From Qipengyuania sp. YIM B01966 (GTDB lineage Bacteria > Pseudomonadota > Alphaproteobacteria > Sphingomonadales > Sphingomonadaceae): a DNA stretch of 64,000 nucleotides. Shown piece by piece: positions 1-64,000 of the stretch. The stretch covers positions 1-64,000 of the forward strand of contig NZ_JADMNM010000006.1 of NCBI RefSeq assembly GCF_016461955.1, written 5' to 3'. Both the position numbers and the translations under genes were made by a program. The notes under the pieces are model-generated. The model had not been told where the DNA came from and ran no database searches. It saw nothing but the letters and a program-made list of their open reading frames with translations. The number at the start of each line of letters is the position of its first letter. Positions within the stretch are counted from its first letter, which is position 1.

Positions 1-510
1 CGCCAAATGTTCTGACGACGGACAAAAGCCGATGACCATGTTTACAAGACGAAGACCGTCGAGACCGGTTTCTTCGATCTGGAGGGCGCTGAGAACATTT
101 CTGCCGTTGTTTTTTCGAACGCTGGCACGATGGCGAAGTTCGACCGAATGGGTGTGGATGCGGGTTTCGCACCCGACGACCACCGCTACATGCGCATTGG
201 ATTTCGTCTCAATCCCGATCCGAATGCCGTAATCGGAACCCCGTTCAGCGAGGAAGTCGAAGCAGACAACGGCGAACGCTGGTCCGACGAGTTGCAGGTA
301 TTCCACAATCCGCGAGCCAAATTCCCGCTTCCTTTGGAGGCATTCGCAGGCGCAACCCAACACCAATTTGTAGACGGGCAGCATGTCTCTTACTCGAGCG
401 GCACGCCGGTACTCAGTTCGCAAACAATCATCATGCACTTGGTTAGCAGCGAAGAATTCGACGCCGCTTCATCTCAGGCTATGGCGGATGTCGAAAATAG
501 CAGAGATTAG
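1..510 (+). CDS. Partial protein of unknown family, probably frameshifted
   Basis: The reading frame ending at 510 is open back to a stop at 13-15, and the translated stretch before the first ATG (130) looks as protein-like as what follows, so the gene very likely begins left of the window. Frame 3 (from base 3) reads PNVLTTDK up to an A4 run at 24-27. Dropping one A joins it smoothly to the downstream frame (ADDHVYKTKT). This points to a one-base frameshift or a sequencing error. I do not recognise the family; a segment reading ISAVVFSNAGT is the most distinctive part. Base composition is clearly less GC-rich than the core genes to the right, like its neighbour at 629, so it probably belongs to the same accessory stretch. 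Confidence 0.5.
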
Positions 511-628
511 ATAAGAAAACGACCTTGTAGACCCTTGCACCGGGTTATGCCGTCAATAGGAACGAGCTCAATTATTTGCCAGCGAGTAGAGTTGCACTTG
601 TTGGCAATGCGACGCAGAAGGTTACGCG

Positions 629-2791
629 ATGAAACCGTACACTCGATCCATCATAGACCTGTTCGACGGCAAGCGTCGCTATCTGATCCCACTTTACCAG
701 CGCCAGTACTCTTGGCGCGAGGACCCTCAGATCGCTCTGCTATGGGAAGACATCGAGCGCGCTGTCGAGCGGATCGAAACTGATCGCTCGGCGCTTGTCC
801 CGCACTTCATGGGCGCCATTGTCATCAACCAGGTCAAAACCTACGGCAAGCAGGTACAAGCCTATGAGGTAATTGACGGGCAGCAGCGCTTGACCACCTT
901 TCAACTGTTGTTGGCGGCGCTGCGCGACGTGGCGGCGGACAACGGCTCAAGCTACGCAGCCGAAGTGGGGAAGTACCTCTTGAATGACGGCGTCATGGAG
1001 GCACCTGAAGAGGAGCGGTACAAACTGTGGCCTTCGATCACGGATCGCCGCGCTTTTGTGAAGTTGATTGATCCTATCGCAGACCTCAACGCGATTGCAG
1101 GCCTAGCCGAAGATGACGAACTGGTCGGTAAGTTGGCAACCGTCGCATACAGTGCATTTCGACGGCGCATTCTCAATCTTGTCACCATTGGCGGCGGATA
1201 TCAGGAAGGGCGTCTCGAGATACTTTTCGAGGCCCTGAAAGAAGGCCTGGCGGTCGTCTCGATTGAACTCGAAGGCGGCGATGATCCTCAGACAATCTTC
1301 GAAACCCTGAACAGCCGGGGTGTGGCGCTCTCTCCCGCAGATTTGCTGCGAAATTTCATATTCCAGCGCGCAAAGAGCTTGGGGCAAAGCGATGGTTCGC
1401 TCAATGTCGACAAGCTTTACGAAAAGCACTGGCTTCCGTTGGATCGGCAGGTCTGGAGCCAGGAGGCCTCCCGTGGCCGCCAGAAGCGCACACGCCTGGA
1501 CTGGATGTTGACAGACCATCTCGCGATGCAAATTGGGGACATTGTTTCCATCGAGGGTCTGTTTGCCAACTACCGTAAGTGGATACTCAGCAACGCTCCG
1601 TTTCCCAGCGTAACCGAAGAACTGGAGTCGATCTCGGCTACCGCTGCCATTGAACAAAGGCTCTTCACACCGAAGGACGGCGATCCAGTTGGCAGATTTG
1701 GTCGAATGGCCGACGCCTTCGATGTTTCCACCGCGATGCCGCTGGCCATCTACCTTGCAACTGAGCCGACCGTGCTCCCCCGGCTCGGCGGAGCCTTCGA
1801 AGCTTTGGAAAGCTACATTCTGCGAAGGGATACCTGCGGTCTCACCACCAAGAACTATAATCGCTTCTTCGTGGCCCTGATCACCCGCCTACGCGAGTGC
1901 GACGGTGACAAGGTTGATGAGCTGATCTCGTACCTCTCGGGTCGCACTGCCGATCTCGACCGCTGGCCAGATGATGCCGAATGGCGGCGGAATTGGATCA
2001 TGCGCGAGCAGTACGCCAATGCGCGCCAGCCGCGCCTTCGCTATATTCTTGAAGGGATCGAGCGCGCCAAGCACACATCGTTGACCGAAGACATCCTGAT
2101 CCGATCTGCACTGACCATCGAGCATATCATGCCGCAGAAGTGGCAGACTGCTTGGCCTCTGCCTGGCATGGCAGGGCTGCGCGAAGAGGAATACGGGCCT
2201 GAACTCGCCAACTTGGTCCGTTCACGCAACAGCGCGGTCAATACGCTGGGCAACCTGACCCTCATGACCCAGGCGCTTAACTCCACCATTTCGAATGGAC
2301 CCATCGCCGGCAAGATAGCCGCAATCAAGGCCAACGCAGCGCTAGCGCTGAACCGCGAGCTGCACGGCTATGAGCAGTGGGACGAGGACTCCATACAGGA
2401 GCGGGGCGCAGCCCTGTTTGAAGTAGCTCGAACGATTTGGCTTGCGCCACAGCGTGCAGAGCTTCTCGGCATAGGGATGGGGGCGAATTCAGAGCGAAAT
2501 AACTTGCCGACGCCTTTCCCTCTCGACGGAACAAAGTGCCGATTTATCTACGCTGGGAATGAATATCAGGCATGCATCAAAGATGGGGGGCTCATCGTTG
2601 ATGGCTTCGACGGCAAGCAGGCGTCTTTCTCTGCGGCTTCTGTCGCAGTGACGGGGACCAGCCGTAATGGATGGAATGACTGGCACCTTCAGATGGATGA
2701 TGGCAGCTGGGTCCTAGCGAATGACTGGCGCAAGAAGCAGGTTTCGACCTCAGCTATGTCGACCGAGCCTAATGCAGGGAGCGCTGCCTGA
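629..2791 (+). CDS. DUF262-DUF1524 protein with RAMA-like C-terminus (putative modification-dependent nuclease)
   Basis: A 720-residue protein. The N-terminal DUF262 (ParB/Srx-like) domain shows YQRQYSW at residues 23-29 and IDGQQRLTT at 82-90, the NTP-binding motif of GmrS/SspE-type proteins. The C-terminal DUF1524 HNH-type nuclease shows TIEHIMPQ (E498, H499) and NTLGNLTLM (N538, N542). After it, roughly residues 635-713 read like a RAMA domain (DGGLIVDGFDG, then NGWNDWHLQ), a fold associated with restriction and adenine-methylase proteins. DUF262-DUF1524 proteins are known as type IV restriction (GmrSD) or phosphorothioate-dependent (SspE) defence nucleases; sensing of modified DNA here is inference. 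The gene is less GC-rich than the core. The start has an AGAAGG-like ribosome site 8 nt upstream. No obvious partner genes lie to the right. Confidence 0.85.
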   Translation: MKPYTRSIIDLFDGKRRYLIPLYQRQYSWREDPQIALLWEDIERAVERIETDRSALVPHFMGAIVINQVKTYGKQVQAYEVIDGQQRLTTFQLLLAALRDVAADNGSSYAAEVGKYLLNDGVMEAPEEERYKLWPSITDRRAFVKLIDPIADLNAIAGLAEDDELVGKLATVAYSAFRRRILNLVTIGGGYQEGRLEILFEALKEGLAVVSIELEGGDDPQTIFETLNSRGVALSPADLLRNFIFQRAKSLGQSDGSLNVDKLYEKHWLPLDRQVWSQEASRGRQKRTRLDWMLTDHLAMQIGDIVSIEGLFANYRKWILSNAPFPSVTEELESISATAAIEQRLFTPKDGDPVGRFGRMADAFDVSTAMPLAIYLATEPTVLPRLGGAFEALESYILRRDTCGLTTKNYNRFFVALITRLRECDGDKVDELISYLSGRTADLDRWPDDAEWRRNWIMREQYANARQPRLRYILEGIERAKHTSLTEDILIRSALTIEHIMPQKWQTAWPLPGMAGLREEEYGPELANLVRSRNSAVNTLGNLTLMTQALNSTISNGPIAGKIAAIKANAALALNRELHGYEQWDEDSIQERGAALFEVARTIWLAPQRAELLGIGMGANSERNNLPTPFPLDGTKCRFIYAGNEYQACIKDGGLIVDGFDGKQASFSAASVAVTGTSRNGWNDWHLQMDDGSWVLANDWRKKQVSTSAMSTEPNAGSAA

Positions 2792-3209
2792 CTTATTTCG
2801 CGCAGGTGGCTATCCAGAACCCGAAAACTCGGGCTTCTGGATAGTCCCGAGAATTCGCAGGCCGAAAATTCTGCGAGCGACCATCAAGCCCCCCACCCCT
2901 TGATGCGATTCAATCCCCCCTCCGGGGTAGGCTGGCGAAAGGGATTCTTTTTCTCGGCCAGCCGTCTGCCTTCGTTCAGCACAGTAGTCGGTTGCATGTG
3001 GTGCGTATGAATGGGGAAGAGCGCGCCGCGAAATGTATGCAACGCGTCCTAGACCGGCACGCGTGGGACTTCTGACGGGGCAAAATCCGGTGATCTCACT
3101 GAGGCCGCTCGGGACTGCGAGGCAGGTCCAGAATGTGCCGCACACCTGCCCATGACCTGCCCAAGCCAAAGGGCGGGTATTTGTGCATTGCCTAAGTATT
3201 TGAAAAAAA
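2792..3209. other. Gene-poor stretch between the defence gene and tRNA-Arg
   Basis: About 420 bp without a credible gene. It holds a strong hairpin (2810-2844) and a short weaker one just after it (around 2850-2876), then low-complexity C-rich sequence. A T7 run on the minus strand (3203-3209) directly follows the tRNA CCA end. No second copy of the tRNA 3' end, no integrase and no transposase could be seen. ORFs here appear to be chance frames. Confidence 0.6.
2810..2844. repeat. Long hairpin 18 bp after the DUF262 gene
   Basis: CTATCCAGAA at 2810-2819 pairs with TTCTGGATAG at 2835-2844. CCCGA at 2820-2824 pairs with TCGGG at 2829-2833, leaving an AAAC loop and one unpaired C at 2834. It sits where a terminator would be expected but lacks a following T-tract. 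It could be a terminator-like structure, a recombination-related repeat or a mobile palindrome. Confidence 0.6.
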
Positions 3210-3286
<77 letters not shown>

Positions 3287-3415
3287 ATCGCGGCGTGGGC
3301 CGGCGGGCCGGTTAGCAAAGCGGGCGGACAAGCGCCAGCCCCAACTGCGCCGGACGTGCGCGCGCGGGGCAACGTTGGGAAATTCGCAATCTTTATGCGT
3401 TAGCGCAGCGGGGCG

Positions 3416-3832
3416 ATGAACATGATGTCCGCCCAATTCGCCCGCGAATCGGCACAGGCCGAGCCTGTACGCCAGCGTCTCAAGTCAGGAGCGCAGCAGA
3501 CCAGCGTGACCTGGGCGGCCTTGCAGGATGTGGGGGCGGCGGTCGCTGCGATGGCCGGCGCCGTGCCTGACAAGCCCGACCCGCGCATTCGCAACCTGCC
3601 GGCGCAATTGCGCGATATTGGCGGGTGGCAGTGCGACCTCGGCGAACGCGCGATCGATGATCTGGCCGCCGTGATGCGTCCCGGCGTGGCGGCGCTGCTG
3701 GCAGTGACCGCGCGCGGGCAGGATCCCGCCCATGCGGCCCAGCGCCTGTGGGCCGAGTTCTGCAGCGCGCGTGATGCGTTGCTGGCACTTGCCCCCGAGC
3801 ATGGGTCTATGGGCCCGCGCCGGAGCGCCTGA
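3416..3832 (+). CDS. Hypothetical protein
   Basis: A 138-residue product I do not recognise. It is alanine-rich and probably helical. No signal peptide or membrane segment is evident. It sits 58 bp upstream of the mmcB start on the same strand and could be co-transcribed. The plus-strand frame is favoured over the overlapping minus-strand frames because its composition is protein-like throughout, whereas the others are Arg/Pro-rich shadows. Alternative ATGs lie at codons 3 and 4. Confidence 0.55.
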   Translation: MNMMSAQFARESAQAEPVRQRLKSGAQQTSVTWAALQDVGAAVAAMAGAVPDKPDPRIRNLPAQLRDIGGWQCDLGERAIDDLAAVMRPGVAALLAVTARGQDPAHAAQRLWAEFCSARDALLALAPEHGSMGPRRSA

Positions 3833-3889
3833 CGCCAGGCAGCGCCCCGAACGCTTGACCGCGTTCCCTCTTCGTTCCATAGCGTGGTG

Positions 3890-4396
3890 ATGACTGCGCC
3901 GGCTTCGGTTCCTGCTTTAGATGAGCTCCCCGTGCGCGAGGCGTTGGCCGTAGCGCGCGGCATCAGCCGGCTGTTCGCCCGTAACGGTATCTGGTGCCTG
4001 CCCGAAATGCCGCTGCGCAATGGCCGCCGGGCCGATCTGATGGGAATTGACGAGCGCGGCCACGTGATTGTGGTCGAGATCAAGGTCGCGCGCGGCGATC
4101 TGCTCGGCGATTCCAAATGGCCCGATTATCTCGACCATTGCGACCGGTTTTACTGGGGCCTGCCGCCGGGGCTCGACCGGGCCTGTCTCGAAACGTCAGC
4201 CTATCGCCCCGAATGCTGCGGGATCATCGCCGCTGATAGCTATGACGCGGAAATCATCCGGCCCGCACCGCTGCGCCCGCTCGCGGCTGCGCGGCGCAAG
4301 GTCGAGGTCGAACGGCTTGCCCGCACGGCGCTGCGCCGCCAGGTCTGCGCCACCGATCCCGCCTGCGCGCCATGGGCGTGCGACGAAGGCGTCTGA
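3890..4396 (+). CDS. mmcB: MmcB family DNA repair protein
   Basis: A 168-residue product matching the MmcB family, a PD-(D/E)XK-like putative nuclease domain found in alphaproteobacteria and linked to the DNA-damage response. Visible signature: NGRRADLMGID (D49), VVEIKVARGD (E63, K65, D70), then KWPDYLDHCDRFYWGLP. The E-x-K spacing is that expected of the nuclease core. ATG 3890 is preferred; two in-frame GTG codons just upstream (3884, 3887) are alternatives. Family assignment is firm, but the biochemical role comes from family knowledge only. Confidence 0.88.
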   Translation: MTAPASVPALDELPVREALAVARGISRLFARNGIWCLPEMPLRNGRRADLMGIDERGHVIVVEIKVARGDLLGDSKWPDYLDHCDRFYWGLPPGLDRACLETSAYRPECCGIIAADSYDAEIIRPAPLRPLAAARRKVEVERLARTALRRQVCATDPACAPWACDEGV

Positions 4397-4490
4397 GCCG
4401 GCATCCACGCATCCGCGCGGCATTTAACGGGATATTTACCATGGTCCCCCAAAAGCTGTCTGACGCCATTACGGGGGTTAGGCACGGCTC

Positions 4491-6140
4491 ATGGATACTC
4501 TGCGCAGCGCGTTCGGTTCGCCCGAATTCGGCTATGAGAGCTACAGCGAGGCCGACGAGGATGATGGCGTGGTCGCACCGCTGCCCACCCCTGTCGGGCA
4601 GGATGAACGGCGGATGCAGGTCCGAGCCTATAATTTCTGGGCAAGCCTGCTCGAGGATCGCAATTTTCCGCTGGTCGAAGACCTCGATCCGGCGAACCTC
4701 CCCGATTTCGGACCCTATTCGGTGCTGCTCGATTTCAGCACGGGGATCAACGATCCGCTGGTGCCCTTCATCGGCCACGAACTGGCGGCGGAGTGCGGCG
4801 CCGGGCAGCGGATCGACCGGCTGTCGGATGTACCCAGCCGCTCATTGCTGAGCCGGATCACCGATCATTATCTGCAGATCCTCGCCAATCAGGCGCCGAT
4901 CGGCTTCGAGGCTGAATTCGTCAATCAGCGCGGCGCGACGATCCTGTATCGTGGCATCCTGCTGCCGTTTTCGAGCGACGACGATACGATCGATTTCATT
5001 TACGGCGTGATCAACTGGAAGGAACTGGCCGACCAGCTGACCACCGACGAGCTGCTGCTAGAGATCGACCAGGCTCTCGAGGCAAGCGAGGAAGAGGCGC
5101 CGCTCGTCCTGCGTGACAGCGAAGCGCTGGCCGATTGGGCCGACGCGCCCGTCGCCACCGACGACGATGGCAGAGACGGCGAGTTGCCGGCCCTGCCGCA
5201 GCCGCGCTTCGGCCAACTGGCGGCGACCGGCAGCGATGCACTGGGCGAGGACGCCTATTTCACCGACGAGGGCGAGGACGACGAGGAGGATGAGGGCAGC
5301 CATGCCGGCTATGCCTCGCTGCTCGGCTCGATCGGCGATGCGCCGCCGCTCGGCATGGGATACGCGCCCGACGATGCGGCGGTGGCGGACGAACTGAACG
5401 GTGATGCGCCCGCGCGCCCGGTCAAGCGGCCGGTCCTGCTCGCCGCAGAGGAGGATTTCGCCGCGCCGGCAGGCTTTGCGTTGGCGGATGAGGCTAACGA
5501 TTTGACCGACGGCCTCGACCTTGCCGGGTTCGAGGATGCCGGCGGCCTTTACGATACGCTCGCTGCGGCCCGCGCCGCGGCAGAAACCGCGCGCACCAGC
5601 GAGGATCGCACCCGCGGCGCGCTTTATGCTGCGGTTGGCCGGGCCTATGACGTGTCGCTTGCCGCCGCCGCAGCGCCCGAGGATTTTGCCGAACTGGTCG
5701 CCGAAAGCGGCCTCACCGTGCAGGACCGCGCGCCGATGACCCCGGTGGTCAAGCTGGTGTTCGGCGCCGATTACGACAAGACGCGGCTGACCGAATATGC
5801 CGCCGTGCTCGACCATGCCCACCGCGTCGGGCTTGGCCGGGGGGAACTCGCGGGCTTCCTCAGCGCCGCCGAAGGCGGCCTCAAGGGCGTAGTGCAGGCC
5901 GAGCGGCGGCTGCGGCGTGAAGCGGCCGGCAAGCCGGTGGAGCAGAGCGGCGCGCTGCGCGAGGCGCTGGCGCGCAAGCTGCGGCGGCTTGAACCGCAGG
6001 ACCTGCTGGCGATCCCGGCCGAAGGGCCGGAATTCGCGCTGGTGATGATCCGCCGCCTGGCCGACGGCACCGTCGCGCTGGTCAGAGAGGTGGACGATAT
6101 GCCGCTGCTCGAACGCGCGGCGCGCAAACTGACCGCCTAA
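4491..6140 (+). CDS. PAS domain-containing protein
   Basis: A 549-residue soluble protein. The N-terminal part (about residues 40-180) resembles the PAS_5-type sensory domain of alphaproteobacteria (RAYNFWASLL, then PVGFEAEF-like and YRGILLPF stretches). A long acidic, low-complexity linker (about 230-330, including EDDEEDEG) joins a helical C-terminal region of unknown function (about 370-549). No kinase, GGDEF or DNA-binding domain is visible, so the output is unclear. Its stop codon overlaps that of the convergent lipoprotein gene in the tetramer CTAA (6137-6140). Confidence 0.7.
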   Translation: MDTLRSAFGSPEFGYESYSEADEDDGVVAPLPTPVGQDERRMQVRAYNFWASLLEDRNFPLVEDLDPANLPDFGPYSVLLDFSTGINDPLVPFIGHELAAECGAGQRIDRLSDVPSRSLLSRITDHYLQILANQAPIGFEAEFVNQRGATILYRGILLPFSSDDDTIDFIYGVINWKELADQLTTDELLLEIDQALEASEEEAPLVLRDSEALADWADAPVATDDDGRDGELPALPQPRFGQLAATGSDALGEDAYFTDEGEDDEEDEGSHAGYASLLGSIGDAPPLGMGYAPDDAAVADELNGDAPARPVKRPVLLAAEEDFAAPAGFALADEANDLTDGLDLAGFEDAGGLYDTLAAARAAAETARTSEDRTRGALYAAVGRAYDVSLAAAAAPEDFAELVAESGLTVQDRAPMTPVVKLVFGADYDKTRLTEYAAVLDHAHRVGLGRGELAGFLSAAEGGLKGVVQAERRLRREAAGKPVEQSGALREALARKLRRLEPQDLLAIPAEGPEFALVMIRRLADGTVALVREVDDMPLLERAARKLTA

Positions 6141-6574
6141 CGGCGCGCCAGCGCCGCGACACAGGCCGCCCGGTCGACATCGAGCCCGTCGCTCGCACGA
6201 CGGGCATCGACATAGCTGGCGCGCGGCTCCGCACCCGGGGCCGGGGGATAGAGATAGACGTCGAGCACGCAGGCCTCGCCGGTGAATTGCAGCTTGCGCG
6301 CATCGCCTTCCCACACGTCGAGCCGGGCAGCGCCGAAGCGGCCCAGCAGTCCTTCGCGCGTCTGGCCGAGCACGTTTTCAAGGCCCGGCATCGACATGAT
6401 CCGCGCTGGTCGGAACCCTCCCGTGACAGGCGCAGGCGGTGCTGTTGGCGGGACCCGCACCGCCTCGGCCGCGCGCGGACGGGGCAACTCGGCAGCGGGC
6501 GCGGCTCCACTGGCGGCGCAGGCCGCCAAGGCCGGCAGCGCCAGCGCCGCGAGGATCGTATTACGCGCATTCAT
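6137..6574 (-). CDS. Small lipoprotein of unknown function
   Basis: A 145-residue product that begins with a short signal sequence and lipobox (ALPALAAC), predicting a lipidated Cys in the envelope. A Pro/Ala-rich linker precedes a compact domain (about residues 57-140) with GLENVLGQTREGLLGRFG and FTGEACVLDVYLYPP. I do not recognise the family by name. The start was set at 6574 because the signal peptide begins there and its ATG overlaps the upstream membrane-protein stop as ATGA, which suggests translational coupling. Confidence 0.7.
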   Translation of the reverse strand: MNARNTILAALALPALAACAASGAAPAAELPRPRAAEAVRVPPTAPPAPVTGGFRPARIMSMPGLENVLGQTREGLLGRFGAARLDVWEGDARKLQFTGEACVLDVYLYPPAPGAEPRASYVDARRASDGLDVDRAACVAALARR

Positions 6575-7290
6575 GCCGCTCTCCCTGCCCGGCGGTGGAT
6601 GAGATGGGTCGCGGCGGCCGCGCCGAGCACCGGCGCGACCAGATTGATAATCGGCACCATCAGCAGCCCGGCGACAATTCCGCCCAGCGCCAGCCGCGTT
6701 CCCGCACCGACCCCCTGCGCTTCGCCGGAAACCTCGTCCGGCAGCTCGCTGTCTCCGGCGGCAAGTTGCGGCAGCAGCACCATGTCCTGCAACTCGCGGC
6801 CGATCAGCCAGGCGTTGACCGCGAGAAACACCAGCGGCGCGCCGATTCCGGTGACGGCAAAGGCCAGCGCTACCGGCAGCGCCAGCGCATTGGCCAGCAG
6901 CGCGCGCAGCCCGCCCCGCGCCGCATTGCGCATTTCGCGCCCTAGCGGCAATCGCTTGGCGCGAGCGCGCGCGGCGGGATAATGGCGCGCCTCGACCGCG
7001 TGAACGACCTCGTCGGCGAAGAAATTGATCACCGCCAGCGCGATCAGGCGGAACAGCAGCCAGATGCCGACGATCCCGAACAGCAGCCAGACGATCACAG
7101 CGAAATCTTCTGGCGGCTCTGGCCACCACCGCCGCATCGCCCAGCCCAGCACGAACCATCCGGCGGCCAGCAACGCCGCTAACAGCGCCAGCGTGATCAG
7201 CACCGATTTTGCCAGCACCCGCAGGATGCGCGGGTCGGCCAGCTGGCCCAGCGCCAAGCCCAGCGCGGCGGGAAGCGAGGTTCGTGCCAT
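6571..7290 (-). CDS. EI24 / CysZ-like membrane protein
   Basis: About 239 residues from the MARTSLPAALG start. Several hydrophobic segments (around residues 28-50, 62-85, 125-150, 190-215) and the overall pattern match the EI24 domain family, which includes the sulfate transporter CysZ. The substrate cannot be told from sequence. An upstream in-frame ATG at 7356 would add a Pro/Gly-rich tail before the first membrane segment and is less likely. It forms an overlapping two-gene unit with the lipoprotein gene at 6137. Confidence 0.75.
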   Translation of the reverse strand: MARTSLPAALGLALGQLADPRILRVLAKSVLITLALLAALLAAGWFVLGWAMRRWWPEPPEDFAVIVWLLFGIVGIWLLFRLIALAVINFFADEVVHAVEARHYPAARARAKRLPLGREMRNAARGGLRALLANALALPVALAFAVTGIGAPLVFLAVNAWLIGRELQDMVLLPQLAAGDSELPDEVSGEAQGVGAGTRLALGGIVAGLLMVPIINLVAPVLGAAAATHLIHRRAGRAA

Positions 7291-7412
7291 CAGCGGCGCT
7301 TGTGTGCCGGGCGCGCCGGCCAAGTCAATCGGCGAGCCGCTTGGCGCGCGGCGCATTGGGCGCTAGGCGCGGCGGGCGCCCCGCTGGCGGGCTGCCAGAC
7401 GCAAGGATTTTC

Positions 7413-8426
7413 ATGACCGAACCCCGTTATGACGTGATCGCGATCGGCAATGCCATCGTCGATGTGATGGCCCCGTGCGAAGATGCGCTGATCGAGGAAC
7501 TGGGCCTCAATCATGGCGGGATGACGCTGGTCGATGCGGCCCGCGCGCGCGAACTGTACGATGCGATGGGCCCGGCGCGCGAGATTTCGGGCGGATCGGC
7601 GGCCAATACGCTGGCCGGGCTGTCGGCGCTGGGGGCGCAATGCGCGTTCATCGGCCAGGTCGCCGATGACCAGCTGGGCGAGGTCTTCGCCCACGATATC
7701 CGCGCCGTCGGGATCGATTTCGACACGCCGCCCCGCCCGACCAGCAATACCGATGCCGACCCGCCCACGGCGCGTTGCCTGATCTTCGTCACCCCCGATG
7801 CACAGCGGACGATGAACACCTTCCTCGGTGCGAGCCAGTTCCTGCCCGCCGACGCGCTCGATGCCGAGGCGGTGGCGGGTGCGCGGGTGCTCTATCTTGA
7901 AGGCTATCTGTGGGATCCCGAAGAACCACGTGCGGCGATGCGCCGGGCGATCGAGGCGGCCCGCGCGGCCGGGCGCAAGGTTGCCTTCACCCTGTCCGAA
8001 GTGTTCGTGATCGAACGCCACGGCGACGATTTCCGCGCGCTGATCGAAGATGGGCTGATCGACATCCTGTTCGCCAATCACCTCGAACTGGCCGCGCTGA
8101 CCGGCGAGGGAGATTTCGAGGCGGGAATCGCCGCGCTCGCTGGCAAGGTACCGGTGCTGGTCGTCACCCGCAGCGCCGATGGCGCGGTGGCGATTGCCGG
8201 GGGCGAGCGGGCCGAAGTCGCTGCCGAGCCGATCGACCATGTGGTCGACACGACCGGCGCGGGCGATCTGTTCGCTGCCGGGTTCCTCTATGGCCATGTG
8301 CGCGACGAACCGCTCGAACGGTGTCTGCGCCGCGGCGCCATCGCCGCCGCCGAGATCATCAGCCATTATGGCGCCCGGCCCGAAGCCAATCTGCAAGCCC
8401 TGATGGCCGCGCGGCTGGGCGGTTAA
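7413..8426 (+). CDS. PfkB family sugar/nucleoside kinase (adenosine kinase-like)
   Basis: A 337-residue ribokinase-fold enzyme. The N-terminus ([16 protein letters not shown]) and the PfkB signature 2 DTTGAGD (279-285, with D285 the expected catalytic base) are intact. A glycine pair motif SGGSAANT lies in the substrate-binding region. Overall pattern is closest to the adenosine/inosine kinase branch common in alphaproteobacteria, but substrate specificity is an inference. ATG 7413 is preceded by AAGGA. An in-frame upstream ATG at 7209 would add an implausible Pro/Arg-rich leader. The stop shares TTAA (8423-8426) with convergent purD. Confidence 0.85.
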
Positions 8427-9733
8427 CCCGCCGTCTGGGCGGCCGCATCTTCCCGGGCGACTTCGCGCCAGCCGATGTCGCGGCGGCAGAACAGGCCGGG
8501 CGCATCGAGCGCATCAACCGCTTGGTACGCACGCGCCTGCGCTTCGGCCACGCTGGCGCCGAGCGCGGTCACGTTGAGCACGCGCCCGCCATTGGCGACC
8601 AGCCCGCCGCCACTATCGCGCGCGGTGCCCGCATGGAACACCCTGGCGCCGGCCGCCTCGGCGGCGGCGAGGCCGTTGATCGGGCTGCCCTTGGCGGGCG
8701 TGCCGGGATAGCCGTCTGCCGCCATCACCACGGTCAGCGCCGCTTCGCGGGCAAAGCGCGGGGCGGGGATGCTGGCGAGGCGGTGTTCGGCCGCGGCCAG
8801 CAGCACTTCACCCAGATCGCTCTCCAACCGCATCATCAGCGCCTGGCACTCCGGGTCGCCGAAGCGGGCATTATATTCGATCAGCTTGGGCCCGTCCGCG
8901 GTCAGCATCAGCCCGGCATAGAGTACCCCGCAATAGGGGGTGCCGGCGTCGGCCATCGCCTTGACCGTGGGGGCGATGATCCGCTCGATCACCTCGCCGC
9001 GCAGCATCGGCGTCAGCACCCGCGCCGGGCTGTAGGCGCCCATGCCGCCGGTATTGGGGCCGGTATCGCCATCGCCCACGCGCTTGTGATCCTGCGCGCT
9101 GCCGAAGGGGACGATGATCGCCCCGTCGGTGATGGCAAAAAAGCTCGCTTCCTCGCCTTCCATGAACTCCTCGATCACCACTTCGGCCCCGGCACTGCCG
9201 AACTGGCCGGCGAACATCTCGGCCAGCCCGCTCTCCGCCTCGGCGCGGGTGGCAGCGATCACCACCCCCTTTCCTGCCGCCAGCCCGTCGGCCTTGAGGA
9301 CATAGGGCGCCTCGAACGCGTCGAGCGCGGCGCGTGCCTCGGCTAGCGACGCGGTGCGCCGGTATCCGGCGGTGGGGATGCCGGCGCGCGCGCACAGATC
9401 CTTGGTAAAGCCTTTGCTGCCTTCGAGCTGCGCGGCCTGCTGCGACGGGCCGAACACCGGGATCCCCGCGCCGCGCAGCGCATCGCCCAGACCATCGACC
9501 AGCGGCGCCTCCGGCCCAACCACGACGAAGCCGATCAGCGCCTCTTCGCAAAAGGCCAGCACCGCGGCATGATCGGTCAGATCGAGCGCTACGCAGCTTG
9601 CATGGTCGGCAATGCCGGGGTTGCCCGGTGCGGCGTAAAGCGTATCCTGCGCCCCTGCCAGCAGCCGTGATTGCGCCAGCTTCCAGGCCAGCGCGTGTTC
9701 GCGCCCCCCCGCACCCAGCAAAAGGATATTCAT
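8423..9733 (-). CDS. purD: Phosphoribosylamine--glycine ligase
   Basis: A 436-residue GAR synthetase, the second step of de novo purine synthesis. The N-terminus [19 protein letters not shown] is the diagnostic PurD start, which fixes the start at 9733 despite an in-frame extension upstream. ATP-grasp features follow: [41 protein letters not shown] and [11 protein letters not shown]. Length is normal for the family. Its start codon shares CATG (9731-9734) with the divergent xseA start. Confidence 0.97.
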
Positions 9734-11207
9734 GCCCGCATCTCCGCTGTTTCCCGGAAACGACACGCCGGGCCAGTCAGGCGCGCTGGTAGCGCCAAGC
9801 CGGCCCGGCGACAATTCCGAGGCGCTGTCGGTCTCCGAACTCGCCAATGCGCTGAAGCGCACGGTCGAGGACCGCTTCGGCGCGGTGCGGCTGCGCGGCG
9901 AATTGTCGGGCGTCAAGCGCGCCGCCTCTGGGCACCTTTACGCCTGCCTCAAGGACGAGAACGCGGTGATCGACGCGGTGATGTGGCGGACCGCCGCCCA
10001 GCGCCTCGCTTTCGTGCCCGAAGACGGGCTGGAGGTGATCGCCAGCGGCAAGGTAACGACCTATCCCGGCCGCTCGAAATACCAGATCGTGATCGACCGG
10101 CTGGAGGTCGCGGGCGAAGGGGCGCTGCTCGCGCTGCTCGAGAGAACCCGCCGCCGGCTGGAGGCCGAGGGGCTGTTTGCCGCCGAGCGCAAGCGGAAGC
10201 TGCCGTTTCTGCCGCGCACCATCGGGGTGGTGACCAGCCCGACCGGCGCGGTGATCCGCGATATTCTCCACCGGCTGGCCGACCGCTTTCCGAGCCATGT
10301 GATCGTCTGGCCGGTGCTGGTGCAAGGTCAGGGCGCGGCCGAACAGGTGGCGGCGGCGGTGCGCGGCTTCTCCGCGCTGGCCCCGGGCGGGCCCGTACCG
10401 CCCCCCGATCTTGTGATCGTCGCGCGCGGCGGCGGCTCGATCGAGGATCTTTGGAGCTTCAACGAAGAGGCGGTGGTCCGCGCGATTGCCGAATGCACCA
10501 TCCCGACGATTTGCGCGGTTGGCCACGAAACCGATACCAGCCTCGCCGACTATGCCGCCGACCGGCGCGCGCCGACGCCGACCGCCGCCGCCGAGATTGC
10601 CGTGCCGGTGCGCGCGGAACTGGCCGCAACGCTGGCCGATTTTGCCCGTCGCAAGCGGCGCTGTGCGCTCGCCCCGGTGGAACTCGGCCGCGAGCGGCTG
10701 GAGGCGCGGGCGCAGCGCCTGCCCCGCCCAGACGCGCTGTTCGCCGCGCAGGTGCAGAAACTAGATGAGCTGGGCGAGCGGCTGCGGCGGGGGCTGTCCG
10801 ACCGGGCAGCGCTCGCCCGCGCGGCGCTGCTGGCCGATTCGGCGCGGCTGTCGGCGCCGCTGCTGCGCTCGCGACTGGGGCAGGCGCAGCAGGCGCTCGC
10901 CGGACAGCGGCTGGACCCACGCGTGCTCGGCCGGCGGCTGACGCAGGCGCAGGAGCGGCTGGGCGCGCTCGGCCGATTGCACGCCAGCCTCGACTATCGC
11001 GCCCCGCTGGCGCGCGGTTATGCGCTGGTGCGCGGCGCTGATGGCCACGTTCGCCCGACACGCGCCGCCGCTGCGCACGACACGCGGCTGACGCTCGAAT
11101 TCGCGGACGGGACGCTGGCGGTGACCCCCGCCGGCGCTGCTGCCCAGCCTGTTCGCCGCACCCGCGCTGCCGCGCCCGTGCCGGGTCAGCAGGATTTGTT
11201 CGGCTAG
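9732..11207 (+). CDS. xseA: Exodeoxyribonuclease VII large subunit
   Basis: A 491-residue product. The N-terminal OB-fold (about residues 32-130) begins [16 protein letters not shown]. The catalytic domain includes [27 protein letters not shown] and [25 protein letters not shown]-type sequence with the GHETD motif at 264-268. A long helical, Arg/Gln-rich stalk and a C-terminal YARGYALVR-like segment complete the usual layout. ExoVII degrades single-stranded DNA with the small subunit XseB, which is not seen here. AAAGGA lies 6 nt before ATG 9732. This start overlaps the divergent purD start. Confidence 0.96.
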
Positions 11208-11231
11208 CCGCGATTTGCTAGGGCGTCGGCC

Positions 11232-11435
11232 ATGTTGATGAATTCGCCCGACCCGCTGGCTAAGCTGTCCTATGGCCCCAACGGCTTTCGCGTGCTGCGC
11301 CCCGGCCAGCACGTGCTGTGCGCGGTGACGGGCGAGCCGGTTCCGCTCGACGAGCTGCGCTATTGGAGCGTCACCCGCCAGGAAGCCTATGCCAGCGCCG
11401 AAGCCGCCACCCGCCGGCTGTCCGGGGAGGGATAA
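11232..11435 (+). CDS. DUF2093 domain-containing protein
   Basis: A 67-residue protein fitting the DUF2093 family of small alphaproteobacterial proteins (KLSYGPNGFRVLRPGQHVLCAVTG, then PLDELRYWSV and EAYASAEA). Its function is unknown. It starts 24 bp after xseA on the same strand and may be co-transcribed. A second ATG two codons later is an equally possible start. Confidence 0.85.
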   Translation: MLMNSPDPLAKLSYGPNGFRVLRPGQHVLCAVTGEPVPLDELRYWSVTRQEAYASAEAATRRLSGEG

Positions 11436-11444
11436 GGGATCGGG

Positions 11445-12296
11445 ATGATCAACGCGTGCCTGTGGCTGGTGGCGGCTTTTCTCGCCGCCGCCGCGCCGGC
11501 TGCTGACAGCGCAGGCCCCGCATCAGCCGCGCCAGCCATGCGGGGCGAGGCGTTCACCGTGTCCGGCCGCCAGACGCAGGGTGGCTGGGTGCGCGGGCAG
11601 GCCCCTGCCGGCACGGTGAGCGCGCGGCTCGGCCGCACACCGCTCACGCTTGACGGTGACGGGCGCTTCTTTGCCGCGTTCGATCGCGATGCTGGCCACA
11701 GCCAGGCGCTGGTGGCGGAACTGGCCGATGGGCGCGAGGTCGAAAAGCACTTGCTGGTAACTCCGCGTGACTGGCGCATCGAACACGTCAATGTCGCCCG
11801 CCGGCCGGGCGGGGCGAGCGACGCGTTTCTCGCCCGCCGCGCGCCCGAACTCGCCGCGATTGCCGCCGCGCGGCAGGTGGACACCGGCGCGCAAGGCTGG
11901 CGCCAGGATTTTCGCTGGCCCGCACATGGACGGATTTCGGGCCGCTTCGGGGCGCAGCGCGTCTATCGCGGCGAACCGGGCGCCTATCATTCGGGGCTCG
12001 ACATTGCCGGCGGGGCGGGCGCGCCCTTTTACGCCCCGGCTGACGGGGTGGTGGTGCTGGCTGCGGCGACGCCCTTCAGCCTCGAGGGTTATCTGCTGAT
12101 CATCGATCACGGGCAGGGGCTCAATTCGGCCTTCCTCCATTCTACGCGGCTGCTGGTGCGCGAGGGCGAGACGGTGCGCCAGGGCCAGCAATTGGGGACG
12201 ATCGGCGCCACCGGGCGCGCGACCGGGCCGCATCTGCACTGGAGCCTCGTCTGGCGCGGCCAGCGGCTCGACCCGCTGCTGTTCCTGCCCGAGTGA
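11445..12296 (+). CDS. M23 family metallopeptidase (LytM-type, secreted)
   Basis: A 283-residue protein with an N-terminal signal peptide (about residues 1-20). The C-terminal peptidase_M23 domain has zinc ligands in YHSGLD (H182, D186) and GPHLHW (H263, H265). Proteins of this family cleave peptidoglycan cross-bridges or act as LytM regulators. The catalytic residues look complete, which favours an active enzyme. It lies 9 bp after the DUF2093 gene and overlaps the next gene by 4 nt (GTGA), so an operon from xseA onward is likely. Confidence 0.9.
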   Translation: MINACLWLVAAFLAAAAPAADSAGPASAAPAMRGEAFTVSGRQTQGGWVRGQAPAGTVSARLGRTPLTLDGDGRFFAAFDRDAGHSQALVAELADGREVEKHLLVTPRDWRIEHVNVARRPGGASDAFLARRAPELAAIAAARQVDTGAQGWRQDFRWPAHGRISGRFGAQRVYRGEPGAYHSGLDIAGGAGAPFYAPADGVVVLAAATPFSLEGYLLIIDHGQGLNSAFLHSTRLLVREGETVRQGQQLGTIGATGRATGPHLHWSLVWRGQRLDPLLFLPE

Positions 12297-13279
12297 GCGC
12301 GCCGGCCACGCGGCACTGGCGGCTGGCGCTGGCGGCGCTGGTCGCGGCGGGGCTGGCCCCCGGCACCTGGTGGCGCAGCACGCCGCCCGAGCCCGATTAC
12401 CACGCGGGCCTGTCCGTCAGAGCGGTAACGCCTTCCCCGCAGCGCCTCGGCCCGTTCGCGCTCACTGGCGCATGGCACCTGACCAGCGCCAACAGCCATT
12501 TCGGTTCGTGGTCGGCCATGCTGATGCAGGGCGATGGCCGCCTTTTGCTGGCAAGCGATCGCGGGCGGATGCTCATGATGCCGCCGCCCGGCACGCCCGG
12601 CGAAAGCGGGATGAGCTATTTCGCCGGGCAGGCCGAAGCCATCAAGGCGCGCGCCGATATCGAAGCGCTGACCGCCGATCGCGTGACAGGGCGCATCTGG
12701 GCCAGCTTCGAAGGCAGCAACGCGGTCGTCCGCTATGAACCCGGCTTCAGGCAAACGCGCACGGTGCAGCCGCGCGCCATGCGGGGCTGGAGCGCCAATT
12801 CCGGGCCTGAGGCAATGGCCCGGCTGGCCGATCGGCGATTTATCGTGCTGTCGGAAGGGCGCCAGCGCTGGACCGGTAGCACCGCGCCCGCGCTGCTGTT
12901 CCCCGGAGATCCGGTGACCGGGGTGGAACCACTCCGCTTCCTCTATACACTCGATGGCGACTACCGCCCGGTCGACATGGCGGCGCTGCCCGACGGGCGG
13001 GTGCTGGTGCTCGAGAGGCGCGTTCGGCTCGGGCTCCCGCCGCGCTTTTCCAGCCGTTTGCGGCTTTTTGATCCTCAACAGATCGCCGCCGGCACCCCGT
13101 GGCAAGGCGACGTGCTGGCGACCATTGCCGGCCCGCTGGCGGAAAATTACGAAGGGCTGGCGGTGGAGCCCGGCGCAGGCGGGCGGCTGACGCTGTGGCT
13201 GGTGTCGGACGACAACAATATGCGGTTCCAGCGCACGCTGCTGCTGCGGCTTGAGGGGGCAGTTCCGCCCGCGCGCTGA
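12293..13279 (+). CDS. Esterase-like activity of phytase family protein
   Basis: A 328-residue product with a membrane-anchor/signal segment near the N-terminus (LALAALVAAGLAPG). It is followed by the beta-propeller-type phytase-like domain (PF13449-like): the EGLAVEP and LVSDDNNMRFQRTLLL segments near the C-terminus are characteristic. Enzyme activity in this family is largely unproven. It starts with GTG inside the M23 stop (GTGA), implying translational coupling. The Cys count is low and there is no lipobox. Confidence 0.8.
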   Translation: MSAPATRHWRLALAALVAAGLAPGTWWRSTPPEPDYHAGLSVRAVTPSPQRLGPFALTGAWHLTSANSHFGSWSAMLMQGDGRLLLASDRGRMLMMPPPGTPGESGMSYFAGQAEAIKARADIEALTADRVTGRIWASFEGSNAVVRYEPGFRQTRTVQPRAMRGWSANSGPEAMARLADRRFIVLSEGRQRWTGSTAPALLFPGDPVTGVEPLRFLYTLDGDYRPVDMAALPDGRVLVLERRVRLGLPPRFSSRLRLFDPQQIAAGTPWQGDVLATIAGPLAENYEGLAVEPGAGGRLTLWLVSDDNNMRFQRTLLLRLEGAVPPAR

Positions 13280-13284
13280 AACGC

Positions 13285-13313
13285 AAAAAAGCGGGCGAAT
13301 CGCTCCGCCCGCT
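13285..13313 (-). terminator. Rho-independent terminator of rpmB
   Basis: On the minus strand the arms AGCGGGCG and CGCCCGCT form a GC stem around a short loop, followed directly by a T6 run (plus-strand A6 at 13285-13290). It lies 33 bp past the rpmB stop and just beyond the convergent phytase-like gene, whose stop it nearly abuts. Confidence 0.85.
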
Positions 13314-13345
13314 CCATGCTTTTCTGGTTAGACATTCCGCGCGGC

Positions 13346-13639
13346 TCAGGCCGCGGCGGCGTCACCCGACTTCTTGAGTTCGCGCTTCACCTTGAGCGCA
13401 CGCGGGCTGAGCTTGTCGTCCGCAGTCTTGAGCAGCCAGTTGTCGAGCCCGCCATTGTGCTCGACCGAGCGCAGCCCGTGCGTCGAAACACGAAACTTGA
13501 ACCCGCGATCGAGCTTCTCGCTCAGCAGGGTGACATTCTGCAGGTTGGGCAGAAAGACGCGCTTGGTCTTGTTGTTGGCGTGGCTCACATTGTGGCCGAC
13601 CTGGCGGCCCTTGCCCGTCAGTTCGCAGATGCGCGACAT
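13346..13639 (-). CDS. rpmB: 50S ribosomal protein L28
   Basis: A 97-residue ribosomal protein. The start [27 protein letters not shown] is the standard L28 N-terminus, so the in-frame ATG 11 codons upstream is not used. The body ([29 protein letters not shown]) is typical of alphaproteobacterial L28. It is followed by a clear intrinsic terminator and appears to be monocistronic. Confidence 0.98.
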
Positions 13640-13792
13640 GGTGTATCTCTCGTTCGAATCATGGGGGGCCACAAGGGCCGCTCTGTCCCGGGAAAGGCGC
13701 GCGCTTAGCGGCGTTGCCCTGCGAGGTCAAGCTGCGCGCGCGGCTCCGGTGGCCGTTGCCGCACGCGCCCGGCGCGCCTATCGCCAAGGCCG

Positions 13793-14248
13793 ATGACCGC
13801 CTGGCCGCTCCCCCCGCCAATGGCCGAAGCCCTGCGCCAGGCCGAACGCGCCGCCGCCGCAGGCGAGGTGCCGGTGGGTGCGGTGGTGGTCCATCAGGGC
13901 CGCATCATCGCCGCCGCGCACAACGCGCCGCGTAGTTTGGCCGATCCGACCGCCCATGCCGAACTGCTCTCCATCCGGAAGGCGGCCGCCGCGCTCGGGC
14001 AGGAGCGGCTGACCGAGTGCGAATTGTGGGTCACGCTCGAACCCTGCGCGATGTGTGCCGGCGCGATCGCCCATGCGCGGATTGCCCGGCTCTATTACGG
14101 CGCGGCTGATCCCAAGGGCGGGGCGGTGGCGCATGGCGCGCATGTGTTCGACCAGCCGCAATGCCTCCACCGGCCTGACATCTATCCCGGCATCGGTGAG
14201 GAGCGCGCTGCGACGTTATTGCGCGCATTCTTCCAGGAGCGGCGCTAG
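13793..14248 (+). CDS. tadA: tRNA-specific adenosine deaminase
   Basis: A 151-residue zinc deaminase that converts A34 of tRNA-Arg(ACG) to inosine. The signature HAE (H55, E57) and PCAMC (C85, C88) supply zinc ligands and the catalytic Glu. The C-terminal DIYPGIGEERAATLLRAFFQERR is typical of TadA. Its stop codon and that of the convergent RNase T2 gene share the self-complementary tetramer CTAG (14245-14248). Confidence 0.95.
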   Translation: MTAWPLPPPMAEALRQAERAAAAGEVPVGAVVVHQGRIIAAAHNAPRSLADPTAHAELLSIRKAAAALGQERLTECELWVTLEPCAMCAGAIAHARIARLYYGAADPKGGAVAHGAHVFDQPQCLHRPDIYPGIGEERAATLLRAFFQERR

Positions 14249-14967
14249 AGCCCGCGCCATATCCGCACGCTTGCATTGTCGCGCGCGCCCAGCCGCCGCG
14301 CATCGCAGCGCGTGGGCATGAAATGGCGGCCATAGCAGAGCCGTATCTCGTCCAGCCAGCCACGACGATTGAGGTGCACACCCACCGCATCTGCACGCCA
14401 GCCCGGATTTGCGATCACGAATGCCTCGCGGATGGCGCCGGCGTTCAGCTCCGGCCGGCGCGACAGTTGGTCGAGATCGGGCTTGGCAAGACTGTTCCAC
14501 AGGATTGCCGCTACACGGAAATAGGTATCGGGCCGGCGCGCCATGCAGCTGCCGTGCTTGGCCCATTCATGTGCCAGCAGACGTGCACTCGGCGTCATGC
14601 ACAGGTGGCGGCGGACGAGGGCGGACGAAGGCACAGGGGAGGAAGTGCACCATTGCGGATAATTGCCGCCGCGTCCCTCGGGCCAGAGGCCGTGCAGGAT
14701 AAGTCCGAAGCGGCCATTGCGCCCGCCGCATTGCAGCGTCGCGCCGCCCCGCTCGCCAGCGGCGCGGCAATATTCGGGCGACCAGCTGAGCGCCATCGTA
14801 TAGCCGGTGACGGGCACCCGGCGCACCGGCCCGTCGCGCGTCACTGTCGGCACGCTGACCCGCGCCGGCATCCGGCATTGATAGGCCTGCGCCAGCGCGG
14901 GTGCTGGCAGCCCGCCGCACAAGAAGAGCAGCGCGGCGGCCGCCGCCGGTCGGGCCGCCGCGCGCAT
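14245..14967 (-). CDS. Ribonuclease T2 family protein (secreted)
   Basis: A 240-residue protein with a signal peptide (about residues 1-27, ending APALA). Both catalytic blocks are present: LILHGLWPEG (H92) and HEWAKHGSC (H133, E134, H138). Several cysteines suggest disulfides in the periplasm. RNase T2 enzymes cut single-stranded RNA through a 2',3'-cyclic intermediate. It starts 2 bp after the small membrane protein gene, so nadC, the membrane protein and this gene may form one unit. Confidence 0.93.
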   Translation of the reverse strand: MRAAARPAAAAALLFLCGGLPAPALAQAYQCRMPARVSVPTVTRDGPVRRVPVTGYTMALSWSPEYCRAAGERGGATLQCGGRNGRFGLILHGLWPEGRGGNYPQWCTSSPVPSSALVRRHLCMTPSARLLAHEWAKHGSCMARRPDTYFRVAAILWNSLAKPDLDQLSRRPELNAGAIREAFVIANPGWRADAVGVHLNRRGWLDEIRLCYGRHFMPTRCDARRLGARDNASVRIWRGL

Positions 14968-14969
14968 GA

Positions 14970-15410
14970 TCAATCGATGCGGGTGTGGTCGGTATGCACG
15001 CTGTCCACCGCCGCCGGGCGGGCAAACCAGGCCTTCGCATCGGGGCGGAACAGGAAATAGATCGCCGCGCCCTGCAGTACCGTCGACAATAGCGACACGA
15101 TCAGCGGTAACGCGGGCAGCGCGCCAAGCGAGCCCGGCAGCATCACCAGCCCGACCACGAAGAACACCACCAGAATCCACTTGGCGATGTTGCTGGCCCG
15201 GCGCGAGATGAAATACCACAGCAGCAGCGAGATCAGCATAGAGAAGATGAACACGCCGATCAGGAAATTGTCGCCCACCATCGCTGCCGCATTGGGATCG
15301 GCGGCGAGCTGTTCGCGCATGGCCGGCATCGAAACGAAGAAGTTGATCGCCCCCAGCACCAGCGAGGCGAGGAACAATTTGTCGAACATGGTGATGGAAT
15401 GCGGTCTCAT
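14970..15410 (-). CDS. Hypothetical four-segment membrane protein
   Basis: About 146 residues with four predicted hydrophobic segments (around 10-28, 48-66, 76-98, 103-122). I do not recognise a named family. The second Met (MFDKLFLASLVLG) is a possible start, right before the first segment. It lies between nadC (78 bp away) and the RNase T2 gene (2 bp away) on the same strand. Confidence 0.65.
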   Translation of the reverse strand: MRPHSITMFDKLFLASLVLGAINFFVSMPAMREQLAADPNAAAMVGDNFLIGVFIFSMLISLLLWYFISRRASNIAKWILVVFFVVGLVMLPGSLGALPALPLIVSLLSTVLQGAAIYFLFRPDAKAWFARPAAVDSVHTDHTRID

Positions 15411-15488
15411 CGAAACCCCCTATGATGACCCGCCCGGCAATGCGAGCAGCGACGAATCTACGGCGCGGGTTATTTTGCGCAAGCGCAA

Positions 15489-16352
15489 TCAGCGCAGTGG
15501 GATGAAGTCGAGCCCGATATCCGCCGCCGGCGCGCTCTGCGTCAGCCGCCCGACTGACACGTAATCGACTCCGCTGGCCGCCTTGGCGCGGATCGTGTCG
15601 AGGTTGATCCCGCCGCTGGCCTCTGTGGGCACGCGCCCGTCCACCACGGACACCGCGCGGCGCAGCGTGGCCGCATCCATATTGTCGAGCAACAGGCGCG
15701 TGGCGCCGGCGGCCAGTGCCGGCTCGATCTGGTCGATCCGGTCTACCTCGCAGATGATCTCGGCCACGCCGGCGGCCACCGCGCGGCGCACCGCCTCGCC
15801 CACCGAACCGGCGACGAGGACATGATTGTCCTTGATCATCGCCGCATCCCACAGGCCCATCCGGTGATTGGCCCCGCCGCCCATCCGCACGGCGTATTTT
15901 TCCAGGTGCCGCAGCCCCGGAATGGTCTTGCGCGTATCGAGCAGCGTGCAGGCCGGATTATCCATCGCCCGCACATAGGCGGCGACCATGGTGGCGATGC
16001 CCGACAGGTGCTGCACGGTGTTGAGCGCGCTGCGTTCGGCCGTCAACATGGCGCGGGCATTGCCTTCGAGCCGCATCAGATCAGTGCCCGGCGCGGCCTC
16101 GGCGCCCTCTTCGACCAGAATGTCGATGGTCATTGCGGGATCGCGCGCGCGGAAGAAGGCGGCGGCAATCGGCAGGCCGGCAACGCGGATCGCATCGCGC
16201 GTATCCATCACGCCCGAAAAGCGCGCCTCGGCGGGGATCACGCTGTCGCTGGTCACGTCCCGCCCGCCGCCCGGCAGGCCAGCGCCAAGATCCTCGGCCA
16301 GCGTCTCGCGCACGAACCGGTCGAGGTCGAAGCCTTCAAGGTGCCAGTTCAA
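15489..16352 (-). CDS. nadC: Nicotinate-nucleotide pyrophosphorylase (carboxylating)
   Basis: A 287-residue quinolinate phosphoribosyltransferase of the de novo NAD pathway. Motifs: ERSALNTVQHLSGIAT, DTRKTIPGLRHLEKYAV, GGGANHRMGLWDAAMIKDNH and the C-terminal EASGGINLDTIRAKAASGVDYVSVG. The frame stays open to an ATG at 16412, but that extension is translated from a palindromic repeat. A TTG at 16352 with GGAG five nucleotides upstream gives the normal family length and is chosen. nadA and nadB are not in the window. Confidence 0.93.
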   Translation of the reverse strand: MNWHLEGFDLDRFVRETLAEDLGAGLPGGGRDVTSDSVIPAEARFSGVMDTRDAIRVAGLPIAAAFFRARDPAMTIDILVEEGAEAAPGTDLMRLEGNARAMLTAERSALNTVQHLSGIATMVAAYVRAMDNPACTLLDTRKTIPGLRHLEKYAVRMGGGANHRMGLWDAAMIKDNHVLVAGSVGEAVRRAVAAGVAEIICEVDRIDQIEPALAAGATRLLLDNMDAATLRRAVSVVDGRVPTEASGGINLDTIRAKAASGVDYVSVGRLTQSAPAADIGLDFIPLR

Positions 16353-16369
16353 ATTTGTCTCCGCTCGCC

Positions 16370-16428
16370 CTGAGCCTGTCGAAGGGCAGATGATGCGCCC
16401 GCGGTTGTCCATGCTTCGACAGGCTCAG
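16370..16428. repeat. REP-like inverted repeat between the LytTR gene and nadC
   Basis: CTGAGCCTGTCGAAG (16370-16384) and its exact reverse complement CTTCGACAGGCTCAG (16414-16428) form 15-bp arms around a 29-bp spacer. This motif is a familiar dispersed repeat in sphingomonad genomes (from memory). It lies in the 109-bp gap after the response-regulator gene and just upstream of nadC, so it could act as a transcript end or stability hairpin. Confidence 0.8.
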
Positions 16429-16461
16429 CATGCGCGGATGTGATGAAACAGTTGTGCGAAA

Positions 16462-17265
16462 TCAATGCACGAACCGCGCGACCACGTCGCGATAGGAGCG
16501 ACTGACCTTCACCTCCGCCCCGGAATCGAGCACCAGGAAGCATTCGCCATTGGTATGCGGCTTGACCTGCCGGACCTGGTCGAGATTGACGATGGTCGAG
16601 CGGTGGACGCGCTGGAAGGTGCGAGGGTCCAGCCGGCGTTCGAGATCCTTCATCGTTTCGCGCAGGACATAGGAATTGTTGGCCGTGGCGATTACCATGT
16701 AGTCGCCCGCCGCCTCGATATGTTCGATCGAGGCGATCTCGACCCGGAACACCTGCCCGCGATCCTTGATGTTGATCAGCTTCTCATATCGGCCCGCAGT
16801 ATCCGGAGCCGCATCATCGGCGGCGAATTCCTCTGCTGCATCGGGCGCAACTTCGCTGAGCACCGTCTTGAGCTTTTCCGCTTCTTCCGAGCTGCGCTTT
16901 TCGGCCAGGCGCTGGCGGACCCGCTCGATCGTGTCGGCTAGCTTGTCCTCGTCCACCGGCTTCATCAGATAATTGACGGCATTGGCCTCGAACGCGCGGA
17001 TCGCGTGTTCCTCATACGCGGTGACGAACACGAACAGCGGCGGTTCGAGGTCCATCACCCCCTTGACCACGCTGAACCCGTCGAAGCCCGGCATCTGGAT
17101 GTCGAGGAAAACGAGATCGGGCTTCTCGGTCTTGATCTTGCGTATCGCCTCGCGGCCATTGGCACAGGTGTCGATTATCTCGACATCGTCGAACTTCTGC
17201 AGGCGAAGCTGAAGGCCCTGAATGGCCAGTTTCTCGTCATCGACGAGGAGGGTGCGAATTGTCAT
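16462..17265 (-). CDS. LytTR family response regulator
   Basis: A 267-residue regulator. The receiver domain (about 1-120) has the acidic pair D9-D10, phospho-acceptor D55 (FLDIQMPG) and the conserved T/K switch region (VTAYEEHAIRAFEANAVNYLMKPV). An acidic linker (about 125-160) joins a LytTR DNA-binding domain (about 160-265; RVHRSTIVNLDQV). It is preceded by its kinase gene with a 4-nt overlap, so the pair is co-translated. The target genes cannot be told. A related pair lies at 46514-48473. Confidence 0.93.
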   Translation of the reverse strand: MTIRTLLVDDEKLAIQGLQLRLQKFDDVEIIDTCANGREAIRKIKTEKPDLVFLDIQMPGFDGFSVVKGVMDLEPPLFVFVTAYEEHAIRAFEANAVNYLMKPVDEDKLADTIERVRQRLAEKRSSEEAEKLKTVLSEVAPDAAEEFAADDAAPDTAGRYEKLINIKDRGQVFRVEIASIEHIEAAGDYMVIATANNSYVLRETMKDLERRLDPRTFQRVHRSTIVNLDQVRQVKPHTNGECFLVLDSGAEVKVSRSYRDVVARFVH

Positions 17266-18512
17266 GGCAATGTTCCGGTCGCGGCGCGCGCGGACGCCGA
17301 CAGGGTCAGGGAGGTGTCATCCGGCGCAGTGGCGGCGGCCTCATTAGCAGACGTAGCGGCGGTTTCGTGCGGCAGTTCGATCACCACGGTGAAGCCGCCT
17401 TCGGCCGGGGTGCGGATTTCGAAGAGGTGGTCCTCGCCATAGGCCTGCGCCAGCCGGTCGCGGATATTGGCAAGGCCAACCCCCGTCGAAGTCGGCCGGG
17501 CAGCGGACGAGGCAGCGACCGGCCCGGTCACAGCAGCATTGTTCCCCTCGCCGGTCATCCTGGCCAGCACGCTGGCGGCGCGTTGCCCGTCTGGCAAGCC
17601 GGGGCCGGTGTCGGACACGGTAACTCGCAGCCGCGGCCCGACGAGTTGCGCGCAGATGCTGATTTCGGCCCCTTCCTCCTGCGGCCCTACGGCGTATTTG
17701 ATGGCATTTTCGACCAGCGGCTGGAGCAGCATCGAAGGCAGTTCGGCCGCTTGCGCCGCCGGGTCGATCTGGAATCGGGTGCGCAGCCGTTCCTCGAACC
17801 GCATCCGCTCGATCTCGAGATAGAGCTTCAGCGTATCGACCTCCTGCGCCACCGTCACCTTGCTGCCCGGCTGGCTGACCAGCGTGTGCCGCAGGAAGGC
17901 CGACAGCCGCGTCAGCATGGCATTGGCGGGCTCGGTCTGTTTGAGCAGCACAAGCGTGCTGATCGAATTGAGCGTATTGAACAGGAAATGCGGGTTGAGC
18001 TGGTAACGCAGCATAGCGAGCTGCGCGGTCGTCGCCTGCATTTCCAGCCGTTCCAGCCGGTCGGCCTGCTCCTCGATCCGCAGGAAATAATTGATCGCGT
18101 AATAGAGCGCCGACCACGCGCCGAGCAGCGTCAGGTCGATATAGAAGAAGCTCAAGAGCCGCTGGACGATCGGCGTTTCGCTGTCGGGTCGATAAAGCGC
18201 GTTCACCCAGCCATCGATGAACGCGTATAGCGCCACCGCGACGAACAGGACTACCACCGTGGCCGTCCAGGTGACCAGCGGCCGGCGGTCGATCAGCTGG
18301 CGGTAGATGACCGACAACACCAGGCTGATCGAAAAGCCGGTGATGGTCTGAATCAGGATCGGAATCAGGAAATCCCATTCCTGCTGCCCGGCCAGCGCCG
18401 ACATTGTGCGCAGCACCATCGCCCCGGCCCAGCCGGCAAATTGCAGGCGCCAGAATGCGCCGGTCTTGTCATCGAAAAACGGGGCCGGCTGAAAGGCGAG
18501 CGGTCGCATCAC
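17262..18512 (-). CDS. LytS-type sensor histidine kinase
   Basis: A 416-residue kinase. The N-terminal half has about four membrane segments (around 26-42, 48-70, 83-100, 120-145) without a recognisable sensor domain. The His_kinase domain (PF06580) shows LRYQLNPHFLFNTLNS with H175, and the HATPase part has PLVENAIKYAV and GVGLANIRDRL. A poorly conserved insertion lies before the last motif, and an Ala/Thr-rich tail ends the protein. It sits head-to-head with the HD-domain gene (89 bp between starts). Confidence 0.92.
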   Translation of the reverse strand: MMRPLAFQPAPFFDDKTGAFWRLQFAGWAGAMVLRTMSALAGQQEWDFLIPILIQTITGFSISLVLSVIYRQLIDRRPLVTWTATVVVLFVAVALYAFIDGWVNALYRPDSETPIVQRLLSFFYIDLTLLGAWSALYYAINYFLRIEEQADRLERLEMQATTAQLAMLRYQLNPHFLFNTLNSISTLVLLKQTEPANAMLTRLSAFLRHTLVSQPGSKVTVAQEVDTLKLYLEIERMRFEERLRTRFQIDPAAQAAELPSMLLQPLVENAIKYAVGPQEEGAEISICAQLVGPRLRVTVSDTGPGLPDGQRAASVLARMTGEGNNAAVTGPVAASSAARPTSTGVGLANIRDRLAQAYGEDHLFEIRTPAEGGFTVVIELPHETAATSANEAAATAPDDTSLTLSASARAATGTLP

Positions 18513-18601
18513 CGCGCCACTCTAGCGCGAAACGGCATTCGCCCGCTATGTGTTTTGCCTCGTTGCCAATCCCGGCTAGGCTCAGGTTTGAGGAGTGCCT
18601 G

Positions 18602-19234
18602 ATGGAACGGATCGATTCTGCCCCGCCCGCCGCGCCTGATGCGGAAGCGACCTTGGCTCACGCCGTCGCGGAACGCGCGCGTTTCCGCGAGATGAAGGAA
18701 GGCACGGCCGAGGATTGGGCAATCATCGGCGGTGAATACCGCGCCTTTGCCCGCGGCCTGCCGGACCGCGTGCTCGACCATCTGCGCCTGCTTGACGGGG
18801 ATTTCGGCGGTTTCCCGGTCTGCCGGCTCGAACATTCGCTGCAGACCGCCACCCGCGCGCACCGCGACGGGCGCGGCGAGCAATATGTCGTGATGGCGCT
18901 GCTGCACGATATTGGCGACACGCTGGGCAGCTACAACCACCCCGAGGTGGCGGCCGCGATCCTGAAGCCATTCGTCAGCGAGGAGGTTCACTGGATCTGC
19001 CAGAACCACGGCGCGTTCCAGGGCTATTATTATTTCCATTACATCGGCGGCGACCGCGAGGTGCGCGAGCAGTTTCGTGGACATCCGCATTTCGACGCCT
19101 GCGCCGAATTCTGCGAGAAATACGATCAGGCCGCGTTCGATCCCGATTACGAGAGCGAACCGCTATCCTTCTTCGAGCCGATGGTGCGCCGTGTGATGGA
19201 ACGCCCGCTGGCCTCGATGTACGTCAACGACTGA
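18602..19234 (+). CDS. HD-domain protein, possible di-iron oxygenase or phosphohydrolase
   Basis: A 210-residue HD-superfamily protein. Candidate metal ligands are H78 (LEHSLQT), H102-D103 (LLHDIGD), H113 (SYNHPE), H136 (CQNHGAF) and D175 (EKYDQAAFD). This is the His, His-Asp, His, His, Asp layout used by the PhnZ/TmpB and inositol-oxygenase branches as well as by some phosphohydrolases. Which reaction it performs is not decidable here. GAGGAG precedes ATG 18602. The 3' end overlaps the convergent M48/PDZ gene by 11 bp. It may be linked functionally to the divergent LytS pair. Confidence 0.8.
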   Translation: MERIDSAPPAAPDAEATLAHAVAERARFREMKEGTAEDWAIIGGEYRAFARGLPDRVLDHLRLLDGDFGGFPVCRLEHSLQTATRAHRDGRGEQYVVMALLHDIGDTLGSYNHPEVAAAILKPFVSEEVHWICQNHGAFQGYYYFHYIGGDREVREQFRGHPHFDACAEFCEKYDQAAFDPDYESEPLSFFEPMVRRVMERPLASMYVND

Positions 19235-20270
19235 CGCCGGCCCCTTCGGCTGACCCGGCCACCGGCGCGCTTGCCGGGGCATCGGCGGCAGGGTGCGTAT
19301 CGCGGGCGAAATCGCGCAGCCAGTTGGCCTGCCCGCCCCGCGCCTGCGAGGCGGCGATGCGTGGCAATTCGGCGGCGATGAAGCCCGCCCGTTCGTCCCA
19401 CCCGTCATGCGTGCGGACGCGGAAGATCCCGCCCGCATGGACCGGCCCCCACCGTGCCATGAAGCGGCGCGCGGCATCGGCGGGATAGCCGGCATTGGCC
19501 ATCAGCCACGGCATCATCCGGTCGGCCTCGCGTTCGGTCATGCGAATGTTGTTCTGGTTGCGGCCATTGGTGCCCAGCCACAGGCGATGTTCGAGGATAT
19601 TGTGCGCCAGTTCATGTGCCAGCGCGGCGGCGAATTCTTCCTCGGCATAGCCGAAGCCGGCGAAATTGCGCCCGATGATCACCCGCGTCCCGTCGGCCAG
19701 CGCGCGGTCGGAATCGCTCAGCACCTCGAACCGGCTGGGGCAGGCGGGCACCCCGGCAATGCTGGCGCGCTTGTCCTGCCCCTGCGCGGTGCGCCAGGCG
19801 ATCTCGACCGTGCCGGCGCTGGCGAGCGCCGCGTCGATCCTGTCGTGGAGGCCGGCCAGCCGCTTCCAGTCGGGGCTGCGCGGCGCCGGCAGATCGGCGA
19901 TGGCCTGTCCGGCAATGCTGACGATTTCGGCCCCCGGCTTCAATTCCGCCATTGCGGCAGGCGAACCGGGAGGAACCGCCTGCGCGGCAATCGGCCCCGA
20001 CAGCTTGAGCGCGGTGCGCACCTTGTCGGGCTGCGGCCAGGCGCCGGCATCCATCAGCACCAGGCCGATTGCCGGCCTGGCGGCGGCGCAGAACGGGGCA
20101 TTGGCGGTGGCGAGTTTCCAGCCGATCGCCTGAATCCGCCCTTCGGCGGCGCGCAGATCGGCGATGCTCTGCTGCAACTGCGCCGGAGTCTGCCGTTGCT
20201 GCGCACTGGCCGGGGGGGCGAGTGCCAGGGTGACAAAGGCGACACCTGTGACAACCGCTCGCCGGATCAT
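19224..20270 (-). CDS. M48-like metallopeptidase with PDZ-like segment (secreted)
   Basis: A 348-residue protein with a signal peptide (cleavage near ASA-Q, residues 21-24). A PDZ-like stretch lies at about 90-165 (GSPAAMAELKPGAEIVSIAGQAI). The zincin motif HELAH is at 219-223, with a downstream Glu in MTEREADRM as likely third ligand. This suggests a periplasmic protease. It is the last gene of the tightly packed suf-led run; its ATG overlaps the stop of the DsbA-like gene (ATGA). Confidence 0.85.
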   Translation of the reverse strand: MIRRAVVTGVAFVTLALAPPASAQQRQTPAQLQQSIADLRAAEGRIQAIGWKLATANAPFCAAARPAIGLVLMDAGAWPQPDKVRTALKLSGPIAAQAVPPGSPAAMAELKPGAEIVSIAGQAIADLPAPRSPDWKRLAGLHDRIDAALASAGTVEIAWRTAQGQDKRASIAGVPACPSRFEVLSDSDRALADGTRVIIGRNFAGFGYAEEEFAAALAHELAHNILEHRLWLGTNGRNQNNIRMTEREADRMMPWLMANAGYPADAARRFMARWGPVHAGGIFRVRTHDGWDERAGFIAAELPRIAASQARGGQANWLRDFARDTHPAADAPASAPVAGSAEGAGVSR

Positions 20271-20977
20271 TTGCGCGCCTCCTCGATCGCCTGCTGAAGC
20301 GCCGCTTCGGGCACCGCGCCTTCGATCGTGCGGCCATCGATCACCCAGCTCGGCGTGCCCGAAAAGCCCAGCTTCTGCGCCAGATCGGCGTTGCGGGCGA
20401 GTTCGAAGCTGGCTTCCTGCGATCCGGCGAACTGGCGTGCCGCAGCCATGTCGATCCCGGCGGCGGCGGCGACCCGCGCGATGCTCGCTTCGGTCGGGCG
20501 CCCGGCTGCATAAAGACCGTTATGAAAGGCGCCATATTTGCCCTGTTTGGCCGCCGCGAGCGCCATTCGTGCGGCCTGATCGCTGCCTTCGAAAATCGGC
20601 CATTCGCGGATCACCACCTTCAGATCGGGATTGCGGGCGATAAGCTGTTCGACGATTGCCTGCGATTGCCGGCAATAGCCGCAGGCATAATCGGTAAACT
20701 CGACCAGCGTGACAGTGCCCTGCGGATTGCCCAGCACCGCGCCGGGAAAGGGCGTGGTCACCGCCCCGCCCGCTTCGGCCAGCCGCGCGGCGCCCTGATC
20801 GCGTTCATACGCCTCGGCCATGCGCGGCAACAGATCGGGTGTGCCGAGCAGGAAGGCCTCGGTCCGCTTGTCGGCCATGCCGCTCGCGCTCCACAGCGCA
20901 GCACCCGCAAAGCCGCCCGCCAGCGCGAGGATCACGGTGAGGACGTAGCGGCGCAGATTGCTGGTCATGCGCGTCAC
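20267..20977 (-). CDS. DsbA-family thiol:disulfide oxidoreductase
   Basis: A 236-residue protein anchored or exported by an N-terminal hydrophobic segment (about 11-29). The thioredoxin-fold domain carries the active-site C99-G-Y-C102 (FTDYACGYCRQ) and a cis-Pro region SGTPSWVIDG. It is of the Com1/DsbA type and likely forms or isomerises disulfides in the periplasm. It starts 2 bp after the M48/TPR gene and overlaps the following gene by 4 nt. Confidence 0.9.
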   Translation of the reverse strand: MTRMTSNLRRYVLTVILALAGGFAGAALWSASGMADKRTEAFLLGTPDLLPRMAEAYERDQGAARLAEAGGAVTTPFPGAVLGNPQGTVTLVEFTDYACGYCRQSQAIVEQLIARNPDLKVVIREWPIFEGSDQAARMALAAAKQGKYGAFHNGLYAAGRPTEASIARVAAAAGIDMAAARQFAGSQEASFELARNADLAQKLGFSGTPSWVIDGRTIEGAVPEAALQQAIEEARK

Positions 20978-20979
20978 GG

Positions 20980-22329
20980 CTATCGCCGCTGGCCCTCGCG
21001 TTCAAGCTCGGCGCGCGCCTGCATCTCGATATCCTGTGCGCGCAGCCAGTCGGGCGTGCCTTCGGGCAGCGCGCTGCGGGCGGCCATCGCGCTCCTCAGC
21101 GCCTCGCCCCAGCTGCGGTTCATCGCCTGCTGCTCGGCGCTGGCGAGCCGGGCGCGGGGAATGTCGCCGCGCGCCTCGTGGACCACGCCGAGCTGATACC
21201 AGGCGAACGGATTACGCCGGTCGCGCGCCACCGCGGCGCGCAGCACCTGCTCGGCCTCGGCAAAGTTGGCGCGGTCTTCGGTGGCGATCAGCGCGTGTCC
21301 GAACAGACTGGCGATGAGCGGCTGATGCGCGGTCAGCGCGCTCGCCTGCCGCAAGGCCGGCAGCGCTTCGGTGGGGCGGCCGGATTCGAGCAGCACCTGC
21401 CCTTCGAGTTCGAGGAAATAGGGATCGGCGGGCGCGCTCGCCAGCAAATCGGTCGTTTCCGCCAGCGCGCGATCGATCTGAGCATCCTTGTGCCAGGCAT
21501 AGGCGCGGGCGTAGCGCGCAGGCACGCTCTGATCGCTTTCAGGATAGCGTTGCAGCGTGCGCTGCGGGGTCGAGAGATAGCCGTAGAGCTTCGCCTTGAC
21601 CCGTTGGAACCGCGTTTCGAGCGCGGCATCATCGGGCGCTTCCCAGGCGGAATCGCGCGTGTAATCTTCGCGCAGGCGGGCGATCCGGTCACCCGATAGC
21701 GGATGCGTGCGGACAAAGGCCTGCTCGTCATCCTGCGAGATCCCGTAGCGGAATTCCTGATTCTGCAGCTTGCCGAAAAATGCCAGCGACCCGCGCCCGG
21801 AAATGCCCGCTTCGGAAAGGTATTTGACCCCGGCCGCGTCCGCCGAACTTTCCTGCACCCGAGAGAAGGCGAGGAACTTGCCCATCGCCGCGCGCTGGCC
21901 GGCCATGATCGCGCCCATCGCCGCATCGCCCGCGCCCGCCAGCGCCGCGCCTACCCCGAGCAAGAGCGACAACAGTGAAATCCTGGTCGCCGATTCCATC
22001 GCCTCGCCGCCGCGAATGATGTGCCCGCCAGCGATATGGCCCAGCTCGTGCGCGATAACGCCCTGCACCTCGTTGGCGGTGTCGGCCGCGTCGATCAGCC
22101 CGCTATGGATGTAGATCGCCTGCCCACCCGCGACGAAAGCGTTTATCGACGGGTCGTTGACCAGCACGATATCGACCTGGCTCAGCCCTGCTGCACGGAC
22201 CAGCGGCGTGGCCATGTCCTGCAGCAGTGCCTCAGTTTCGGCATCGCGCAGGATAGACTGGGCGGCGACCGGCTGCGCGCCCAGCGCAAACAGAGCGAGG
22301 AAGGCGAGCAGGCGGCTGAAGAAACGCAT
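20980..22329 (-). CDS. BepA-like M48 metalloprotease with TPR region
   Basis: A 449-residue periplasmic protein with a signal peptide (cleavage near VAA-Q, about 24). The M48 domain has HELGH at 94-98 and the downstream ligand region RVQESSADAAG. The C-terminal half (about 270-440) is helical with TPR-like repeats (AYAWHKDAQIDRALAETTDLL, FLELEGQVLLESGRPTEALPAL). This layout matches BepA/YfgC, which acts in outer-membrane protein assembly and quality control. It lies 6 bp after the hydrolase gene and 2 bp before the DsbA-like gene. Confidence 0.9.
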   Translation of the reverse strand: MRFFSRLLAFLALFALGAQPVAAQSILRDAETEALLQDMATPLVRAAGLSQVDIVLVNDPSINAFVAGGQAIYIHSGLIDAADTANEVQGVIAHELGHIAGGHIIRGGEAMESATRISLLSLLLGVGAALAGAGDAAMGAIMAGQRAAMGKFLAFSRVQESSADAAGVKYLSEAGISGRGSLAFFGKLQNQEFRYGISQDDEQAFVRTHPLSGDRIARLREDYTRDSAWEAPDDAALETRFQRVKAKLYGYLSTPQRTLQRYPESDQSVPARYARAYAWHKDAQIDRALAETTDLLASAPADPYFLELEGQVLLESGRPTEALPALRQASALTAHQPLIASLFGHALIATEDRANFAEAEQVLRAAVARDRRNPFAWYQLGVVHEARGDIPRARLASAEQQAMNRSWGEALRSAMAARSALPEGTPDWLRAQDIEMQARAELEREGQRR

Positions 22330-22335
22330 CGCGCT

Positions 22336-23301
22336 TTATTGGCCGGTGCGGCGCTGAACGGGCGGTGAAGCGCCCGGCAGTTGTGCGAGGAAGCGTTCGA
22401 TTGCCGCCAGAACGCTGCCATCGCGGCGAAACGGGCGGCTCAACTGCATGATGATCCCGGCATGGCCCATCCCTGCAAATTCCTGGCGGGTGACGGGCGC
22501 ACCCAGCCGGGTCAGCGCCGCTTCGAGCACGCGGCTGTTGCGCGGCCGCACCACGGTGTCGGCATCGCCTGTCAGCAGCAGGAGCGGCGGACTATCGGCG
22601 CGCAGATGGTTGATTGGCTGCGACACCTCCGGGTCAGGTAGATGGCCAAAGGCATTGCGGCCCGAATCGCTGGTGAAGGGGTAGAAGTCGTAAGGGCCGG
22701 CAAGGCCGATGGCGCCTGCCACGACGCTTTCGGGCACGCCCGCCGCTGCCAGCCAGCGCGGCTCGAGCGCCAGCATCACCGCGTTGTAGGCGCCCGCCGA
22801 ATGGCCGATCAGCACCACCCGGTCGGCCGGAAGCCGGTGCGCGGCGGCCAGCCGCCGGATTGCACCGAGCGCGGCGGCGCTGTCTTCCAGCATCGCGGGA
22901 TAGCGCCCGTCGGGCACCAGCCGGTATCCGGCCAGCGCAACGGGGTAGCCCAATTCGCCAAAGGTGCGGGCGATGAAGCGGTAATCCTCGGGCGCACCCG
23001 AATGCCAGCCGCCCCCGTGATAGAACACGATCAGCGGCTTGCCAGCATCACCCCCGCCCACCGGCTGCCATAGTTCGACCCGCTGCGCGGCATGATCGCC
23101 ATAGGCCGCGCCCGCCACCAGCTCGACCGCGCGGCTGCGCGAAAAGCGCGCATCGATCCATTCGAGAGTCGCCGCCGAGCCGGTGGTGGCCGCCCAGTAC
23201 CAGATGCCCGCAGCCGCTGCCGCCAGCAGGCCGATGATCGCCATCAGCACCATCGGCCAGCGCGGCCTAGCCCGCCGCGCGGGCGGTCGTGTCGTCGCCA
23301 T
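22336..23301 (-). CDS. Alpha/beta hydrolase (esterase/HSL-like), membrane anchored
   Basis: A 321-residue protein with one N-terminal membrane segment (about 16-38). The fold shows HGGGWHSG (oxyanion hole), nucleophile GHSAG, acid GDADTVV and base GMGHAG, so the triad is complete. Substrate is unknown. The start codon lies 35 bp inside the upstream App1-type gene, an unusually long overlap for this run. A longer frame to 23403 would remove the N-terminal anchor logic and is less likely. Confidence 0.85.
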   Translation of the reverse strand: MATTRPPARRARPRWPMVLMAIIGLLAAAAAGIWYWAATTGSAATLEWIDARFSRSRAVELVAGAAYGDHAAQRVELWQPVGGGDAGKPLIVFYHGGGWHSGAPEDYRFIARTFGELGYPVALAGYRLVPDGRYPAMLEDSAAALGAIRRLAAAHRLPADRVVLIGHSAGAYNAVMLALEPRWLAAAGVPESVVAGAIGLAGPYDFYPFTSDSGRNAFGHLPDPEVSQPINHLRADSPPLLLLTGDADTVVRPRNSRVLEAALTRLGAPVTRQEFAGMGHAGIIMQLSRPFRRDGSVLAAIERFLAQLPGASPPVQRRTGQ

Positions 23302-24388
23302 CTGTATCCCCCAGCCGCTCCACCGTCCGCACGATCTGCGCCGTTGCCCCGTTGCTGGCAAGCCCGGCCTCGGCAAGGAACGCCTGGCCCGTCTGCCAGT
23401 CATCGCCCAGCCATAGCGGGACGCCGGCGACGCGGATGGTGTCCTTGGCCGCCAGCTCTTCGGCGCTCATCGCCGCGCCAACCTTGCGGATAAACACCGC
23501 CGCCACCCGGCCAGGGCAGGCGCGCACCACCTCGGCATAGGCGGTGAGATCACCCTGACTGTCATCGCCGATCAGCGCGAAGCTCAGATCGGGATAGAAC
23601 GCCAGCAGGTCGTTGATCGCGCCGATCTTGTGCGCCCCGTGGGTGCCGCTTCCAAAGGTGGCGCGGTTGAGCCCCCAATCGCGCAGCAGCAGCGGGCCAA
23701 GCGGCAGCTTTCGTTCGCTCAGGAACGCCACCAGATAGGCATAGAGGTTCCACGGCGAGGACGAGACGTAAAAGAACGGCCGGTGGTCCGCCGGCACCGT
23801 GCTGCCGACCGAAACCGGGGCCGGACCGCCGCTCAGCGCGCTGTAGAACCCGTCCGCCCCCGGCACCATCAACCGCTCGCCCGGCATCTCGGTAAAGACG
23901 CGGTCCCAATTCTCGCGCACCGAGGCGAGCCCGCCGGTGATGCCGGTTTCGATGACGGTGTCGTCAATGTCCGATACCACGGCCAGCCGCTCGCCCAGCC
24001 CTGGCGCCAGCACCGGCGCGTCGAGCATTTGCGGCCCGGCGCGGTTGGTCCAGGACAGGTGGACGTTTTCCCACGCGGTCCGTTGGGGCAAGGGGAGCGG
24101 CGGATCGAGCACGATGTCGAAGCGGACAAATCCTTCGCGATCGGTCACGCTCTGATGCCGGTGAACAGTGCCATCCGCCCCGGCCACCTCGAGCGTCACT
24201 GCCAGCTCCATCACCTCGCGCGTGGCAAACTGGCCGAGCATCGTGCGGATCGCCCGCCACTTGCCCCCGCCGGCTTTGAAATCACCCGTGCGCGGCCGCA
24301 GCGCCCGCGCGGTCAGCACCAGCCGGCCCGCGCTGCGATAGCCGAAATACGGGTAGAGGCTGGCCGGCGGGCCGAAGGCCAGCTTCAT
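23267..24388 (-). CDS. App1-type phosphatidate phosphatase domain protein (DUF2183)
   Basis: A 373-residue protein. An N-terminal beta-rich part (about 1-125) precedes a HAD-like App1 domain with VSDIDDTVIETG (D140, D142, T144), SSSPWNLYAYL and IGDDSQGD. The family name comes from yeast App1, which dephosphorylates phosphatidic acid; a lipid substrate here is an inference. Its start overlaps the sufA stop by 1 nt, placing it in the suf transcript. Confidence 0.9.
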   Translation of the reverse strand: MKLAFGPPASLYPYFGYRSAGRLVLTARALRPRTGDFKAGGGKWRAIRTMLGQFATREVMELAVTLEVAGADGTVHRHQSVTDREGFVRFDIVLDPPLPLPQRTAWENVHLSWTNRAGPQMLDAPVLAPGLGERLAVVSDIDDTVIETGITGGLASVRENWDRVFTEMPGERLMVPGADGFYSALSGGPAPVSVGSTVPADHRPFFYVSSSPWNLYAYLVAFLSERKLPLGPLLLRDWGLNRATFGSGTHGAHKIGAINDLLAFYPDLSFALIGDDSQGDLTAYAEVVRACPGRVAAVFIRKVGAAMSAEELAAKDTIRVAGVPLWLGDDWQTGQAFLAEAGLASNGATAQIVRTVERLGDTDGDDTTARAAG

Positions 24389-24741
24389 CAGACCATGAAG
24401 CTTTCGCCGCAGCCACAGGCGCCCTTGGCATTGGGATTGGCGAAGACGAAGCCGGCGGAAAAATCATCCTCCACCCAGTCCATCGTGCTGCCGACGAGAT
24501 AAAGCACGCTGGCACCGTCGATGTAAAAGGTGCCGCCGGGGGTGACGATCTTTTCGTCGAACGGCGCTTCCTCGGTCACGTAATCGACCGAATAGGCGAG
24601 GCCGGAACAACCGCGCCGCGGGGTGGACAGCTTGACCCCCACCGCATCTTCGGGCGCACTGACCATCAGCGCGGCGATGCGCTGTTCCGCGCGCGGGGTG
24701 AGGGTGACTGCGGCGGGCCGCTCGCGCAGGGTGGTGGTCAT
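24388..24741 (-). CDS. sufA: A-type iron-sulfur carrier SufA
   Basis: A 117-residue HesB/IscA-family protein with the three cluster-binding cysteines C45 (RRGCSGLAY), C109 and C111 (GACGCGESF). It carries or inserts Fe-S clusters after assembly on SufBCD. ATG 24741 overlaps the sufT stop by one base. A second A-type carrier, ErpA-like, is at 56403. Confidence 0.93.
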   Translation of the reverse strand: MTTTLRERPAAVTLTPRAEQRIAALMVSAPEDAVGVKLSTPRRGCSGLAYSVDYVTEEAPFDEKIVTPGGTFYIDGASVLYLVGSTMDWVEDDFSAGFVFANPNAKGACGCGESFMV

Positions 24742-25241
24742 CACAGCATCCCCAGTTCGAGCCGAGCCTCGTCGCTCATCTTGGCCGGATCCCACGGCGG
24801 ATCCCACACCAGATTGACCACTGCATCGCGTATGCCCGGCACCGACGCGGCGCGCAGCTCGACCTCGCCCGGCATCGATTCGGCCACCGGGCAATGCGGC
24901 GTCGTCAGCGTCATGGTGATCACCGCATCTCCGTCAGTGCTGACCTCGACGCCGTAAATCAGGCCGAGATCGTAGATGTTGACCGGGATTTCCGGATCGT
25001 AAATCTCCTTCAGCGCGGCGACCACGGCTTCGTACAATGCGCCGCCCGGCTCGCCCGGGTGGGCAGCCTCGGGCCGCTGCGCGAGGAACCCGTCGAGATA
25101 ATCACGCTTGCGCGCCAGCATCTGCTGGGGCGTCTGCTGCGGCGCGTCACCGGGGGTATCGACCGCATCCTCCACCCGCGCGCGCGGGGGCTGGGTGACC
25201 GCATCGACCTGTTCGACCTTGATTGCCCTGTTGTCGTCCAT
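24741..25241 (-). CDS. sufT: SUF system protein SufT (DUF59/MIP18 family)
   Basis: A 166-residue protein. The C-terminal DUF59 domain (about 65-166) has DPEIPVNIYDLGLIYGV and TTPHCPVAES with the conserved Cys, then WDPPWDPAKMS. An N-terminal extension of about 60 polar residues precedes it, as often seen in alphaproteobacteria. SufT aids Fe-S maturation. It lies 5 bp downstream of sufS. Confidence 0.92.
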   Translation of the reverse strand: MDDNRAIKVEQVDAVTQPPRARVEDAVDTPGDAPQQTPQQMLARKRDYLDGFLAQRPEAAHPGEPGGALYEAVVAALKEIYDPEIPVNIYDLGLIYGVEVSTDGDAVITMTLTTPHCPVAESMPGEVELRAASVPGIRDAVVNLVWDPPWDPAKMSDEARLELGML

Positions 25242-25246
25242 CGTCC

Positions 25247-26428
25247 TTACCCGAAAATCCTTCGCGTCCGCTCAAGCCCGCGCAGCAGCGCGGCAATGTC
25301 GCTTTCGTCCGAATAGAGCCCGAAGCTCGCCCGCGCGGTCGCTGGCACGCCCAGCCAGTCCATCAGCGGCTGTGCGCAATGATGGCCGGCGCGGATCGCC
25401 ACGCGCTCTTCGTCCAAGATAGTGCCGAGATCGTGCGGATGCACCCCGTCGAGCATGAACGATACGATCCCGCCGCTGCCCTCCGGCCCGAACAGCGTCA
25501 CATCATTGCGCTGGCGCAGCGCGGCGCGCAGCTGCCTGCCGAGCGCCGCCTCGTGCTCCGCGATTTCGGCGCGGCCGACGCTGTCGACATAGTCGCAGGC
25601 CGCAGCAAAGGCGATCGCCTCGACGATGGCCGGGGTGCCGGCTTCGAAGCGCTGCGGCGGCGCGGCATAGGTGCTGCCGGAAAACGCCACCCGCTCGATC
25701 ATCGCCCCGCCGCCCTGCCACGGGGGCATGGCCTCAAGCAATGCGGCCCGCCCCCACAAGGCGCCAATGCCGGTGGGGCCATAAATCTTGTGCGCGCTGA
25801 ACGCATAGAAATCGCAGTCGAGCGCGGTAACACCGACCGGGATGCGCGGCGCCGCCTGGCAGCCGTCGAGCAGCAGGCAGGCGCCAGACTTGCGTGCGAG
25901 GGCCGCCGCGCGCTTCACGTCGAGCACCGAGCCCAGCACGTTCGACATATGCGCCAGCGCGATCATGTCGAACTCGGTGGTCAGCAGCGCCTCGGCCGCA
26001 TCGAGGTCGATCCGGCCATCGGCGGTCAGCGGGCAGACGGTGATCTCCCAGCCGGCGAGCTGCCAGGGGACGATGTTCGAGTGATGCTCCAGCTGGCTCA
26101 GCAGCACGCGGCGCCGCTTGCCCGGCACACCGGGAAACTGGCGCGCGACCAGATTGATCGCCTCGGTCGCGCCGCGGGTGAAGACCAGCTCGTCCTCGTG
26201 CCCGCCGATGAACGCCGCCACCCGCCGCCGGGCCGCCTCGAAGGCCAGCGTCATGTCGGCGCTGCGGGCATAGACCCCGCGGTGAACCGTGGCGTAACTC
26301 GCGCCCAGGGCGCGCGCCGCCGCCTCGATCACTGCCAGCGGCTTCTGCGCGGTGGCGGCCGTGTCGAGATAATGCCACGGCGCACCATCGGGCAGGGTTA
26401 GGCCCGGGAAATCCGCCCGCCGGCTCAT
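25247..26428 (-). CDS. sufS: Cysteine desulfurase SufS
   Basis: A 393-residue PLP enzyme of the group II desulfurases that releases sulfur from cysteine for Fe-S assembly. PLP Lys214 lies in SAHKIYGPTG, and catalytic Cys351 in RAGHHCAQPLM. ATVHRGVY and EHHSNIVPW are further family marks. A SufE partner is not in the window. The ATG overlaps the sufD stop (ATGA). Confidence 0.96.
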   Translation of the reverse strand: MSRRADFPGLTLPDGAPWHYLDTAATAQKPLAVIEAAARALGASYATVHRGVYARSADMTLAFEAARRRVAAFIGGHEDELVFTRGATEAINLVARQFPGVPGKRRRVLLSQLEHHSNIVPWQLAGWEITVCPLTADGRIDLDAAEALLTTEFDMIALAHMSNVLGSVLDVKRAAALARKSGACLLLDGCQAAPRIPVGVTALDCDFYAFSAHKIYGPTGIGALWGRAALLEAMPPWQGGGAMIERVAFSGSTYAAPPQRFEAGTPAIVEAIAFAAACDYVDSVGRAEIAEHEAALGRQLRAALRQRNDVTLFGPEGSGGIVSFMLDGVHPHDLGTILDEERVAIRAGHHCAQPLMDWLGVPATARASFGLYSDESDIAALLRGLERTRRIFG

Positions 26429-27168
26429 CGTGGTGCGCCCGGTAACGCCGCCAGCGCGGCCCCCGTCAGCGTCTCGCGAGCGGCATCGTCAGGGAGGTCG
26501 CCAAAGGCATCGCCGATAAACGCCTCGACCAGCAGGCGGCGCGCGGCGTCAGGGCCGATCCCGCGCGCGGCGAGATAGAACGCCGCCGCATCGTCCAGCT
26601 GGCCGACCGTGGCGCCATGGGCGCATTTGACGTCGTCGGCATAGATTTCGAGCTGCGGCACGGCATGGGCGGCTGCCCCGCGTTCGAGCAGCAACCCCTT
26701 GAAGCTTTGTGCCGCATCGGTCTTCTGCGCCCCGCGCGCGACCGCCACGGTACCGAGGAAATTGCCCGCGCCCTGCCCCCAATGGACCGCGCGGACCACC
26801 TGCTCGCTGGTGCCGCCGGGCGCTGCATGGGTCACGCGGGTAACGATCTCGCGCACACTGTCGCCGCCGCCCAGCATCACCGCGCCAAGCGTGAAGCGCG
26901 CGCCTTCGCCCAGCGTCACCTCCAGCTCGACCCGGCCCAGCGCGCCCGCCGCATTGACCGCGAACAGTGCATAATGCCCGCCCGCGGCCACCTCGACCCG
27001 GCGGCGCAGGATCGGCGCGGCATCGCTGACGATCAGACTGTCGCTGACTGTTTCGCCAGCGCCGACCGCCAGCGCCTGCCAGTCGGGCACGCCGCTCTGC
27101 GCCAGCGCCTCGACCGCCGAATAACGCCATGCCTCGTCATGACGGGTGGGGAGGGGTGCGGTGGCCAT
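26425..27168 (-). CDS. sufD: Fe-S cluster assembly protein SufD (short form)
   Basis: A 247-residue product, much shorter than the roughly 420-residue E. coli SufD, lacking most of the N-terminal helical part. The beta-helix core is recognisable: YADDVKCAHGATVGQLDD, AFYLAARGI and LLVEAFIGDAF. It forms the SufBC2D scaffold with SufB and SufC. The first base of its ATG is the last base of the sufC stop. Short SufD forms are usual in related alphaproteobacteria. Confidence 0.92.
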   Translation of the reverse strand: MATAPLPTRHDEAWRYSAVEALAQSGVPDWQALAVGAGETVSDSLIVSDAAPILRRRVEVAAGGHYALFAVNAAGALGRVELEVTLGEGARFTLGAVMLGGGDSVREIVTRVTHAAPGGTSEQVVRAVHWGQGAGNFLGTVAVARGAQKTDAAQSFKGLLLERGAAAHAVPQLEIYADDVKCAHGATVGQLDDAAAFYLAARGIGPDAARRLLVEAFIGDAFGDLPDDAARETLTGAALAALPGAPR

Positions 27169-28001
27169 TACGCCGCGATGCTTTCATAGCCGCCGCGCTC
27201 CAGCTCGAGCGCAAGTTCCGGCCCGCCGGTGCGGACGATGCGCCCGTCGGCCAGCACGTGGACGAAATCGGGGCGGACATAGTCGAGCAGGCGCTGGTAA
27301 TGGGTGATCAGCAGCACCGCCTTGTCGGGTCGGCGCATGATCGCGTTGATCCCTTCGCCGACAACGCGCAGCGCGTCGATATCAAGCCCACTATCGGTTT
27401 CGTCGAGGATCGCCAGCGCCGGGTCGAGAATGCCCATCTGGACCATCTCGGCACGCTTCTTCTCGCCGCCGGAAAAGCCGACATTGACCGGGCGCTTGAG
27501 CATTTCCATGTCGAACTGGAGCAACGCCGCCTGCTCGCGCGCCAGCTTTAGGAACTCGCCGCCCGACAAAGGTGCATCCCCACGCGCCGCGCGCTGGGCA
27601 TTGAGCGCTTCGCGCAGGAACTGGACGTTGGAAACGCCGGGGATTTCGACCGGGTACTGGAAGCCGAGGAACAGCCCGGCAGCTGCACGCTCATGCGGTT
27701 CGAGCGCGAGGAGGTCTATCTCGTCACCCCGGGCTTCATCCGGGGTCCCGCTTTCTGTGCCAAGCTGGGCCCCGGCTCCGGGGCCGGGGTGACGAAAGGG
27801 CGATTTGAACCTCACCGTCCCCCCCGTCACTTCGTAACCCGGGCGGCCGCCCAGCACATAGCCGAGCGTCGATTTGCCCGCGCCATTGGGGCCCATGATG
27901 GCGTGGACCTCGCCCGCATTGATGGTCAGCGACAACCCCTTGAGGATCGGCGTGTCGGCAACGTTGGCGTGAAGGTCGGTGATCTGGAGCATCGGGGTCA
28001 T
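27168..28001 (-). CDS. sufC: Fe-S cluster assembly ATPase SufC with in-frame insertion
   Basis: A 277-residue ABC-type ATPase, about 28 residues longer than usual SufC. Walker A GPNGAGKS is at 37-44; the signature FSGGEKKRAEMVQ, Walker B LAILDETDSGLD and the LFLGFQYPVEIPGVSN region are intact. The extra residues (about 66-94, reading FRHPGPGAGAQLGTESG and onward) lie between the strand VRF and LLALEPHERAAAG and are encoded by a palindromic DNA element. The frame is preserved, so the protein is probably functional. It lies between a DUF559 gene and sufD with 4-nt and 1-nt overlaps. Confidence 0.95.
   Translation of the reverse strand: MTPMLQITDLHANVADTPILKGLSLTINAGEVHAIMGPNGAGKSTLGYVLGGRPGYEVTGGTVRFKSPFRHPGPGAGAQLGTESGTPDEARGDEIDLLALEPHERAAAGLFLGFQYPVEIPGVSNVQFLREALNAQRAARGDAPLSGGEFLKLAREQAALLQFDMEMLKRPVNVGFSGGEKKRAEMVQMGILDPALAILDETDSGLDIDALRVVGEGINAIMRRPDKAVLLITHYQRLLDYVRPDFVHVLADGRIVRTGGPELALELERGGYESIAA
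27721..27795. repeat. Palindromic repeat element inside sufC
   Basis: A 75-bp (25-codon) element bounded by perfect 12-bp terminal inverted repeats, TCGTCACCCCGG (27721-27732) and CCGGGGTGACGA (27784-27795). The inner parts are imperfectly complementary. The GTCACCCCGG...CCGGGGTGAC pattern matches a dispersed repeat I know from sphingomonad intergenic regions. It is read in frame on the minus strand without a stop. Confidence 0.85.
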
Positions 28002-28528
28002 TTCGGTCTGTCGTCGCGCCGCTTGGGGCGCGAATAATGCTGGTTGGGATTGGCCGCGGCGTGCGCGCGGGCGGCGTCCTTCTTGTCGGCGATTCGCATC
28101 CGCATCCCGGCGGTGATCCGCGCCAGCACCGCGTCGATATTGTCGAGAATGTCGGACGCCTTGATCCGCATCACCCGGATGCCGACAGCCTCGAGGCTCT
28201 TGTCGCGGCGCTTGGCCAGCGTGTCGTTCTGGCCTTCCTCGTCGATGGCGATGGCCATGCCGAGATTGTGGCAGTTGAAATCGACAATCGCGCTGCCGAC
28301 CACGGCATAACGCTTGAAGGTATACCGCCCGAGATCAGCCTTGGCGAAGCGCGCGGCCAGCGCCTTGTGCGCCGGCGAGGCCTCGCGCCGCATCTGCCGC
28401 GCCTGATCGTGCAGCACGTCGAGCCGGCTCGAAGATATCTCCCACCCGCGCCCCTTCTTCTTGAGCGCGGGGGCTGGGTCTGCGGCCTCGGAGGGATCGC
28501 GGAGTTGGAGGGTCTTGCGGTCAGTCAT
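27998..28528 (-). CDS. DUF559 domain protein (Vsr-like endonuclease fold)
   Basis: A 176-residue protein. The DUF559 core (about 40-135) has RREASPAHKALAARF, VVGSAIVDFNCHNLGMAIAIDEEGQ and DKSLEAVGIRVMRI, the usual restriction-like fold pattern in which the acidic residues of IVDF and IDEEG would bind metal. A basic tail follows. Its position inside the suf operon between sufB and sufC, with an 8-nt overlap upstream and a 4-nt overlap downstream, is notable; a link to Fe-S assembly is unproven. Confidence 0.82.
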   Translation of the reverse strand: MTDRKTLQLRDPSEAADPAPALKKKGRGWEISSSRLDVLHDQARQMRREASPAHKALAARFAKADLGRYTFKRYAVVGSAIVDFNCHNLGMAIAIDEEGQNDTLAKRRDKSLEAVGIRVMRIKASDILDNIDAVLARITAGMRMRIADKKDAARAHAAANPNQHYSRPKRRDDRPK

Positions 28529-28724
28529 AGGCTTTCGCTCTTTGAATGAGAGACAGCGCGAGCAAGCCTGCGATGATCACCCACGGCAAATAGACCACGG
28601 CAACCGTGAACGTGTTAATCGGCGGCAGATACGGAAAGCCGAGCATAAAAAAGCCGATCGAGAGAACGGCTCCCGAAATGGCGAGCCAGACGCCGAGCAG
28701 CATTCCGATCGACAGGCGCATCAC
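28521..28724 (-). CDS. Small membrane protein in the suf operon
   Basis: A 67-residue protein with two hydrophobic segments (about 5-28 and 38-60) and a short basic tail. I do not recognise a family. It overlaps the sufB stop by 4 nt and the DUF559 start by 8 nt, so it is embedded in the operon and likely translated. The start could also be the second Met. Confidence 0.65.
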
Positions 28725-30202
28725 CCCACACTCCCCTCGAGGCTGATCGCCAGCAGCTTCTGCGCCTCGACCGCGAATTCCATCGGCAGCTCTTTCAGCA
28801 CCTCTTTCGCAAAGCCGTTGACGATCAGCGCCACCGCCTCTTCCTGGCCCAGCCCGCGCTGCATGGCGTAGAACAGCTGGTCATCGGAAATCTTGCTGGT
28901 GGTGGCCTCGTGCTCGACCTGCGCGGTGGGGTTTTTCACCTCGATATAGGGCACGGTGTGCGCGCCGCATTGGTCGCCCAGCAGGAGGCTGTCGCACTGG
29001 GTGAAATTGCGCGCGCCTTCGGCATTGGCGCCCATCCGCACCAGCCCGCGATAGGTATTGTCGCTGCGCCCCGCGCTGATGCCCTTGGAGATGATCGTGC
29101 TGCGCGTGTTGGCTGCATTGTGGATCATCTTGGTGCCGGTATCGGCCTGCTGGTAATTGTTGGTCACCGCGACCGAGTAGAATTCGCCCACGCTGCCCTC
29201 GCCATTCAGCACGCAGCTGGGATATTTCCACGTCACCGCGCTGCCGGTTTCGACCTGCGTCCAGCTCACCTTGCTGCGCGCGCCCTGGCACAGCGCCCGC
29301 TTGGTGACGAAATTGTAGATTCCGCCCTTCCCTTGTGCATCGCCCGGATACCAGTTCTGGACGGTCGAATATTTGATTTCCGCATCGTCCAGCGCGACCA
29401 GTTCGACCACCGCGGCGTGGAGCTGGTTTTCATCGCGCATCGGCGCGGTGCAGCCTTCCAGATAGCTGACATGGCTGCCCTTCTCGGCAACGATCAGCGT
29501 GCGTTCGAACTGCCCGGTATTCTCGGCATTGATGCGGAAATAGGTGCTCAGCTCCATCGGGCAGCGCACCCCTTCGGGAACATAGACAAAGGTGCCGTCG
29601 GAAAAGACCGCGCTGTTGAGGCAGGCGAAGAAATTGTCGCGCACCGGCACCACCTTGCCCAGCCAGCGGCGGACAAGGTCGGGATATTCGCGGATCGCCT
29701 CGGAGATGGAGCGGAAGATGACCCCGGCGGCCTCCAGCTCCTTGCGGAAGGTGGTGGCGACCGAGACGCTGTCGAACACTGCATCGACCGCGACCTTGCG
29801 CGCGCCTTCCACCCCGGCGAGCACCGCCTGTTCGGCCAACGGGATGCCGAGCTTGTCATAGACCGCCTTGATCTCGGGATCGAGCTCATCGAGGCTGGCG
29901 AGCTTGGGCTTGGCGCGCGGGGCGGCGTAGTAATAGGCGTCCTGATAATCGATCGGCGGATAGCCGACGCGGGCCCAGTCGGGCTCGGGCATGGTCAGCC
30001 AGTGGCGAAACGCCTTCAGCCGCCAGTCGAGCATCCATTCGGGCTCGTCCTTCTTGGCCGAGATGAACCGCACCGTGCTTTCATCAAGCCCCTTAGGCGC
30101 GAAATCGGTGGCGATGTCGGCCGACCAGCCGTGCTCGTAATCGGCCGCACGGGCAGCGGCTTCGCGCGCGGCGCGGTCCTGCACATCCACATCGTCGGTC
30201 AT
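28721..30202 (-). CDS. sufB: Fe-S cluster assembly protein SufB
   Basis: A 493-residue scaffold subunit. Characteristic stretches: [73 protein letters not shown] and [20 protein letters not shown]. These cover the beta-helix that holds the nascent cluster together with SufD. Length is normal. It overlaps the upstream Rrf2-type regulator gene by 4 nt. Confidence 0.97.
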
Positions 30203-30618
30203 GCCGGCACCCCCGACGCAAGCTGGCCCGCCGCAAGCTGGCTGAGCGGGATGCCCGCCAGCGCGCCGCGCAGCGCCTGATCGACCAGCGGCCAGTGTGG
30301 CCGCATCTGGCAGTCATGATCGACCCCGCAGGCACCGTGCGCGCAGGCGGCCATCGCGATCGGCCCTTCGACCGCCTCGACAATATCGGCCAGCGTGATC
30401 GAGGCCGGCGGGCGCGCCAGTTGCAGCCCGCCGCCCGCGCCGCGCACCGACCGCAGCAGCCCGGCGGCCGACAGCTTGCTGACCAGCTTCTGCACCGTCG
30501 GCACCGGCAGGCCGGTTTCGGCCGCCAGATCGGCCGCAGACACACGCGCGGTCCCGCAATGGCGGGCGGCAGCGCTCATCGTGACGACGGCGTAATCGGC
30601 GAAATTGGACAGGCGCAT
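30199..30618 (-). CDS. Rrf2 family Fe-S-sensing regulator of the suf operon
   Basis: A 139-residue regulator. The winged-helix part (1-80) has [14 protein letters not shown] and [26 protein letters not shown]92, C97 and C103, with H108 near by, are placed as in IscR-type proteins, so a [2Fe-2S] cluster is likely. As first gene of the suf run, it presumably controls the operon and itself. Start 30618 was chosen over an upstream ATG (30666), which would lie beyond the candidate operator. Confidence 0.92.
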
Positions 30619-30635
30619 GAAACTTTCACGTGGCA

Positions 30636-30658
30636 AATCGGAACGATGCGCTCCGATT
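30636..30658. promoter_or_regulatory. Candidate Rrf2 operator upstream of the suf run
   Basis: An inverted repeat with 10-bp arms AATCGGAACG (30636-30645) and CGCTCCGATT (30649-30658) around a 3-bp spacer; one mismatch. It ends 18 bp before the regulator's start codon and would overlap the transcription start of the predicted promoter. Size and symmetry suit a dimeric Rrf2 protein. Confidence 0.6.
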
Positions 30659-30663
30659 AGCCT

Positions 30664-30692
30664 CACCTATGGACGCTGCCGGCCAGTTTCAA
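30664..30692 (-). promoter_or_regulatory. Possible sigma-70-type promoter of the suf run
   Basis: On the minus strand TTGAAA (30692-30687) is separated by exactly 17 bp from TAGGTG (30669-30664), a good -35 box and a poor -10 box. It lies in the 85-bp gap between the DUF885 gene stop and the regulator start, just upstream of the candidate operator. Confidence 0.4.
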
Positions 30693-30703
30693 CCTGAAAC
30701 GCT

Positions 30704-32548
30704 TTATTGCGAATCGTTTGCAGACCTGCGCATGATCGGTTCGCCGCGCACGCGCTCGGCTGCGATCCAGGCATCGACATTCTCCTCCAATATCGACAGC
30801 GGCACGGGACCGCTCCGCAGCACGACATCGTGGAAGGCGCGGATATCGAAGCGCGAGCCCAGCGCGGCTTTCGCCCGGGCGCGCAGCTCCATGATCTTGA
30901 GCTTGCCGATCATGTAGGCGGTCGCCTGCCCCGGATAGACGACGTAGCGTTCGATCGCCTTCTGGATATCGCCCGGCGGGTTGGGGGTATTGTCGGTCAG
31001 ATACTGGATCGCCTGTTCGCGGCTCCAGCGTTTGTGGTGAATGCCGGTATCGACCACCAGCCGCGCGGCGCGCCACAATTCCATCCCCAGCCGTCCGAAA
31101 TCGGAATAAGGATCAGTGTAGAACCCCATATCCTTGCCCAGTTCCTCGGCATAGAGGCCCCAGCCCTCGCTATAGGCGGTGACCCCGCCAAACCGGCGGA
31201 ACGGCGGCACATCGCCCAGCCCGGTCTGGATCGACAGCTGCAAATGATGGCCGGGCACCCCTTCGTGATAGGCCAGCGCCTCCAGCTCGTTGCGGCTCAT
31301 GTCGGCGAGATTGTGGAGGTTGACGTAATAGGTGCCCGGCCGCGAGCCATCGGGTGCGGGGCGCGAATAGAACGCCTTGCCGGCGCTTTTCTCGCGGAAC
31401 GCCTCGACCGGCTTTACCACCAGCGGATCGCGCGGCAGGGTGGCGAAGAATTCGGGCAGCCGCGCCTCCATCGCGCTCATCCGCTGTTCGACCTCGGCCA
31501 GATAGGCCTCGCGCGTGGTGTGATAGAAGCGCGGATCGGTCCGCGTATGGTCGAAGAACTGCGCCAGCGTGCCGGTAAAGCCGACCTGCTGCATGATCGC
31601 GCGCATCTCGCCATGAATGCGCGCGACCTCGCGCAGGCCAAGCTCGTGGATCTGGTCGGCGGTGAGGTCGGTGGTGGTGTAATTGGCCAGCAGCGTCTGG
31701 TAATAGGCCGGGCCGTCGGGGAAGCGCCAGACCCCATCCTCGGTCGGCGCGACCGCCTGTTGGCGGCGCATCTCCTCGAGCAGGCGCTGATAGGCCGGAC
31801 GGGCCGCGCTGTCCCACGCCGTGCGAGCTTCAGCCACCAGCGCCGCCTTCGCGCTCTCCTCTAGCGGCAGCGCGGCGACCTTGCCGGCAAAATCGGTCAG
31901 CACCGGGTTCTGTTCGGCCGGGCCGAGCAGGTTCTCGATATCCGAGATGACATAAGGATAGACCCAGCGCGGCGGCATCACCCCGTTGCTGGCCCGCTGC
32001 CGCGATTCGAGCGTCAGCGCGTCGAGCAGCGGGCCGAGCCCGGCAATCCGGCTGATATACGCCCGCGCCTGCGCCTCGTCGGCGATCGAGTGGATGTTGA
32101 TCAGGAACGCCGGCAGATCACTCTGCGCGCCGTTCATCTGGTCGAACAGATAACCATTGCCGCGATAGGGAAAGGCGGCGGCGCTGCGCCGGGCCAGTGC
32201 ATCGAACAGCCGCCAGCTCAGCCGGTCCTCGGCCGACAGGGTGGCGGGATCGTACTGTTCGCGGATCATGGCGGCGGTCTGCTGGAGATGCTCCTGCTGG
32301 CGGATTTCGGCCGCATCGGACGGGTCGTTCCATGCGCCGTAATCCGCATCGCGAATCCCGCGATAGGCCTTGCCCTCGGGCGAGGTGGCCAGCTGCGCGC
32401 GGTCGAAATCCTCGAAGGTGGCCGCCAGCTCGGCCGAACGCGGCGCTGCTGCCACGGGCGCAGGGGTGGTCTCGACCGCAGCCGGGACTGTGGCACAGGC
32501 CCCGAGCGAGAGGGCGAGGAGAGAAACAGAGATCGGGAAAACGCGCAT
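30704..32548 (-). CDS. DUF885 family lipoprotein, putative metallopeptidase
   Basis: A 614-residue protein with a lipobox (LALSLGAC), so probably lipidated and periplasmic. The DUF885 core carries HEGVPGHHLQ (H428, E429, H434, H435), the presumed zinc site, followed by YSEGWGLYAEELG, another conserved block in this family and in related M32-like enzymes. Substrate unknown. Start 32548 is where the signal sequence begins. It runs in the same direction as the suf operon but is separated by its promoter region. Confidence 0.9.
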   Translation of the reverse strand: MRVFPISVSLLALSLGACATVPAAVETTPAPVAAAPRSAELAATFEDFDRAQLATSPEGKAYRGIRDADYGAWNDPSDAAEIRQQEHLQQTAAMIREQYDPATLSAEDRLSWRLFDALARRSAAAFPYRGNGYLFDQMNGAQSDLPAFLINIHSIADEAQARAYISRIAGLGPLLDALTLESRQRASNGVMPPRWVYPYVISDIENLLGPAEQNPVLTDFAGKVAALPLEESAKAALVAEARTAWDSAARPAYQRLLEEMRRQQAVAPTEDGVWRFPDGPAYYQTLLANYTTTDLTADQIHELGLREVARIHGEMRAIMQQVGFTGTLAQFFDHTRTDPRFYHTTREAYLAEVEQRMSAMEARLPEFFATLPRDPLVVKPVEAFREKSAGKAFYSRPAPDGSRPGTYYVNLHNLADMSRNELEALAYHEGVPGHHLQLSIQTGLGDVPPFRRFGGVTAYSEGWGLYAEELGKDMGFYTDPYSDFGRLGMELWRAARLVVDTGIHHKRWSREQAIQYLTDNTPNPPGDIQKAIERYVVYPGQATAYMIGKLKIMELRARAKAALGSRFDIRAFHDVVLRSGPVPLSILEENVDAWIAAERVRGEPIMRRSANDSQ

Positions 32549-32652
32549 GACCAGCCCTTTGCAGATACGGCCCGCAGCTTGGCGCAAAGCGGGCCGCAAG
32601 GCCAGCCATGGCGTGTCGACAAGGCCGCAAGCGCGCGATAGGCGCGCCAGCG

Positions 32653-33693
32653 ATGCTCTATCGCCTGCTGCGCCCCGCCCTGTTCCAGCTCGACCCGGAG
32701 CGGGCGCACGCGCTGTCGCTGGCGGCGCTGAAACTGCTGCCCGCCGGCGCCCCGCCTGCGCCCGGGCCGGTCGCGATCACTGTCGCCGGGCTCGCCTTCC
32801 CCAATCCGCTGGGCATGGCGGCCGGCTATGACAAGGATGGCGAGGTGCCCGATGCGCTGCTCGGCCTCGGCTTCGGCTTTGCCGAGATCGGCTCGCTGAC
32901 CCCACTGCCGCAGGCGGGCAATCCTCGCCCCCGCCTGTTCCGGCTGGCTGAGGACCGCGCGGTGATCAACCGGATGGGGTTCAACAATGGCGGGGCCGAG
33001 GCGGCGCTGGCGCGGATCGCGGCGCGTGCGGGCCGGGGCGGGATCGTCGGCATCAATATCGGCGCCAACAAGGACAGCGCCGACCGGATTACCGATTACG
33101 CCGCGATGACGCGGCTGATGGCGCCCTATGCGTCCTATCTGGCAGTCAATATCTCCAGCCCCAACACGCCCGGCCTGCGCGCGCTGCAGGACGAAGGCGC
33201 GCTGGCCGAACTGCTCGGCGCGGTGAATGAAGCCCGCGCCGAAATCTGCGGCGCTGGCGGGCCGCCGGTGTTCCTCAAGGTGGCGCCCGATCTGCTGCCG
33301 GCCGATATCGACGCGATTGCGCGGCTGGCGGCCGAGCACCGGCTGGGCGCGCTGATCGTTTCGAACACCACCATCACCCGCCCGCCGCTGCGCTCTGCCC
33401 ATGGCGGCGAGGCGGGCGGGCTGTCGGGCGCGCCGCTGGGGGCGCTCGCACTTCAGCGGCTGCGCGATTTTCGGCAGGCGACCGGCGGGGCGATTTCGCT
33501 TGTCGGGGTGGGGGGGATTGCCAGTGCCGATGACGCGTGGGCGCGCATCCGCGCGGGTGCCAGCCTGGTGCAGCTCTATTCGGCAATGGCGTTTGAAGGG
33601 CCGGGTATCGCCCGGCGGATCGTGCGCGGGCTGGAACGGCTGATGCGCCGCGATGGCTTTTCCTCGATTGAAGCGGCGGTCGGCAGCGCGTAG
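32653..33693 (+). CDS. pyrD: Dihydroorotate dehydrogenase (quinone), class 2
   Basis: A 346-residue FMN enzyme of pyrimidine synthesis. The N-terminal helical part LYRLLRPALFQLDPERAHAL is the membrane-associating quinone-binding region of class 2. FPNPLGMAAGYDKDGE, NRMGFNNGGA, VNISSPNTPGLR, FLKVAPDL and VSNTTITRP follow, then the phosphate-binding SLVGVGGIASADDAW. Start 32653 gives the usual N-terminus. Confidence 0.96.
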   Translation: MLYRLLRPALFQLDPERAHALSLAALKLLPAGAPPAPGPVAITVAGLAFPNPLGMAAGYDKDGEVPDALLGLGFGFAEIGSLTPLPQAGNPRPRLFRLAEDRAVINRMGFNNGGAEAALARIAARAGRGGIVGINIGANKDSADRITDYAAMTRLMAPYASYLAVNISSPNTPGLRALQDEGALAELLGAVNEARAEICGAGGPPVFLKVAPDLLPADIDAIARLAAEHRLGALIVSNTTITRPPLRSAHGGEAGGLSGAPLGALALQRLRDFRQATGGAISLVGVGGIASADDAWARIRAGASLVQLYSAMAFEGPGIARRIVRGLERLMRRDGFSSIEAAVGSA

Positions 33694-33703
33694 CACCGCG
33701 CTT

Positions 33704-35419
33704 ATGGCCACACCCTTTCGCGCTCGCGCCGCCGCCCTGATCGCCCCGCTGCTGCTGGGCGCCTGCACCACGCTTCCCGCCATTAGCTCGGCCATCGCGC
33801 CGCCGCCTGCCGGCATCGTCAGCGCCGCCGATCCGCGCGCCGAAGCGGCGGGCGAGGCGATGCTGGCGCAGGGCGGGTCGGCCACTGATGCGGCGATCGC
33901 GATCATGCTGGCGCTGACCGTTGTCGAGCCGCAGAGTTCGGGCATCGGCGGCGGCGGCTTTTTCGTCCATGGTGACGAACGCGGCACGGTCGAAACGCTT
34001 GACGGGCGCGAAACTGCGCCAGCCGCGGCCAGCCCGCAATGGCTGAGCGGGCCGGACGGGTCGCCGCTGCGCTTCGACCAGGCGGTCCATACCGGGCTCA
34101 GCGTCGGGGTGCCGGGCAATATCGCGCTCGCCGCCGAGGCGCACCGCCGGCACGGCAAGCTGCCCTGGGCCGTGTTGTTCGAACCCGCCATTGCGCTCGC
34201 CCGGGACGGCTTTGCCATGAACCAGCGGCTGCGCGCCTCGCTGGTGGCCAATGCCGGCTTTGCCACCAACGACCCGGTCGCGAGGCGGGTGTTCACAGGG
34301 CCTGACGGGCAGCCGCAGGCGGTGGGGAGCATCATCCGCCAGCCGGAACTTGCCGCCACCTTCGAGCGGCTGGCGGCGGGCGGGCCTTCGGCATTCTATC
34401 GCGGGGCCGAAGCGACCGCGCTGGCCGAGCGCGTTCGCGCCGCGACCCCCGGCGGCAATGGCATGACCGCCGCAGACATCGCTGGCTACCGTGCCAGGGA
34501 ACGCGCGCCCGTCTGCGGCACCTATCGCCGCCACCGTATCTGCGGGATGGGGCCGCCATCTTCGGGCGGGATCGCGGTGTTGCAGATGCTCGGCCAGCTC
34601 GAACGGTTCGAACTTGGCGCGCTCGGCCCGCAATCGCCGCAATTCTGGCACCTGTTCCTCGAATCGCAGCGGCTCGCTTATGCCGACCGCGAATTGTATA
34701 TCGGCGATCCCGATTTCGTCTCTGTGCCGGTCGCCGGGCTGCTTGACCCGGCCTATCTCGCCCGCCGGTCGGCGCTGATCGACCCCGCCCGCCGCTCGCC
34801 CGTCAGCGCCGGCCGCCCGACCGGTGCGCCTCTCGCCGCGCTGGGCACGCATGGCGAGGAACAGGGCACCTCGCACTTCTCGGTGCTCGACAGCGCGGGC
34901 CGCGCGGTCAGCTACACCTCGACCATCGAGAGCGCGTTCGGCTCGAGCCTGATGCACGGCGGGTTCTATCTGAACAACGAGCTGACCGATTTCAGCTTCG
35001 TCGCGGCGCGCGATGGCCGCCCGGTCGCCAACCGCGTCGAAGACGGCAAGCGGCCGCGCTCTTCGATGGCGCCGATGCTGGTCTATGACCCGCAAGGCCG
35101 GCTGCTGATGATCATCGGCGCGGCGGGCGGCGGGACCATTCCGGTGCAAATTGCCCGCTCGATTATCGGAGTGGTCGATTTCGGCCTCTCGGCCGAACAG
35201 GCGCTGGCGCTGCCGCTGGTGATGGAGGTCGGCAGCACGATCATGATCGAACAGGGCAGCGCCCCGGCCGCCGCGCTGAGCCAGCTGGAGGCGCTGGGCC
35301 ACGGCAATTTCGCCGTCCGCGCCGCGCCGGTTAAGGCCAATATCCTGCTGCGGACACCGGGCGGCTGGGTCTCGGCCCGCGAGCCGCGCATGGCCGCCTC
35401 GCTCGGTACCACCCCCTGA
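33704..35419 (+). CDS. ggt: Gamma-glutamyltransferase
   Basis: A 571-residue precursor with a lipoprotein-type signal (LLLGAC). The large-subunit marks are AMLAQGGSATDAAIA, VVEPQSSGIGGGGFF and DGRETAP. T389 in EQGTSHFSVLD is the expected autoprocessing nucleophile that starts the small subunit. RPRSSMAPM and AAGGG lie in the small subunit as usual. The enzyme cleaves glutathione and other gamma-glutamyl compounds in the periplasm. It starts 10 bp after pyrD. Confidence 0.94.
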   Translation: MATPFRARAAALIAPLLLGACTTLPAISSAIAPPPAGIVSAADPRAEAAGEAMLAQGGSATDAAIAIMLALTVVEPQSSGIGGGGFFVHGDERGTVETLDGRETAPAAASPQWLSGPDGSPLRFDQAVHTGLSVGVPGNIALAAEAHRRHGKLPWAVLFEPAIALARDGFAMNQRLRASLVANAGFATNDPVARRVFTGPDGQPQAVGSIIRQPELAATFERLAAGGPSAFYRGAEATALAERVRAATPGGNGMTAADIAGYRARERAPVCGTYRRHRICGMGPPSSGGIAVLQMLGQLERFELGALGPQSPQFWHLFLESQRLAYADRELYIGDPDFVSVPVAGLLDPAYLARRSALIDPARRSPVSAGRPTGAPLAALGTHGEEQGTSHFSVLDSAGRAVSYTSTIESAFGSSLMHGGFYLNNELTDFSFVAARDGRPVANRVEDGKRPRSSMAPMLVYDPQGRLLMIIGAAGGGTIPVQIARSIIGVVDFGLSAEQALALPLVMEVGSTIMIEQGSAPAAALSQLEALGHGNFAVRAAPVKANILLRTPGGWVSAREPRMAASLGTTP

Positions 35420-35528
35420 GCCGGCCCTGAGCCGGACCCGCGCCGGCGCCCGCTTGCCGCTAGGGCGGACACGGGTTAAGCGCAGCGGCCAAGGTGGCCG
35501 GTCGAGCCGCCGTGCTGAGGAGCGTCTG

Positions 35529-37337
35529 TTGGACATTTCCGATATCGATAGCGCGCGCAATCTCGTCGCGCTGTTCCTGACCCGCGCCGATGCGCGCGGC
35601 GAGCGCCCCTTCCTCGGCGCCAAGCAGGGCGGCAGCTGGCAGACGATCAGTTGGGCCGAAACCGCCCGGCGCGTCTGCCTGGTGGCGGAAAATTTGCGCC
35701 GGCTGGGCCTTACCGATGGCGACCGGGTGATGCTGGTGTCAGAAAACCGCCCCGAATGGTGCATCGCTGACCTCGCGATCATGGCGGCGGGCGGGATCAC
35801 CGTGCCGGCCTACACCACCAACACCGAACGCGATCACGTCCATATCCTCGAAAATTCGGGCGCGCGGATGGTCATCGTCGGCAACGAGAAGCTGTCGGCC
35901 CCGCTTCTCCCCGCGATGCTACGCACCGGGGTTGCCGAATACATCATCCCGATCGACAGCATCCGCCAGTTCCAGGGCGGCAATCTCACCTGCCACAAAT
36001 GGGACGGTTTGCTCGAAGGCGATGCGGCGGCGGCGCGCACGGCGGTCGATGCGCGGATCGCGGGCATCGACCGGCGCGACACCGCCTGCCTGATCTATAC
36101 CAGCGGCACCGGCGGCGCGCCGCGCGGGGTGATGCAGCATCACGGTGCGATCCTGTGCAATGTCGCCGGCGCGGCCGAGGTGCTGGCCGAGGATTTCGGC
36201 CTCAGCGAAGATGACCGGTTCCTCTCCTTCCTGCCGCTCAGCCACGCTTACGAGCACAGCGGCGGGCAATATCTCCCCATCGGGGTAGGCGCGCAGATCT
36301 ATTACGCCGAGGGGCTGGAAAAGCTCGCCGCGAATATCGAGGAGACCCGGCCGACCGTGATGGTAGTCGTCCCGCGCCTGTTCGAAGTGTTGCGCACGCG
36401 GATCATGAAACAGATCGAGAAGCAGGGCGGCGCGGCGCAGAAGCTGATGCATCAGGCGCTCGGCCTTGCCGCGCGGCGGGCGGCGGGGCGGTATCGGTTG
36501 GGCGACAAGGTGCTCAACATCGTCCTCGAAAAGCTCCTGCGCCCGAAAATCCGCCAGAAGTTCGGCGGGCGGATCAAGGCGATGGTTTCGGGCGGCGCGC
36601 CGCTCAATCCCGAGGTCGGCCAGTTTTTCGACGCGATGGGCCTTACCGTGCTGCAAGGCTACGGCCAGACAGAGGCCGGCCCGGTGATCAGCTGCAATCG
36701 CCCCGCCACGGGCATCGCGATGGACACGGTCGGGCCGCCGCTGAAGGGCGTCGAGGTGAAGATCGCCGAAGATGGCGAAATTCTCGTGCGCGGCGAACTG
36801 GTCATGCACGGCTATTGGCACAACGATACCGAAACGCGGCGCACCATCGTCGATGGCTGGCTGCACACCGGCGACATTGGCCATATTGACGCCAAGGGCC
36901 GGCTCAAGATCACCGACCGCAAGAAGGACATGATCGTCAACGACAAGGGCGACAATGTCGCGCCGCAAAAGGTCGAAGGGATGCTGACGCTGCAGCCCGA
37001 AATCGGTCAGGCAATGGTGGTCGGTGACCGGCGGCCTTATGTGGTCGGGCTAATCGTGCCCGATGCGGAATGGGCGAACGACTGGGCCAAGGCGAACGGC
37101 CATGCGGGAACATCGCTGACCCGGTTGCAAGCCATCCCCGAATTCCGCGCCGCCGTGCGCGCGGCGGTGGACCGCACCAACGCCGATTTGTCGGTGGTCG
37201 AGAAAGTCCGCCAGTTCGCCTTCGCCGACGAGCCCTTCACCACGGATAACGAGGAAATGACCCCCAGCCTGAAAATCCGCCGCCACAAGCTCAAGGAGCG
37301 TTACGGCGCCCGGCTCGACGGGCTTTACAAGGGCTGA
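35529..37337 (+). CDS. Long-chain acyl-CoA synthetase (AMP-forming)
   Basis: A 602-residue ANL enzyme. LIYTSGTGGAPRGVM is the ATP-binding P-loop, YGQTEAGPVISCNRP the A5 motif, GWLHTGDIGHID the A7/A8 region and TPSLKIRRHKLKERY carries the catalytic Lys. It activates long-chain fatty acids. The start is taken as TTG 35529, which has GAGGAG seven nucleotides upstream; an upstream ATG at 35454 would add an Arg-rich leader. The 3' end overlaps the convergent hypothetical gene by 13 bp. Confidence 0.92.
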   Translation: MDISDIDSARNLVALFLTRADARGERPFLGAKQGGSWQTISWAETARRVCLVAENLRRLGLTDGDRVMLVSENRPEWCIADLAIMAAGGITVPAYTTNTERDHVHILENSGARMVIVGNEKLSAPLLPAMLRTGVAEYIIPIDSIRQFQGGNLTCHKWDGLLEGDAAAARTAVDARIAGIDRRDTACLIYTSGTGGAPRGVMQHHGAILCNVAGAAEVLAEDFGLSEDDRFLSFLPLSHAYEHSGGQYLPIGVGAQIYYAEGLEKLAANIEETRPTVMVVVPRLFEVLRTRIMKQIEKQGGAAQKLMHQALGLAARRAAGRYRLGDKVLNIVLEKLLRPKIRQKFGGRIKAMVSGGAPLNPEVGQFFDAMGLTVLQGYGQTEAGPVISCNRPATGIAMDTVGPPLKGVEVKIAEDGEILVRGELVMHGYWHNDTETRRTIVDGWLHTGDIGHIDAKGRLKITDRKKDMIVNDKGDNVAPQKVEGMLTLQPEIGQAMVVGDRRPYVVGLIVPDAEWANDWAKANGHAGTSLTRLQAIPEFRAAVRAAVDRTNADLSVVEKVRQFAFADEPFTTDNEEMTPSLKIRRHKLKERYGARLDGLYKG

Positions 37338-37855
37338 GGGGCACCCGCCTGTTGCCGCTGGCGGCACACCCGGCGGATCTGGCCGAGGGCACCGTGCAGG
37401 CGAGCGGTTGCGGCATCAATCTCGGCTAACAGCCGCATCAGTTCGCCTGTCGCGCGCGGGGTGTCGGGATAATCCTCGCGGACTTTGCCGACATAACGAA
37501 AGCCGGAAATCCGATAGCGCGCACCGTCGGCGACAAAGCGGCCGTGAGCGATCCAGCAGCGTTCCTCATGCACTTTCGCGAAGGCGGCGAGATGCCGTAG
37601 CGCGGGCTTGGCGTGACCGCTGAACGGATCGCGCTGCAATGCCTTTTCGAGCGCTTTCATCCGGTGCCCGTTCATGCTGGTGTCTCCGCCGCCATTCTGT
37701 CCATTGCTGGCATCGCGAATGGCGTCGAGCGTGTCAGCTATCGTCAGTTCGGCATGAGCGAAGCGCTGCAGGCACGCCCCGCGCCAGCAGCAGGCAAGCA
37801 GATCGGCATCATTCTCGACCTGGAGGCGTGGCGGAACCGGAAACGGCGCGTTCAT
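37325..37855 (-). CDS. Hypothetical protein
   Basis: A 176-residue soluble protein I do not recognise. It contains CCWRGACLQRFAHAEL near the N-terminus (three Cys within residues 22-28) and a conserved-looking middle FAKVHEERCWIAHGRFV. The first part is followed by a Gly/Asn-rich break (GQNGGGD). The tail ends in RRVCRQRQQ. Protein-like composition supports a real gene. Confidence 0.6.
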   Translation of the reverse strand: MNAPFPVPPRLQVENDADLLACCWRGACLQRFAHAELTIADTLDAIRDASNGQNGGGDTSMNGHRMKALEKALQRDPFSGHAKPALRHLAAFAKVHEERCWIAHGRFVADGARYRISGFRYVGKVREDYPDTPRATGELMRLLAEIDAATARLHGALGQIRRVCRQRQQAGAPQPL

Positions 37856-37899
37856 GCCGCCGGTGATGGCGGCAATTTCTCAACGAAGGCTTACTCGCC

Positions 37900-39045
37900 T
37901 CAGGGTTCCAGCGAGAGGAACAGATAGCTGGCGAACAGCACCAGATGGACCACGCCCAGCATCATGTTGGTCCGGCCGGTCGACAGCGTGAGCGAACTGA
38001 CCAGCAGCGTCAGGCCCAGCAGCACCATATGGCTCGGCCCGAGGCCCAGCTGCAGGTCGAGGCCCAGCACCAGCGCGGTGATCGCGACCGCCGGAATGGT
38101 CAGCCCGATCGTCGCCAGCGCCGACCCGATCGACAGGTTGAGGCTGGTCTGCACCCGGTTGGCCCGCGCGGCGCGCAATGCGGCAAAGCCTTCGGGGGCA
38201 AGGACCAGCGCGGCGATGATGATGCCGACCACTGCGCGCGGCAGGCCCGCATCGCTGACGGTTGCCTCGATCGTTGGCGACAGGGCCTTGGCCAGCAGCA
38301 CCACTGCGACCAGCGCGGGCAGCATCAGCGCGCCCGCCAGCAGCGCAGTACGCCGTGCGACCGGTTCGTGATGGTCGATCCCGTCATCCTCGTCCTCGTC
38401 GGACGTGGACAGGTCGAACAGGAAGAAGTCGCGATGCCGGATGGTCTGCGCCACCACGAAACTTGCGTAAATGATCAGCGAGACAAGGGCGACAAACAGC
38501 AATTGCGAGGTGCTGTAATACGGCCCCCGGGCACTGGTGGTAAAATTGGGCAGGACCAGCGTCAGCACGGCCAGCGTGGCCAGCATGGCGAGACCTACGC
38601 TGACGCCCGACCGCGTATAGCCCTGCGTATGATGCCGCCCGCCACCGGCTAGCAGGCAGATGCCGACGAAGCCGTTAATGGTCAGCATGATCGCCGCCAT
38701 CAGCGTATCGCGCGCGAGCGCCTGCGCACTTGAACCCTCGCTCAACATGATCGACACGATCAGCGAGCATTCGATCACCGTCACCGCGAAGGCGAGCACC
38801 AGCGTGCCGTATGGTTCGCCCAGGTAATGGGCCAGCGTCTCGGCATGCACCACAGCCGCCATGATTGCCGCACCCAGCAGCAGCGACAGAGCAACCAGCC
38901 AGACGCCGCCGGCCGCGCCAGCGGTAAGCGCGGCAACCAGCGCCAGCAGCGGAACGAACGCGGCCCACAAGGGGATGCCGGCAAACTGGGCGCGCGCGCC
39001 AGTGGCTTCCGCCGTATCTGTTAAGCGCGGTGCTGCATTCGCCAT
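37900..39045 (-). CDS. Calcium:proton antiporter (CaCA family)
   Basis: A 381-residue inner-membrane transporter with about ten to eleven hydrophobic segments. The two alpha-repeat motifs are visible: VTVIECSLIVSIML in the first half and LVLAPEGFAALRAA in the second, each with the conserved acidic residue. An acidic, His-containing loop (SDEDEDDGIDHHEP) separates the halves. Resembles ChaA-type antiporters; Ca2+ is the likely ion. Start 39045 was chosen at the last Met before the first segment. Confidence 0.9.
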   Translation of the reverse strand: MANAAPRLTDTAEATGARAQFAGIPLWAAFVPLLALVAALTAGAAGGVWLVALSLLLGAAIMAAVVHAETLAHYLGEPYGTLVLAFAVTVIECSLIVSIMLSEGSSAQALARDTLMAAIMLTINGFVGICLLAGGGRHHTQGYTRSGVSVGLAMLATLAVLTLVLPNFTTSARGPYYSTSQLLFVALVSLIIYASFVVAQTIRHRDFFLFDLSTSDEDEDDGIDHHEPVARRTALLAGALMLPALVAVVLLAKALSPTIEATVSDAGLPRAVVGIIIAALVLAPEGFAALRAARANRVQTSLNLSIGSALATIGLTIPAVAITALVLGLDLQLGLGPSHMVLLGLTLLVSSLTLSTGRTNMMLGVVHLVLFASYLFLSLEP

Positions 39046-39086
39046 TATCGCCCGATATAGGGCGCACTGGCGCGCTGTCCACCGTG

Positions 39087-39611
39087 TCAGGCGGCTTCGC
39101 GCTCGATGAATTCGGGGTAGAAGGTGGGCACCGCGCTCGACCAGCCGTGCGGGGTCGCGGCCGCTTCGCTCAAGGACTGAAGCAGCATCTTGCGCCGGTC
39201 GGGCCGGATTTGCGGCAGCGCCGCGGCGCCGCAAAAGGCGCTCGGCAGGAACGGGCGCACGCCAGCGCCGAGCAGCCGTTCATAAAGGAAGCGGAACGCG
39301 GAAAAGCTCGCCACCCGTTCCTGCGCCAGATCGAAGGCGGCAAGGCGGACCAGCTTGCCGATGAACGGCTCAACTGCCTCGAACCCGCTATCTGCCGGCA
39401 CCATCGCGCGCAGCAGCTTCAATTCCTGATAGGCGAGATACTGGCTGCGGATCGCGGCATTTTCCTGCGCGCTGCGGGCCCACAGCTTGAACGCATCCTG
39501 CCGGCCGAGCCCGATATCGAGACTGCGGCGGATGTAACGCTGCTCGGCCGCGGTAAAGCCGGCAAATTCGCGCATCTCCGCGATGGTCACGCTGGTGGTG
39601 CTCACGCCCAT
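39087..39611 (-). CDS. Hypothetical protein
   Basis: A 174-residue predicted helical, soluble protein of unknown function (IAEMREFAGFTAAEQRYIRRSLDIGLGRQDAFKLWA near the N-terminus). The ribosome site GGGGGATT precedes ATG 39611; a longer in-frame start at 39692 is unlikely. It lies 41 bp upstream of the antiporter gene on the same strand. Confidence 0.65.
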   Translation of the reverse strand: MGVSTTSVTIAEMREFAGFTAAEQRYIRRSLDIGLGRQDAFKLWARSAQENAAIRSQYLAYQELKLLRAMVPADSGFEAVEPFIGKLVRLAAFDLAQERVASFSAFRFLYERLLGAGVRPFLPSAFCGAAALPQIRPDRRKMLLQSLSEAAATPHGWSSAVPTFYPEFIEREAA

Positions 39612-39727
39612 GGCTAATCCCCCTGTCAGGACAGCACAGTCGCGCATGATGGTTAATTTCGCGTTAGCTCCGACCGCACCCAGATGACGCAATTGGCCCA
39701 GGAAACTTTCGTCTGTAAGAGGTTAGT

Positions 39728-40288
39728 ATGCGAATGCTGACAACTGCGGCGCTGGTGTGCGCCGCCATCTCCTCCCCCGCCAAGGCAGAGCCCAACCTTG
39801 AGCGAGGGTTTGCCGGCGCTCTGCGAGGTTGTGAGGAGTGGGTGCTGAATCCCGCAATCTGGACCAGCGGAACGGGTCCGTTTTTGGCAACGGTCGGCCT
39901 TGGGGAGCAGATGGGCCTGGTTGACCAAGTGGATGAGGTCAGCCTTCCGCCCCGCCCGTTGCGCCGCGCTAACCGGTATTGGCGCATTAATTCGACTCTT
40001 GATGCAGGGTTTATTCTGGTCGTCTCCGACGATTTGCCGATGTGCCACATCACCGGGGGCGGCAGCACTGATTTGCAGCCTAGCGTGGAGGCTGTGTTGT
40101 CGTCGGCGGAATTTAGCCGCAGGTGGAATCTGGAACAGGGGTCGGTGAATAACGGAATGACGACAACGGTTTTCCGCCATCGTGAGGCGCCACAATTTTC
40201 GATGATGGTCAGCCGCGCCGAAAGAAGCGGTGAGCGCTTGGACCGGGTCCAAGTTCTGGCAACGGCTATGCATCGAGTCGCGAACTAG
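39728..40288 (+). CDS. Hypothetical secreted protein
   Basis: A 186-residue protein with a clear signal peptide (cleavage at AKA-E, residue 20-21). The mature part has two cysteines (GCEEW, PMCHI) that could form a disulfide. I do not recognise the family. Base use is less GC-biased than in neighbouring genes, which may mean recent acquisition. It runs convergent with thiSG. Confidence 0.6.
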   Translation: MRMLTTAALVCAAISSPAKAEPNLERGFAGALRGCEEWVLNPAIWTSGTGPFLATVGLGEQMGLVDQVDEVSLPPRPLRRANRYWRINSTLDAGFILVVSDDLPMCHITGGGSTDLQPSVEAVLSSAEFSRRWNLEQGSVNNGMTTTVFRHREAPQFSMMVSRAERSGERLDRVQVLATAMHRVAN

Positions 40289-40311
40289 GGGGCGGGCTGC
40301 CAAACAGGCGG

Positions 40312-41334
40312 TCAGATCAGCCCCGCCAGCGGGCTCGACGGATCGGCATATTTGCGCGTGGCCATGCGCCCGGCGAGGTAGGCGTCGCGGCCGGCTTCGA
40401 CCGCCAGCTTCATCGCGCGGGCCATGCGGATCGGATCCTTGGCCTCGGCGATGGCGGTGTTCATCAGCACGCCGTCGCAGCCCAGTTCCATCGCCACTGC
40501 CGCATCGCTCGCGGTGCCGACGCCGGCATCGACCAGCACGGGCACGCTCGCCCCTTCGACGATCAGCCGGATGGTCACCCGGTTCTGGATGCCGAGGCCG
40601 GAACCGATCGGCGCGCCCAGCGGCATCACCGCGACCGCGCCGGCGCTTTCGAGCTGTTTGGCGGCGATCGGATCGTCGGTGCAATAGACCATCGGCGCGA
40701 AGCCTTCATTCGCCAGGACTTCAGTCGCCTTCAGCGTCTCGCGCATATCGGGATAGAGCGTGCGCGCTTCGCCCAGCACCTCCAGCTTGACCAGATCCCA
40801 GCCCCCCGCCTCGCGCGCCAGCCGCAGCGTGCGGATGGCCTCGTCGGCGGTGAAGCAGCCGGCAGTGTTGGGCAGGTAGGCAACCTTCTTCGGATCGATG
40901 AAATCGGTCAACATCGGCGCGCATGGATCGCTGACATTGACCCGGCGCACCGCGACGGTGACGATCTCGGCCCCACTCGCGGCGAGCGCGGCAGCGTTCT
41001 GGGCGAAATCCTTGTATTTGCCGGTGCCGACGATCAGCCGCGAGGTAAAGGTGCGGCCGGCGACGGTCCAGGTGTCGGCCCCTGTATGGTCTGGCGCGTG
41101 GTCCCCGCCGCCGACAAAGTGGACGATCTCGATCACATCGCCCTCGGCCACCGGTGTCTCGGCGAGCTGCGAGCGGGGGGCGATCACCCCGTTGCGTTCG
41201 ACCGCGACCTTCGCCGGGTCGAGCCCCAGTTCCGCAGCCAGCGCGGCGATGCTCGGCGCGGCGGTGCGCCGCGGTTCGCCGTTGAGCGTGATAGTGATGG
41301 GGGCGGGGGCGGGAGGCGTGTCCATCCCTGCCAC
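40312..41334 (-). CDS. thiG: ThiS-ThiG fusion: sulfur carrier and thiazole synthase
   Basis: A 340-residue fusion. Residues about 10-77 are a ThiS ubiquitin-like carrier ending FVGGGDHAP, so the Gly-Gly that would be thiocarboxylated is internal. Residues about 85-340 are Thi[23 protein letters not shown] with the Schiff-base Lys, [28 protein letters not shown] and [10 protein letters not shown]. ThiG forms the thiazole ring of thiamine. Fusions of this kind occur in other sphingomonads, from memory. It follows merC by 7 bp. Confidence 0.93.
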
Positions 41335-41341
41335 ATAGAGG

Positions 41342-41713
41342 TCAGTGCGCGTGGCGCAAGTTCAGCACATGGGCGAGGCTGACCAGCGCGACGCCGATCA
41401 CGGTCAGCACCGCTTCTTCGACGCCATGCCCCACGGCCAGCGCGCCGCCCATGAAGCTGAGCCCGGTCATCGCCGTCACGAATGGCGCCCGCCGGCGATG
41501 CCGGAGCGCGCCAATGCCGATCGCCACCGCCGCGACGATCAGCGCCAGCGCCAGCCCGATCTTGTGGATCGCCGGATTGAGCAGCAACCCGCCGCCCAGC
41601 CCCAGCGACGACACTACCAGGATCGTCAGCAGGCAATGCACCGCGCACAGGCCCGACAGGACCATCCCAACCCGGTCGAGGCGCGCGCGAATCGAGATGG
41701 AACCGATGGCCAT
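41342..41713 (-). CDS. MerC domain-containing membrane protein
   Basis: A 123-residue inner-membrane protein with four hydrophobic segments. The MerC motif [10 protein letters not shown] (paired Cys, about 22-26) marks the family, named from mercury uptake. Without other mer genes nearby, a role in general metal handling is more likely than mercury resistance. It is the upstream gene of a unit with thiSG and is divergent from ctaA. Confidence 0.9.
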
Positions 41714-41725
41714 GCGGCGCTCTTA

Positions 41726-41740
41726 TGTTACATTATCACA
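41726..41740. promoter_or_regulatory. Zur/Fur-box-like AT-rich sequence between merC and ctaA
   Basis: TGTTACATTATCACA is an imperfect palindrome (10 of 14 paired positions agree) in otherwise GC-rich DNA. It ends 13 bp before the merC start codon. The GTTA...TATnAC pattern resembles a Zur or Fur operator. It could equally be an AT-rich promoter element. Confidence 0.3.
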
Positions 41741-41791
41741 TGATGCAAGCGGGAAGCGGGCGTCCGCTTGAACTTTCCCGGCTCCGCTTGC

Positions 41792-42847
41792 ATGGCACCG
41801 CGCATGACGCCTGTCCCCGCTATCGCCGCCCAACCCGCCGCCCGCCCGGCTGCGCTGGCCCGCTGGCTGTGGGTCGTGGCCGGGCTGATCGTGCTGATGG
41901 TCATTGTCGGCGGGATTACCCGGCTGACCGAATCGGGCCTGTCGATCACCGAATGGAAGCCGGTCACCGGCGCGATCCCTCCGCTGAACGAGGCCCAGTG
42001 GCAGGCCGAATTCGCCAGATACCGGCAGATCGGCGAATATCAGCAAGTCACCGGCCCCGCCGGGATGACGCTGGCCGATTACAAGTTCATCTATTTCTGG
42101 GAATGGGCGCACCGGCTGCTGGGGCGGATCATCGGCCTCGCCTTCGCGCTGCCGCTGGCCTGGTTCTGGGCCAGGCGGGCGATCCCCGCCGGTTACAAGC
42201 TGCCGCTGCTCGGCCTTCTGGCGCTGGGCGGGCTACAGGGCGTGTTCGGCTGGTTCATGGTCCGCTCGGGCCTCAATCAGGAGATGACCTCGGTCAGCCA
42301 TTTCTGGCTCTCGATCCACCTGTTGACCGCGCTGGTGACGCTGGCGGCGATCACCTGGGTCGCGCTCGATATGCGGCGGCTGGCGGCCGGGCACGCGTCG
42401 CGCGCGCGGATGACCGGGTTTGGTTGGGCGGCGGCGGCGGTGCTTTTCATCCAGCTGATGCTGGGCGCCTGGGTCGCCGGGCTCGATGCCGGCCATGCTT
42501 CCGATAGCTGGCCGCTGATGCAGGGCCGGCTGGTACCCGAATATGATGACAGTCGCGGGCTGCTTTATGCAGCGACGCATGATCCGTTCCTGCTGCACTT
42601 CCTGCATCGCTGGTGGGCTTTTGCTGTCCTCGGAGTTCTGATCGTCCTCGCCCGGCGCGTTCGCAGCCATCACCGGCGCGCCTCTGTCGCGGTGCACAGC
42701 GCGGTCGGCACGCAGATCCTGCTGGGCATCGCCACCGTGCTGACCGGCGTCGCCTTGTGGATCGCGGTGGCGCATCAGGGCGTCGGCGCCTTGCTGGTGA
42801 TGGCGGTGGTCTGGTGCCTCCATGCCGACGGGCGCCGCGCCCGGTGA
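41792..42847 (+). CDS. ctaA: Heme A synthase (COX15/CtaA)
   Basis: About 351 residues with eight hydrophobic segments. Family marks: VVGGITRLTESGLSITEWKP, FIYFWEWAHRLLGRIIG (heme-ligand His), LGGLQGVFGWFMVRSGL and HFLHRWWAFAV. It converts heme O to heme A for cytochrome oxidase. Start options are ATG 41792 and ATG 41804. The stop overlaps the cutA GTG start (GTGA). Confidence 0.95.
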   Translation: MAPRMTPVPAIAAQPAARPAALARWLWVVAGLIVLMVIVGGITRLTESGLSITEWKPVTGAIPPLNEAQWQAEFARYRQIGEYQQVTGPAGMTLADYKFIYFWEWAHRLLGRIIGLAFALPLAWFWARRAIPAGYKLPLLGLLALGGLQGVFGWFMVRSGLNQEMTSVSHFWLSIHLLTALVTLAAITWVALDMRRLAAGHASRARMTGFGWAAAAVLFIQLMLGAWVAGLDAGHASDSWPLMQGRLVPEYDDSRGLLYAATHDPFLLHFLHRWWAFAVLGVLIVLARRVRSHHRRASVAVHSAVGTQILLGIATVLTGVALWIAVAHQGVGALLVMAVVWCLHADGRRAR

Positions 42848-43158
42848 GCGCGCTGATCTGGTGCCCCTTCCCCGACGTGAAGGCGGCGGAAGCGGCGGCG
42901 ATGACGCTGCTGGACGAGCGGCTGATCGCGTGCGCCAATCTGCTCGGCCCGATCCGCAGCCTGTTCGAATGGCAGGGGGAACGCGGCGAGGCGCTGGAGG
43001 TGGGCGTATTGTTCAAGACCGATGAAGCGCTGCTCGATGCGGCGATCGTGCGGATTGCCGAACTGCACCCCTACGATACGCCGGCGGTGCTGGGCTGGCC
43101 GGCGCGCGCGGCGCCACCCACCGCCGCGTGGCTTGGCGGGCTGACGGGCGCGGCCTGA
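42844..43158 (+). CDS. cutA: Divalent-cation tolerance protein CutA
   Basis: A 104-residue protein with the CutA fold marks ERLIACANLLGPIRSLFEWQG, VGVLFKTDEALLDA and ELHPYDTPAVLGW. It forms trimers linked to copper tolerance in other bacteria; exact role unknown. GTG 42844 lies within the ctaA stop (4-nt overlap), so the two are translationally coupled. Confidence 0.92.
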   Translation: MSALIWCPFPDVKAAEAAAMTLLDERLIACANLLGPIRSLFEWQGERGEALEVGVLFKTDEALLDAAIVRIAELHPYDTPAVLGWPARAAPPTAAWLGGLTGAA

Positions 43159-43198
43159 CACGGTATTATTATACCTTGCGTGAAACCCGCGCTTTTGC

Positions 43199-43227
43199 TT
43201 GACTTTGGCGCCCCTCCCGCACAAATG
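43199..43227 (+). promoter_or_regulatory. Possible promoter of rplM-rpsI
   Basis: TTGACT (43199-43204), a good -35 box, is followed after 17 bp by CAAATG (43222-43227), a poor -10 box. It lies 60 bp upstream of the rplM start in a 128-bp intergenic gap. A short hairpin GGTAT...ATACC (43162-43175) sits just after cutA. Confidence 0.4.
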
Positions 43228-43286
43228 CGCCGCTTCCGCGCCTGCCCCGGTAGGTACGCAGAACCATTGCATCCAAGGAACCAGCC

Positions 43287-43766
43287 ATGAAGGCGCTCAG
43301 CAAGACCACCCGGTCGATCAAGCCGGCCGAGGTCGACAAGAAGTGGCACATCATCGATGCGGACGGCCTCGTCGTCGGCCGCCTGGCGGTGATCATTGCC
43401 AATCATCTGCGCGGCAAGCACAAGCCGAGCTTCACCCCGCATGTCGATTGCGGCGATCACGTGATCGTCATCAATGCCGACAAGGTGAAGTTCACCGGCA
43501 AAAAACTGACCGACAAGATCTATTACAAGCACACCGGCTATGCCGGCGGCCTCAAGGAAGTGACCGCCGACAAGGTGCTCGACGGCCGTTTTCCCGAGCG
43601 GGTGCTCGAAAAGGCGGTCGAACGCATGATTCCGCGCGGGCCGCTCGGCCGGCAGCAGATGAAGGCGCTGCACCTTTATGCCGGCACCGAGCATCCGCAT
43701 GACGGGCAGCAGCCCGCCACGCTCGATGTTGCCTCGCTCAATCGCAAGAACAAGGTCACCGCGTGA
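43287..43766 (+). CDS. rplM: 50S ribosomal protein L13
   Basis: A 159-residue ribosomal protein: [50 protein letters not shown] and [20 protein letters not shown] are standard L13 segments. A strong AAGGAA site precedes the ATG. It overlaps rpsI by one base (TGATG). Confidence 0.98.
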
Positions 43767-44332
43767 TGGCTGACGAAACCACCCCTGAAACCGAAACTCC
43801 CACCGTGGACACGCCGGCAGCCGCCGCGCCCGAGAGCGTCAGCGATCTCGCTTCGCTCAAGGATCTGGCCGGCGATGCCCCGCAGGCTGATGCCGCCGAG
43901 GTTGCCCGCAGCACCGCTCCGCTGCGCGAGCAGGAACTGGACGCGCAGGGCCGCGCCTATGCCACCGGCCGCCGCAAGGATGCGGTCGCCCGTGTCTGGC
44001 TGAAGCCCGGCACCGGCAAGATCACCGTCAATGGCCGCGATCAGGAGGTGTTCTTCGCCCGCCCGACGCTGCGCCTGGTGATCAACCAGCCCTTCGCCAT
44101 CACCGACCGCGCAGGTCAGTACGACGTGATCTGCACCGTCGCCGGTGGCGGCCTGTCGGGTCAGGCCGGCGCGGTCAAGCATGGCATCTCGCAGGCGCTG
44201 TCGAAGTATGAGCCGGCGCTGCGCAGCACGGTCAAGGCCGCCGGCTTCCTGACCCGCGACAGCCGCGTCGTCGAACGCAAGAAGTACGGCCGGGCCAAGG
44301 CGCGCCGCAGCTTCCAGTTCTCGAAGCGCTAA
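43766..44332 (+). CDS. rpsI: 30S ribosomal protein S9 with N-terminal extension
   Basis: A 188-residue product. The S9 domain (about 60-188) begins [21 protein letters not shown] and ends RRSFQFSKR, the canonical tail reaching the decoding site. About 55 acidic, Ala/Thr/Glu-rich residues precede it; such extensions occur in related alphaproteobacteria. It starts at the rplM stop and ends just before a strong terminator. Confidence 0.97.
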
Positions 44333-44366
44333 GCGTTACAAACCGAATTCCGCGACGGCGGAATGG

Positions 44367-44397
44367 AAGGGCGGCCCGGGAACGGGTCGCCCTTTTC
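44367..44397 (+). terminator. Rho-independent terminator of rplM-rpsI
   Basis: AAGGGCGGCCCG (44367-44378) pairs with CGGGTCGCCCTT (44383-44394) around a GGAA loop, with one non-Watson-Crick position, and runs into TTTTC. It lies 34 bp past the rpsI stop. Confidence 0.85.
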
Positions 44398-44415
44398 GCG
44401 CCCGCCCTTCTCGCG

Positions 44416-45276
44416 TCAGTGGACCGGCGGATCGACCGCCGGAACCGCATCGACCGGGGCCACCGGCTCGCCGGGCTGGCGCGGCGGCAGGGCGTTTTCG
44501 GGCACCGCACCGATCTGCATCGCCGGCGTCGGCACGTGTTCGAGGTTGCGCACCTTGACGGTCAGCGCGCGCCCGTCCCAGATCAGTTCGTTGAAGCTTG
44601 GCGGTGTGGAGCGGACGCGCTGCGACAAGGTGCCCGCACCGATCATCCGCACCGGGCCATCGGCACTGTCATGCACCAGGTCGAACGCATCGTGGACATG
44701 GCCTGACAGCACCGCCAGCACGCCGCGCTTCGCCAGCTGCTCGAGCGCGTGAGTGCCGCCAACGGTCAGGTGTTTGCCGGAGGGATCATGCTCGACCAGC
44801 GGGTGATGGCAGGTGACGATCACCTTGCGGTCAGCCGGCACCGCATCGATTGCCGCCAGCGTCTGCGCCAGCGCCGGCGGCGTGATCCAGCCGTTCGACC
44901 ACGGCCAGCGCGGCTGCCAGCGGCGCACAGTCTTGAGCGGCACGATGGCAAGGCCCGGCAGATCAATCTCGCGTTCCAGCTTGCTCTCGATCGCGGCGAA
45001 CCGGCGATAGGGATCGGTGAACCGCTCGACCAGGTTGAAATAAGGCAGATCGTGATTGCCCACCTCGACCGTGACCGGCGCATCAAGGCTGTTGATCCAG
45101 CGATTGGCCGCTTCGTATTCGCGGTGGCGCGCGCGCATCGTCAGATCACCGGTGATGGCCACCGCCGCCGGTTGCCGCCGCGTGATTTCGGCCTTGCACC
45201 AGGCGAGCGCCGCGCGGTCTTCAAGGCCGAAATGGAGGTCGCTGATATGGAACAGCAGCAGCGGGTCAGATATCAT
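44416..45276 (-). CDS. Calcineurin-like metallophosphoesterase
   Basis: A 286-residue protein. The metal-binding blocks are in order: SDLHFG (D13, H15), GDLT (D44), GNHD (N74, H75, D76), CHHPL and SGHVHD. It could hydrolyse cyclic nucleotides, nucleotides or lipids. Its ATG lies 11 bp inside the upstream lipid-kinase gene, suggesting co-translation and possibly a shared lipid role. A Pro-rich tail ends the protein. Confidence 0.9.
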   Translation of the reverse strand: MISDPLLLFHISDLHFGLEDRAALAWCKAEITRRQPAAVAITGDLTMRARHREYEAANRWINSLDAPVTVEVGNHDLPYFNLVERFTDPYRRFAAIESKLEREIDLPGLAIVPLKTVRRWQPRWPWSNGWITPPALAQTLAAIDAVPADRKVIVTCHHPLVEHDPSGKHLTVGGTHALEQLAKRGVLAVLSGHVHDAFDLVHDSADGPVRMIGAGTLSQRVRSTPPSFNELIWDGRALTVKVRNLEHVPTPAMQIGAVPENALPPRQPGEPVAPVDAVPAVDPPVH

Positions 45277-46138
45277 CGCGCGTCGCCAGCAGATCGACCG
45301 CGCAGGGGGCCACGGTGAATGTCTCGCTGGCCCTGCCCTCGACCGCCTCGCCGTCAAGCAGATAGCGCACCGCGCCGCCCTGCGGATCAGACAAGGTGAC
45401 GCTGTCGGATACGCCGATTTCCTCGTGCGGGCCGGTGCGGAAATCCTGCCGCAGCAAGGCGATGCCCTGCTGGACGACCTCGCCGGCGGATTCGGCATAA
45501 TAGGCAGTGACATGTAGGCCATCGTCCGCCGGCTCCACCACCAGCAGGGGATAGCCATCCACGCGGCCGAGCGGCGGTTCGGTGCAGACCAGCATCGCGC
45601 CATTGGTCGATTCGCTGATCGCCGAAACCGCGCCGCTGGCAATCGCCGCCAGATCGGTTTCCCGAAGCGCCTCGCGCACGTCCTGCCAGGCGGTGCCGGG
45701 GCCGGCCATCAGTTCGGCCAGCGCCTCGCCCGATGCTGTGCGGATGATCGGCGGGCGAAGCGCTTTGACCGCACCGGCGGCATGGCGGGCCACGATCTCC
45801 TCGGCCGGAACATCGCCGTGCAACCGCTTGGCGAGCAGGTTCTTGGTCCCCCCCGGCAGCACCAGCACGCGGCCGCCCCATCCACCGAGGGCATGGATCA
45901 CTGCATTGACCGTGCCGTCGCCGGCAAAGATCGCCACCAGGCCGATGCCCGCCGCGTCAAGTTGCGCGGGGGTGGGCGCATCCTCTTCAGGGAAGCGCAG
46001 CGTGCGCTGCACATTGAGGCCGGATTGATCGCAGCCACCGATCAGCGCCTCGAGCGCCTCGTCGCTGTTGCTGCCGCTGCTGGCATTGGCGACCAGCCAG
46101 ATCGGCTGGCAAGCGGCGATGCTGGTGGGGCTGTCCAT
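45266..46138 (-). CDS. Diacylglycerol kinase catalytic domain protein
   Basis: A 290-residue protein. The N-terminal catalytic domain has NASSGSN, IFAGDGTVNAVIHAL (GDGT motif) and LPGGTKNLLAKRL. The C-terminal beta-rich domain resembles YegS/DgkB lipid kinases (YLLDGEAVEGRASETF). A lipid substrate is likely. Start 46138 was chosen at the Met immediately before the domain. Confidence 0.88.
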   Translation of the reverse strand: MDSPTSIAACQPIWLVANASSGSNSDEALEALIGGCDQSGLNVQRTLRFPEEDAPTPAQLDAAGIGLVAIFAGDGTVNAVIHALGGWGGRVLVLPGGTKNLLAKRLHGDVPAEEIVARHAAGAVKALRPPIIRTASGEALAELMAGPGTAWQDVREALRETDLAAIASGAVSAISESTNGAMLVCTEPPLGRVDGYPLLVVEPADDGLHVTAYYAESAGEVVQQGIALLRQDFRTGPHEEIGVSDSVTLSDPQGGAVRYLLDGEAVEGRASETFTVAPCAVDLLATRDDI

Positions 46139-46191
46139 GGCTGCTAAGCGGTGCTGGCCGCGCTCGGTTCCCGCGTGCGGCACACCAGACC

Positions 46192-46461
46192 CTAGATGCG
46201 CCGGGTCACGATCATCCAGGCGGCGCCGAGATTGAACGCGGTGTACAGCGCATAAATCCAGCCCGGCACCGCCGATCCGTCAGCCGACAGCAACATTGCT
46301 GCCAGCAGAATGAGGAATTCGCTCGCCAGCCCGATCTTCCCGCCCAGCAGATGGACGAACCACGGCACCTCGCCGAGCAGCGGATGGCCGCTGTGCAGCA
46401 CCGCCTGGTGCGCGGCAAAATTGCCGATCCCCATCAGGAAAATGAGCGCCAGTGCGAGCAT
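46192..46461 (-). CDS. Small hypothetical membrane protein
   Basis: About 89 residues with three hydrophobic stretches (near 1-15, 45-60, 66-85) and a polar loop with H-x-x-VLHSGHPLLGEVP. I do not recognise a family. It sits 52 bp after the LytTR regulator gene at 46514 on the same strand. Confidence 0.65.
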   Translation of the reverse strand: MLALALIFLMGIGNFAAHQAVLHSGHPLLGEVPWFVHLLGGKIGLASEFLILLAAMLLSADGSAVPGWIYALYTAFNLGAAWMIVTRRI

Positions 46462-46513
46462 TACGGCGCTGATGTGGGGTGGCGCTGGGGTAAGGTCCAG
46501 TGGCGCGCTGCGC

Positions 46514-47248
46514 TCAGCGGCCGGCCATCGCCTTGACCTTGGGCAGATAGGTACGGCCGATCCGCAGCGCCTCGCCATCGGCCAATTCGACCGACCAGAC
46601 GCCCAGCCCGTCATGCCTGAGCCCGGTGATGCGGTCGCGCCGCAGGATGGTCGAGCGATGGATACGGATGAACTGCGCCGGGTCGAGCCGGCTTTCCAGA
46701 CCGGCAATGGTCTGCAGCAGCAGGTACGACCTCTCGCCCACATGGAGGCGGACATAATCGCGCTCGGCATCGATCCGCCCCACCTGGCCGACATCGATCC
46801 GCACCAGTTCCGATTTGTGCGGCACCCACAATTCGCTGAGCCACGCGCTGGCCCCGCGCGGCGAGGCGTCACGCCGTTCGGCCACACGGCCAATCGCGCG
46901 CGCCAGCCGTTCGGGCGATACGGGCTTGAGCACGTAATCGACCGCGTCGAGATCGAACGCCTCGACCGCGAAATGATCATGCGCGGTGACGAAGACCAGC
47001 GCCGGGCGCGGTTCCTGGCGGGTCAGCGCGCGGGCGACGCCAATCCCGTCCAGTTCGGGCATGGTCATGTCGAGCAGCACCAGATCGGGCGCCAGGCGGG
47101 CAATTTCGGCGAGCGCGGCGCGCCCGTCGCTGGCGGTGCCCACTACCTCGAGCCCCGGCAGACGCTGGCAGATCACCTGCAGCCGCTCTATCGCCAGCAT
47201 CTCGTCATCTACGATCAGGGTTCTGAGGCTGCTATCCGTCCGGGTCAT
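46514..47248 (-). CDS. LytTR family response regulator (second pair)
   Basis: A 244-residue regulator with receiver (acidic pair D14-D15, phospho-acceptor D60 in LLDMTMPE, VTAHDHFAVEAFDLDAVDYVLKPV) and a LytTR domain (about 140-240; RIHRSTILRRDRI). It lacks the long acidic linker of the paralogue at 16462. Its kinase gene precedes it with one base between. Confidence 0.92.
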   Translation of the reverse strand: MTRTDSSLRTLIVDDEMLAIERLQVICQRLPGLEVVGTASDGRAALAEIARLAPDLVLLDMTMPELDGIGVARALTRQEPRPALVFVTAHDHFAVEAFDLDAVDYVLKPVSPERLARAIGRVAERRDASPRGASAWLSELWVPHKSELVRIDVGQVGRIDAERDYVRLHVGERSYLLLQTIAGLESRLDPAQFIRIHRSTILRRDRITGLRHDGLGVWSVELADGEALRIGRTYLPKVKAMAGR

Positions 47249-47249
47249 C

Positions 47250-48473
47250 TCACAAGGCCTCGTAAAGGGCCAACGGCATCCGCAACTCGGCCGTGTAGCC
47301 GCCGCCGACGCGCGGACCGGTGCTGAGCCGTGCGGCCGTACCGAACCGCGCCTCCAGCCGGTCGCGCACATTTGCAAGACCGATGCCCATGCCGTGGTCG
47401 GCCGTAGCCCCACCCGGGCCGTCATCTTCGACCGACACCACCAATTCACCCGCTTCCTCGCGCGCGGCGAGGGTGATGGTGATCGGCCGGGCGTGCGGGG
47501 CGACGGCATATTTGACCGCATTTTCGACCAGCGGCTGGAGGATCATCCCCGGCACGCGGGCATCGGCCAGCCGCATGGGCAGGTCGAAGCGCGGCACCAG
47601 CCGGTCGGCAAAGCGGGCTTGCTCGATCGCCAGATACTGCCGCTGCAGGTCGAACTCGTCCTCCAGCGCGACATCCGATGTCGGATCGTCGGCCAGGCTG
47701 TGGCGGTAGAAGTTCGACACCGCCTGGATCATCTGCTCGGCCCGTTCGGTCTTGCCGGTCATCACCAGCGAGGACAGCGAGTTCAGCGTATTGAACAGGA
47801 AATGGGGATTCACCTGATAGCGCAGCGAGCGCAGTTCGGCGGCCTTGGCGGCGCGGCGGAACTCACCCTCGCGCCGCTCGGCAAGCCGCGCCTGCGCCCC
47901 GTATAACAACGCGAGATAGAGCGAGCACCAGGCAAGCAGCAGGAAATAGCGGACCAGCGCGATATCGGTCAGCTGGCGCCAGCGTTCGAACCCTTGTGGC
48001 GCGCGCAGCAGGGTGATCGTCCGCGCGCCATCGTTTTGCGTGTCAACTTCCGTATCGGGCCCGGTCATGTGCGGCACTTCGGCAAGCAGGTTGCCCGTCT
48101 CGTCGCGATAGACGCGCACGCCCGGCTCGCTGGCGCTGGCGATTACCTTGGCCTCGACCTCGGCAAAGACGGTCTGGTTGATCTGCGCGATCAGCATCGA
48201 GGCGGGCATCGCGCCGAGCAGGGTGACGATACCTTTTACCGCCAGCGAACGGTGGTCGAAGGCGCGCAGCACCAGCCACAGCACCACCGTCACCCCCGCC
48301 CCGGCAAGGCTGACCAGCGCGCGGCGCCACAGCATCTCGTCCTGAAAATCCAGCCCGACGATCAGACTCCGCGCGGTAGTGATGGCAAAATAGCACGCCC
48401 AGACGCCGATGATCGACCAGGCCACCGCCTTGCCCGGTACGCGGGCGATTTCCCGGGTCGGGAGAGTGCTCAT
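47250..48473 (-). CDS. LytS-type sensor histidine kinase (second pair)
   Basis: A 407-residue kinase. About four membrane segments: two close together near 17-70, one near 82-97 and one near 172-192. A periplasmic or cytoplasmic loop (about 100-165) contains a short stretch like VRVYRDETGNLLAEV and may be the sensor. The kinase core shows LRYQVNPHFLFNTLNS (H224), PLVENAVKYAV and GIGLANVRDRL. The signal is unknown. It is a paralogue of the pair at 16462-18512. Confidence 0.9.
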   Translation of the reverse strand: MSTLPTREIARVPGKAVAWSIIGVWACYFAITTARSLIVGLDFQDEMLWRRALVSLAGAGVTVVLWLVLRAFDHRSLAVKGIVTLLGAMPASMLIAQINQTVFAEVEAKVIASASEPGVRVYRDETGNLLAEVPHMTGPDTEVDTQNDGARTITLLRAPQGFERWRQLTDIALVRYFLLLAWCSLYLALLYGAQARLAERREGEFRRAAKAAELRSLRYQVNPHFLFNTLNSLSSLVMTGKTERAEQMIQAVSNFYRHSLADDPTSDVALEDEFDLQRQYLAIEQARFADRLVPRFDLPMRLADARVPGMILQPLVENAVKYAVAPHARPITITLAAREEAGELVVSVEDDGPGGATADHGMGIGLANVRDRLEARFGTAARLSTGPRVGGGYTAELRMPLALYEAL

Positions 48474-48548
48474 CGTCTGCCCCTGCCGGCCCACGCCGCG
48501 CCGCGCCACGCGGCATAGGCGAACGGCGCATCCACTTCGGCCAACGGC

Positions 48549-50090
48549 TCAGGCGCCTTCGAGCAGCCCCTCCGCCGCGATCCGGGCGCGCCAGTGGGCC
48601 GGGGCCAGCGTGTGGACATTGTTGCCCCGCGCATCAACCGCCACCGTCACCGGCATATCCTGCACGCGGAACTCGTAGATCGCCTCCATGCCCAGATCCT
48701 CGAAGGCAACCACTTTGGCTTCCTTGATCGCGCGCGCGACCAGATAGGCGGCGCCTCCGGTGGCCATCAGATAGGCGACCTTGAAGCGACTGATTACCTC
48801 GACCGCATCGGCCCCGCGCTCGGCCTTGCCGATCATCGCGAACAGCCCCTGATCGAGCATCATCTCGGTGAACTTGTCCATCCGCGTGGCGGTGGTCGGA
48901 CCGGCGGGGCCGACCACCTCGCCCAGCACCGGATCGACCGGGCCGACATAATAGATCGCGCGGCCCGCAAAGCTGACCGGCAGAGCCTCACCCGCATCGA
49001 GCATATCCTTGATCCGCTTATGCGCCGCATCGCGCCCGGTCAGCATATGGCCCGACAACAGCAGCCGGTCGCCATGCTGCCAGCTTTCGACCTCCTCGCG
49101 GGTGAGATTGTCGAGATCGACGCGCTTGGCCGCCGCATCGGGCTGCCAGTGCACGTCGGGCCATTGCGACAGGTCGGGCTGTTCGAGGAACGCCGGCCCG
49201 CTGCCATCCAGCGTGAAATGCGCGTGGCGAGTGGCGGCGCAATTGGGGATCATCGCTACCGGCTTGCCCGCCGCATGGCACGGCCAGTCGCGGATTTTGA
49301 CGTCGAGCACGGTCGACAGCCCGCCCAGCCCCTGCGCACCGATCCCCTGCGCGTTGACCGCATCGAAAATGTCGATCCTCAGCTGCTCGAGATCGCTCTG
49401 CGCCCCGCGCGCCTTCAGCTGGGCCATGTCGATCGGCTCCATCAGGCTTTCCTTGGCGAGCTTCATGCAATGTTCGGCCGTGCCGCCAATCCCGATACCG
49501 AGCATCCCGGGCGGGCACCAGCCGGCGCCCATCTGCGGGATCATCTCGACCACCCAGTCGATGATATTGTCGCTGGGGTTCATCATCTTGAACTTGGACT
49601 TGTTCTCGCTCCCCCCGCCCTTGGCGGCAACATCGACGCTGACGGTGCGGCCCGGGACCATTTCGACCGACAGCACGCAGGGTGTGTTGTCGCGGGTGTT
49701 GCGGCGGGTGAAAGCGGGGTCGGCCAGGACAGAAGCGCGCAGCTTGTTGTCGGGGTGGTTATAGGCCCGGCGGACCCCTTCATCGACCACCTCCTGCAGG
49801 CTGCGCGATGACGCGAGGCGGCATTCCTGCCCCCATTTGACGAATACGTTGACGATCCCGGTGTCCTGGCAGATCGGCCGATGGCCTTCGGCGCACATCC
49901 GGCTGTTGGTGAGGATCTGCGCGATCGCGTCCTTCGCCGCCGGGCCCTGCTCGGCCTCGTAGGCGGCGCCGAGCGCGCGGATATAATCCATCGGGTGATA
50001 GTACGAAATGAACTGCAGCGCGTCGGCAACGCTGGCCACCAGATCGTCCTCGTGGATGGTCACCATGGTCATGTCGCTCATCGAATCCAC
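48549..50090 (-). CDS. Class I fumarate hydratase (iron-sulfur type)
   Basis: A 513-residue single-chain class I hydratase. The N-terminal half carries RPICQDTGIVNVFVKWG, PSDNIIDWVVEMIPQMGAGWCPPGMLGIGIGGTAEHCM with candidate cluster cysteines, and the C-terminal half GPTTATRMDKFTEMML and MATGGAAYLVARAIKEAKVV. It interconverts fumarate and malate and needs a [4Fe-4S] cluster, which the Suf products here could supply. MSDMT at codon 4 is an alternative start. Confidence 0.94.
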   Translation of the reverse strand: MDSMSDMTMVTIHEDDLVASVADALQFISYYHPMDYIRALGAAYEAEQGPAAKDAIAQILTNSRMCAEGHRPICQDTGIVNVFVKWGQECRLASSRSLQEVVDEGVRRAYNHPDNKLRASVLADPAFTRRNTRDNTPCVLSVEMVPGRTVSVDVAAKGGGSENKSKFKMMNPSDNIIDWVVEMIPQMGAGWCPPGMLGIGIGGTAEHCMKLAKESLMEPIDMAQLKARGAQSDLEQLRIDIFDAVNAQGIGAQGLGGLSTVLDVKIRDWPCHAAGKPVAMIPNCAATRHAHFTLDGSGPAFLEQPDLSQWPDVHWQPDAAAKRVDLDNLTREEVESWQHGDRLLLSGHMLTGRDAAHKRIKDMLDAGEALPVSFAGRAIYYVGPVDPVLGEVVGPAGPTTATRMDKFTEMMLDQGLFAMIGKAERGADAVEVISRFKVAYLMATGGAAYLVARAIKEAKVVAFEDLGMEAIYEFRVQDMPVTVAVDARGNNVHTLAPAHWRARIAAEGLLEGA

Positions 50091-50242
50091 AATCCTTCCG
50101 GTCGATGCGCCCGCCCATAGGCGGATGCGGCGGTTAGCGTCAAAGCACTTGGAGAAGCCGGACGGCCCGACTAAAGCGGGCGACCGGGCGTGCTAGCCGG
50201 GTAATACGCCCCCCGGTGAACCCTGTTACGAATGCTGGACCG

Positions 50243-50857
50243 ATGACCGCCACCGACACACTCTCGCCCGCAAGTCCGTCGCTCGATTTTGATGCCGCCC
50301 GCCGGGCGATGATCGACAGCCAGTTGCGGCCGAGCGGGGTCAACGCCCCGATGGTGCTCGAGCGGATGGCTGCGGTGCCGCGCGAACGCTTCGTCCCGGC
50401 GGCACTCGCGGACGTCGCCTATATCGACCGCAGTATCGCGCTGGGCGATGGCGGGCACCTCGCCGCGCCGCTGTTCTACGGCCAGTTGCTGGTCGAGGCG
50501 CGCCCGGTCCCAAGCGACCGGGTGCTGGTGGTGGATGGCGGGTCGGGCTACCTTGCCGAACTGGTCCGCCCACTGGTGGCCGCGACCGACAGCGTCACCC
50601 CGGCGGAACTGGGCACAGTGGCCGCAGGCGCGGGATACACGCTGGTGCTGATCGACGGTGCGGGCGAGCAATTGCCGCCCGAACTTAGCGCCGCAATGGC
50701 CGAAGGCGGGCGCGTACTTGGCGGCGTCATCCAGCGGGGCATCACCAGCCTTGCCGTGGGGCGCAAGGCGGGCAGCGATCTGGCGCTTATGCCGCTTAGC
50801 GAAATGGGTATCCCACGGATTGCCGCCTTCGACGCGCCCAAGGGGTGGAGCTTCTGA
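50243..50857 (+). CDS. PCMT-like protein, probably degenerate methyltransferase
   Basis: A 204-residue protein. The first 100 residues match protein-L-isoaspartate methyltransferases (MIDSQLRPSGV, MAAVPRERFVP). The usual SAM-binding EIGTGSGYQAA is VDGGSGYLAEL here, and the next part carrying the second SAM motif appears shortened (VRPLVAATDSVTPAELG). It ends with LVLIDGAGEQLPP and GGRVLGGV. Enzyme activity is doubtful. It sits just upstream of tolC (2 bp), as in many alphaproteobacteria. Confidence 0.8.
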   Translation: MTATDTLSPASPSLDFDAARRAMIDSQLRPSGVNAPMVLERMAAVPRERFVPAALADVAYIDRSIALGDGGHLAAPLFYGQLLVEARPVPSDRVLVVDGGSGYLAELVRPLVAATDSVTPAELGTVAAGAGYTLVLIDGAGEQLPPELSAAMAEGGRVLGGVIQRGITSLAVGRKAGSDLALMPLSEMGIPRIAAFDAPKGWSF

Positions 50858-50859
50858 CC

Positions 50860-52338
50860 ATGCGCCGTCCCGTTCTGGCGCTGACGGCCGCTTGCGGTGC
50901 ATTGCTCGCCGCCGCGCTGCCTTCCGCCGCACTGGCCGACACGCTGCGCGAAGCCTTGGCGATGGCCTATCGCACCAATCCGCAGCTGCACGCCGCGCGT
51001 GCCAACCAGCGGGTGATCGACGAAAACGTCGTCATCGAACGGGCCGCCGGGCGCCCGCAGGCGAGCGCTTCGGCGCAATACACCGAATATGTAAAGCAGT
51101 CGAACGGCGACGGAATTGGCCCCGATCGCGGCCTCGGCGCGGGGCTCGACCTGTCGCTGCCGCTGTTCACTGGCGGGGCAATCCGCAACGGCATCCTCGC
51201 CGCCGAAACGCGGGTCGAGGCCGGGCGGGCCGATCTGCGCGGGGCGGAGAGCGCCTTGTTCACGCAGGTCGTCGCCGCCTACATGGATGTCATCCGGGGC
51301 GAGGCGCTGGTCGGGCTGGCTGCGAACCAGGTGGATGTGCTGAGCGTCAATGCGCAGGCCACTGGCGACCGGTTCGAGATCGGCGATCTGACCCGCACCG
51401 ATGTCGCCCAGTCGGAGGCGCGGCTGGCTATTGCGCGGGGCGATCTGCGCAATACGCAGGCCACTCTGGTCGCCGCGCGCGAACGCTACATCGCGCTGGT
51501 CGGCAAGGCGCCCGACAATCTCCAGCCGCCGCCACCGCTGCCGAATATGCCGGCCGATGTGCAGACCGCAGTGGCAATCGCGCTGGAAAACAACCCCGAC
51601 CTAATCGCCGCGCGCCAGCGCGCGCGCGCCGCCGGCTACGATATCGACATTGCCGGCGCCGGGCGGATGCCGCGCGTTTCGGTGTTCACCGGCGGCAGCT
51701 ACAACAATTATTTCGGCTCGCTTGGCAACGACAGCACCGTCGGCCTGCCGCAATCGGCGACCGCAGCCCAGGCCGGCGTTCGGGTGTCCATGCCAATCTT
51801 GCAAGGCGGGCGGGTCGGCGCGCAGGAACGGCAGGCGCAGGCCCGCGCGCAAGGGGCGCTGGAGCAGGAAATCGCGCTCGAACGCGATGTGATTGCCGAA
51901 GTGCGCTCGGCCTGGTCGAACTGGCAGGCTTCGCTGGCGATCGTCGAAAGCTCGCAGATCGCTGTCTCCGCCGCGGCGCTCGGGCTCGAAGGGGTGCGCG
52001 CGGAAAACACCGTCGGCAACCGCACCATCCTCGAAATCCTCAATCAGGAACAGGAACTGGTCAATACGCGCGTCCAGCTCATCACCGCACGGCGCAACGC
52101 CTATGTCGCGGGCTTCGCGCTGCTGGCTGCCATGGGCCGGGCCGAAGCGCGCGATCTGGGCCTGGGCGATGATGGGCCGCTCTACGATCCGGTGATCAAC
52201 TACGACCGGGTGCAGGGCAAGTGGTGGGACTGGGAGCGCGATCCCGACCCGGTCGCGCAATCGACGCGCACGATTGACATTACCGCCCCCGATGCCGAGA
52301 TTCCGCCCGAATCTGGCACGGGTCGCGGCGTCTACTGA
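50860..52338 (+). CDS. tolC: TolC family outer-membrane efflux/secretion channel
   Basis: A 492-residue protein with a signal peptide (cleavage near ALA-D, about 26). Two structural repeats are visible: each contains an N-P-x-L start (TNPQLHAARANQRV; NNPDLIAARQRARA), a beta-hairpin part and a long helical stretch. VSMPILQGGRVGAQERQAQA and ILEILNQEQELVNTRVQL are typical. It spans the outer membrane and works with tripartite pumps, none of which are in the window. Confidence 0.94.
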   Translation: MRRPVLALTAACGALLAAALPSAALADTLREALAMAYRTNPQLHAARANQRVIDENVVIERAAGRPQASASAQYTEYVKQSNGDGIGPDRGLGAGLDLSLPLFTGGAIRNGILAAETRVEAGRADLRGAESALFTQVVAAYMDVIRGEALVGLAANQVDVLSVNAQATGDRFEIGDLTRTDVAQSEARLAIARGDLRNTQATLVAARERYIALVGKAPDNLQPPPPLPNMPADVQTAVAIALENNPDLIAARQRARAAGYDIDIAGAGRMPRVSVFTGGSYNNYFGSLGNDSTVGLPQSATAAQAGVRVSMPILQGGRVGAQERQAQARAQGALEQEIALERDVIAEVRSAWSNWQASLAIVESSQIAVSAAALGLEGVRAENTVGNRTILEILNQEQELVNTRVQLITARRNAYVAGFALLAAMGRAEARDLGLGDDGPLYDPVINYDRVQGKWWDWERDPDPVAQSTRTIDITAPDAEIPPESGTGRGVY

Positions 52339-52371
52339 CGGGCGCGCTTCTGCCGGAATATTTGGGGGCAA

Positions 52372-52896
52372 ATGATGCGGCACGAAGGCGAAGCGTCGGT
52401 CGAGGAAATCCTCGAATCGATCAAGAAGGTGATCGCACGCGACAATCGCGCCGGCGCGATCGAGGAGCGCCGTCGCCGCAGCCAGGCGGGCGTTACCGAG
52501 AGCGCGCACACGCCGGCCGAAGCCGCGCCCGAACCGGCGTATGACGACGAGGCCGAAGACGTGCTCGATCTTGCCGGCGCCTCTTACGCGCAGGCAGATG
52601 ATGACGACGTGTTCCAAGATGCTGAGGCTGCAGCGCTCGATCCTGAGGGGGACGACACGCCGTTGACCGGGGCGGCCGCGCGCGCGTCGATCGGCGACAA
52701 CCTCGCCGCGCTCGCTATGCTGGCCGAACCGGGCGTGGCACCGCGCATCGTCCGCTCGGGCGAAACCTCGCTCGAGGAGCTCACGCGTGAACTGCTGCGG
52801 CCAATGCTGGCGCGGTGGCTGGACGATAATCTACCCGGCATGGTCGAACGCATGGTGCGCGACGAAATCGCTCGCATCGCCGGCAAGCGCGGCTGA
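52372..52896 (+). CDS. DUF2497 / PopZ-like polar organising protein
   Basis: A 174-residue protein with the three-part layout of Caulobacter PopZ: an N-terminal helix (ASVEEILESIKKVIARD), an acidic Pro/Ala-rich middle (about 50-105) and a conserved C-terminal helical region (LEELTRELLRPMLARWLDDNLPGMVERMVRDEIARI). PopZ forms condensates at cell poles and binds ParB. Homology to that family is well supported; equivalent function here is inference. Either of two adjacent ATGs could be the start, with GGGGG upstream. Confidence 0.85.
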   Translation: MMRHEGEASVEEILESIKKVIARDNRAGAIEERRRRSQAGVTESAHTPAEAAPEPAYDDEAEDVLDLAGASYAQADDDDVFQDAEAAALDPEGDDTPLTGAAARASIGDNLAALAMLAEPGVAPRIVRSGETSLEELTRELLRPMLARWLDDNLPGMVERMVRDEIARIAGKRG

Positions 52897-52943
52897 CGCA
52901 AAAGCGCTTTCCACCGCGCCGCGCGCTGCGCTAGGCAGCGGCC

Positions 52944-55127
52944 ATGAACTTCGCCAAAGGGTTTGCGACCCCGCTGTCGCTCGTCGCCGCGCTGGCCTGC
53001 GCCTCGCCCCTCGCCGCTCAGGACCAAGACCCGGCGGCAACGCACGCCGCGCAGAGCGTGCCGCCCGCCGCAGTGGATCGCCCGGCGATGAGCGCGCTCG
53101 ACCTTGTTACCCTGCCGCGCCTCGGCAGCGCTGCGGTGGACCGGGCGGGGACCACGGTGCTCTATCCGGTCACCACCACCGACCCGGCAACGCTCGCCCG
53201 CACCACCACGCTGATGGTGCGCCCGCTGGCCGGCGACGCGCCCGCGCGCACGGTCGATCTCGGCGGGCCGGCCTCCGGCGTGCAATATGGCGGCGATGGC
53301 TGGGTCTATTTTCTCGCCGCGCGAGGCGAGGGCGCGAAGACGCAAATCTGGCGCACCCGGCTCGACGCTGCCGGGATGGCCGGCGCGGCCGAACAGGTCA
53401 CCGATTTTCCCGCCGATGCGGCAGGCTTCGTCCTGTCGCCCGATGCGCGGCGGATGGTCGTTTATGGCGACTTTGCACGCTCCTGTGCGACGTTCGGGTG
53501 CGCCGATACAGGCGGTTCGCTTCCCGGCCCCGGCAGCGGGCGGCTCTATTCGACCGAAGACGGCTTCGTCCGCCACTGGGACGGCTGGGAAACGCCGGGC
53601 GAACATGGCCGCGCTTTCGCCTTCGACATTGTCGGCGGCAAGGCGACGGGCGGTGTTCCGCTCGATGGCGGCGCGGCAGAAGGCGCGCTGGTGGGCGACA
53701 CGCCGACCAAACCCTTTGGCGGCAATGAGGAAATCGCCTGGGCACCGGACGGGCGCAGCGTCTATTTCGCCGCCCGCCGCAGCGATGCGCGCGAACCGAC
53801 CTCGACCAATATCGACATCTGGCAGTCCGACCTGTCGGGCCGCGCGCCGACCAACCTTACCGCATCAAACGAAGCCACCGACACGCTGCCCGCGCCCTCG
53901 CCCAATGGCCGCTGGCTCGCCTGGGCGGCGATGGCCCGCCCGGGTTACGAGGCCGACCGGCTGATCATCTGGCTGCGCGACCTGCGGACCGGCGCGGTAC
54001 GTCCGCTGACGGAACCGTTCGACCGGTCGTTCGGCTCAATCGCCTGGACGCCCGATTCGCGCTGGATCGTCGCCACCGCGCAAGACACTCTCGACACGCC
54101 CGCCTTCCGCATCGATCCGCGCACCGGGCGGGTCGAAAGGCTCGACCTGATCGCCGGCAACGAAGCGCATATCGCCAATGTTGTGCCGCTGCCCGGCAAC
54201 CGGCTGCTGTTCACCCGCGATTCGGTGGGCAATCCGGCCGAACTCTATCTGTCGGCCAATTGGCGCCAGGCGACCCCGCTGACCGATGTGGCGACCACGC
54301 AGATGGGCCAGCGCGCCTCGATTGCGACCCGCCGCTTCAGCTTTGCCGGCGCGGGCGGGGCGACCGTCTGGGGCCAGATCCACAAGCCGGAAACGGTGCA
54401 TGGGCCGCTGCCGGCGATCCTCTATGTCCATGGCGGGCCGCAAGGCTCGTTCAACGATAGCTGGTCGACCCGCTGGAACCCCAAGGTGCTGGCGAGCCAG
54501 GGCTATGCCGTGATCTCGATCGATTTCCACGGCAGCACCGGCTACGGGCAGGCCTTTGTCGATGCGATCAACCGCGATTGGGGCGGCAAGCCGCTGGTCG
54601 ACCTGCAAAAGGGGCTGGAGGCCGCGTTGGCGATCGACCCGCAGATCGACGGCACCCGCGCCTGCGCGATGGGCGCGTCCTATGGCGGCTACATGATGAA
54701 CTGGATTGCCGGCCAGTGGCCCGACCGGTTCGCCTGCCTGGTCAACCATAACGGCCTGTTCGATATGCGCAGCTTCTATTACGCGACCGAGGAGCAGTGG
54801 TTTCCGCGCTGGGATTTCGGCGGCACCTATGGTGAAGCCCGCGCGGTGTATGATCGCTGGAACCCGTCGGACCATGTCGCCAACTGGCGCACGCCGATGC
54901 TGGTGGTGCTGGGCGAGCGCGATTACCGCGTGCCCTATACGCAAGGGCTGGGCGCGTTCACCGCGTTACAGGAACGCGGGATTCCCGGCCAGTTGCTGGT
55001 GTTCCCGGACGAAAACCACTGGGTGCTCGGGGCGAAGAACTCGCTGCAATGGCACAACACCGTGTTCGCCTGGCTGGACCGCTGGCTGCGCCCGGCAACG
55101 CCGGCTGCCACCGCGCCTGCACAATGA
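52944..55127 (+). CDS. S9 family prolyl oligopeptidase-type peptidase (secreted)
   Basis: A 727-residue protein with a signal peptide (cleavage near LAAQ, about 25). A beta-propeller region (about 55-440) precedes the alpha/beta-hydrolase domain with nucleophile S579 ([12 protein letters not shown]), acid D660 ([12 protein letters not shown]) and base H692 (DENHWV). It likely removes dipeptides or cuts short peptides in the periplasm. Its stop overlaps the ATG of the next gene. Confidence 0.92.
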
Positions 55128-55534
55128 GCGATCCGGCGCGCCTTGCCCGGGCGCGCCGCGCGCTGGCCAAGATTGGCGGCGAGGCGATCGGGCGGCACAT
55201 CTTCCTCTGCGCGCTCAGCGACAAACAGCAATGCTGTTCCGCGGCGGAAGGTGACACCGCCTGGCGCTATCTCAAGATGCGCTTCAAGCAGCTCGATCTC
55301 AGCAAACCCGCCGATGGGCGTGTGCTATGCCAGCGGAGCAAGGCCAACTGCCTCCAAGTCTGCGAAGCTGGGCCGATCGCGGTCGTCTGGCCTGACGGGG
55401 TGTGGTATCATTCCTGCACTCCGGAGCGGCTCGAGAGGATCATCCAGCAGCATCTGATCGGCGGCGAGCCGGTCGAGGAGTTGCGGCTCTATCCCGACGC
55501 CGATCCGCTGGCCGGGCCAGTCGCGACCTACTGA
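55124..55534 (+). CDS. Thioredoxin-like [2Fe-2S] ferredoxin protein
   Basis: A 136-residue protein. [16 protein letters not shown] (C29, C37, C38) and [35 protein letters not shown] (C69, C76, C80) match the (2Fe-2S) ferredoxin family with thioredoxin-like fold; C29/C38 with C76/C80 are the likely cluster ligands. It starts inside the S9 peptidase stop (ATGA). Confidence 0.9.
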
Positions 55535-55540
55535 AGGCGC

Positions 55541-55819
55541 CTAGCGCCGGTCGGTATCATCGACCGATTCGTCGTGGCCCGTCCCGGCGGAGAGGAACAC
55601 CAGCCCCATCAGCGCCGACATCAACAGCATCGCCAAACCGATGCCGAGCGCAGTGGCGATGTAGAAATGGACCGAAATCATGCCGTTCCGGGCATAGAGC
55701 AGCCCCAGCGCGACGATCACCACCGCCACCGTCACGGCGAACATCCAGCGCATCAGCCGGCGATAACGCGCCCAGACGTAAGCGGCGCTTTCAGGATCGT
55801 CGAGAGGGCTGGACGGCAT
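55541..55819 (-). CDS. Small two-segment membrane protein
   Basis: A 92-residue protein with two hydrophobic segments (about 25-43 and 50-77) and an acidic C-terminus (DESVDDTD). No named family recognised. It is convergent with the ferredoxin-like gene and divergent from the CBS gene. Confidence 0.7.
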   Translation of the reverse strand: MPSSPLDDPESAAYVWARYRRLMRWMFAVTVAVVIVALGLLYARNGMISVHFYIATALGIGLAMLLMSALMGLVFLSAGTGHDESVDDTDRR

Positions 55820-55933
55820 CACCCCCCTTTGCGCCCGCCGGCCGGGCTTGGCAATCGCCAAGCTGGCCTGCGCGGATTCGCCAAGCGCGCGCTTTCATGG
55901 CATCCTGCCGCGCAAGGGATGAAGGAGGACGCG

Positions 55934-56365
55934 ATGGAAATTGCCCGGATCATCGCCGGCCGCACCAGCGGCGAGGTTATCACGGTCGCCAGCGCCATGC
56001 CGGTGCGCGACGCGGTAGCGCTATTGGCCGAACGGCGCATCGGCGCTGTCCCTGTGGTCGATGATGGCGCCGTGGTGGGGATCTTCTCCGAACGCGACGT
56101 GCTCTATTGCCTCGCCAAGGAAGGGCCGGCCTTCCTTGACCGGAATGTCGGCGAAGTGATGACCGCGCCCGCAATCACCGTTGATCCCAGCACGGTCGCG
56201 GTCGAGGCGTTGGCGTTGATGACGCGGCGCCGGGTGCGCCATCTGCCGGTCTGTTCGGCCGAGGGGATGTGCGGCTTCGTCTCGATCGGCGATCTCGTCA
56301 AATCGCGGATCGACGAAATCCAGCAGGAAGCCGAAGCGATGCGGATCTATATCCAGCAGGGCTGA
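55934..56365 (+). CDS. CBS domain pair protein
   Basis: A 143-residue protein consisting of two CBS domains (about 10-65 and 72-130): RDAVALLAERRIGAVPVVDDGAVVGIFSERDVL and VEALALMTRRRVRHLPVCSAEGMCGFVSIGDLV. Such stand-alone pairs bind adenosine nucleotides and often regulate partners. AAGGAGGAC precedes the ATG, one of the strongest ribosome sites in the window. Confidence 0.92.
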   Translation: MEIARIIAGRTSGEVITVASAMPVRDAVALLAERRIGAVPVVDDGAVVGIFSERDVLYCLAKEGPAFLDRNVGEVMTAPAITVDPSTVAVEALALMTRRRVRHLPVCSAEGMCGFVSIGDLVKSRIDEIQQEAEAMRIYIQQG

Positions 56366-56402
56366 GCTTGAGAGTGCGCCCCCCACACCCTAGATCGGCC
56401 CA

Positions 56403-56747
56403 ATGACCATGCCCGATGCCGCCGCCATTCCCACGCTGACTGACGGGGCCGCCCGCCGGGTCGCCGCCATCGCCGCGCGCCAGCACAAGCCGGCGATCCT
56501 GCGGCTGGCGGTGGATGGCGGCGGCTGTTCGGGCTTCCAGTATCGCTTCGAACTGGCGGATGCGCCGGCTGCTGACGACGCTGTCAGTGAACATGACGGG
56601 GTGCGGCTGGTGGTCGATCCGGTCAGCCTCGACCTGATTGCCGGGGCCAGCGTCGATTATGTCGAATCATTGGGCGGGGCGGCCTTCCGCGTGACCAATC
56701 CGCAGGCCGCATCGGGTTGCGGCTGCGGCTCCAGCTTCGGCATCTGA
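56403..56747 (+). CDS. erpA: ErpA-like iron-sulfur insertion protein
   Basis: A 114-residue A-type carrier with C42 (DGGGCSGFQYRFE), C106 and C108 (GCGCGSSFGI). FRVTNPQAASGCGCG is the classic C-terminus. It delivers Fe-S clusters to target enzymes. It lies apart from the suf operon, 37 bp after the CBS gene. Confidence 0.92.
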   Translation: MTMPDAAAIPTLTDGAARRVAAIAARQHKPAILRLAVDGGGCSGFQYRFELADAPAADDAVSEHDGVRLVVDPVSLDLIAGASVDYVESLGGAAFRVTNPQAASGCGCGSSFGI

Positions 56748-56760
56748 GCGCGCGGCGCCC

Positions 56761-57534
56761 GTGAAAATCGCCAGCTTCAACATCAACGGCGTGCGCGCGC
56801 GGCTGCCGCGCCTCCTCGAATGGCTGGAGGAAACCCGCCCAACGGTCGCCTGTCTGCAGGAAATCAAGACACAGGATGAGGGCTTTCCCGCCGCCGAGTT
56901 CGAGCGGATCGGCTATCAGGCGATCTGGCACGGGCAGAAGGGATTCAACGGCGTCGCGATCCTGGCGGACGGCACCATGCCGGTGGAGGTGCAGCGCGGG
57001 CTGCCCGGCGATGCCGCCGACGAGCAGGCGCGTTATCTCGAAGCAGCGGTGGGCGGCGTGCTGATCGCCAATCTCTATCTGCCCAACGGCAACCCGCATC
57101 CCGGGCCGAAATTCGATTACAAGCTGGCTTGGCTGGAACGCCTGCGCGCGCGGCTGGCGACCTTGTGGGCGAGCGAGCAGCCCTGCGCCGTGGTCGGCGA
57201 TTTCAATGTCATCCCCGAGGACAAGGACGTGTTTTCGGTGCGGGCGATGGCCAGCGATGCGCTGATGCAGCCCGAAGCGCGCGACGCCTATGCCCGGATC
57301 CTCGGCGATGGCTGGACCGACGCGATCGACACGCTGAACCCGCGCGGCGGGGTGTGGACCTTCTGGGACTATCAGGCGGGCGCCTGGCAGCGCGATCACG
57401 GCTTTCGGATCGACCATTTGCTGCTCAGTCCGGAACTGGCCGACCGGATGGTCGCCGCCGGCGTGGACAAGGCCTATCGCGGGCGGGAAAAGGCCAGCGA
57501 CCACGCCCCCGTCTGGGTCGAGGTTCGCGACTGA
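56761..57534 (+). CDS. xthA: Exodeoxyribonuclease III (AP endonuclease)
   Basis: A 257-residue EEP-fold enzyme: KIASFNINGVRAR, LQEIKTQDEGFP (catalytic Glu), YLPNGNPHPGPKF, VVGDFNVIPEDKDV, FRIDHLLLS and SDHAPVWVE. It nicks DNA at abasic sites and trims 3' ends in base excision repair. Start is GTG 56761, 13 bp after erpA. Confidence 0.95.
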   Translation: MKIASFNINGVRARLPRLLEWLEETRPTVACLQEIKTQDEGFPAAEFERIGYQAIWHGQKGFNGVAILADGTMPVEVQRGLPGDAADEQARYLEAAVGGVLIANLYLPNGNPHPGPKFDYKLAWLERLRARLATLWASEQPCAVVGDFNVIPEDKDVFSVRAMASDALMQPEARDAYARILGDGWTDAIDTLNPRGGVWTFWDYQAGAWQRDHGFRIDHLLLSPELADRMVAAGVDKAYRGREKASDHAPVWVEVRD

Positions 57535-57559
57535 GCCGGTCCCGCCCGCGTGCCGGGCG

Positions 57560-58252
57560 TCAGCGGTAGAAAACGTGCGTATCGATCGTCGCGCGGGCGA
57601 TCTTGGTGCGGCTCCACCCCGGATTAACGTAGCGGGCGTGGAAATAGAGCGAATCGCGCGCCTCGCTGTCCCACTGCCCGTCATGGGCGATCGTGGCGAT
57701 GGCGGTCGCGCGGCGCCATGCGGCCGAACTGCGCTCTACGGCCGGCATCCGCCCGCCGCGAACGAACGAGAATTGCGACGGCTGATAGACAACCCCGCAA
57801 TAGCTGCCGGGGAACAGGCGCGATTTGCTGCGATTGACCACCACCTGGGCAACCGCAAGCTGCCCTTCGAGCGGTTCGCCGCGCGCTTCGAAATAGACCG
57901 CGCCGGCAAGGCATTCCATCTCCGGCGACAAGCGGCCGATCTGGGCATTCTGCTCGACCAGCGCGCGGAGCGAGCCGGCCTGTCGGGCGGGTGTTGCAGG
58001 GGAGGGGGCAGGCTCGGCGGCGGCTTCGCTGCGCTCGGGCAACGGCTGGACAACCGGCTCGGCCACGAATTGGGTCGCGGGCGCAACCGGGACCGTTTCG
58101 TCGGTCAGCACGGCGGTTTCCGCCGCGGAAATGAATTTCGCCTCGGCCGCGGCGGCCTGGGCATTGGCGCCGGAACTTTCCAGCCCGGCAAAGGTTACGA
58201 TCGCTGTCCCGGCGAGGGCCATCAGCGAGAATCGGTGGGTCTTGCGACTCAT
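57560..58252 (-). CDS. Cell wall hydrolase, SleB type
   Basis: A 230-residue protein with a signal peptide or anchor (about 1-31). A low-complexity Ala/Pro/Glu stretch (about 60-90) precedes the Hydrolase_2 (SleB) domain with CLAGAVYFEARGEPLEGQLAVAQVVVNR (catalytic Glu) and SYCGVVYQPSQFSFV. Likely cleaves peptidoglycan. It is convergent with xthA. Confidence 0.9.
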   Translation of the reverse strand: MSRKTHRFSLMALAGTAIVTFAGLESSGANAQAAAAEAKFISAAETAVLTDETVPVAPATQFVAEPVVQPLPERSEAAAEPAPSPATPARQAGSLRALVEQNAQIGRLSPEMECLAGAVYFEARGEPLEGQLAVAQVVVNRSKSRLFPGSYCGVVYQPSQFSFVRGGRMPAVERSSAAWRRATAIATIAHDGQWDSEARDSLYFHARYVNPGWSRTKIARATIDTHVFYR

Positions 58253-58452
58253 TGCATCAACATTTTCGGCGGTGGACGCGCCTGACGCAGATCGGGGCCG
58301 CTCGCGTTAGCTGCGATAATTATGGCCCGTTGCGAATCTGCCGGTCGCCCCCCGTCTGCGTGCCAACGCCCACGGCCGGAATGCCGCGCGCGTCGCCTGC
58401 GCTGTAAGGGAGAGCGGGCGCAACTAGTCACAAATGAAACCAGGTCAAGCGA

Positions 58453-58785
58453 TCAGGGCAGTGCTGCGATGAACCGTTCCGTGTCCGCGACGTCCGCCTC
58501 GATCAGCCACAGATCGGGGTCCTGCCGGCGGCGCCGCGCGAGGTAATCGGCAAAGTCGGCACGATTCGCCGGGCCTTCCTGCCGGGTCGCGACGAAGCGC
58601 CGGGAACCGTCCAGTTGCGGCATCCGCTCGTAAAGCTGTGCCCCTTCGCCGCGCGCCGTGACCACCAACGCAATCACCCCGCCATCGCGCTCGCCCCGCG
58701 CGAGCACGGTGGCGAACCCGCCCTGCGCCTCGATCAGCCGGATCAGGCCCGCGACCTCGACATGCGCGGGAAGCCGGTCAGCCAT
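58453..58785 (-). CDS. DUF1491 family protein
   Basis: A 110-residue protein matching DUF1491 (HVEVAGLIRLIEAQGGFATVLARGERDGGVIALV; DPDLWLIEADVADTERFI). The function is unknown; it is common in sphingomonads. Its ATG directly abuts the thioesterase stop. Confidence 0.85.
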   Translation of the reverse strand: MADRLPAHVEVAGLIRLIEAQGGFATVLARGERDGGVIALVVTARGEGAQLYERMPQLDGSRRFVATRQEGPANRADFADYLARRRRQDPDLWLIEADVADTERFIAALP

Positions 58786-59250
58786 CTAATCGCCGAGCGC
58801 CGAATAGCCCGGCAATTCGGACAGCGGGATGCGCGAGCGCATGAAGGTGCCGGTGCCGCGCCCGATCTCGTCGCCTTCGGCATCGGTCAGCCGCGCTTCA
58901 GCCACCAGCACCCGCTTGCGCCCGCTGATCCATTGGCCTTCGGCAATCACCTGCCCGGCGCGCACCGGCTTGGTGAAATGGAGGTTGAACGAGGTGGTCA
59001 GCAAAAACCGGTCGGTGACCAGCGTGTTGGCGGCGTAAAAAGCCGCATCGTCGAGCATTTTGAAATAGATCGTCCCATGCGCCGCACCCGCCGCATGGTA
59101 CACAGCTTCGCTCACATCGAACTCGATGCGCGCGCGCCCTTCGCCGGTCACTTCAAGGCGCGAGGAGAACAGCGCGTTGATCGGTGCCTGCGCGTACAGC
59201 CGCTCGAGGGCGCGATAATGCCCCGCCGCGCCGCTGATGCCGGCGGCCAT
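58786..59250 (-). CDS. PaaI-family hotdog thioesterase
   Basis: A 154-residue hotdog-fold protein. AAHGTIYFKMLDDAAFYAANTL is the central helix with a likely catalytic Asp, followed by TTSFNLHFTKPVRAGQVIAEGQWIS. Substrate unknown. ATG 59250 was chosen; longer in-frame extension upstream is the shadow of ptsN. It may form a unit ptsN, thioesterase, DUF1491. Confidence 0.87.
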   Translation of the reverse strand: MAAGISGAAGHYRALERLYAQAPINALFSSRLEVTGEGRARIEFDVSEAVYHAAGAAHGTIYFKMLDDAAFYAANTLVTDRFLLTTSFNLHFTKPVRAGQVIAEGQWISGRKRVLVAEARLTDAEGDEIGRGTGTFMRSRIPLSELPGYSALGD

Positions 59251-59272
59251 GTGCCCGGTGTCAGGGGGTGTC

Positions 59273-59734
59273 TCAGGCGACGTCGCGGTCGGTCGCATTG
59301 GCCAGCAGCGCGTAGAGCGTATCGGAATCGGTCGCTTCGACCAACGCCTGGTGGATCGCATCGTCGCGAAGGACCCGTGACAGCGCAGCCAGCGCGTGCA
59401 GATGCGTGGCCCCGGCATTGGCAGGCGACAGCAGGCCGACCACCAGATTGACCGGCATCCCGTCGGCCGCGGCAAAATCGACCGGCTCGGACAAGCGCAG
59501 CAGCGCCGCCACCGGCCGGGTCAGTCCGTCGAGCCGCGCATGGGGAAGGGCGACCCCCTCGCCGAAGCCGGTACTGCCGAGCCGCTCGCGCTCTTCCAAC
59601 CCGTCCAGCACGTGCCCGGCGTCAAGCCCGTAGGCGCTGGCCAGCACCTCGGCCAGCAGCGCCAGAATCGCGTCCTTGCCGCTGGCATCGGCGAGCCGCA
59701 CCGCATCGGGCACGAGGCTGAAAGTTGGGTTCAT
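59273..59734 (-). CDS. ptsN: PTS IIA-like nitrogen regulatory protein
   Basis: A 153-residue EIIA-Ntr protein. The phosphorylated His65 lies in GEGVALPHARLDGL, followed by VNLVVGLLSPANAGATHLHALAALSRVLRD. It acts in the Ntr phosphorelay, tuning nitrogen, potassium and carbon responses. It is downstream of hpf, the usual arrangement. Confidence 0.95.
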   Translation of the reverse strand: MNPTFSLVPDAVRLADASGKDAILALLAEVLASAYGLDAGHVLDGLEERERLGSTGFGEGVALPHARLDGLTRPVAALLRLSEPVDFAAADGMPVNLVVGLLSPANAGATHLHALAALSRVLRDDAIHQALVEATDSDTLYALLANATDRDVA

Positions 59735-59831
59735 GGATCAGATGGTTCCTGGCGGCCGGGCACGCGGCCCTGCATAAAAATGCCGAAATGAAAGCGACAG
59801 GAGCGGCGGGCCGGGGAGCGGTCGCGCGATC

Positions 59832-60407
59832 CTAGCGCGGTTCGACCCAGCCGATCGAACCGTCGTCGCGGCGATAGACCATATTATGCCGTCCGGTGCC
59901 AGCGTTTTTGAACAGCAAAGCATTGGTGTTCCTGAGGTCGAGCATCATCACCGCGTCGGCGACGCTCGATTCCGGAATGTCAGCCGTGGTTTCGGCAATG
60001 ATCATCGGCGCGTCTTCACCCTCGGCAGCAACCTCCGCTTCGGGATCCTCGACCCCGGCGAAGATGCGATAGGCGGCCTCTTCCTGCCGGGGCGACAGGG
60101 CGGGGGAATGCGGCCGGTCCTGCAGGCGGCGCTTGTAGCGGCGCAGCTGCTTGTCAATCTTCTCCGCCGCCGCCTCGAACGCCTGATGGGCATCATGGGC
60201 GAGGCCCGTCGCCTTGAGGATCAGGCCCTGCATCACATGGGTGATGATATCGCACGAAAAGCTGCCGCCCGGCCCCTTGCCGAAGGTGACCTGCGAGGAG
60301 ATGCCGCGGCTGAAATATTTCTCGACAATCGCGTTGAGCCGGTCGGCAACATGGTCCTGCAGGGCACTGCCGGTTTCCATCTGATGGCCCGAAACGCGAA
60401 TATCCAT
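59832..60407 (-). CDS. hpf: Ribosome hibernation promoting factor, long form
   Basis: A 191-residue protein. The N-terminal S30AE domain (1-100) has IRVSGHQMETGSALQDHVADRL and HEAFEAAAEKIDKQLRRYKRR-like sequence. The C-terminal HPF-long domain (about 130-190) has VMMLDLRNTNALLFKNAGTGRHNMVYRRDDGSIGWVEP. It pairs ribosomes into inactive dimers in stationary phase. ptsN follows 97 bp downstream; rpoN is not seen upstream. Confidence 0.95.
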   Translation of the reverse strand: MDIRVSGHQMETGSALQDHVADRLNAIVEKYFSRGISSQVTFGKGPGGSFSCDIITHVMQGLILKATGLAHDAHQAFEAAAEKIDKQLRRYKRRLQDRPHSPALSPRQEEAAYRIFAGVEDPEAEVAAEGEDAPMIIAETTADIPESSVADAVMMLDLRNTNALLFKNAGTGRHNMVYRRDDGSIGWVEPR

Positions 60408-60496
60408 GGCTCAGCTCTCCTTGTTATCAGCCTTGTATCTGGCCAATGTGAGAGCGCCGGCACGCCGCTTCAAGCAGGCTTAAGCGGCTGGCCCGG

Positions 60497-61186
60497 TCAG
60501 CTTGCCCAAAGGGGCTCGGCCATTGCTTGGATAAAGGCCCGGTGGCGCAGAAGTTCCGCCGCGCTGGCGGCGTGCGGCCGGGGCGGGCGGAATTCGCGGC
60601 GGATGCCGGCAAGCGGGCGGATGGCGACCACATTGGAGGCCGCCTCGTGTGCCGCGAGTTCGAGGCCGATCTGCCGCCCGCCGGTCAGTTCGATATAGAC
60701 CTGCGCCAGCAATTCGGCATCCAGCAGCGCACCGTGCTTGACCCGGTGGCTGCGATCGATCCCGTAACGCGTGCACAGCGCATCGAGCGACAGCTTGGCC
60801 CCCGGATGGCGCCGCTTGGCGATGCCGACCGTATCGACCATACGCGACAGGCATACCGCCTCCAGCCCGCACAGATCGAGTTCGTAATTGAGGAAGGCGA
60901 AATCGAACCCGGCATTATGCGCCACCAGTGGCGCATCCCCGATGAAGTCGATCAGCTCGGCCACCCGGTCACGGAAGCGCGGCTTGTCGGCCAGGAAAGC
61001 GGCTGACAGCCCGTGCACCGCCTCGGCGCCGGCGGGCATATCGCGATCGGGGTTGAAATAGCCATGCCAGGTCGCCCCGGTGGGCACCCGATTGACCAGT
61101 TCGACGCAGCCAATCTCGACCATCCGGTCACCCGTCTTGGGATCAAGCCCGGTGGTTTCGGTATCGAAAACGATCTCGCGCATCAC
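60497..61186 (-). CDS. dnaQ: DNA polymerase III epsilon subunit
   Basis: A 229-residue proofreading 3'-5' exonuclease. Exo motifs: IVFDTETTGLDP (ExoI, D8/E10), LVAHNAGFDFAFLNYEL (ExoII) and HGALLDAELLAQVYIELTGGRQ (ExoIII). The C-terminal tail after about 190 would bind the polymerase subunit. It follows coaE on the same strand with 51 bp between. Confidence 0.96.
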   Translation of the reverse strand: MMREIVFDTETTGLDPKTGDRMVEIGCVELVNRVPTGATWHGYFNPDRDMPAGAEAVHGLSAAFLADKPRFRDRVAELIDFIGDAPLVAHNAGFDFAFLNYELDLCGLEAVCLSRMVDTVGIAKRRHPGAKLSLDALCTRYGIDRSHRVKHGALLDAELLAQVYIELTGGRQIGLELAAHEAASNVVAIRPLAGIRREFRPPRPHAASAAELLRHRAFIQAMAEPLWAS

Positions 61187-61237
61187 CGCACTCTATTCGC
61201 TTCCACGCCAAGGCTGGCAAGAGGCGTCGGGCGCTTT

Positions 61238-61828
61238 TCAGCGGCGCAGACGGGAGATAAGGTCTGCCACCGCCGCTTCGGTTTCCGCGAGCGAGGTGCC
61301 GGTATCGATCACGTGATCCGCCCGCGCGCGCTTCTCGGCATCGGGCACCTGGAGCACCAGAATATGGGCGAATTTGTCGGGGGTCATCCCTGCGCGGGCA
61401 ATCACGCGGGCGCGCTGGACCTCGGCCGGGGCGGAGACGACCACGACTTCGTCAACCAGCGCCGCGCCACCTTTTTCGAACAATAGCGGAATGTCGAACA
61501 CCACCAGCGGCGCACCGGCATGCTCGAGCAGGAACGCGCCGCGTTCGGCGGCGACGGCAGGGTGTGCGATGGCTTCCAACCGGGCGAGCGCGGCCGGATC
61601 GCCGAATACCTGCGCCCCCAGCGCCTCGCGGCGGACGCCCTCGGGCCCGGTCGCGCCGGGGAAAGCGGCTTCGATCGGTGCCACCAGCGGCCCGCCAGGC
61701 CCCTGCAGCCGGCGCACGGCGGCGTCGGCGTCGAACACCGGAACGCCATGGGCGGCAAACATCGCCGCGACGGTCGATTTGCCCATCCCGATCGATCCGG
61801 TCAGGCCGATGATGCGGGGCCTGGTCAT
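61238..61828 (-). CDS. coaE: Dephospho-CoA kinase
   Basis: A 196-residue kinase for the last step of CoA synthesis. P-loop GLTGSIGMGKS is at about 7-17; DADAAVRRL, DIPLLFEKGG and ADHVIDTG follow, as expected. Start ATG 61828 overlaps the aroE stop (ATGA). Confidence 0.96.
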   Translation of the reverse strand: MTRPRIIGLTGSIGMGKSTVAAMFAAHGVPVFDADAAVRRLQGPGGPLVAPIEAAFPGATGPEGVRREALGAQVFGDPAALARLEAIAHPAVAAERGAFLLEHAGAPLVVFDIPLLFEKGGAALVDEVVVVSAPAEVQRARVIARAGMTPDKFAHILVLQVPDAEKRARADHVIDTGTSLAETEAAVADLISRLRR

Positions 61829-62673
61829 GCTGTCAGCATCGCGCGCAATTCTCCGTCGCACTGGCGCGGGGCGGGCTGGCCAAAGAACAGTGCGAATGCC
61901 GCCGCTGCCTGGCCGATCAGCATCTCCAGCCCGTCAATCGTGCGCAAACCCGCCGCCTCGGCGCGGGTGATGAGGTCCGTGCGCAAGGGCGCGGTCACCA
62001 GATCGTAGATCACGCTGCGCGGCGGGACATGGCTGAGATCGAGCGCCAGCAGCGGTTGCCCTGCCATCCCCAGCGGGCTGGCGTTGACGATCAGGTCGCA
62101 GCAGCCATGCCGGTCGTCGAAGGCAAAGTCGGTCGGCGCGGCAAAATGTGCCATCGGGGCGACATGATGCTCGCCGCGGGGATCGAGTTCGGCCAGCAAC
62201 GCCGCGGCCCTGGCGGGATCGCGCGCGGCGAGGACCAGCGTGAACCCATGTCCGGCCAGCGCCGAGACCACCGCGCGTGCCGCGCCGCCCGCGCCGAAAA
62301 TGCGCGCCATGCGAAACAGATGCTCCTGCGCGAGCAGCGGCTGCAACGGTTCGAGAAAGCCGGCAACATCGGTGTTGTGCCCAACGAGCTGTCCGTCTGC
62401 GCTGCGGACCACCGTATTGACGGCCCCGACCTTCGCCGCCAGCGGATCCACCGCATCAAGCAGCGGGATGATCGCCTGCTTGTGCGGCATGGTGACATTG
62501 CACCCGCGCCAACCCGCATCGGCGCGGCGCGCGGCAATGTAATCGGCCAGCTCGCCGGGCCGGACGTGCACCGCATCATAGCTGGCGGCCAGGCCGAGCT
62601 GGTCCAGCCAGAAGCGGTGGATGGCGGGCGATTTCGACTGGGCGATGGGATCGCCGATAACCTCGGCTCTCAT
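61825..62673 (-). CDS. aroE: Shikimate dehydrogenase
   Basis: A 282-residue NADPH enzyme. [33 protein letters not shown] (catalytic Lys), [19 protein letters not shown] and [13 protein letters not shown] (Rossmann loop) identify it. It reduces 3-dehydroshikimate. Start 62673 is the first Met that gives the normal N-terminus, and it overlaps the maf stop (ATGA). Confidence 0.96.
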
Positions 62674-63251
62674 TCCGCCATCGCTCCGTATTGGCGCAAC
62701 GCGCCGAGCACCGGCAGCAGTGGCATACCCAACACCGTGAAATGATCGCCGTCGATCCGGTCGAACAACTGGACCCCCCGCGCTTCGATGCGGAACACCC
62801 CGACACACGCACCGACCGCCGGCCATTCGGCGGCGAGATAATCGGCGATGAACGCCTCGGACAATTCCCGCACATGAAGGCGCGCGACCTCGCCCGCCGA
62901 CCAGACCAGCGCGCCCGCGCGGGCGAGCGCGGCGGCCGAATGAAGATGCATCACCTTGCCCGAAAAAAACCGCAAATGCGCCGCCGCTTCCGCGCGGTCG
63001 GCGGGCTTGTCGAACCGCCGGCCGGCGACCGACACCAGCGAATCGCTGCCCAGCACCAGCGTATCGGCTGGCGCGGAAACGGCCTTCGCCTTGGCCTCGG
63101 CCAGCGCCAGCGCGACCGCTTCGGGCGGGGCGCCCGCCAGCGCCTGTTCAAGCGCGCGTTCGTCGATCCGCGCGGGCTCGGCACGAAACGGCACCCCGGC
63201 CGCCTCGAGCATCGCCCGGCGCGAGGCACTTTGCGAGGCGAGCACGAGCAT
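62670..63251 (-). CDS. maf: Maf-like nucleotide pyrophosphatase
   Basis: A 193-residue protein. [43 protein letters not shown] and [23 protein letters not shown] match the Maf family, which hydrolyses non-canonical or methylated nucleotides. It shares one base with the ppsR stop and overlaps aroE by 4 nt, forming the ppsR-maf-aroE-coaE run. Confidence 0.94.
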
Positions 63252-64000
63252 CAGACCGGCCCCGCCATGATCGCGTCGCCGCCGCTCTGGTCATGCTCCT
63301 GATACAGCCGGATGATAGCCGCAGCCGTCTCCTCGATCGAGCGCCGCGTGACATCGATCACCGGCCAGCCATTATCGGCAAACATCCGCCGGGCAAAGCG
63401 CAGCTCGTCGTTCACCCGGTCGCTGTCGGCATAGCTGGTCTCGGCGCTTTCATTGAGGCTGAGCAGCCGGTTGCGGCGGATCTGCACCAGCCGCTCGGGC
63501 GCGGTGGTGAGGCCCACAACCAGCGGCCGGCGGAGCGAAAACAAGGCGGCAGGCGGGGGGCTTTCGACGACCAGCGGGATATTGGCCACCTTGTAGCCGC
63601 GATTGGCGAGATAGATGCTCGTCGGAGTCTTGGAACTGCGCGACACGCCGGCCAGCACGATGTCGGCCTGTTCCCAGTTTTCCCAGCCGATCCCGTCATC
63701 GTGCGCGATGGTGAACTGGATTGCCTCGACGCGGGCGAAATAGGCTTCGTCCATTGTGTGCTGGCGGCCGGGGCGGCCTTGCGCCTCCTGCCCCAATTGC
63801 GCCTCCAGCGCGTCATTCACCGCATCGAGCGCGGCGACGGCGGGCAGCCCGGCCTGGCGGCAATGCTCTTCCAGCCGTGCCCGCGTTTCGGGATTGACCA
63901 GCGTGAACAGCACCAGCCCGGGATGGGCGGCCAGCTCGCCGAAAATCCGATCGAGATGCTGGCGCGAGCGGACCATCGGCCAGAAATGCCGGCGGATATC
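63251..64000 (-). CDS. ppsR: Pyruvate phosphate dikinase regulatory protein (5' end cut)
   Basis: The frame runs off the right edge. The residues nearest the edge read [19 protein letters not shown], so the true N-terminus lies outside. [22 protein letters not shown], the P-loop-like [18 protein letters not shown] and the C-terminal [15 protein letters not shown] mark the DUF299/PSRP family, which switches PEP synthase or PPDK by reversible phosphorylation. Confidence 0.93.

Follow-up and report, generated by a model that had tools for sequence, protein, structure and literature searches.

The window, a 64,000-nucleotide stretch of the Qipengyuania sp. YIM B01966 genome, codes near its left end for a GmrSD-family protein in which a DUF262 domain, a DUF1524 HNH nuclease domain and a C-terminal tail with a predicted RAMA fold follow each other in a single chain. 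We read this protein, with a probability of roughly 0.7, as a stand-alone, type IV-like GmrSD defence nuclease whose tethered RAMA-fold tail grips double-stranded DNA and either adds affinity or reads a mark. The gene and its parts are as follows:

629..2791, plus strand: 720-residue GmrSD-family protein (DUF262-DUF1524) with RAMA-fold tail, ATG start
653..1363, plus strand: DUF262 (GmrSD_N, PF03235), residues 9-245, Pfam E 2.7e-36
875..889, plus strand: DGQQR motif of DUF262, residues 83-87 (D83-R87)
1964..2425, plus strand: DUF1524 (GmrSD_C, PF07510) HNH nuclease domain, residues 446-599, Pfam E 5.6e-25
2120..2134, plus strand: EHIMP (the EHxxP motif of DUF1524), residues 498-502; N542 and N551 also belong to this domain
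2453..2512, plus strand: flexible linker, residues 609-628, pLDDT below 50 in the AlphaFold2 model
2504..2752, plus strand: RAMA-fold domain, residues about 626-708, delineated from predicted structure and conservation, with S666, S668 and W682 as putative DNA-backbone contacts

Both core domains pass their Pfam cut-offs with ease (126 bits against 33.2 for DUF262 and 88.3 against 23 for DUF1524), and the two signature motifs of the GmrSD family, DGQQR and D/EHxxP, are intact. The former is invariant in all 19 homologues, as are E498, H499, P502, N542 and N551; hence, the core looks functional from its sequence. The PADLOC model for type IV mREase_IV enzymes covers residues 1-604 (E 1.7e-79), and the only clear full-length structural matches of the predicted model are DndI, SspE and BrxU, with Z about 12-20. 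The type IV enzymes Eco94GmrSD and BrxU share the same pair of domains and the same types of motif, and most such enzymes end after DUF1524, although some are listed with a DUF4357 tail (PMC4619093). The phosphorothioate-sensing SspE and DndI likewise have the DUF262-DUF1524 architecture and are the best structural matches, but the window's genome differs from such systems in yielding no match to DndC (TIGR03183), and in the full-length structural comparison neither the SspE nor the DndI structure matches the RAMA tail. By analogy with other family members, for which NTP-stimulated cleavage of DNA containing modified cytosine is a defining activity, DUF262 would bind and hydrolyse NTP and thereby control the HNH domain, which would in turn nick or cut DNA.

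The sequence-only reading had pointed to about 80 extra C-terminal residues resembling RAMA, and had placed them at 620-720. The resemblance is borne out and the span is close, with the folded part running from about 626 to 708. Profile comparisons with the RAMA and DUF4357 models do hit the tail, but below both cut-offs: DUF4357 (PF14267) reaches 23.3 of the required 38.4 bits (E 6e-5) over just 24 residues (665-688), and RAMA (PF18755) 12.3-16.2 of 35.2 bits, with an E-value of 0.16 for the full protein and 0.0099 for the tail alone. Given the unmet Pfam gathering score, we file the domain as RAMA-fold or RAMA-like rather than as a member of the Pfam RAMA family; it also differs from the DUF4357 tails of other GmrSD proteins in being a full RAMA-fold domain. 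A sequence search of the PDB with the tail returned chance matches only. The tail is nonetheless conserved in ten homologues (alignment A1), and five sister GmrSD proteins from Actinomycetota and Planctomycetota carry, in the same place, a RAMA domain that passes the Pfam cut-off at 44-61 bits. The profile of these sister domains matches that of the window-clade tails with 94.7% probability over 45 columns, and a RAMA profile (A2) picks up seven GmrSD proteins of the A1 clade, including the window's (E 3e-4).

In the predicted structure, an AlphaFold2 model built on 19 homologues, the tail has a pLDDT of 81-90 at residues about 631-700. The full-length comparison (VIA) matches residues 626-708 to the RAMA domains of MPND (Z 10.2) and CcrM (Z 9.0), with the next row at 6.0; the domain on its own gives MPND at Z 9.8 and 9.6 and CcrM at 8.6 over 76-77 residues, with the next row at 5.8. 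Foldseek places the same three MPND and CcrM chains on top with probabilities of 0.98-1.00, but with weak E-values of 0.05-0.1. The rmsd to these chains is 2.2-2.8 over 76-77 residues at 12-18% identity. Thus, the tail of the modelled protein is a RAMA fold, in line with the resemblance noted in the sequence-only reading. It remains distinct from its best matches in low identity and in being fused to a nuclease, whereas those of CcrM and MPND are fused to a methylase or a deubiquitinase. One might still ask if the likeness arose by chance, as the sub-threshold Pfam scores would allow; the fold matches, the conservation and the true RAMA domains at the same place in the sister GmrSD proteins largely refute this, and we consider it highly improbable.

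MPND, the best-studied RAMA domain, binds the backbone of double-stranded DNA; its S113, S115 and W135 contact the backbone, and mutating them nearly abolishes binding (PMC9963953). These residues correspond to S666, S668 and W682 in the window protein, in a mapping that runs through two profile alignments (with an A2 step and the chain numbering one higher). The two serines are kept in all ten relatives and the tryptophan in nine of the ten. This conservation of the contact residues predicts that the tail binds DNA but does not establish that it reads a modification. On its flexible linker the tail may thus grip double-stranded DNA via a serine-serine-tryptophan surface as in MPND, either adding affinity or recognising some specific modified base or context of phage DNA; in this way it would help to place the nuclease.

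Further matches extend the range of RAMA-like domains. The tail profile of the window's clade picks up the RAMA domain of a CcrM-type methylase from a different genome (E 9e-4). It also finds the tail of a REase_MTES_1575 nuclease, DUF2924 proteins and small proteins whose N-terminus resembles SeqA_N. Together, these sequence matches suggest that RAMA, DUF4357 and the DUF2924 C-termini form one superfamily. The nuclease protein (L115:1501-2877, minus strand) is a fragment that combines REase_MTES_1575 with a domain resembling the GreA/GreB C-terminus, and its RAMA-like tail is closely similar to that of the window protein. The small proteins (L116:1282-1725 and L118:1291-1731) join an N-terminus that falls just below the Pfam cut-off for SeqA_N to a RAMA-like C-terminus, and the DUF2924 C-termini matching the RAMA-like profile include those at L121:1231-1689, L127:1219-1695 and similar loci.

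A GmrSD protein with an extra C-terminal domain is itself an architecture type already reported in 2015 and is not new: Machnicka et al. list DUF4357 among the extra domains of GmrSD (PMC4619093). Other fusions of RAMA to a nuclease in one chain have also been noted, with Mrr and GIY-YIG (PMC11037411), and a further source names RAMA-HNH fusions as a subject of study (PMC12707154); these RAMA-Mrr-NTPase, GIY-YIG-RAMA and RAMA-HNH proteins use other nuclease or NTPase modules and are mentioned in those sources rather than characterised.

The gene lies in a mobile island, flanked by two further features:

13..510, plus strand: what remains of the C-terminal part of a PD-T7-1-like defence gene, at the start of the contig and just upstream of the GmrSD gene (PADLOC PD-T7-1, E 3.1e-28)
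3210..3286, minus strand: tRNA-Arg(ccg) (ARAGORN), marking the right-hand limit of the low-GC stretch

The sequence-only reading had the gene sitting alone in a low-GC stretch. The composition holds (55-58% GC against 63-73%), but the gene is not entirely alone, with the truncated PD-T7-1 gene just upstream. This remnant comprises positions 306-448 of 452 only and has an in-frame TGA at 13-15; the remaining part of the gene was not found anywhere in the genome assembly. Relatives carry incomplete copies of the 3' end of this tRNA several kilobases away from the intact gene (13 kb away in G019, for instance), which is what an integration site would show. Hence, tRNA-Arg(ccg) is likely to be the site at which the island integrated, and across the family it seems to act as a hotspot for integration. 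The contig starts at window position 1, and a search of this genome for another copy of the tRNA 3' end, which would mark the island's other border, found none; that border probably lies beyond the contig start.

Relatives occur near restriction-modification (R-M) and other defence genes, also on plasmids: type I R-M systems are found near L006, L008 and L010, L013 directly precedes a type III system, L083 stands beside a DUF499/DUF1156/DUF3780 system, and L007 beside DUF499, a DUF3780-like gene and a DUF1156 match. Our comparison of neighbourhoods found no gene common to most tail-bearing loci. This agrees with the proposed stand-alone character, and the dnd/ssp or methylase genes for which a survey of homologues had been suggested are not conserved neighbours. 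We rejected an obligatory dnd/ssp partner, as no Dnd or Ssp model is the best match for any of 20 neighbour proteins and the genome lacks a DndC match. A dedicated methylase partner was likewise rejected: methylase neighbours occur at five of 17 loci with the tail versus eight of 44 without it, which is no clear difference in a count that is crude and whose query set favours the tail-bearing group.

In the tree, the window's clade comprises 16 rows, with the tail present in nine, five proteins ending right after DUF1524, and two (L003 and L004) uncertain and, being near contig ends, not counted as natural tail-less forms. Overall, roughly one in three close homologues has no tail, so the tail is not needed for basic function. 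A single clade of tail-bearing proteins is rejected (p-AU 3.4e-5), and the same holds when just the Pseudomonadota rows are considered (p-AU 9e-8); the tail label requires four or more changes on branches with good support. Hence, the tail has been gained or lost repeatedly; one gain followed by several losses is also compatible with the tree. GmrSD proteins with an A2-type RAMA occur on four viral contigs (L147, L151, L152 and L154), and relatives with a match extending into the tail are found on plasmids of Lichenicola, Rhizobium, Martelella and Bartonella. In a relative on the Rhizobium tumorigenes plasmid pTi932 (L084:8001-11440), an IS5 transposase interrupts the gene, and the annotated GmrSD stops at 9839.

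What the tail contributes can be construed in several ways. It may clamp double-stranded DNA non-specifically, or serve in dimerisation or regulation, while specificity resides wholly in DUF262-DUF1524. This overlaps with the reading that we prefer and is a tenable, if tentative, alternative: the RAMA domains of CcrM and MPND contact only the backbone (PMC9963953), and the tail-less close homologues retain all motifs, but the repeated acquisition of the tail and the conservation of its surface point to selection for some role, which need not be reading. The sequence-only reading went further in joining the NTP-binding domain and the nuclease to a modification reader; the RAMA-fold fusion stands, and the tail is possibly such a reader. 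A general recognition of N6-methyladenine that directs cutting, like that of the winged-helix m6A-dependent enzymes, would fit the proposal of RAMA as an m6A reader and its occurrence with adenine methylases (PMC11037411, PMC9963953), as well as the fact that the only RAMA over the cut-off in the window's own genome sits in the CcrM-like methylase. However, a CcrM-like methylase is encoded by the host and by five of nine tail-bearing host genomes tested, and relatives often have adenine R-M systems of types I and III next to them, so that a nuclease set off by any m6A would cut self DNA; m6A binding is disputed even for MPND, which has no confirmed 6mA preference and whose affinity is not significantly raised by 6mA (PMC9963953). 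We therefore hold triggering by any m6A to be unlikely, and such an m6A-dependent nuclease to be a poor prospect; the target would then be some other mark or context, unless the tail serves as a clamp or as a sensor of self.

Self-recognition would have the tail sense the host's own modification, much as the DUF262 pocket does in SspE and DndI, so that the nuclease is held off or released from self DNA and attacks unmodified phage DNA. DndI, among the closest solved bodies, works in this way with phosphorothioate (PMC11662687), a CcrM is present in the host, and Y23 aligns with DndI Y25. Yet this position is generic, being Y or F across the 19 homologues; DndC is absent from the genome search, no methylase partner is conserved, and a CcrM-like gene was not found in four of the nine tail-bearing hosts tested (Betaproteobacteria or draft genomes). 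Accordingly, we regard self-recognition as improbable. For the stand-alone nuclease with a DNA-gripping tail, the order of the domains, the intact motifs, the RAMA fold of the predicted model, the conserved contact residues and the setting in a mobile island are observed; we infer nuclease activity, DNA binding, an anti-phage role and the target.

The close tail-less GmrSD relatives, which are 48-63% identical, offer a clean natural comparison for the role of RAMA in a nuclease; such a comparison bears on m6A reading by RAMA, which has been proposed but not confirmed. A more specific thought, and a long shot, is that the tail is a self-mark sensor that reads the CcrM-type adenine methylation of the host and restrains the nuclease. 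If true, a single gene would make up the whole system and would tell self from non-self by borrowing a housekeeping epigenetic mark.

Follow-up and report, generated by a model that had tools for sequence, protein, structure and literature searches.

How does a palindromic repeat come to lie in frame inside a core ATPase, and does its presence in SufC of Qipengyuania sp. YIM B01966 reflect one insertion of one element? We addressed this question in a stretch of 64,000 nucleotides (contig NZ_JADMNM010000006.1, positions 1 to 64,000; hereafter the window), in which the suf operon runs in the order Rrf2 regulator, sufB, two small ORFs, sufC, sufD and sufS. The relevant features are:

28721 to 30202, minus strand: sufB, same operon, above the cut-offs of both NF008773 and TIGR01980
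27168 to 28001, minus strand: sufC, Fe-S cluster assembly ATPase, 277 aa with the insert included (TIGR01978, E 7.9e-96)
27870 to 27893, minus strand: Walker A GPNGAGKS, residues 37-44, intact, nearly all positions invariant in the SufC alignment
27717 to 27806, minus strand: insert proper, codons 66-95, in place of the three-residue turn x-G-x of empty alleles (from the alignment with these)
27721 to 27795: palindromic element of 75 bp with perfect 12-bp terminal inverted repeats (arm search)
27722 to 27749, plus strand: first CGTC-tagged repeat unit, tag at its outer end (zero-mismatch pattern match at 27723-27748)
27767 to 27794, minus strand: second, inverted CGTC-tagged unit, tag at its outer end (fuzzy pattern, one error)
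27453 to 27473, minus strand: ABC signature SGGEKKR, residues 177-183, intact, invariant in the SufC alignment
27399 to 27416, minus strand: Walker B LAILDE, residues 196-201, intact, with A, L, D and E invariant in the SufC alignment
26425 to 27168, minus strand: sufD, same operon (TIGR01981, 163.3 bits, below the cut-off of 222)

The sufC ORF scores 320.2 bits against TIGR01978 (cut-off 212.8), the match falling into two stretches of which the better covers residues 93-274. It carries Walker A, signature and Walker B at residues 37-44, 177-183 and 196-201. The arms of the element (27721-27732 and 27784-27795) are 12 nt long and 100% complementary, 75 bp end to end. The insert as a whole supplies 90 nt, or 30 codons, for a turn of three residues, a net gain of 27. 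Thus the first-pass annotation was right to describe a palindromic element in frame within sufC, to put the added residues at about 25-28 and to state that the ATPase motifs, all three of which lie outside the insert, are untouched. The window's SufD is short (247 aa), and one small ORF between sufB and sufC (27998-28528) shows a weak DUF559 match.

The element is an inverted dimer of CGTC-tagged units, reading CGTCA..TGACG at its outer ends, and opposite units were also found on contigs C39, C42 and C43 of the same genome. A stem of 8-9 bp with a loop of 4-5 nt and a CCA-like tail was recognised by eye in one intergenic copy (L002); the sufC copy is less regular. RNA of 27706-27812 folds at -52.8 kcal/mol (z -3.2). 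An AlphaFold model of the window's SufC has a mean pLDDT of 87.3, with residues 74-91, between strand 56-66 and short strand 94-96, falling under 50. Insert aside, the model superposes on E. coli SufC of the SufBCD crystal (5awf_C, target TM 0.94), and by sequence the insert site lies between residues 64 and 66 of the E. coli protein. As modelled, the insert is a disordered loop and the rest of SufC is normal. Single-contig genomes (G112, G227, G076 and G303) carry inserts of the same kind, which makes an assembly artefact unlikely.

The annotation had envisaged one insertion of one element. A first search covered 59 genomes, own included, all with SufC. Comparison of 30 SufC loci gave 27 with the short turn and three (G000, the window's genome, G016 and G028) inserted at the same codon position, from three genera and with three different palindromes. 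The survey was widened to 397 genomes of the Sphingomonadaceae, with an empty SufC as query. SufC was found in 386, and 37 of these, from 16 of 96 genera, hold an insert at exactly this turn, flanked by the strand '..GSVxF', or one much like it, and by 'DLL' or NLL. Around 90% of family genomes have no insert there. Therefore the in-frame element stands, but the reading as a single event is incomplete, since this one turn holds eight palindrome types. The annotation's own refuting condition, that all relatives carry the same segment with unrelated DNA, was half borne out: a minority carry unrelated palindromic DNA, and about nine in ten lack the segment.

For most of the 386 genomes the empty state was called from the E-value of the best-matching stretch, because the match breaks in two at an insert; anything shorter than about 10 residues would probably escape notice. 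We read 52 genomes in detail, comprising 46 low scorers and six normal-scoring sisters. The low scorers comprised 34 inserted alleles, nine empty ones and three (G166, G321, G408) cut before the site, and the 34 together with G000, G016 and G028 make up the 37; G391 shows only the right half of an insert. Two low scorers from the genus of the empty G005 (G122 and G184) were outside the detailed reading. In total 92 empty SufC rows were read; some come from named records or from the order-level search, and a few loci may be counted twice. The 80 named loci divide into 57 read as empty, 21 that escaped the pattern but have matches of empty-allele length, and two with an insert. Of these two, one is Sphingomonas adhaesiva DSM 7418 and the other an uncultured Sphingorhabdus that by sequence is one of the 37. 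With S. adhaesiva and two later finds (G643, G644), the inserted genomes seen number 40. SufC of G007 (C1:1303508-1304243; L088, L091) appears as two overlapping matches in different open frames with an empty turn, possibly through a frameshift or an assembly error.

By sequence, the inserts at the SufC turn fall into eight palindrome types, several of them unrelated, with these encoded peptides:

Type A: VRAEPVEA..PSTSSGRT
Type B, the window's: RHPGLDPGS..TPDQVRGDE
Type C: PLPLAGG..PPLTPPASGRG
Type D: RHPRESGGPA..DSRFRGND
Type E: RHCEERSDAAI..GLLRSARND
Type F: IPGESRGP..LDPGFRRG
Type G: FVPSEVEG..
Type H: PVLDTG..

In DNA, the CGTCA/TGACG tag is common to B, D and E and a GTTCG start to A and G; C and F have neither. 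The 38 insert rows measured encode 28-54 residues. The longest, a type C insert (L078, G392), seems to contain another palindrome within its right half. We also sampled 23 inserted genomes in 40 stretches of 20 kb each, 800 kb in all with 735 predicted genes. Taken together, these hold all eight types outside sufC, with 70 hits of all patterns against 6 in Markov-resampled DNA. In only 4 of the 23 genomes (G016, G112, G252, G251) the type found in sufC recurs elsewhere in that genome's own sampled 20-60 kb, a small sample.

How such repeats move was a question raised at the outset. In the 2.44 Mb of the window's own genome, a search for the repeat unit that allowed up to 3 mismatches gives 18 matches (reversed control pattern, 0), of which 17 overlap no predicted gene and the single genic one is sufC. 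The repeat is thus multi-copy and mostly intergenic, in the manner of a CGTC-tagged REP, and its annotation as usually intergenic is true for this genome. Genes were predicted with a codon-usage gene finder trained on the long ORFs of 855 kb of this genome, 91% of which it called coding, and later retrained. Several type E units cluster in one intergenic region (C22:14400-14929). A RAYT-type transposase had been suggested as the mover. A profile search with the Y1 transposase family PF01797 gave 0 matches in this genome, and only 8 of 36 other genomes with a SufC insert have one. A RAYT is therefore an unlikely mover, failing in the own genome and not general among inserted ones, and the Y1/RAYT transposase by which a RAYT-mobilised REP would be recognised is missing here. 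The CGTC-tagged REPs described by Di Nocera et al. (2013; PMC3733652) resemble the window's element: as far as the available text of that paper goes, they have the tag, a short-loop stem-loop and inverted dimers, are mostly intergenic, occur mainly in alphaproteobacteria, lie in some sphingomonad genes and have no dedicated transposase.

On balance, we lean towards the following reading. The x-G-x turn in the beta-hairpin that follows Walker A would be an 'address' for palindromic repeats in the SufC of Sphingomonadaceae. In several lineages a repeat dimer would have replaced the turn, giving a long-loop allele whose roughly 30 extra residues may form a disordered loop that SufC tolerates. This allele would then be inherited and at times passed between species by recombination, and the palindrome in its core may be swapped for other repeat types, putatively by recombination or template switching at the palindromes and without a dedicated transposase. 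One site holds many types, none was found in LptB or in the SufC searched beyond the family, and presence is clustered on trees; the peptide is weakly constrained in two pairs and the loop disordered in the models. We infer from these the swapping within an inherited long loop. Among the observations against this reading are that no SufC allele was recognised with a long loop but lacking a palindrome, and that the sufC type recurs in so few of the sampled genomes.

A possible but unlikely alternative is that the repeats hit many genes and selection purges nearly all of them, the SufC turn being among few harmless places; each inserted allele would be a separate event and no long loop inherited. 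Insert disorder in the models and weak constraint fit this account, and sufC is not the sole gene hit in the family because repeats are reported in other sphingomonad genes, which also favours it (available text of PMC3733652). A profile search for LptB bears against it: of 149 genomes, all 147 with LptB match close to full length, and none has an insert. LptB is an ABC ATPase with the same general fold as SufC. Among the matches listed in a search of the order (196 genomes, 192 with SufC, many from the family) no clear SufC insert was found in other families, judged by E-value, with a low score in G426. A search of the class matched SufC in 90 of 142 genomes, and the match is split at this site in the own genome (G000) only.

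In the 40 stretches, 29 clusters of repeat hits lie inside predicted genes, and 18 of these are sufC. Of the remaining 11, a dimer near the end of an Rrf2-type regulator accounts for one and a single ORF of unrecognised identity for two; the other eight are lone hits, each with two errors, of the loose B pattern. By itself this pattern hits one Markov-resampled copy of the stretches 5 times. One non-sufC genic dimer among 735 predicted genes, and that near a gene end, argues against separate captures across many genes; the other genic hits are mostly single loose matches or at gene ends, and repeats in many genes were rejected for the sampled stretches. Palindromes at L224:7472-7548 (G248) and L226:7514-7539 (G209) lie at the 3' end of a gene that at its start resembles the window's Rrf2-type regulator, and either encode its last residues or overlap its end. 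Palindromes of other types lie about 1-2 kb downstream of sufC (L216:11142, L221:8867, L227:11744, L228:8379 and L229:11531), where a gene begins that encodes about 415-430 residues and, from its place and size, is probably sufS. Therefore several suf operons hold more than one palindrome type.

To follow the history of the address we used a family SufC tree of 105 rows with the insert columns removed; one genome appears twice among its 38 inserted rows (as L046 and as L096), and L076, G643 and G644 are left out of it. Empty alleles are interspersed among inserted ones, and the empty/filled state needs at least 23 changes, against a mean of 31 in shuffled data (1 of 500 as low), with 4 of the 23 forced by strongly supported branches. 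Many separate gains or losses therefore remain, in keeping with independent captures. Against that account, presence is strongly clustered in genus g74 (26 genomes, 23 with SufC, 9 filled) while the palindromes differ. There it needs 3 changes on a DNA tree (shuffled mean 7.4, 0 of 500 as low). G076 (type E) and G152 (A) form a 100/100 pair with the flanks FRP..DGW in common. G320 (E), G209 (B), G392 (C) and G372 (F) group with three empty species (99/97), and the later finds G643 (A) and G644 (B) with one empty species (96/94).

The residues after the palindrome agree in three cross-type pairs (DGW, EESI, EEW). Over the 8 cross-type pairs of g74, 2.1 of the last 4 residues of the right flank agree against 0.87 expected (32 of 20000 shuffles), in a test devised after the pairs had been seen. 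The test is weak over 17 sister pairs, nine having been added (872/20000), and at the DNA level gives 526/20000 for the 8 pairs and 6661/20000 for the 17. The left flank of cross-type pairs gives no signal (18505/20000), and a comparison of DNA flanks over all pairs finds no excess (13 observed, 13.9 expected). Pairwise flank homology over all inserts thus carries no signal, the post-hoc test within the genus alone being positive. Beyond g74, cross-type sister pairs mostly have little flank in common, which again suits independent captures. The long loop nevertheless looks inherited while its palindrome is exchanged, because presence needs 3 changes in g74, yet neighbours differ in type and the right flank is partly shared. 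In this one genus, palindrome type appears to change faster than occupancy.

Moreover, filled alleles are more than empty alleles with an addition. G373 (filled) and G215 (empty) are 98.2% identical over the surrounding 650 bp, and even here the empty allele's turn codons are replaced, not split, the filled allele having its own flanking codons on both sides; this too speaks against independent captures. An I, V or L precedes DLL in 37 of 38 inserted rows against 1 of 67 empty ones, and P stands at the second insert position in 27 of the 38. The filled alleles therefore constitute a form of their own. Where a recent one lies beside an empty sister, the best explanation would be that the segment was exchanged with another lineage. 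The residue before DLL can equally be convergent structural selection, shared structural demands being an alternative.

The annotation had also asked whether the insert affects Suf control. A rather improbable explanation is that the host selects the insert as a device, an mRNA hairpin or extra loop in sufC being useful and any palindrome sufficing; putative uses lie in how the suf operon mRNA is translated or processed, or in control of the SufC dimer or complex. The peptide itself looks loosely constrained, since its pN/pS is 0.70 and 0.22 in two related filled pairs (6 and 19 differences) and that of the rest of sufC 0.03. In the model of S. adhaesiva SufC, which has a different palindrome type, residues 68-85 fall under a pLDDT of 50. 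Folding fits a device better, since synonymous recoding of the same peptide gives folds that 27 of the 38 insert rows surpass by more than 2 sd, and so do the concentration on one gene in the examined stretches and the palindromes that some genomes have at the regulator gene end and the junction downstream of sufC. However, palindromes fold well by origin, and about 90% of family genomes manage without an insert. Moreover, 11 of the 38 rows miss a z of -2, three with no excess (L077 +0.76, L070 -0.09, L045 -0.55). Strict conservation of the hairpin, or a strict need for it, is therefore unsupported.

One ancient insertion, inherited and diverged into the present variety, is very improbable and largely contradicted already: some types share tags (CGTCA/TGACG in B, D and E), but types C (CTCCCGCTTGCGGGAGGGG), A (TTCGTGCTGAGC..TGTCGAAG) and B look unrelated, all eight types also occur outside sufC in excess of resampled DNA, and empty alleles sit among inserted ones on the tree.

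Known systems offer partial parallels to a recurrent address. The sufC insert shares with Rickettsia palindromic elements that it is an in-frame coding palindrome in a conserved protein, and the annotation's comparison was apt, with the palindrome here in a core ATPase. In the accessible part of the R. japonica genome paper (PMC3767692), orthologues carry different groups among RPE-4/6/7 at or near the same solvent-exposed site, and the authors, weighing a hotspot against common origin, leaned to common origin with divergence. SufC differs in host family and gene, and also in its dissimilar palindromes, empty close relatives and mixed types within one genus, which speak against an RPE-style common origin as the whole answer.

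The CGTC-tagged REPs are, in the part of PMC3733652 at hand, sometimes in frame in genes, and in sphingomonads dimers and groups encode 20-30 residues, as in tRNA synthetases and pseudouridine synthase B of E. lithoralis and S. alaskensis; R. conorii RPE-6 is there equated with CGTC-1. There, repeats in genes of one functional category occupy differing sites, except for recB of two Xanthomonas species (about the same site). SufC, which that part of the paper does not name, instead has one site in one gene, eight repeat types and 16 genera. Small non-autonomous repeats fuse in frame in conserved genes, such as Rickettsia gmk, according to the accessible portion of a review (PMC2229807), which also cites an RPE-bearing enzyme as active with altered affinity. 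Most such repeats are described there with TA ends and target duplications, neither of which was seen in the aligned filled/empty SufC pairs. That portion does not describe a recurrent single address such as that of SufC. We found no published report of SufC inserts at this turn in the mostly open literature covered. One address in one core ATPase holding many palindrome types across a family seems to be new.

In summary, the pattern across the family is more interesting than the window's single insert. It would be a long shot, if an attractive one, that the turn is a standing cassette site, with an inherited long loop whose core is exchanged without a transposase and which is kept since its hairpin or flexible loop tunes the Suf machinery. 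The finding also carries a warning, as palindrome-coded peptides in a conserved protein may lack common ancestry even where they fill the same alignment gap. The SufC address bears on how REP-type repeats move when there is no transposase, and on why some are found within core genes. With one address, 16 genera, empty sisters and several repeat types, the Sphingomonadaceae offer a direct system for separating insertion from exchange, and tolerance from use.
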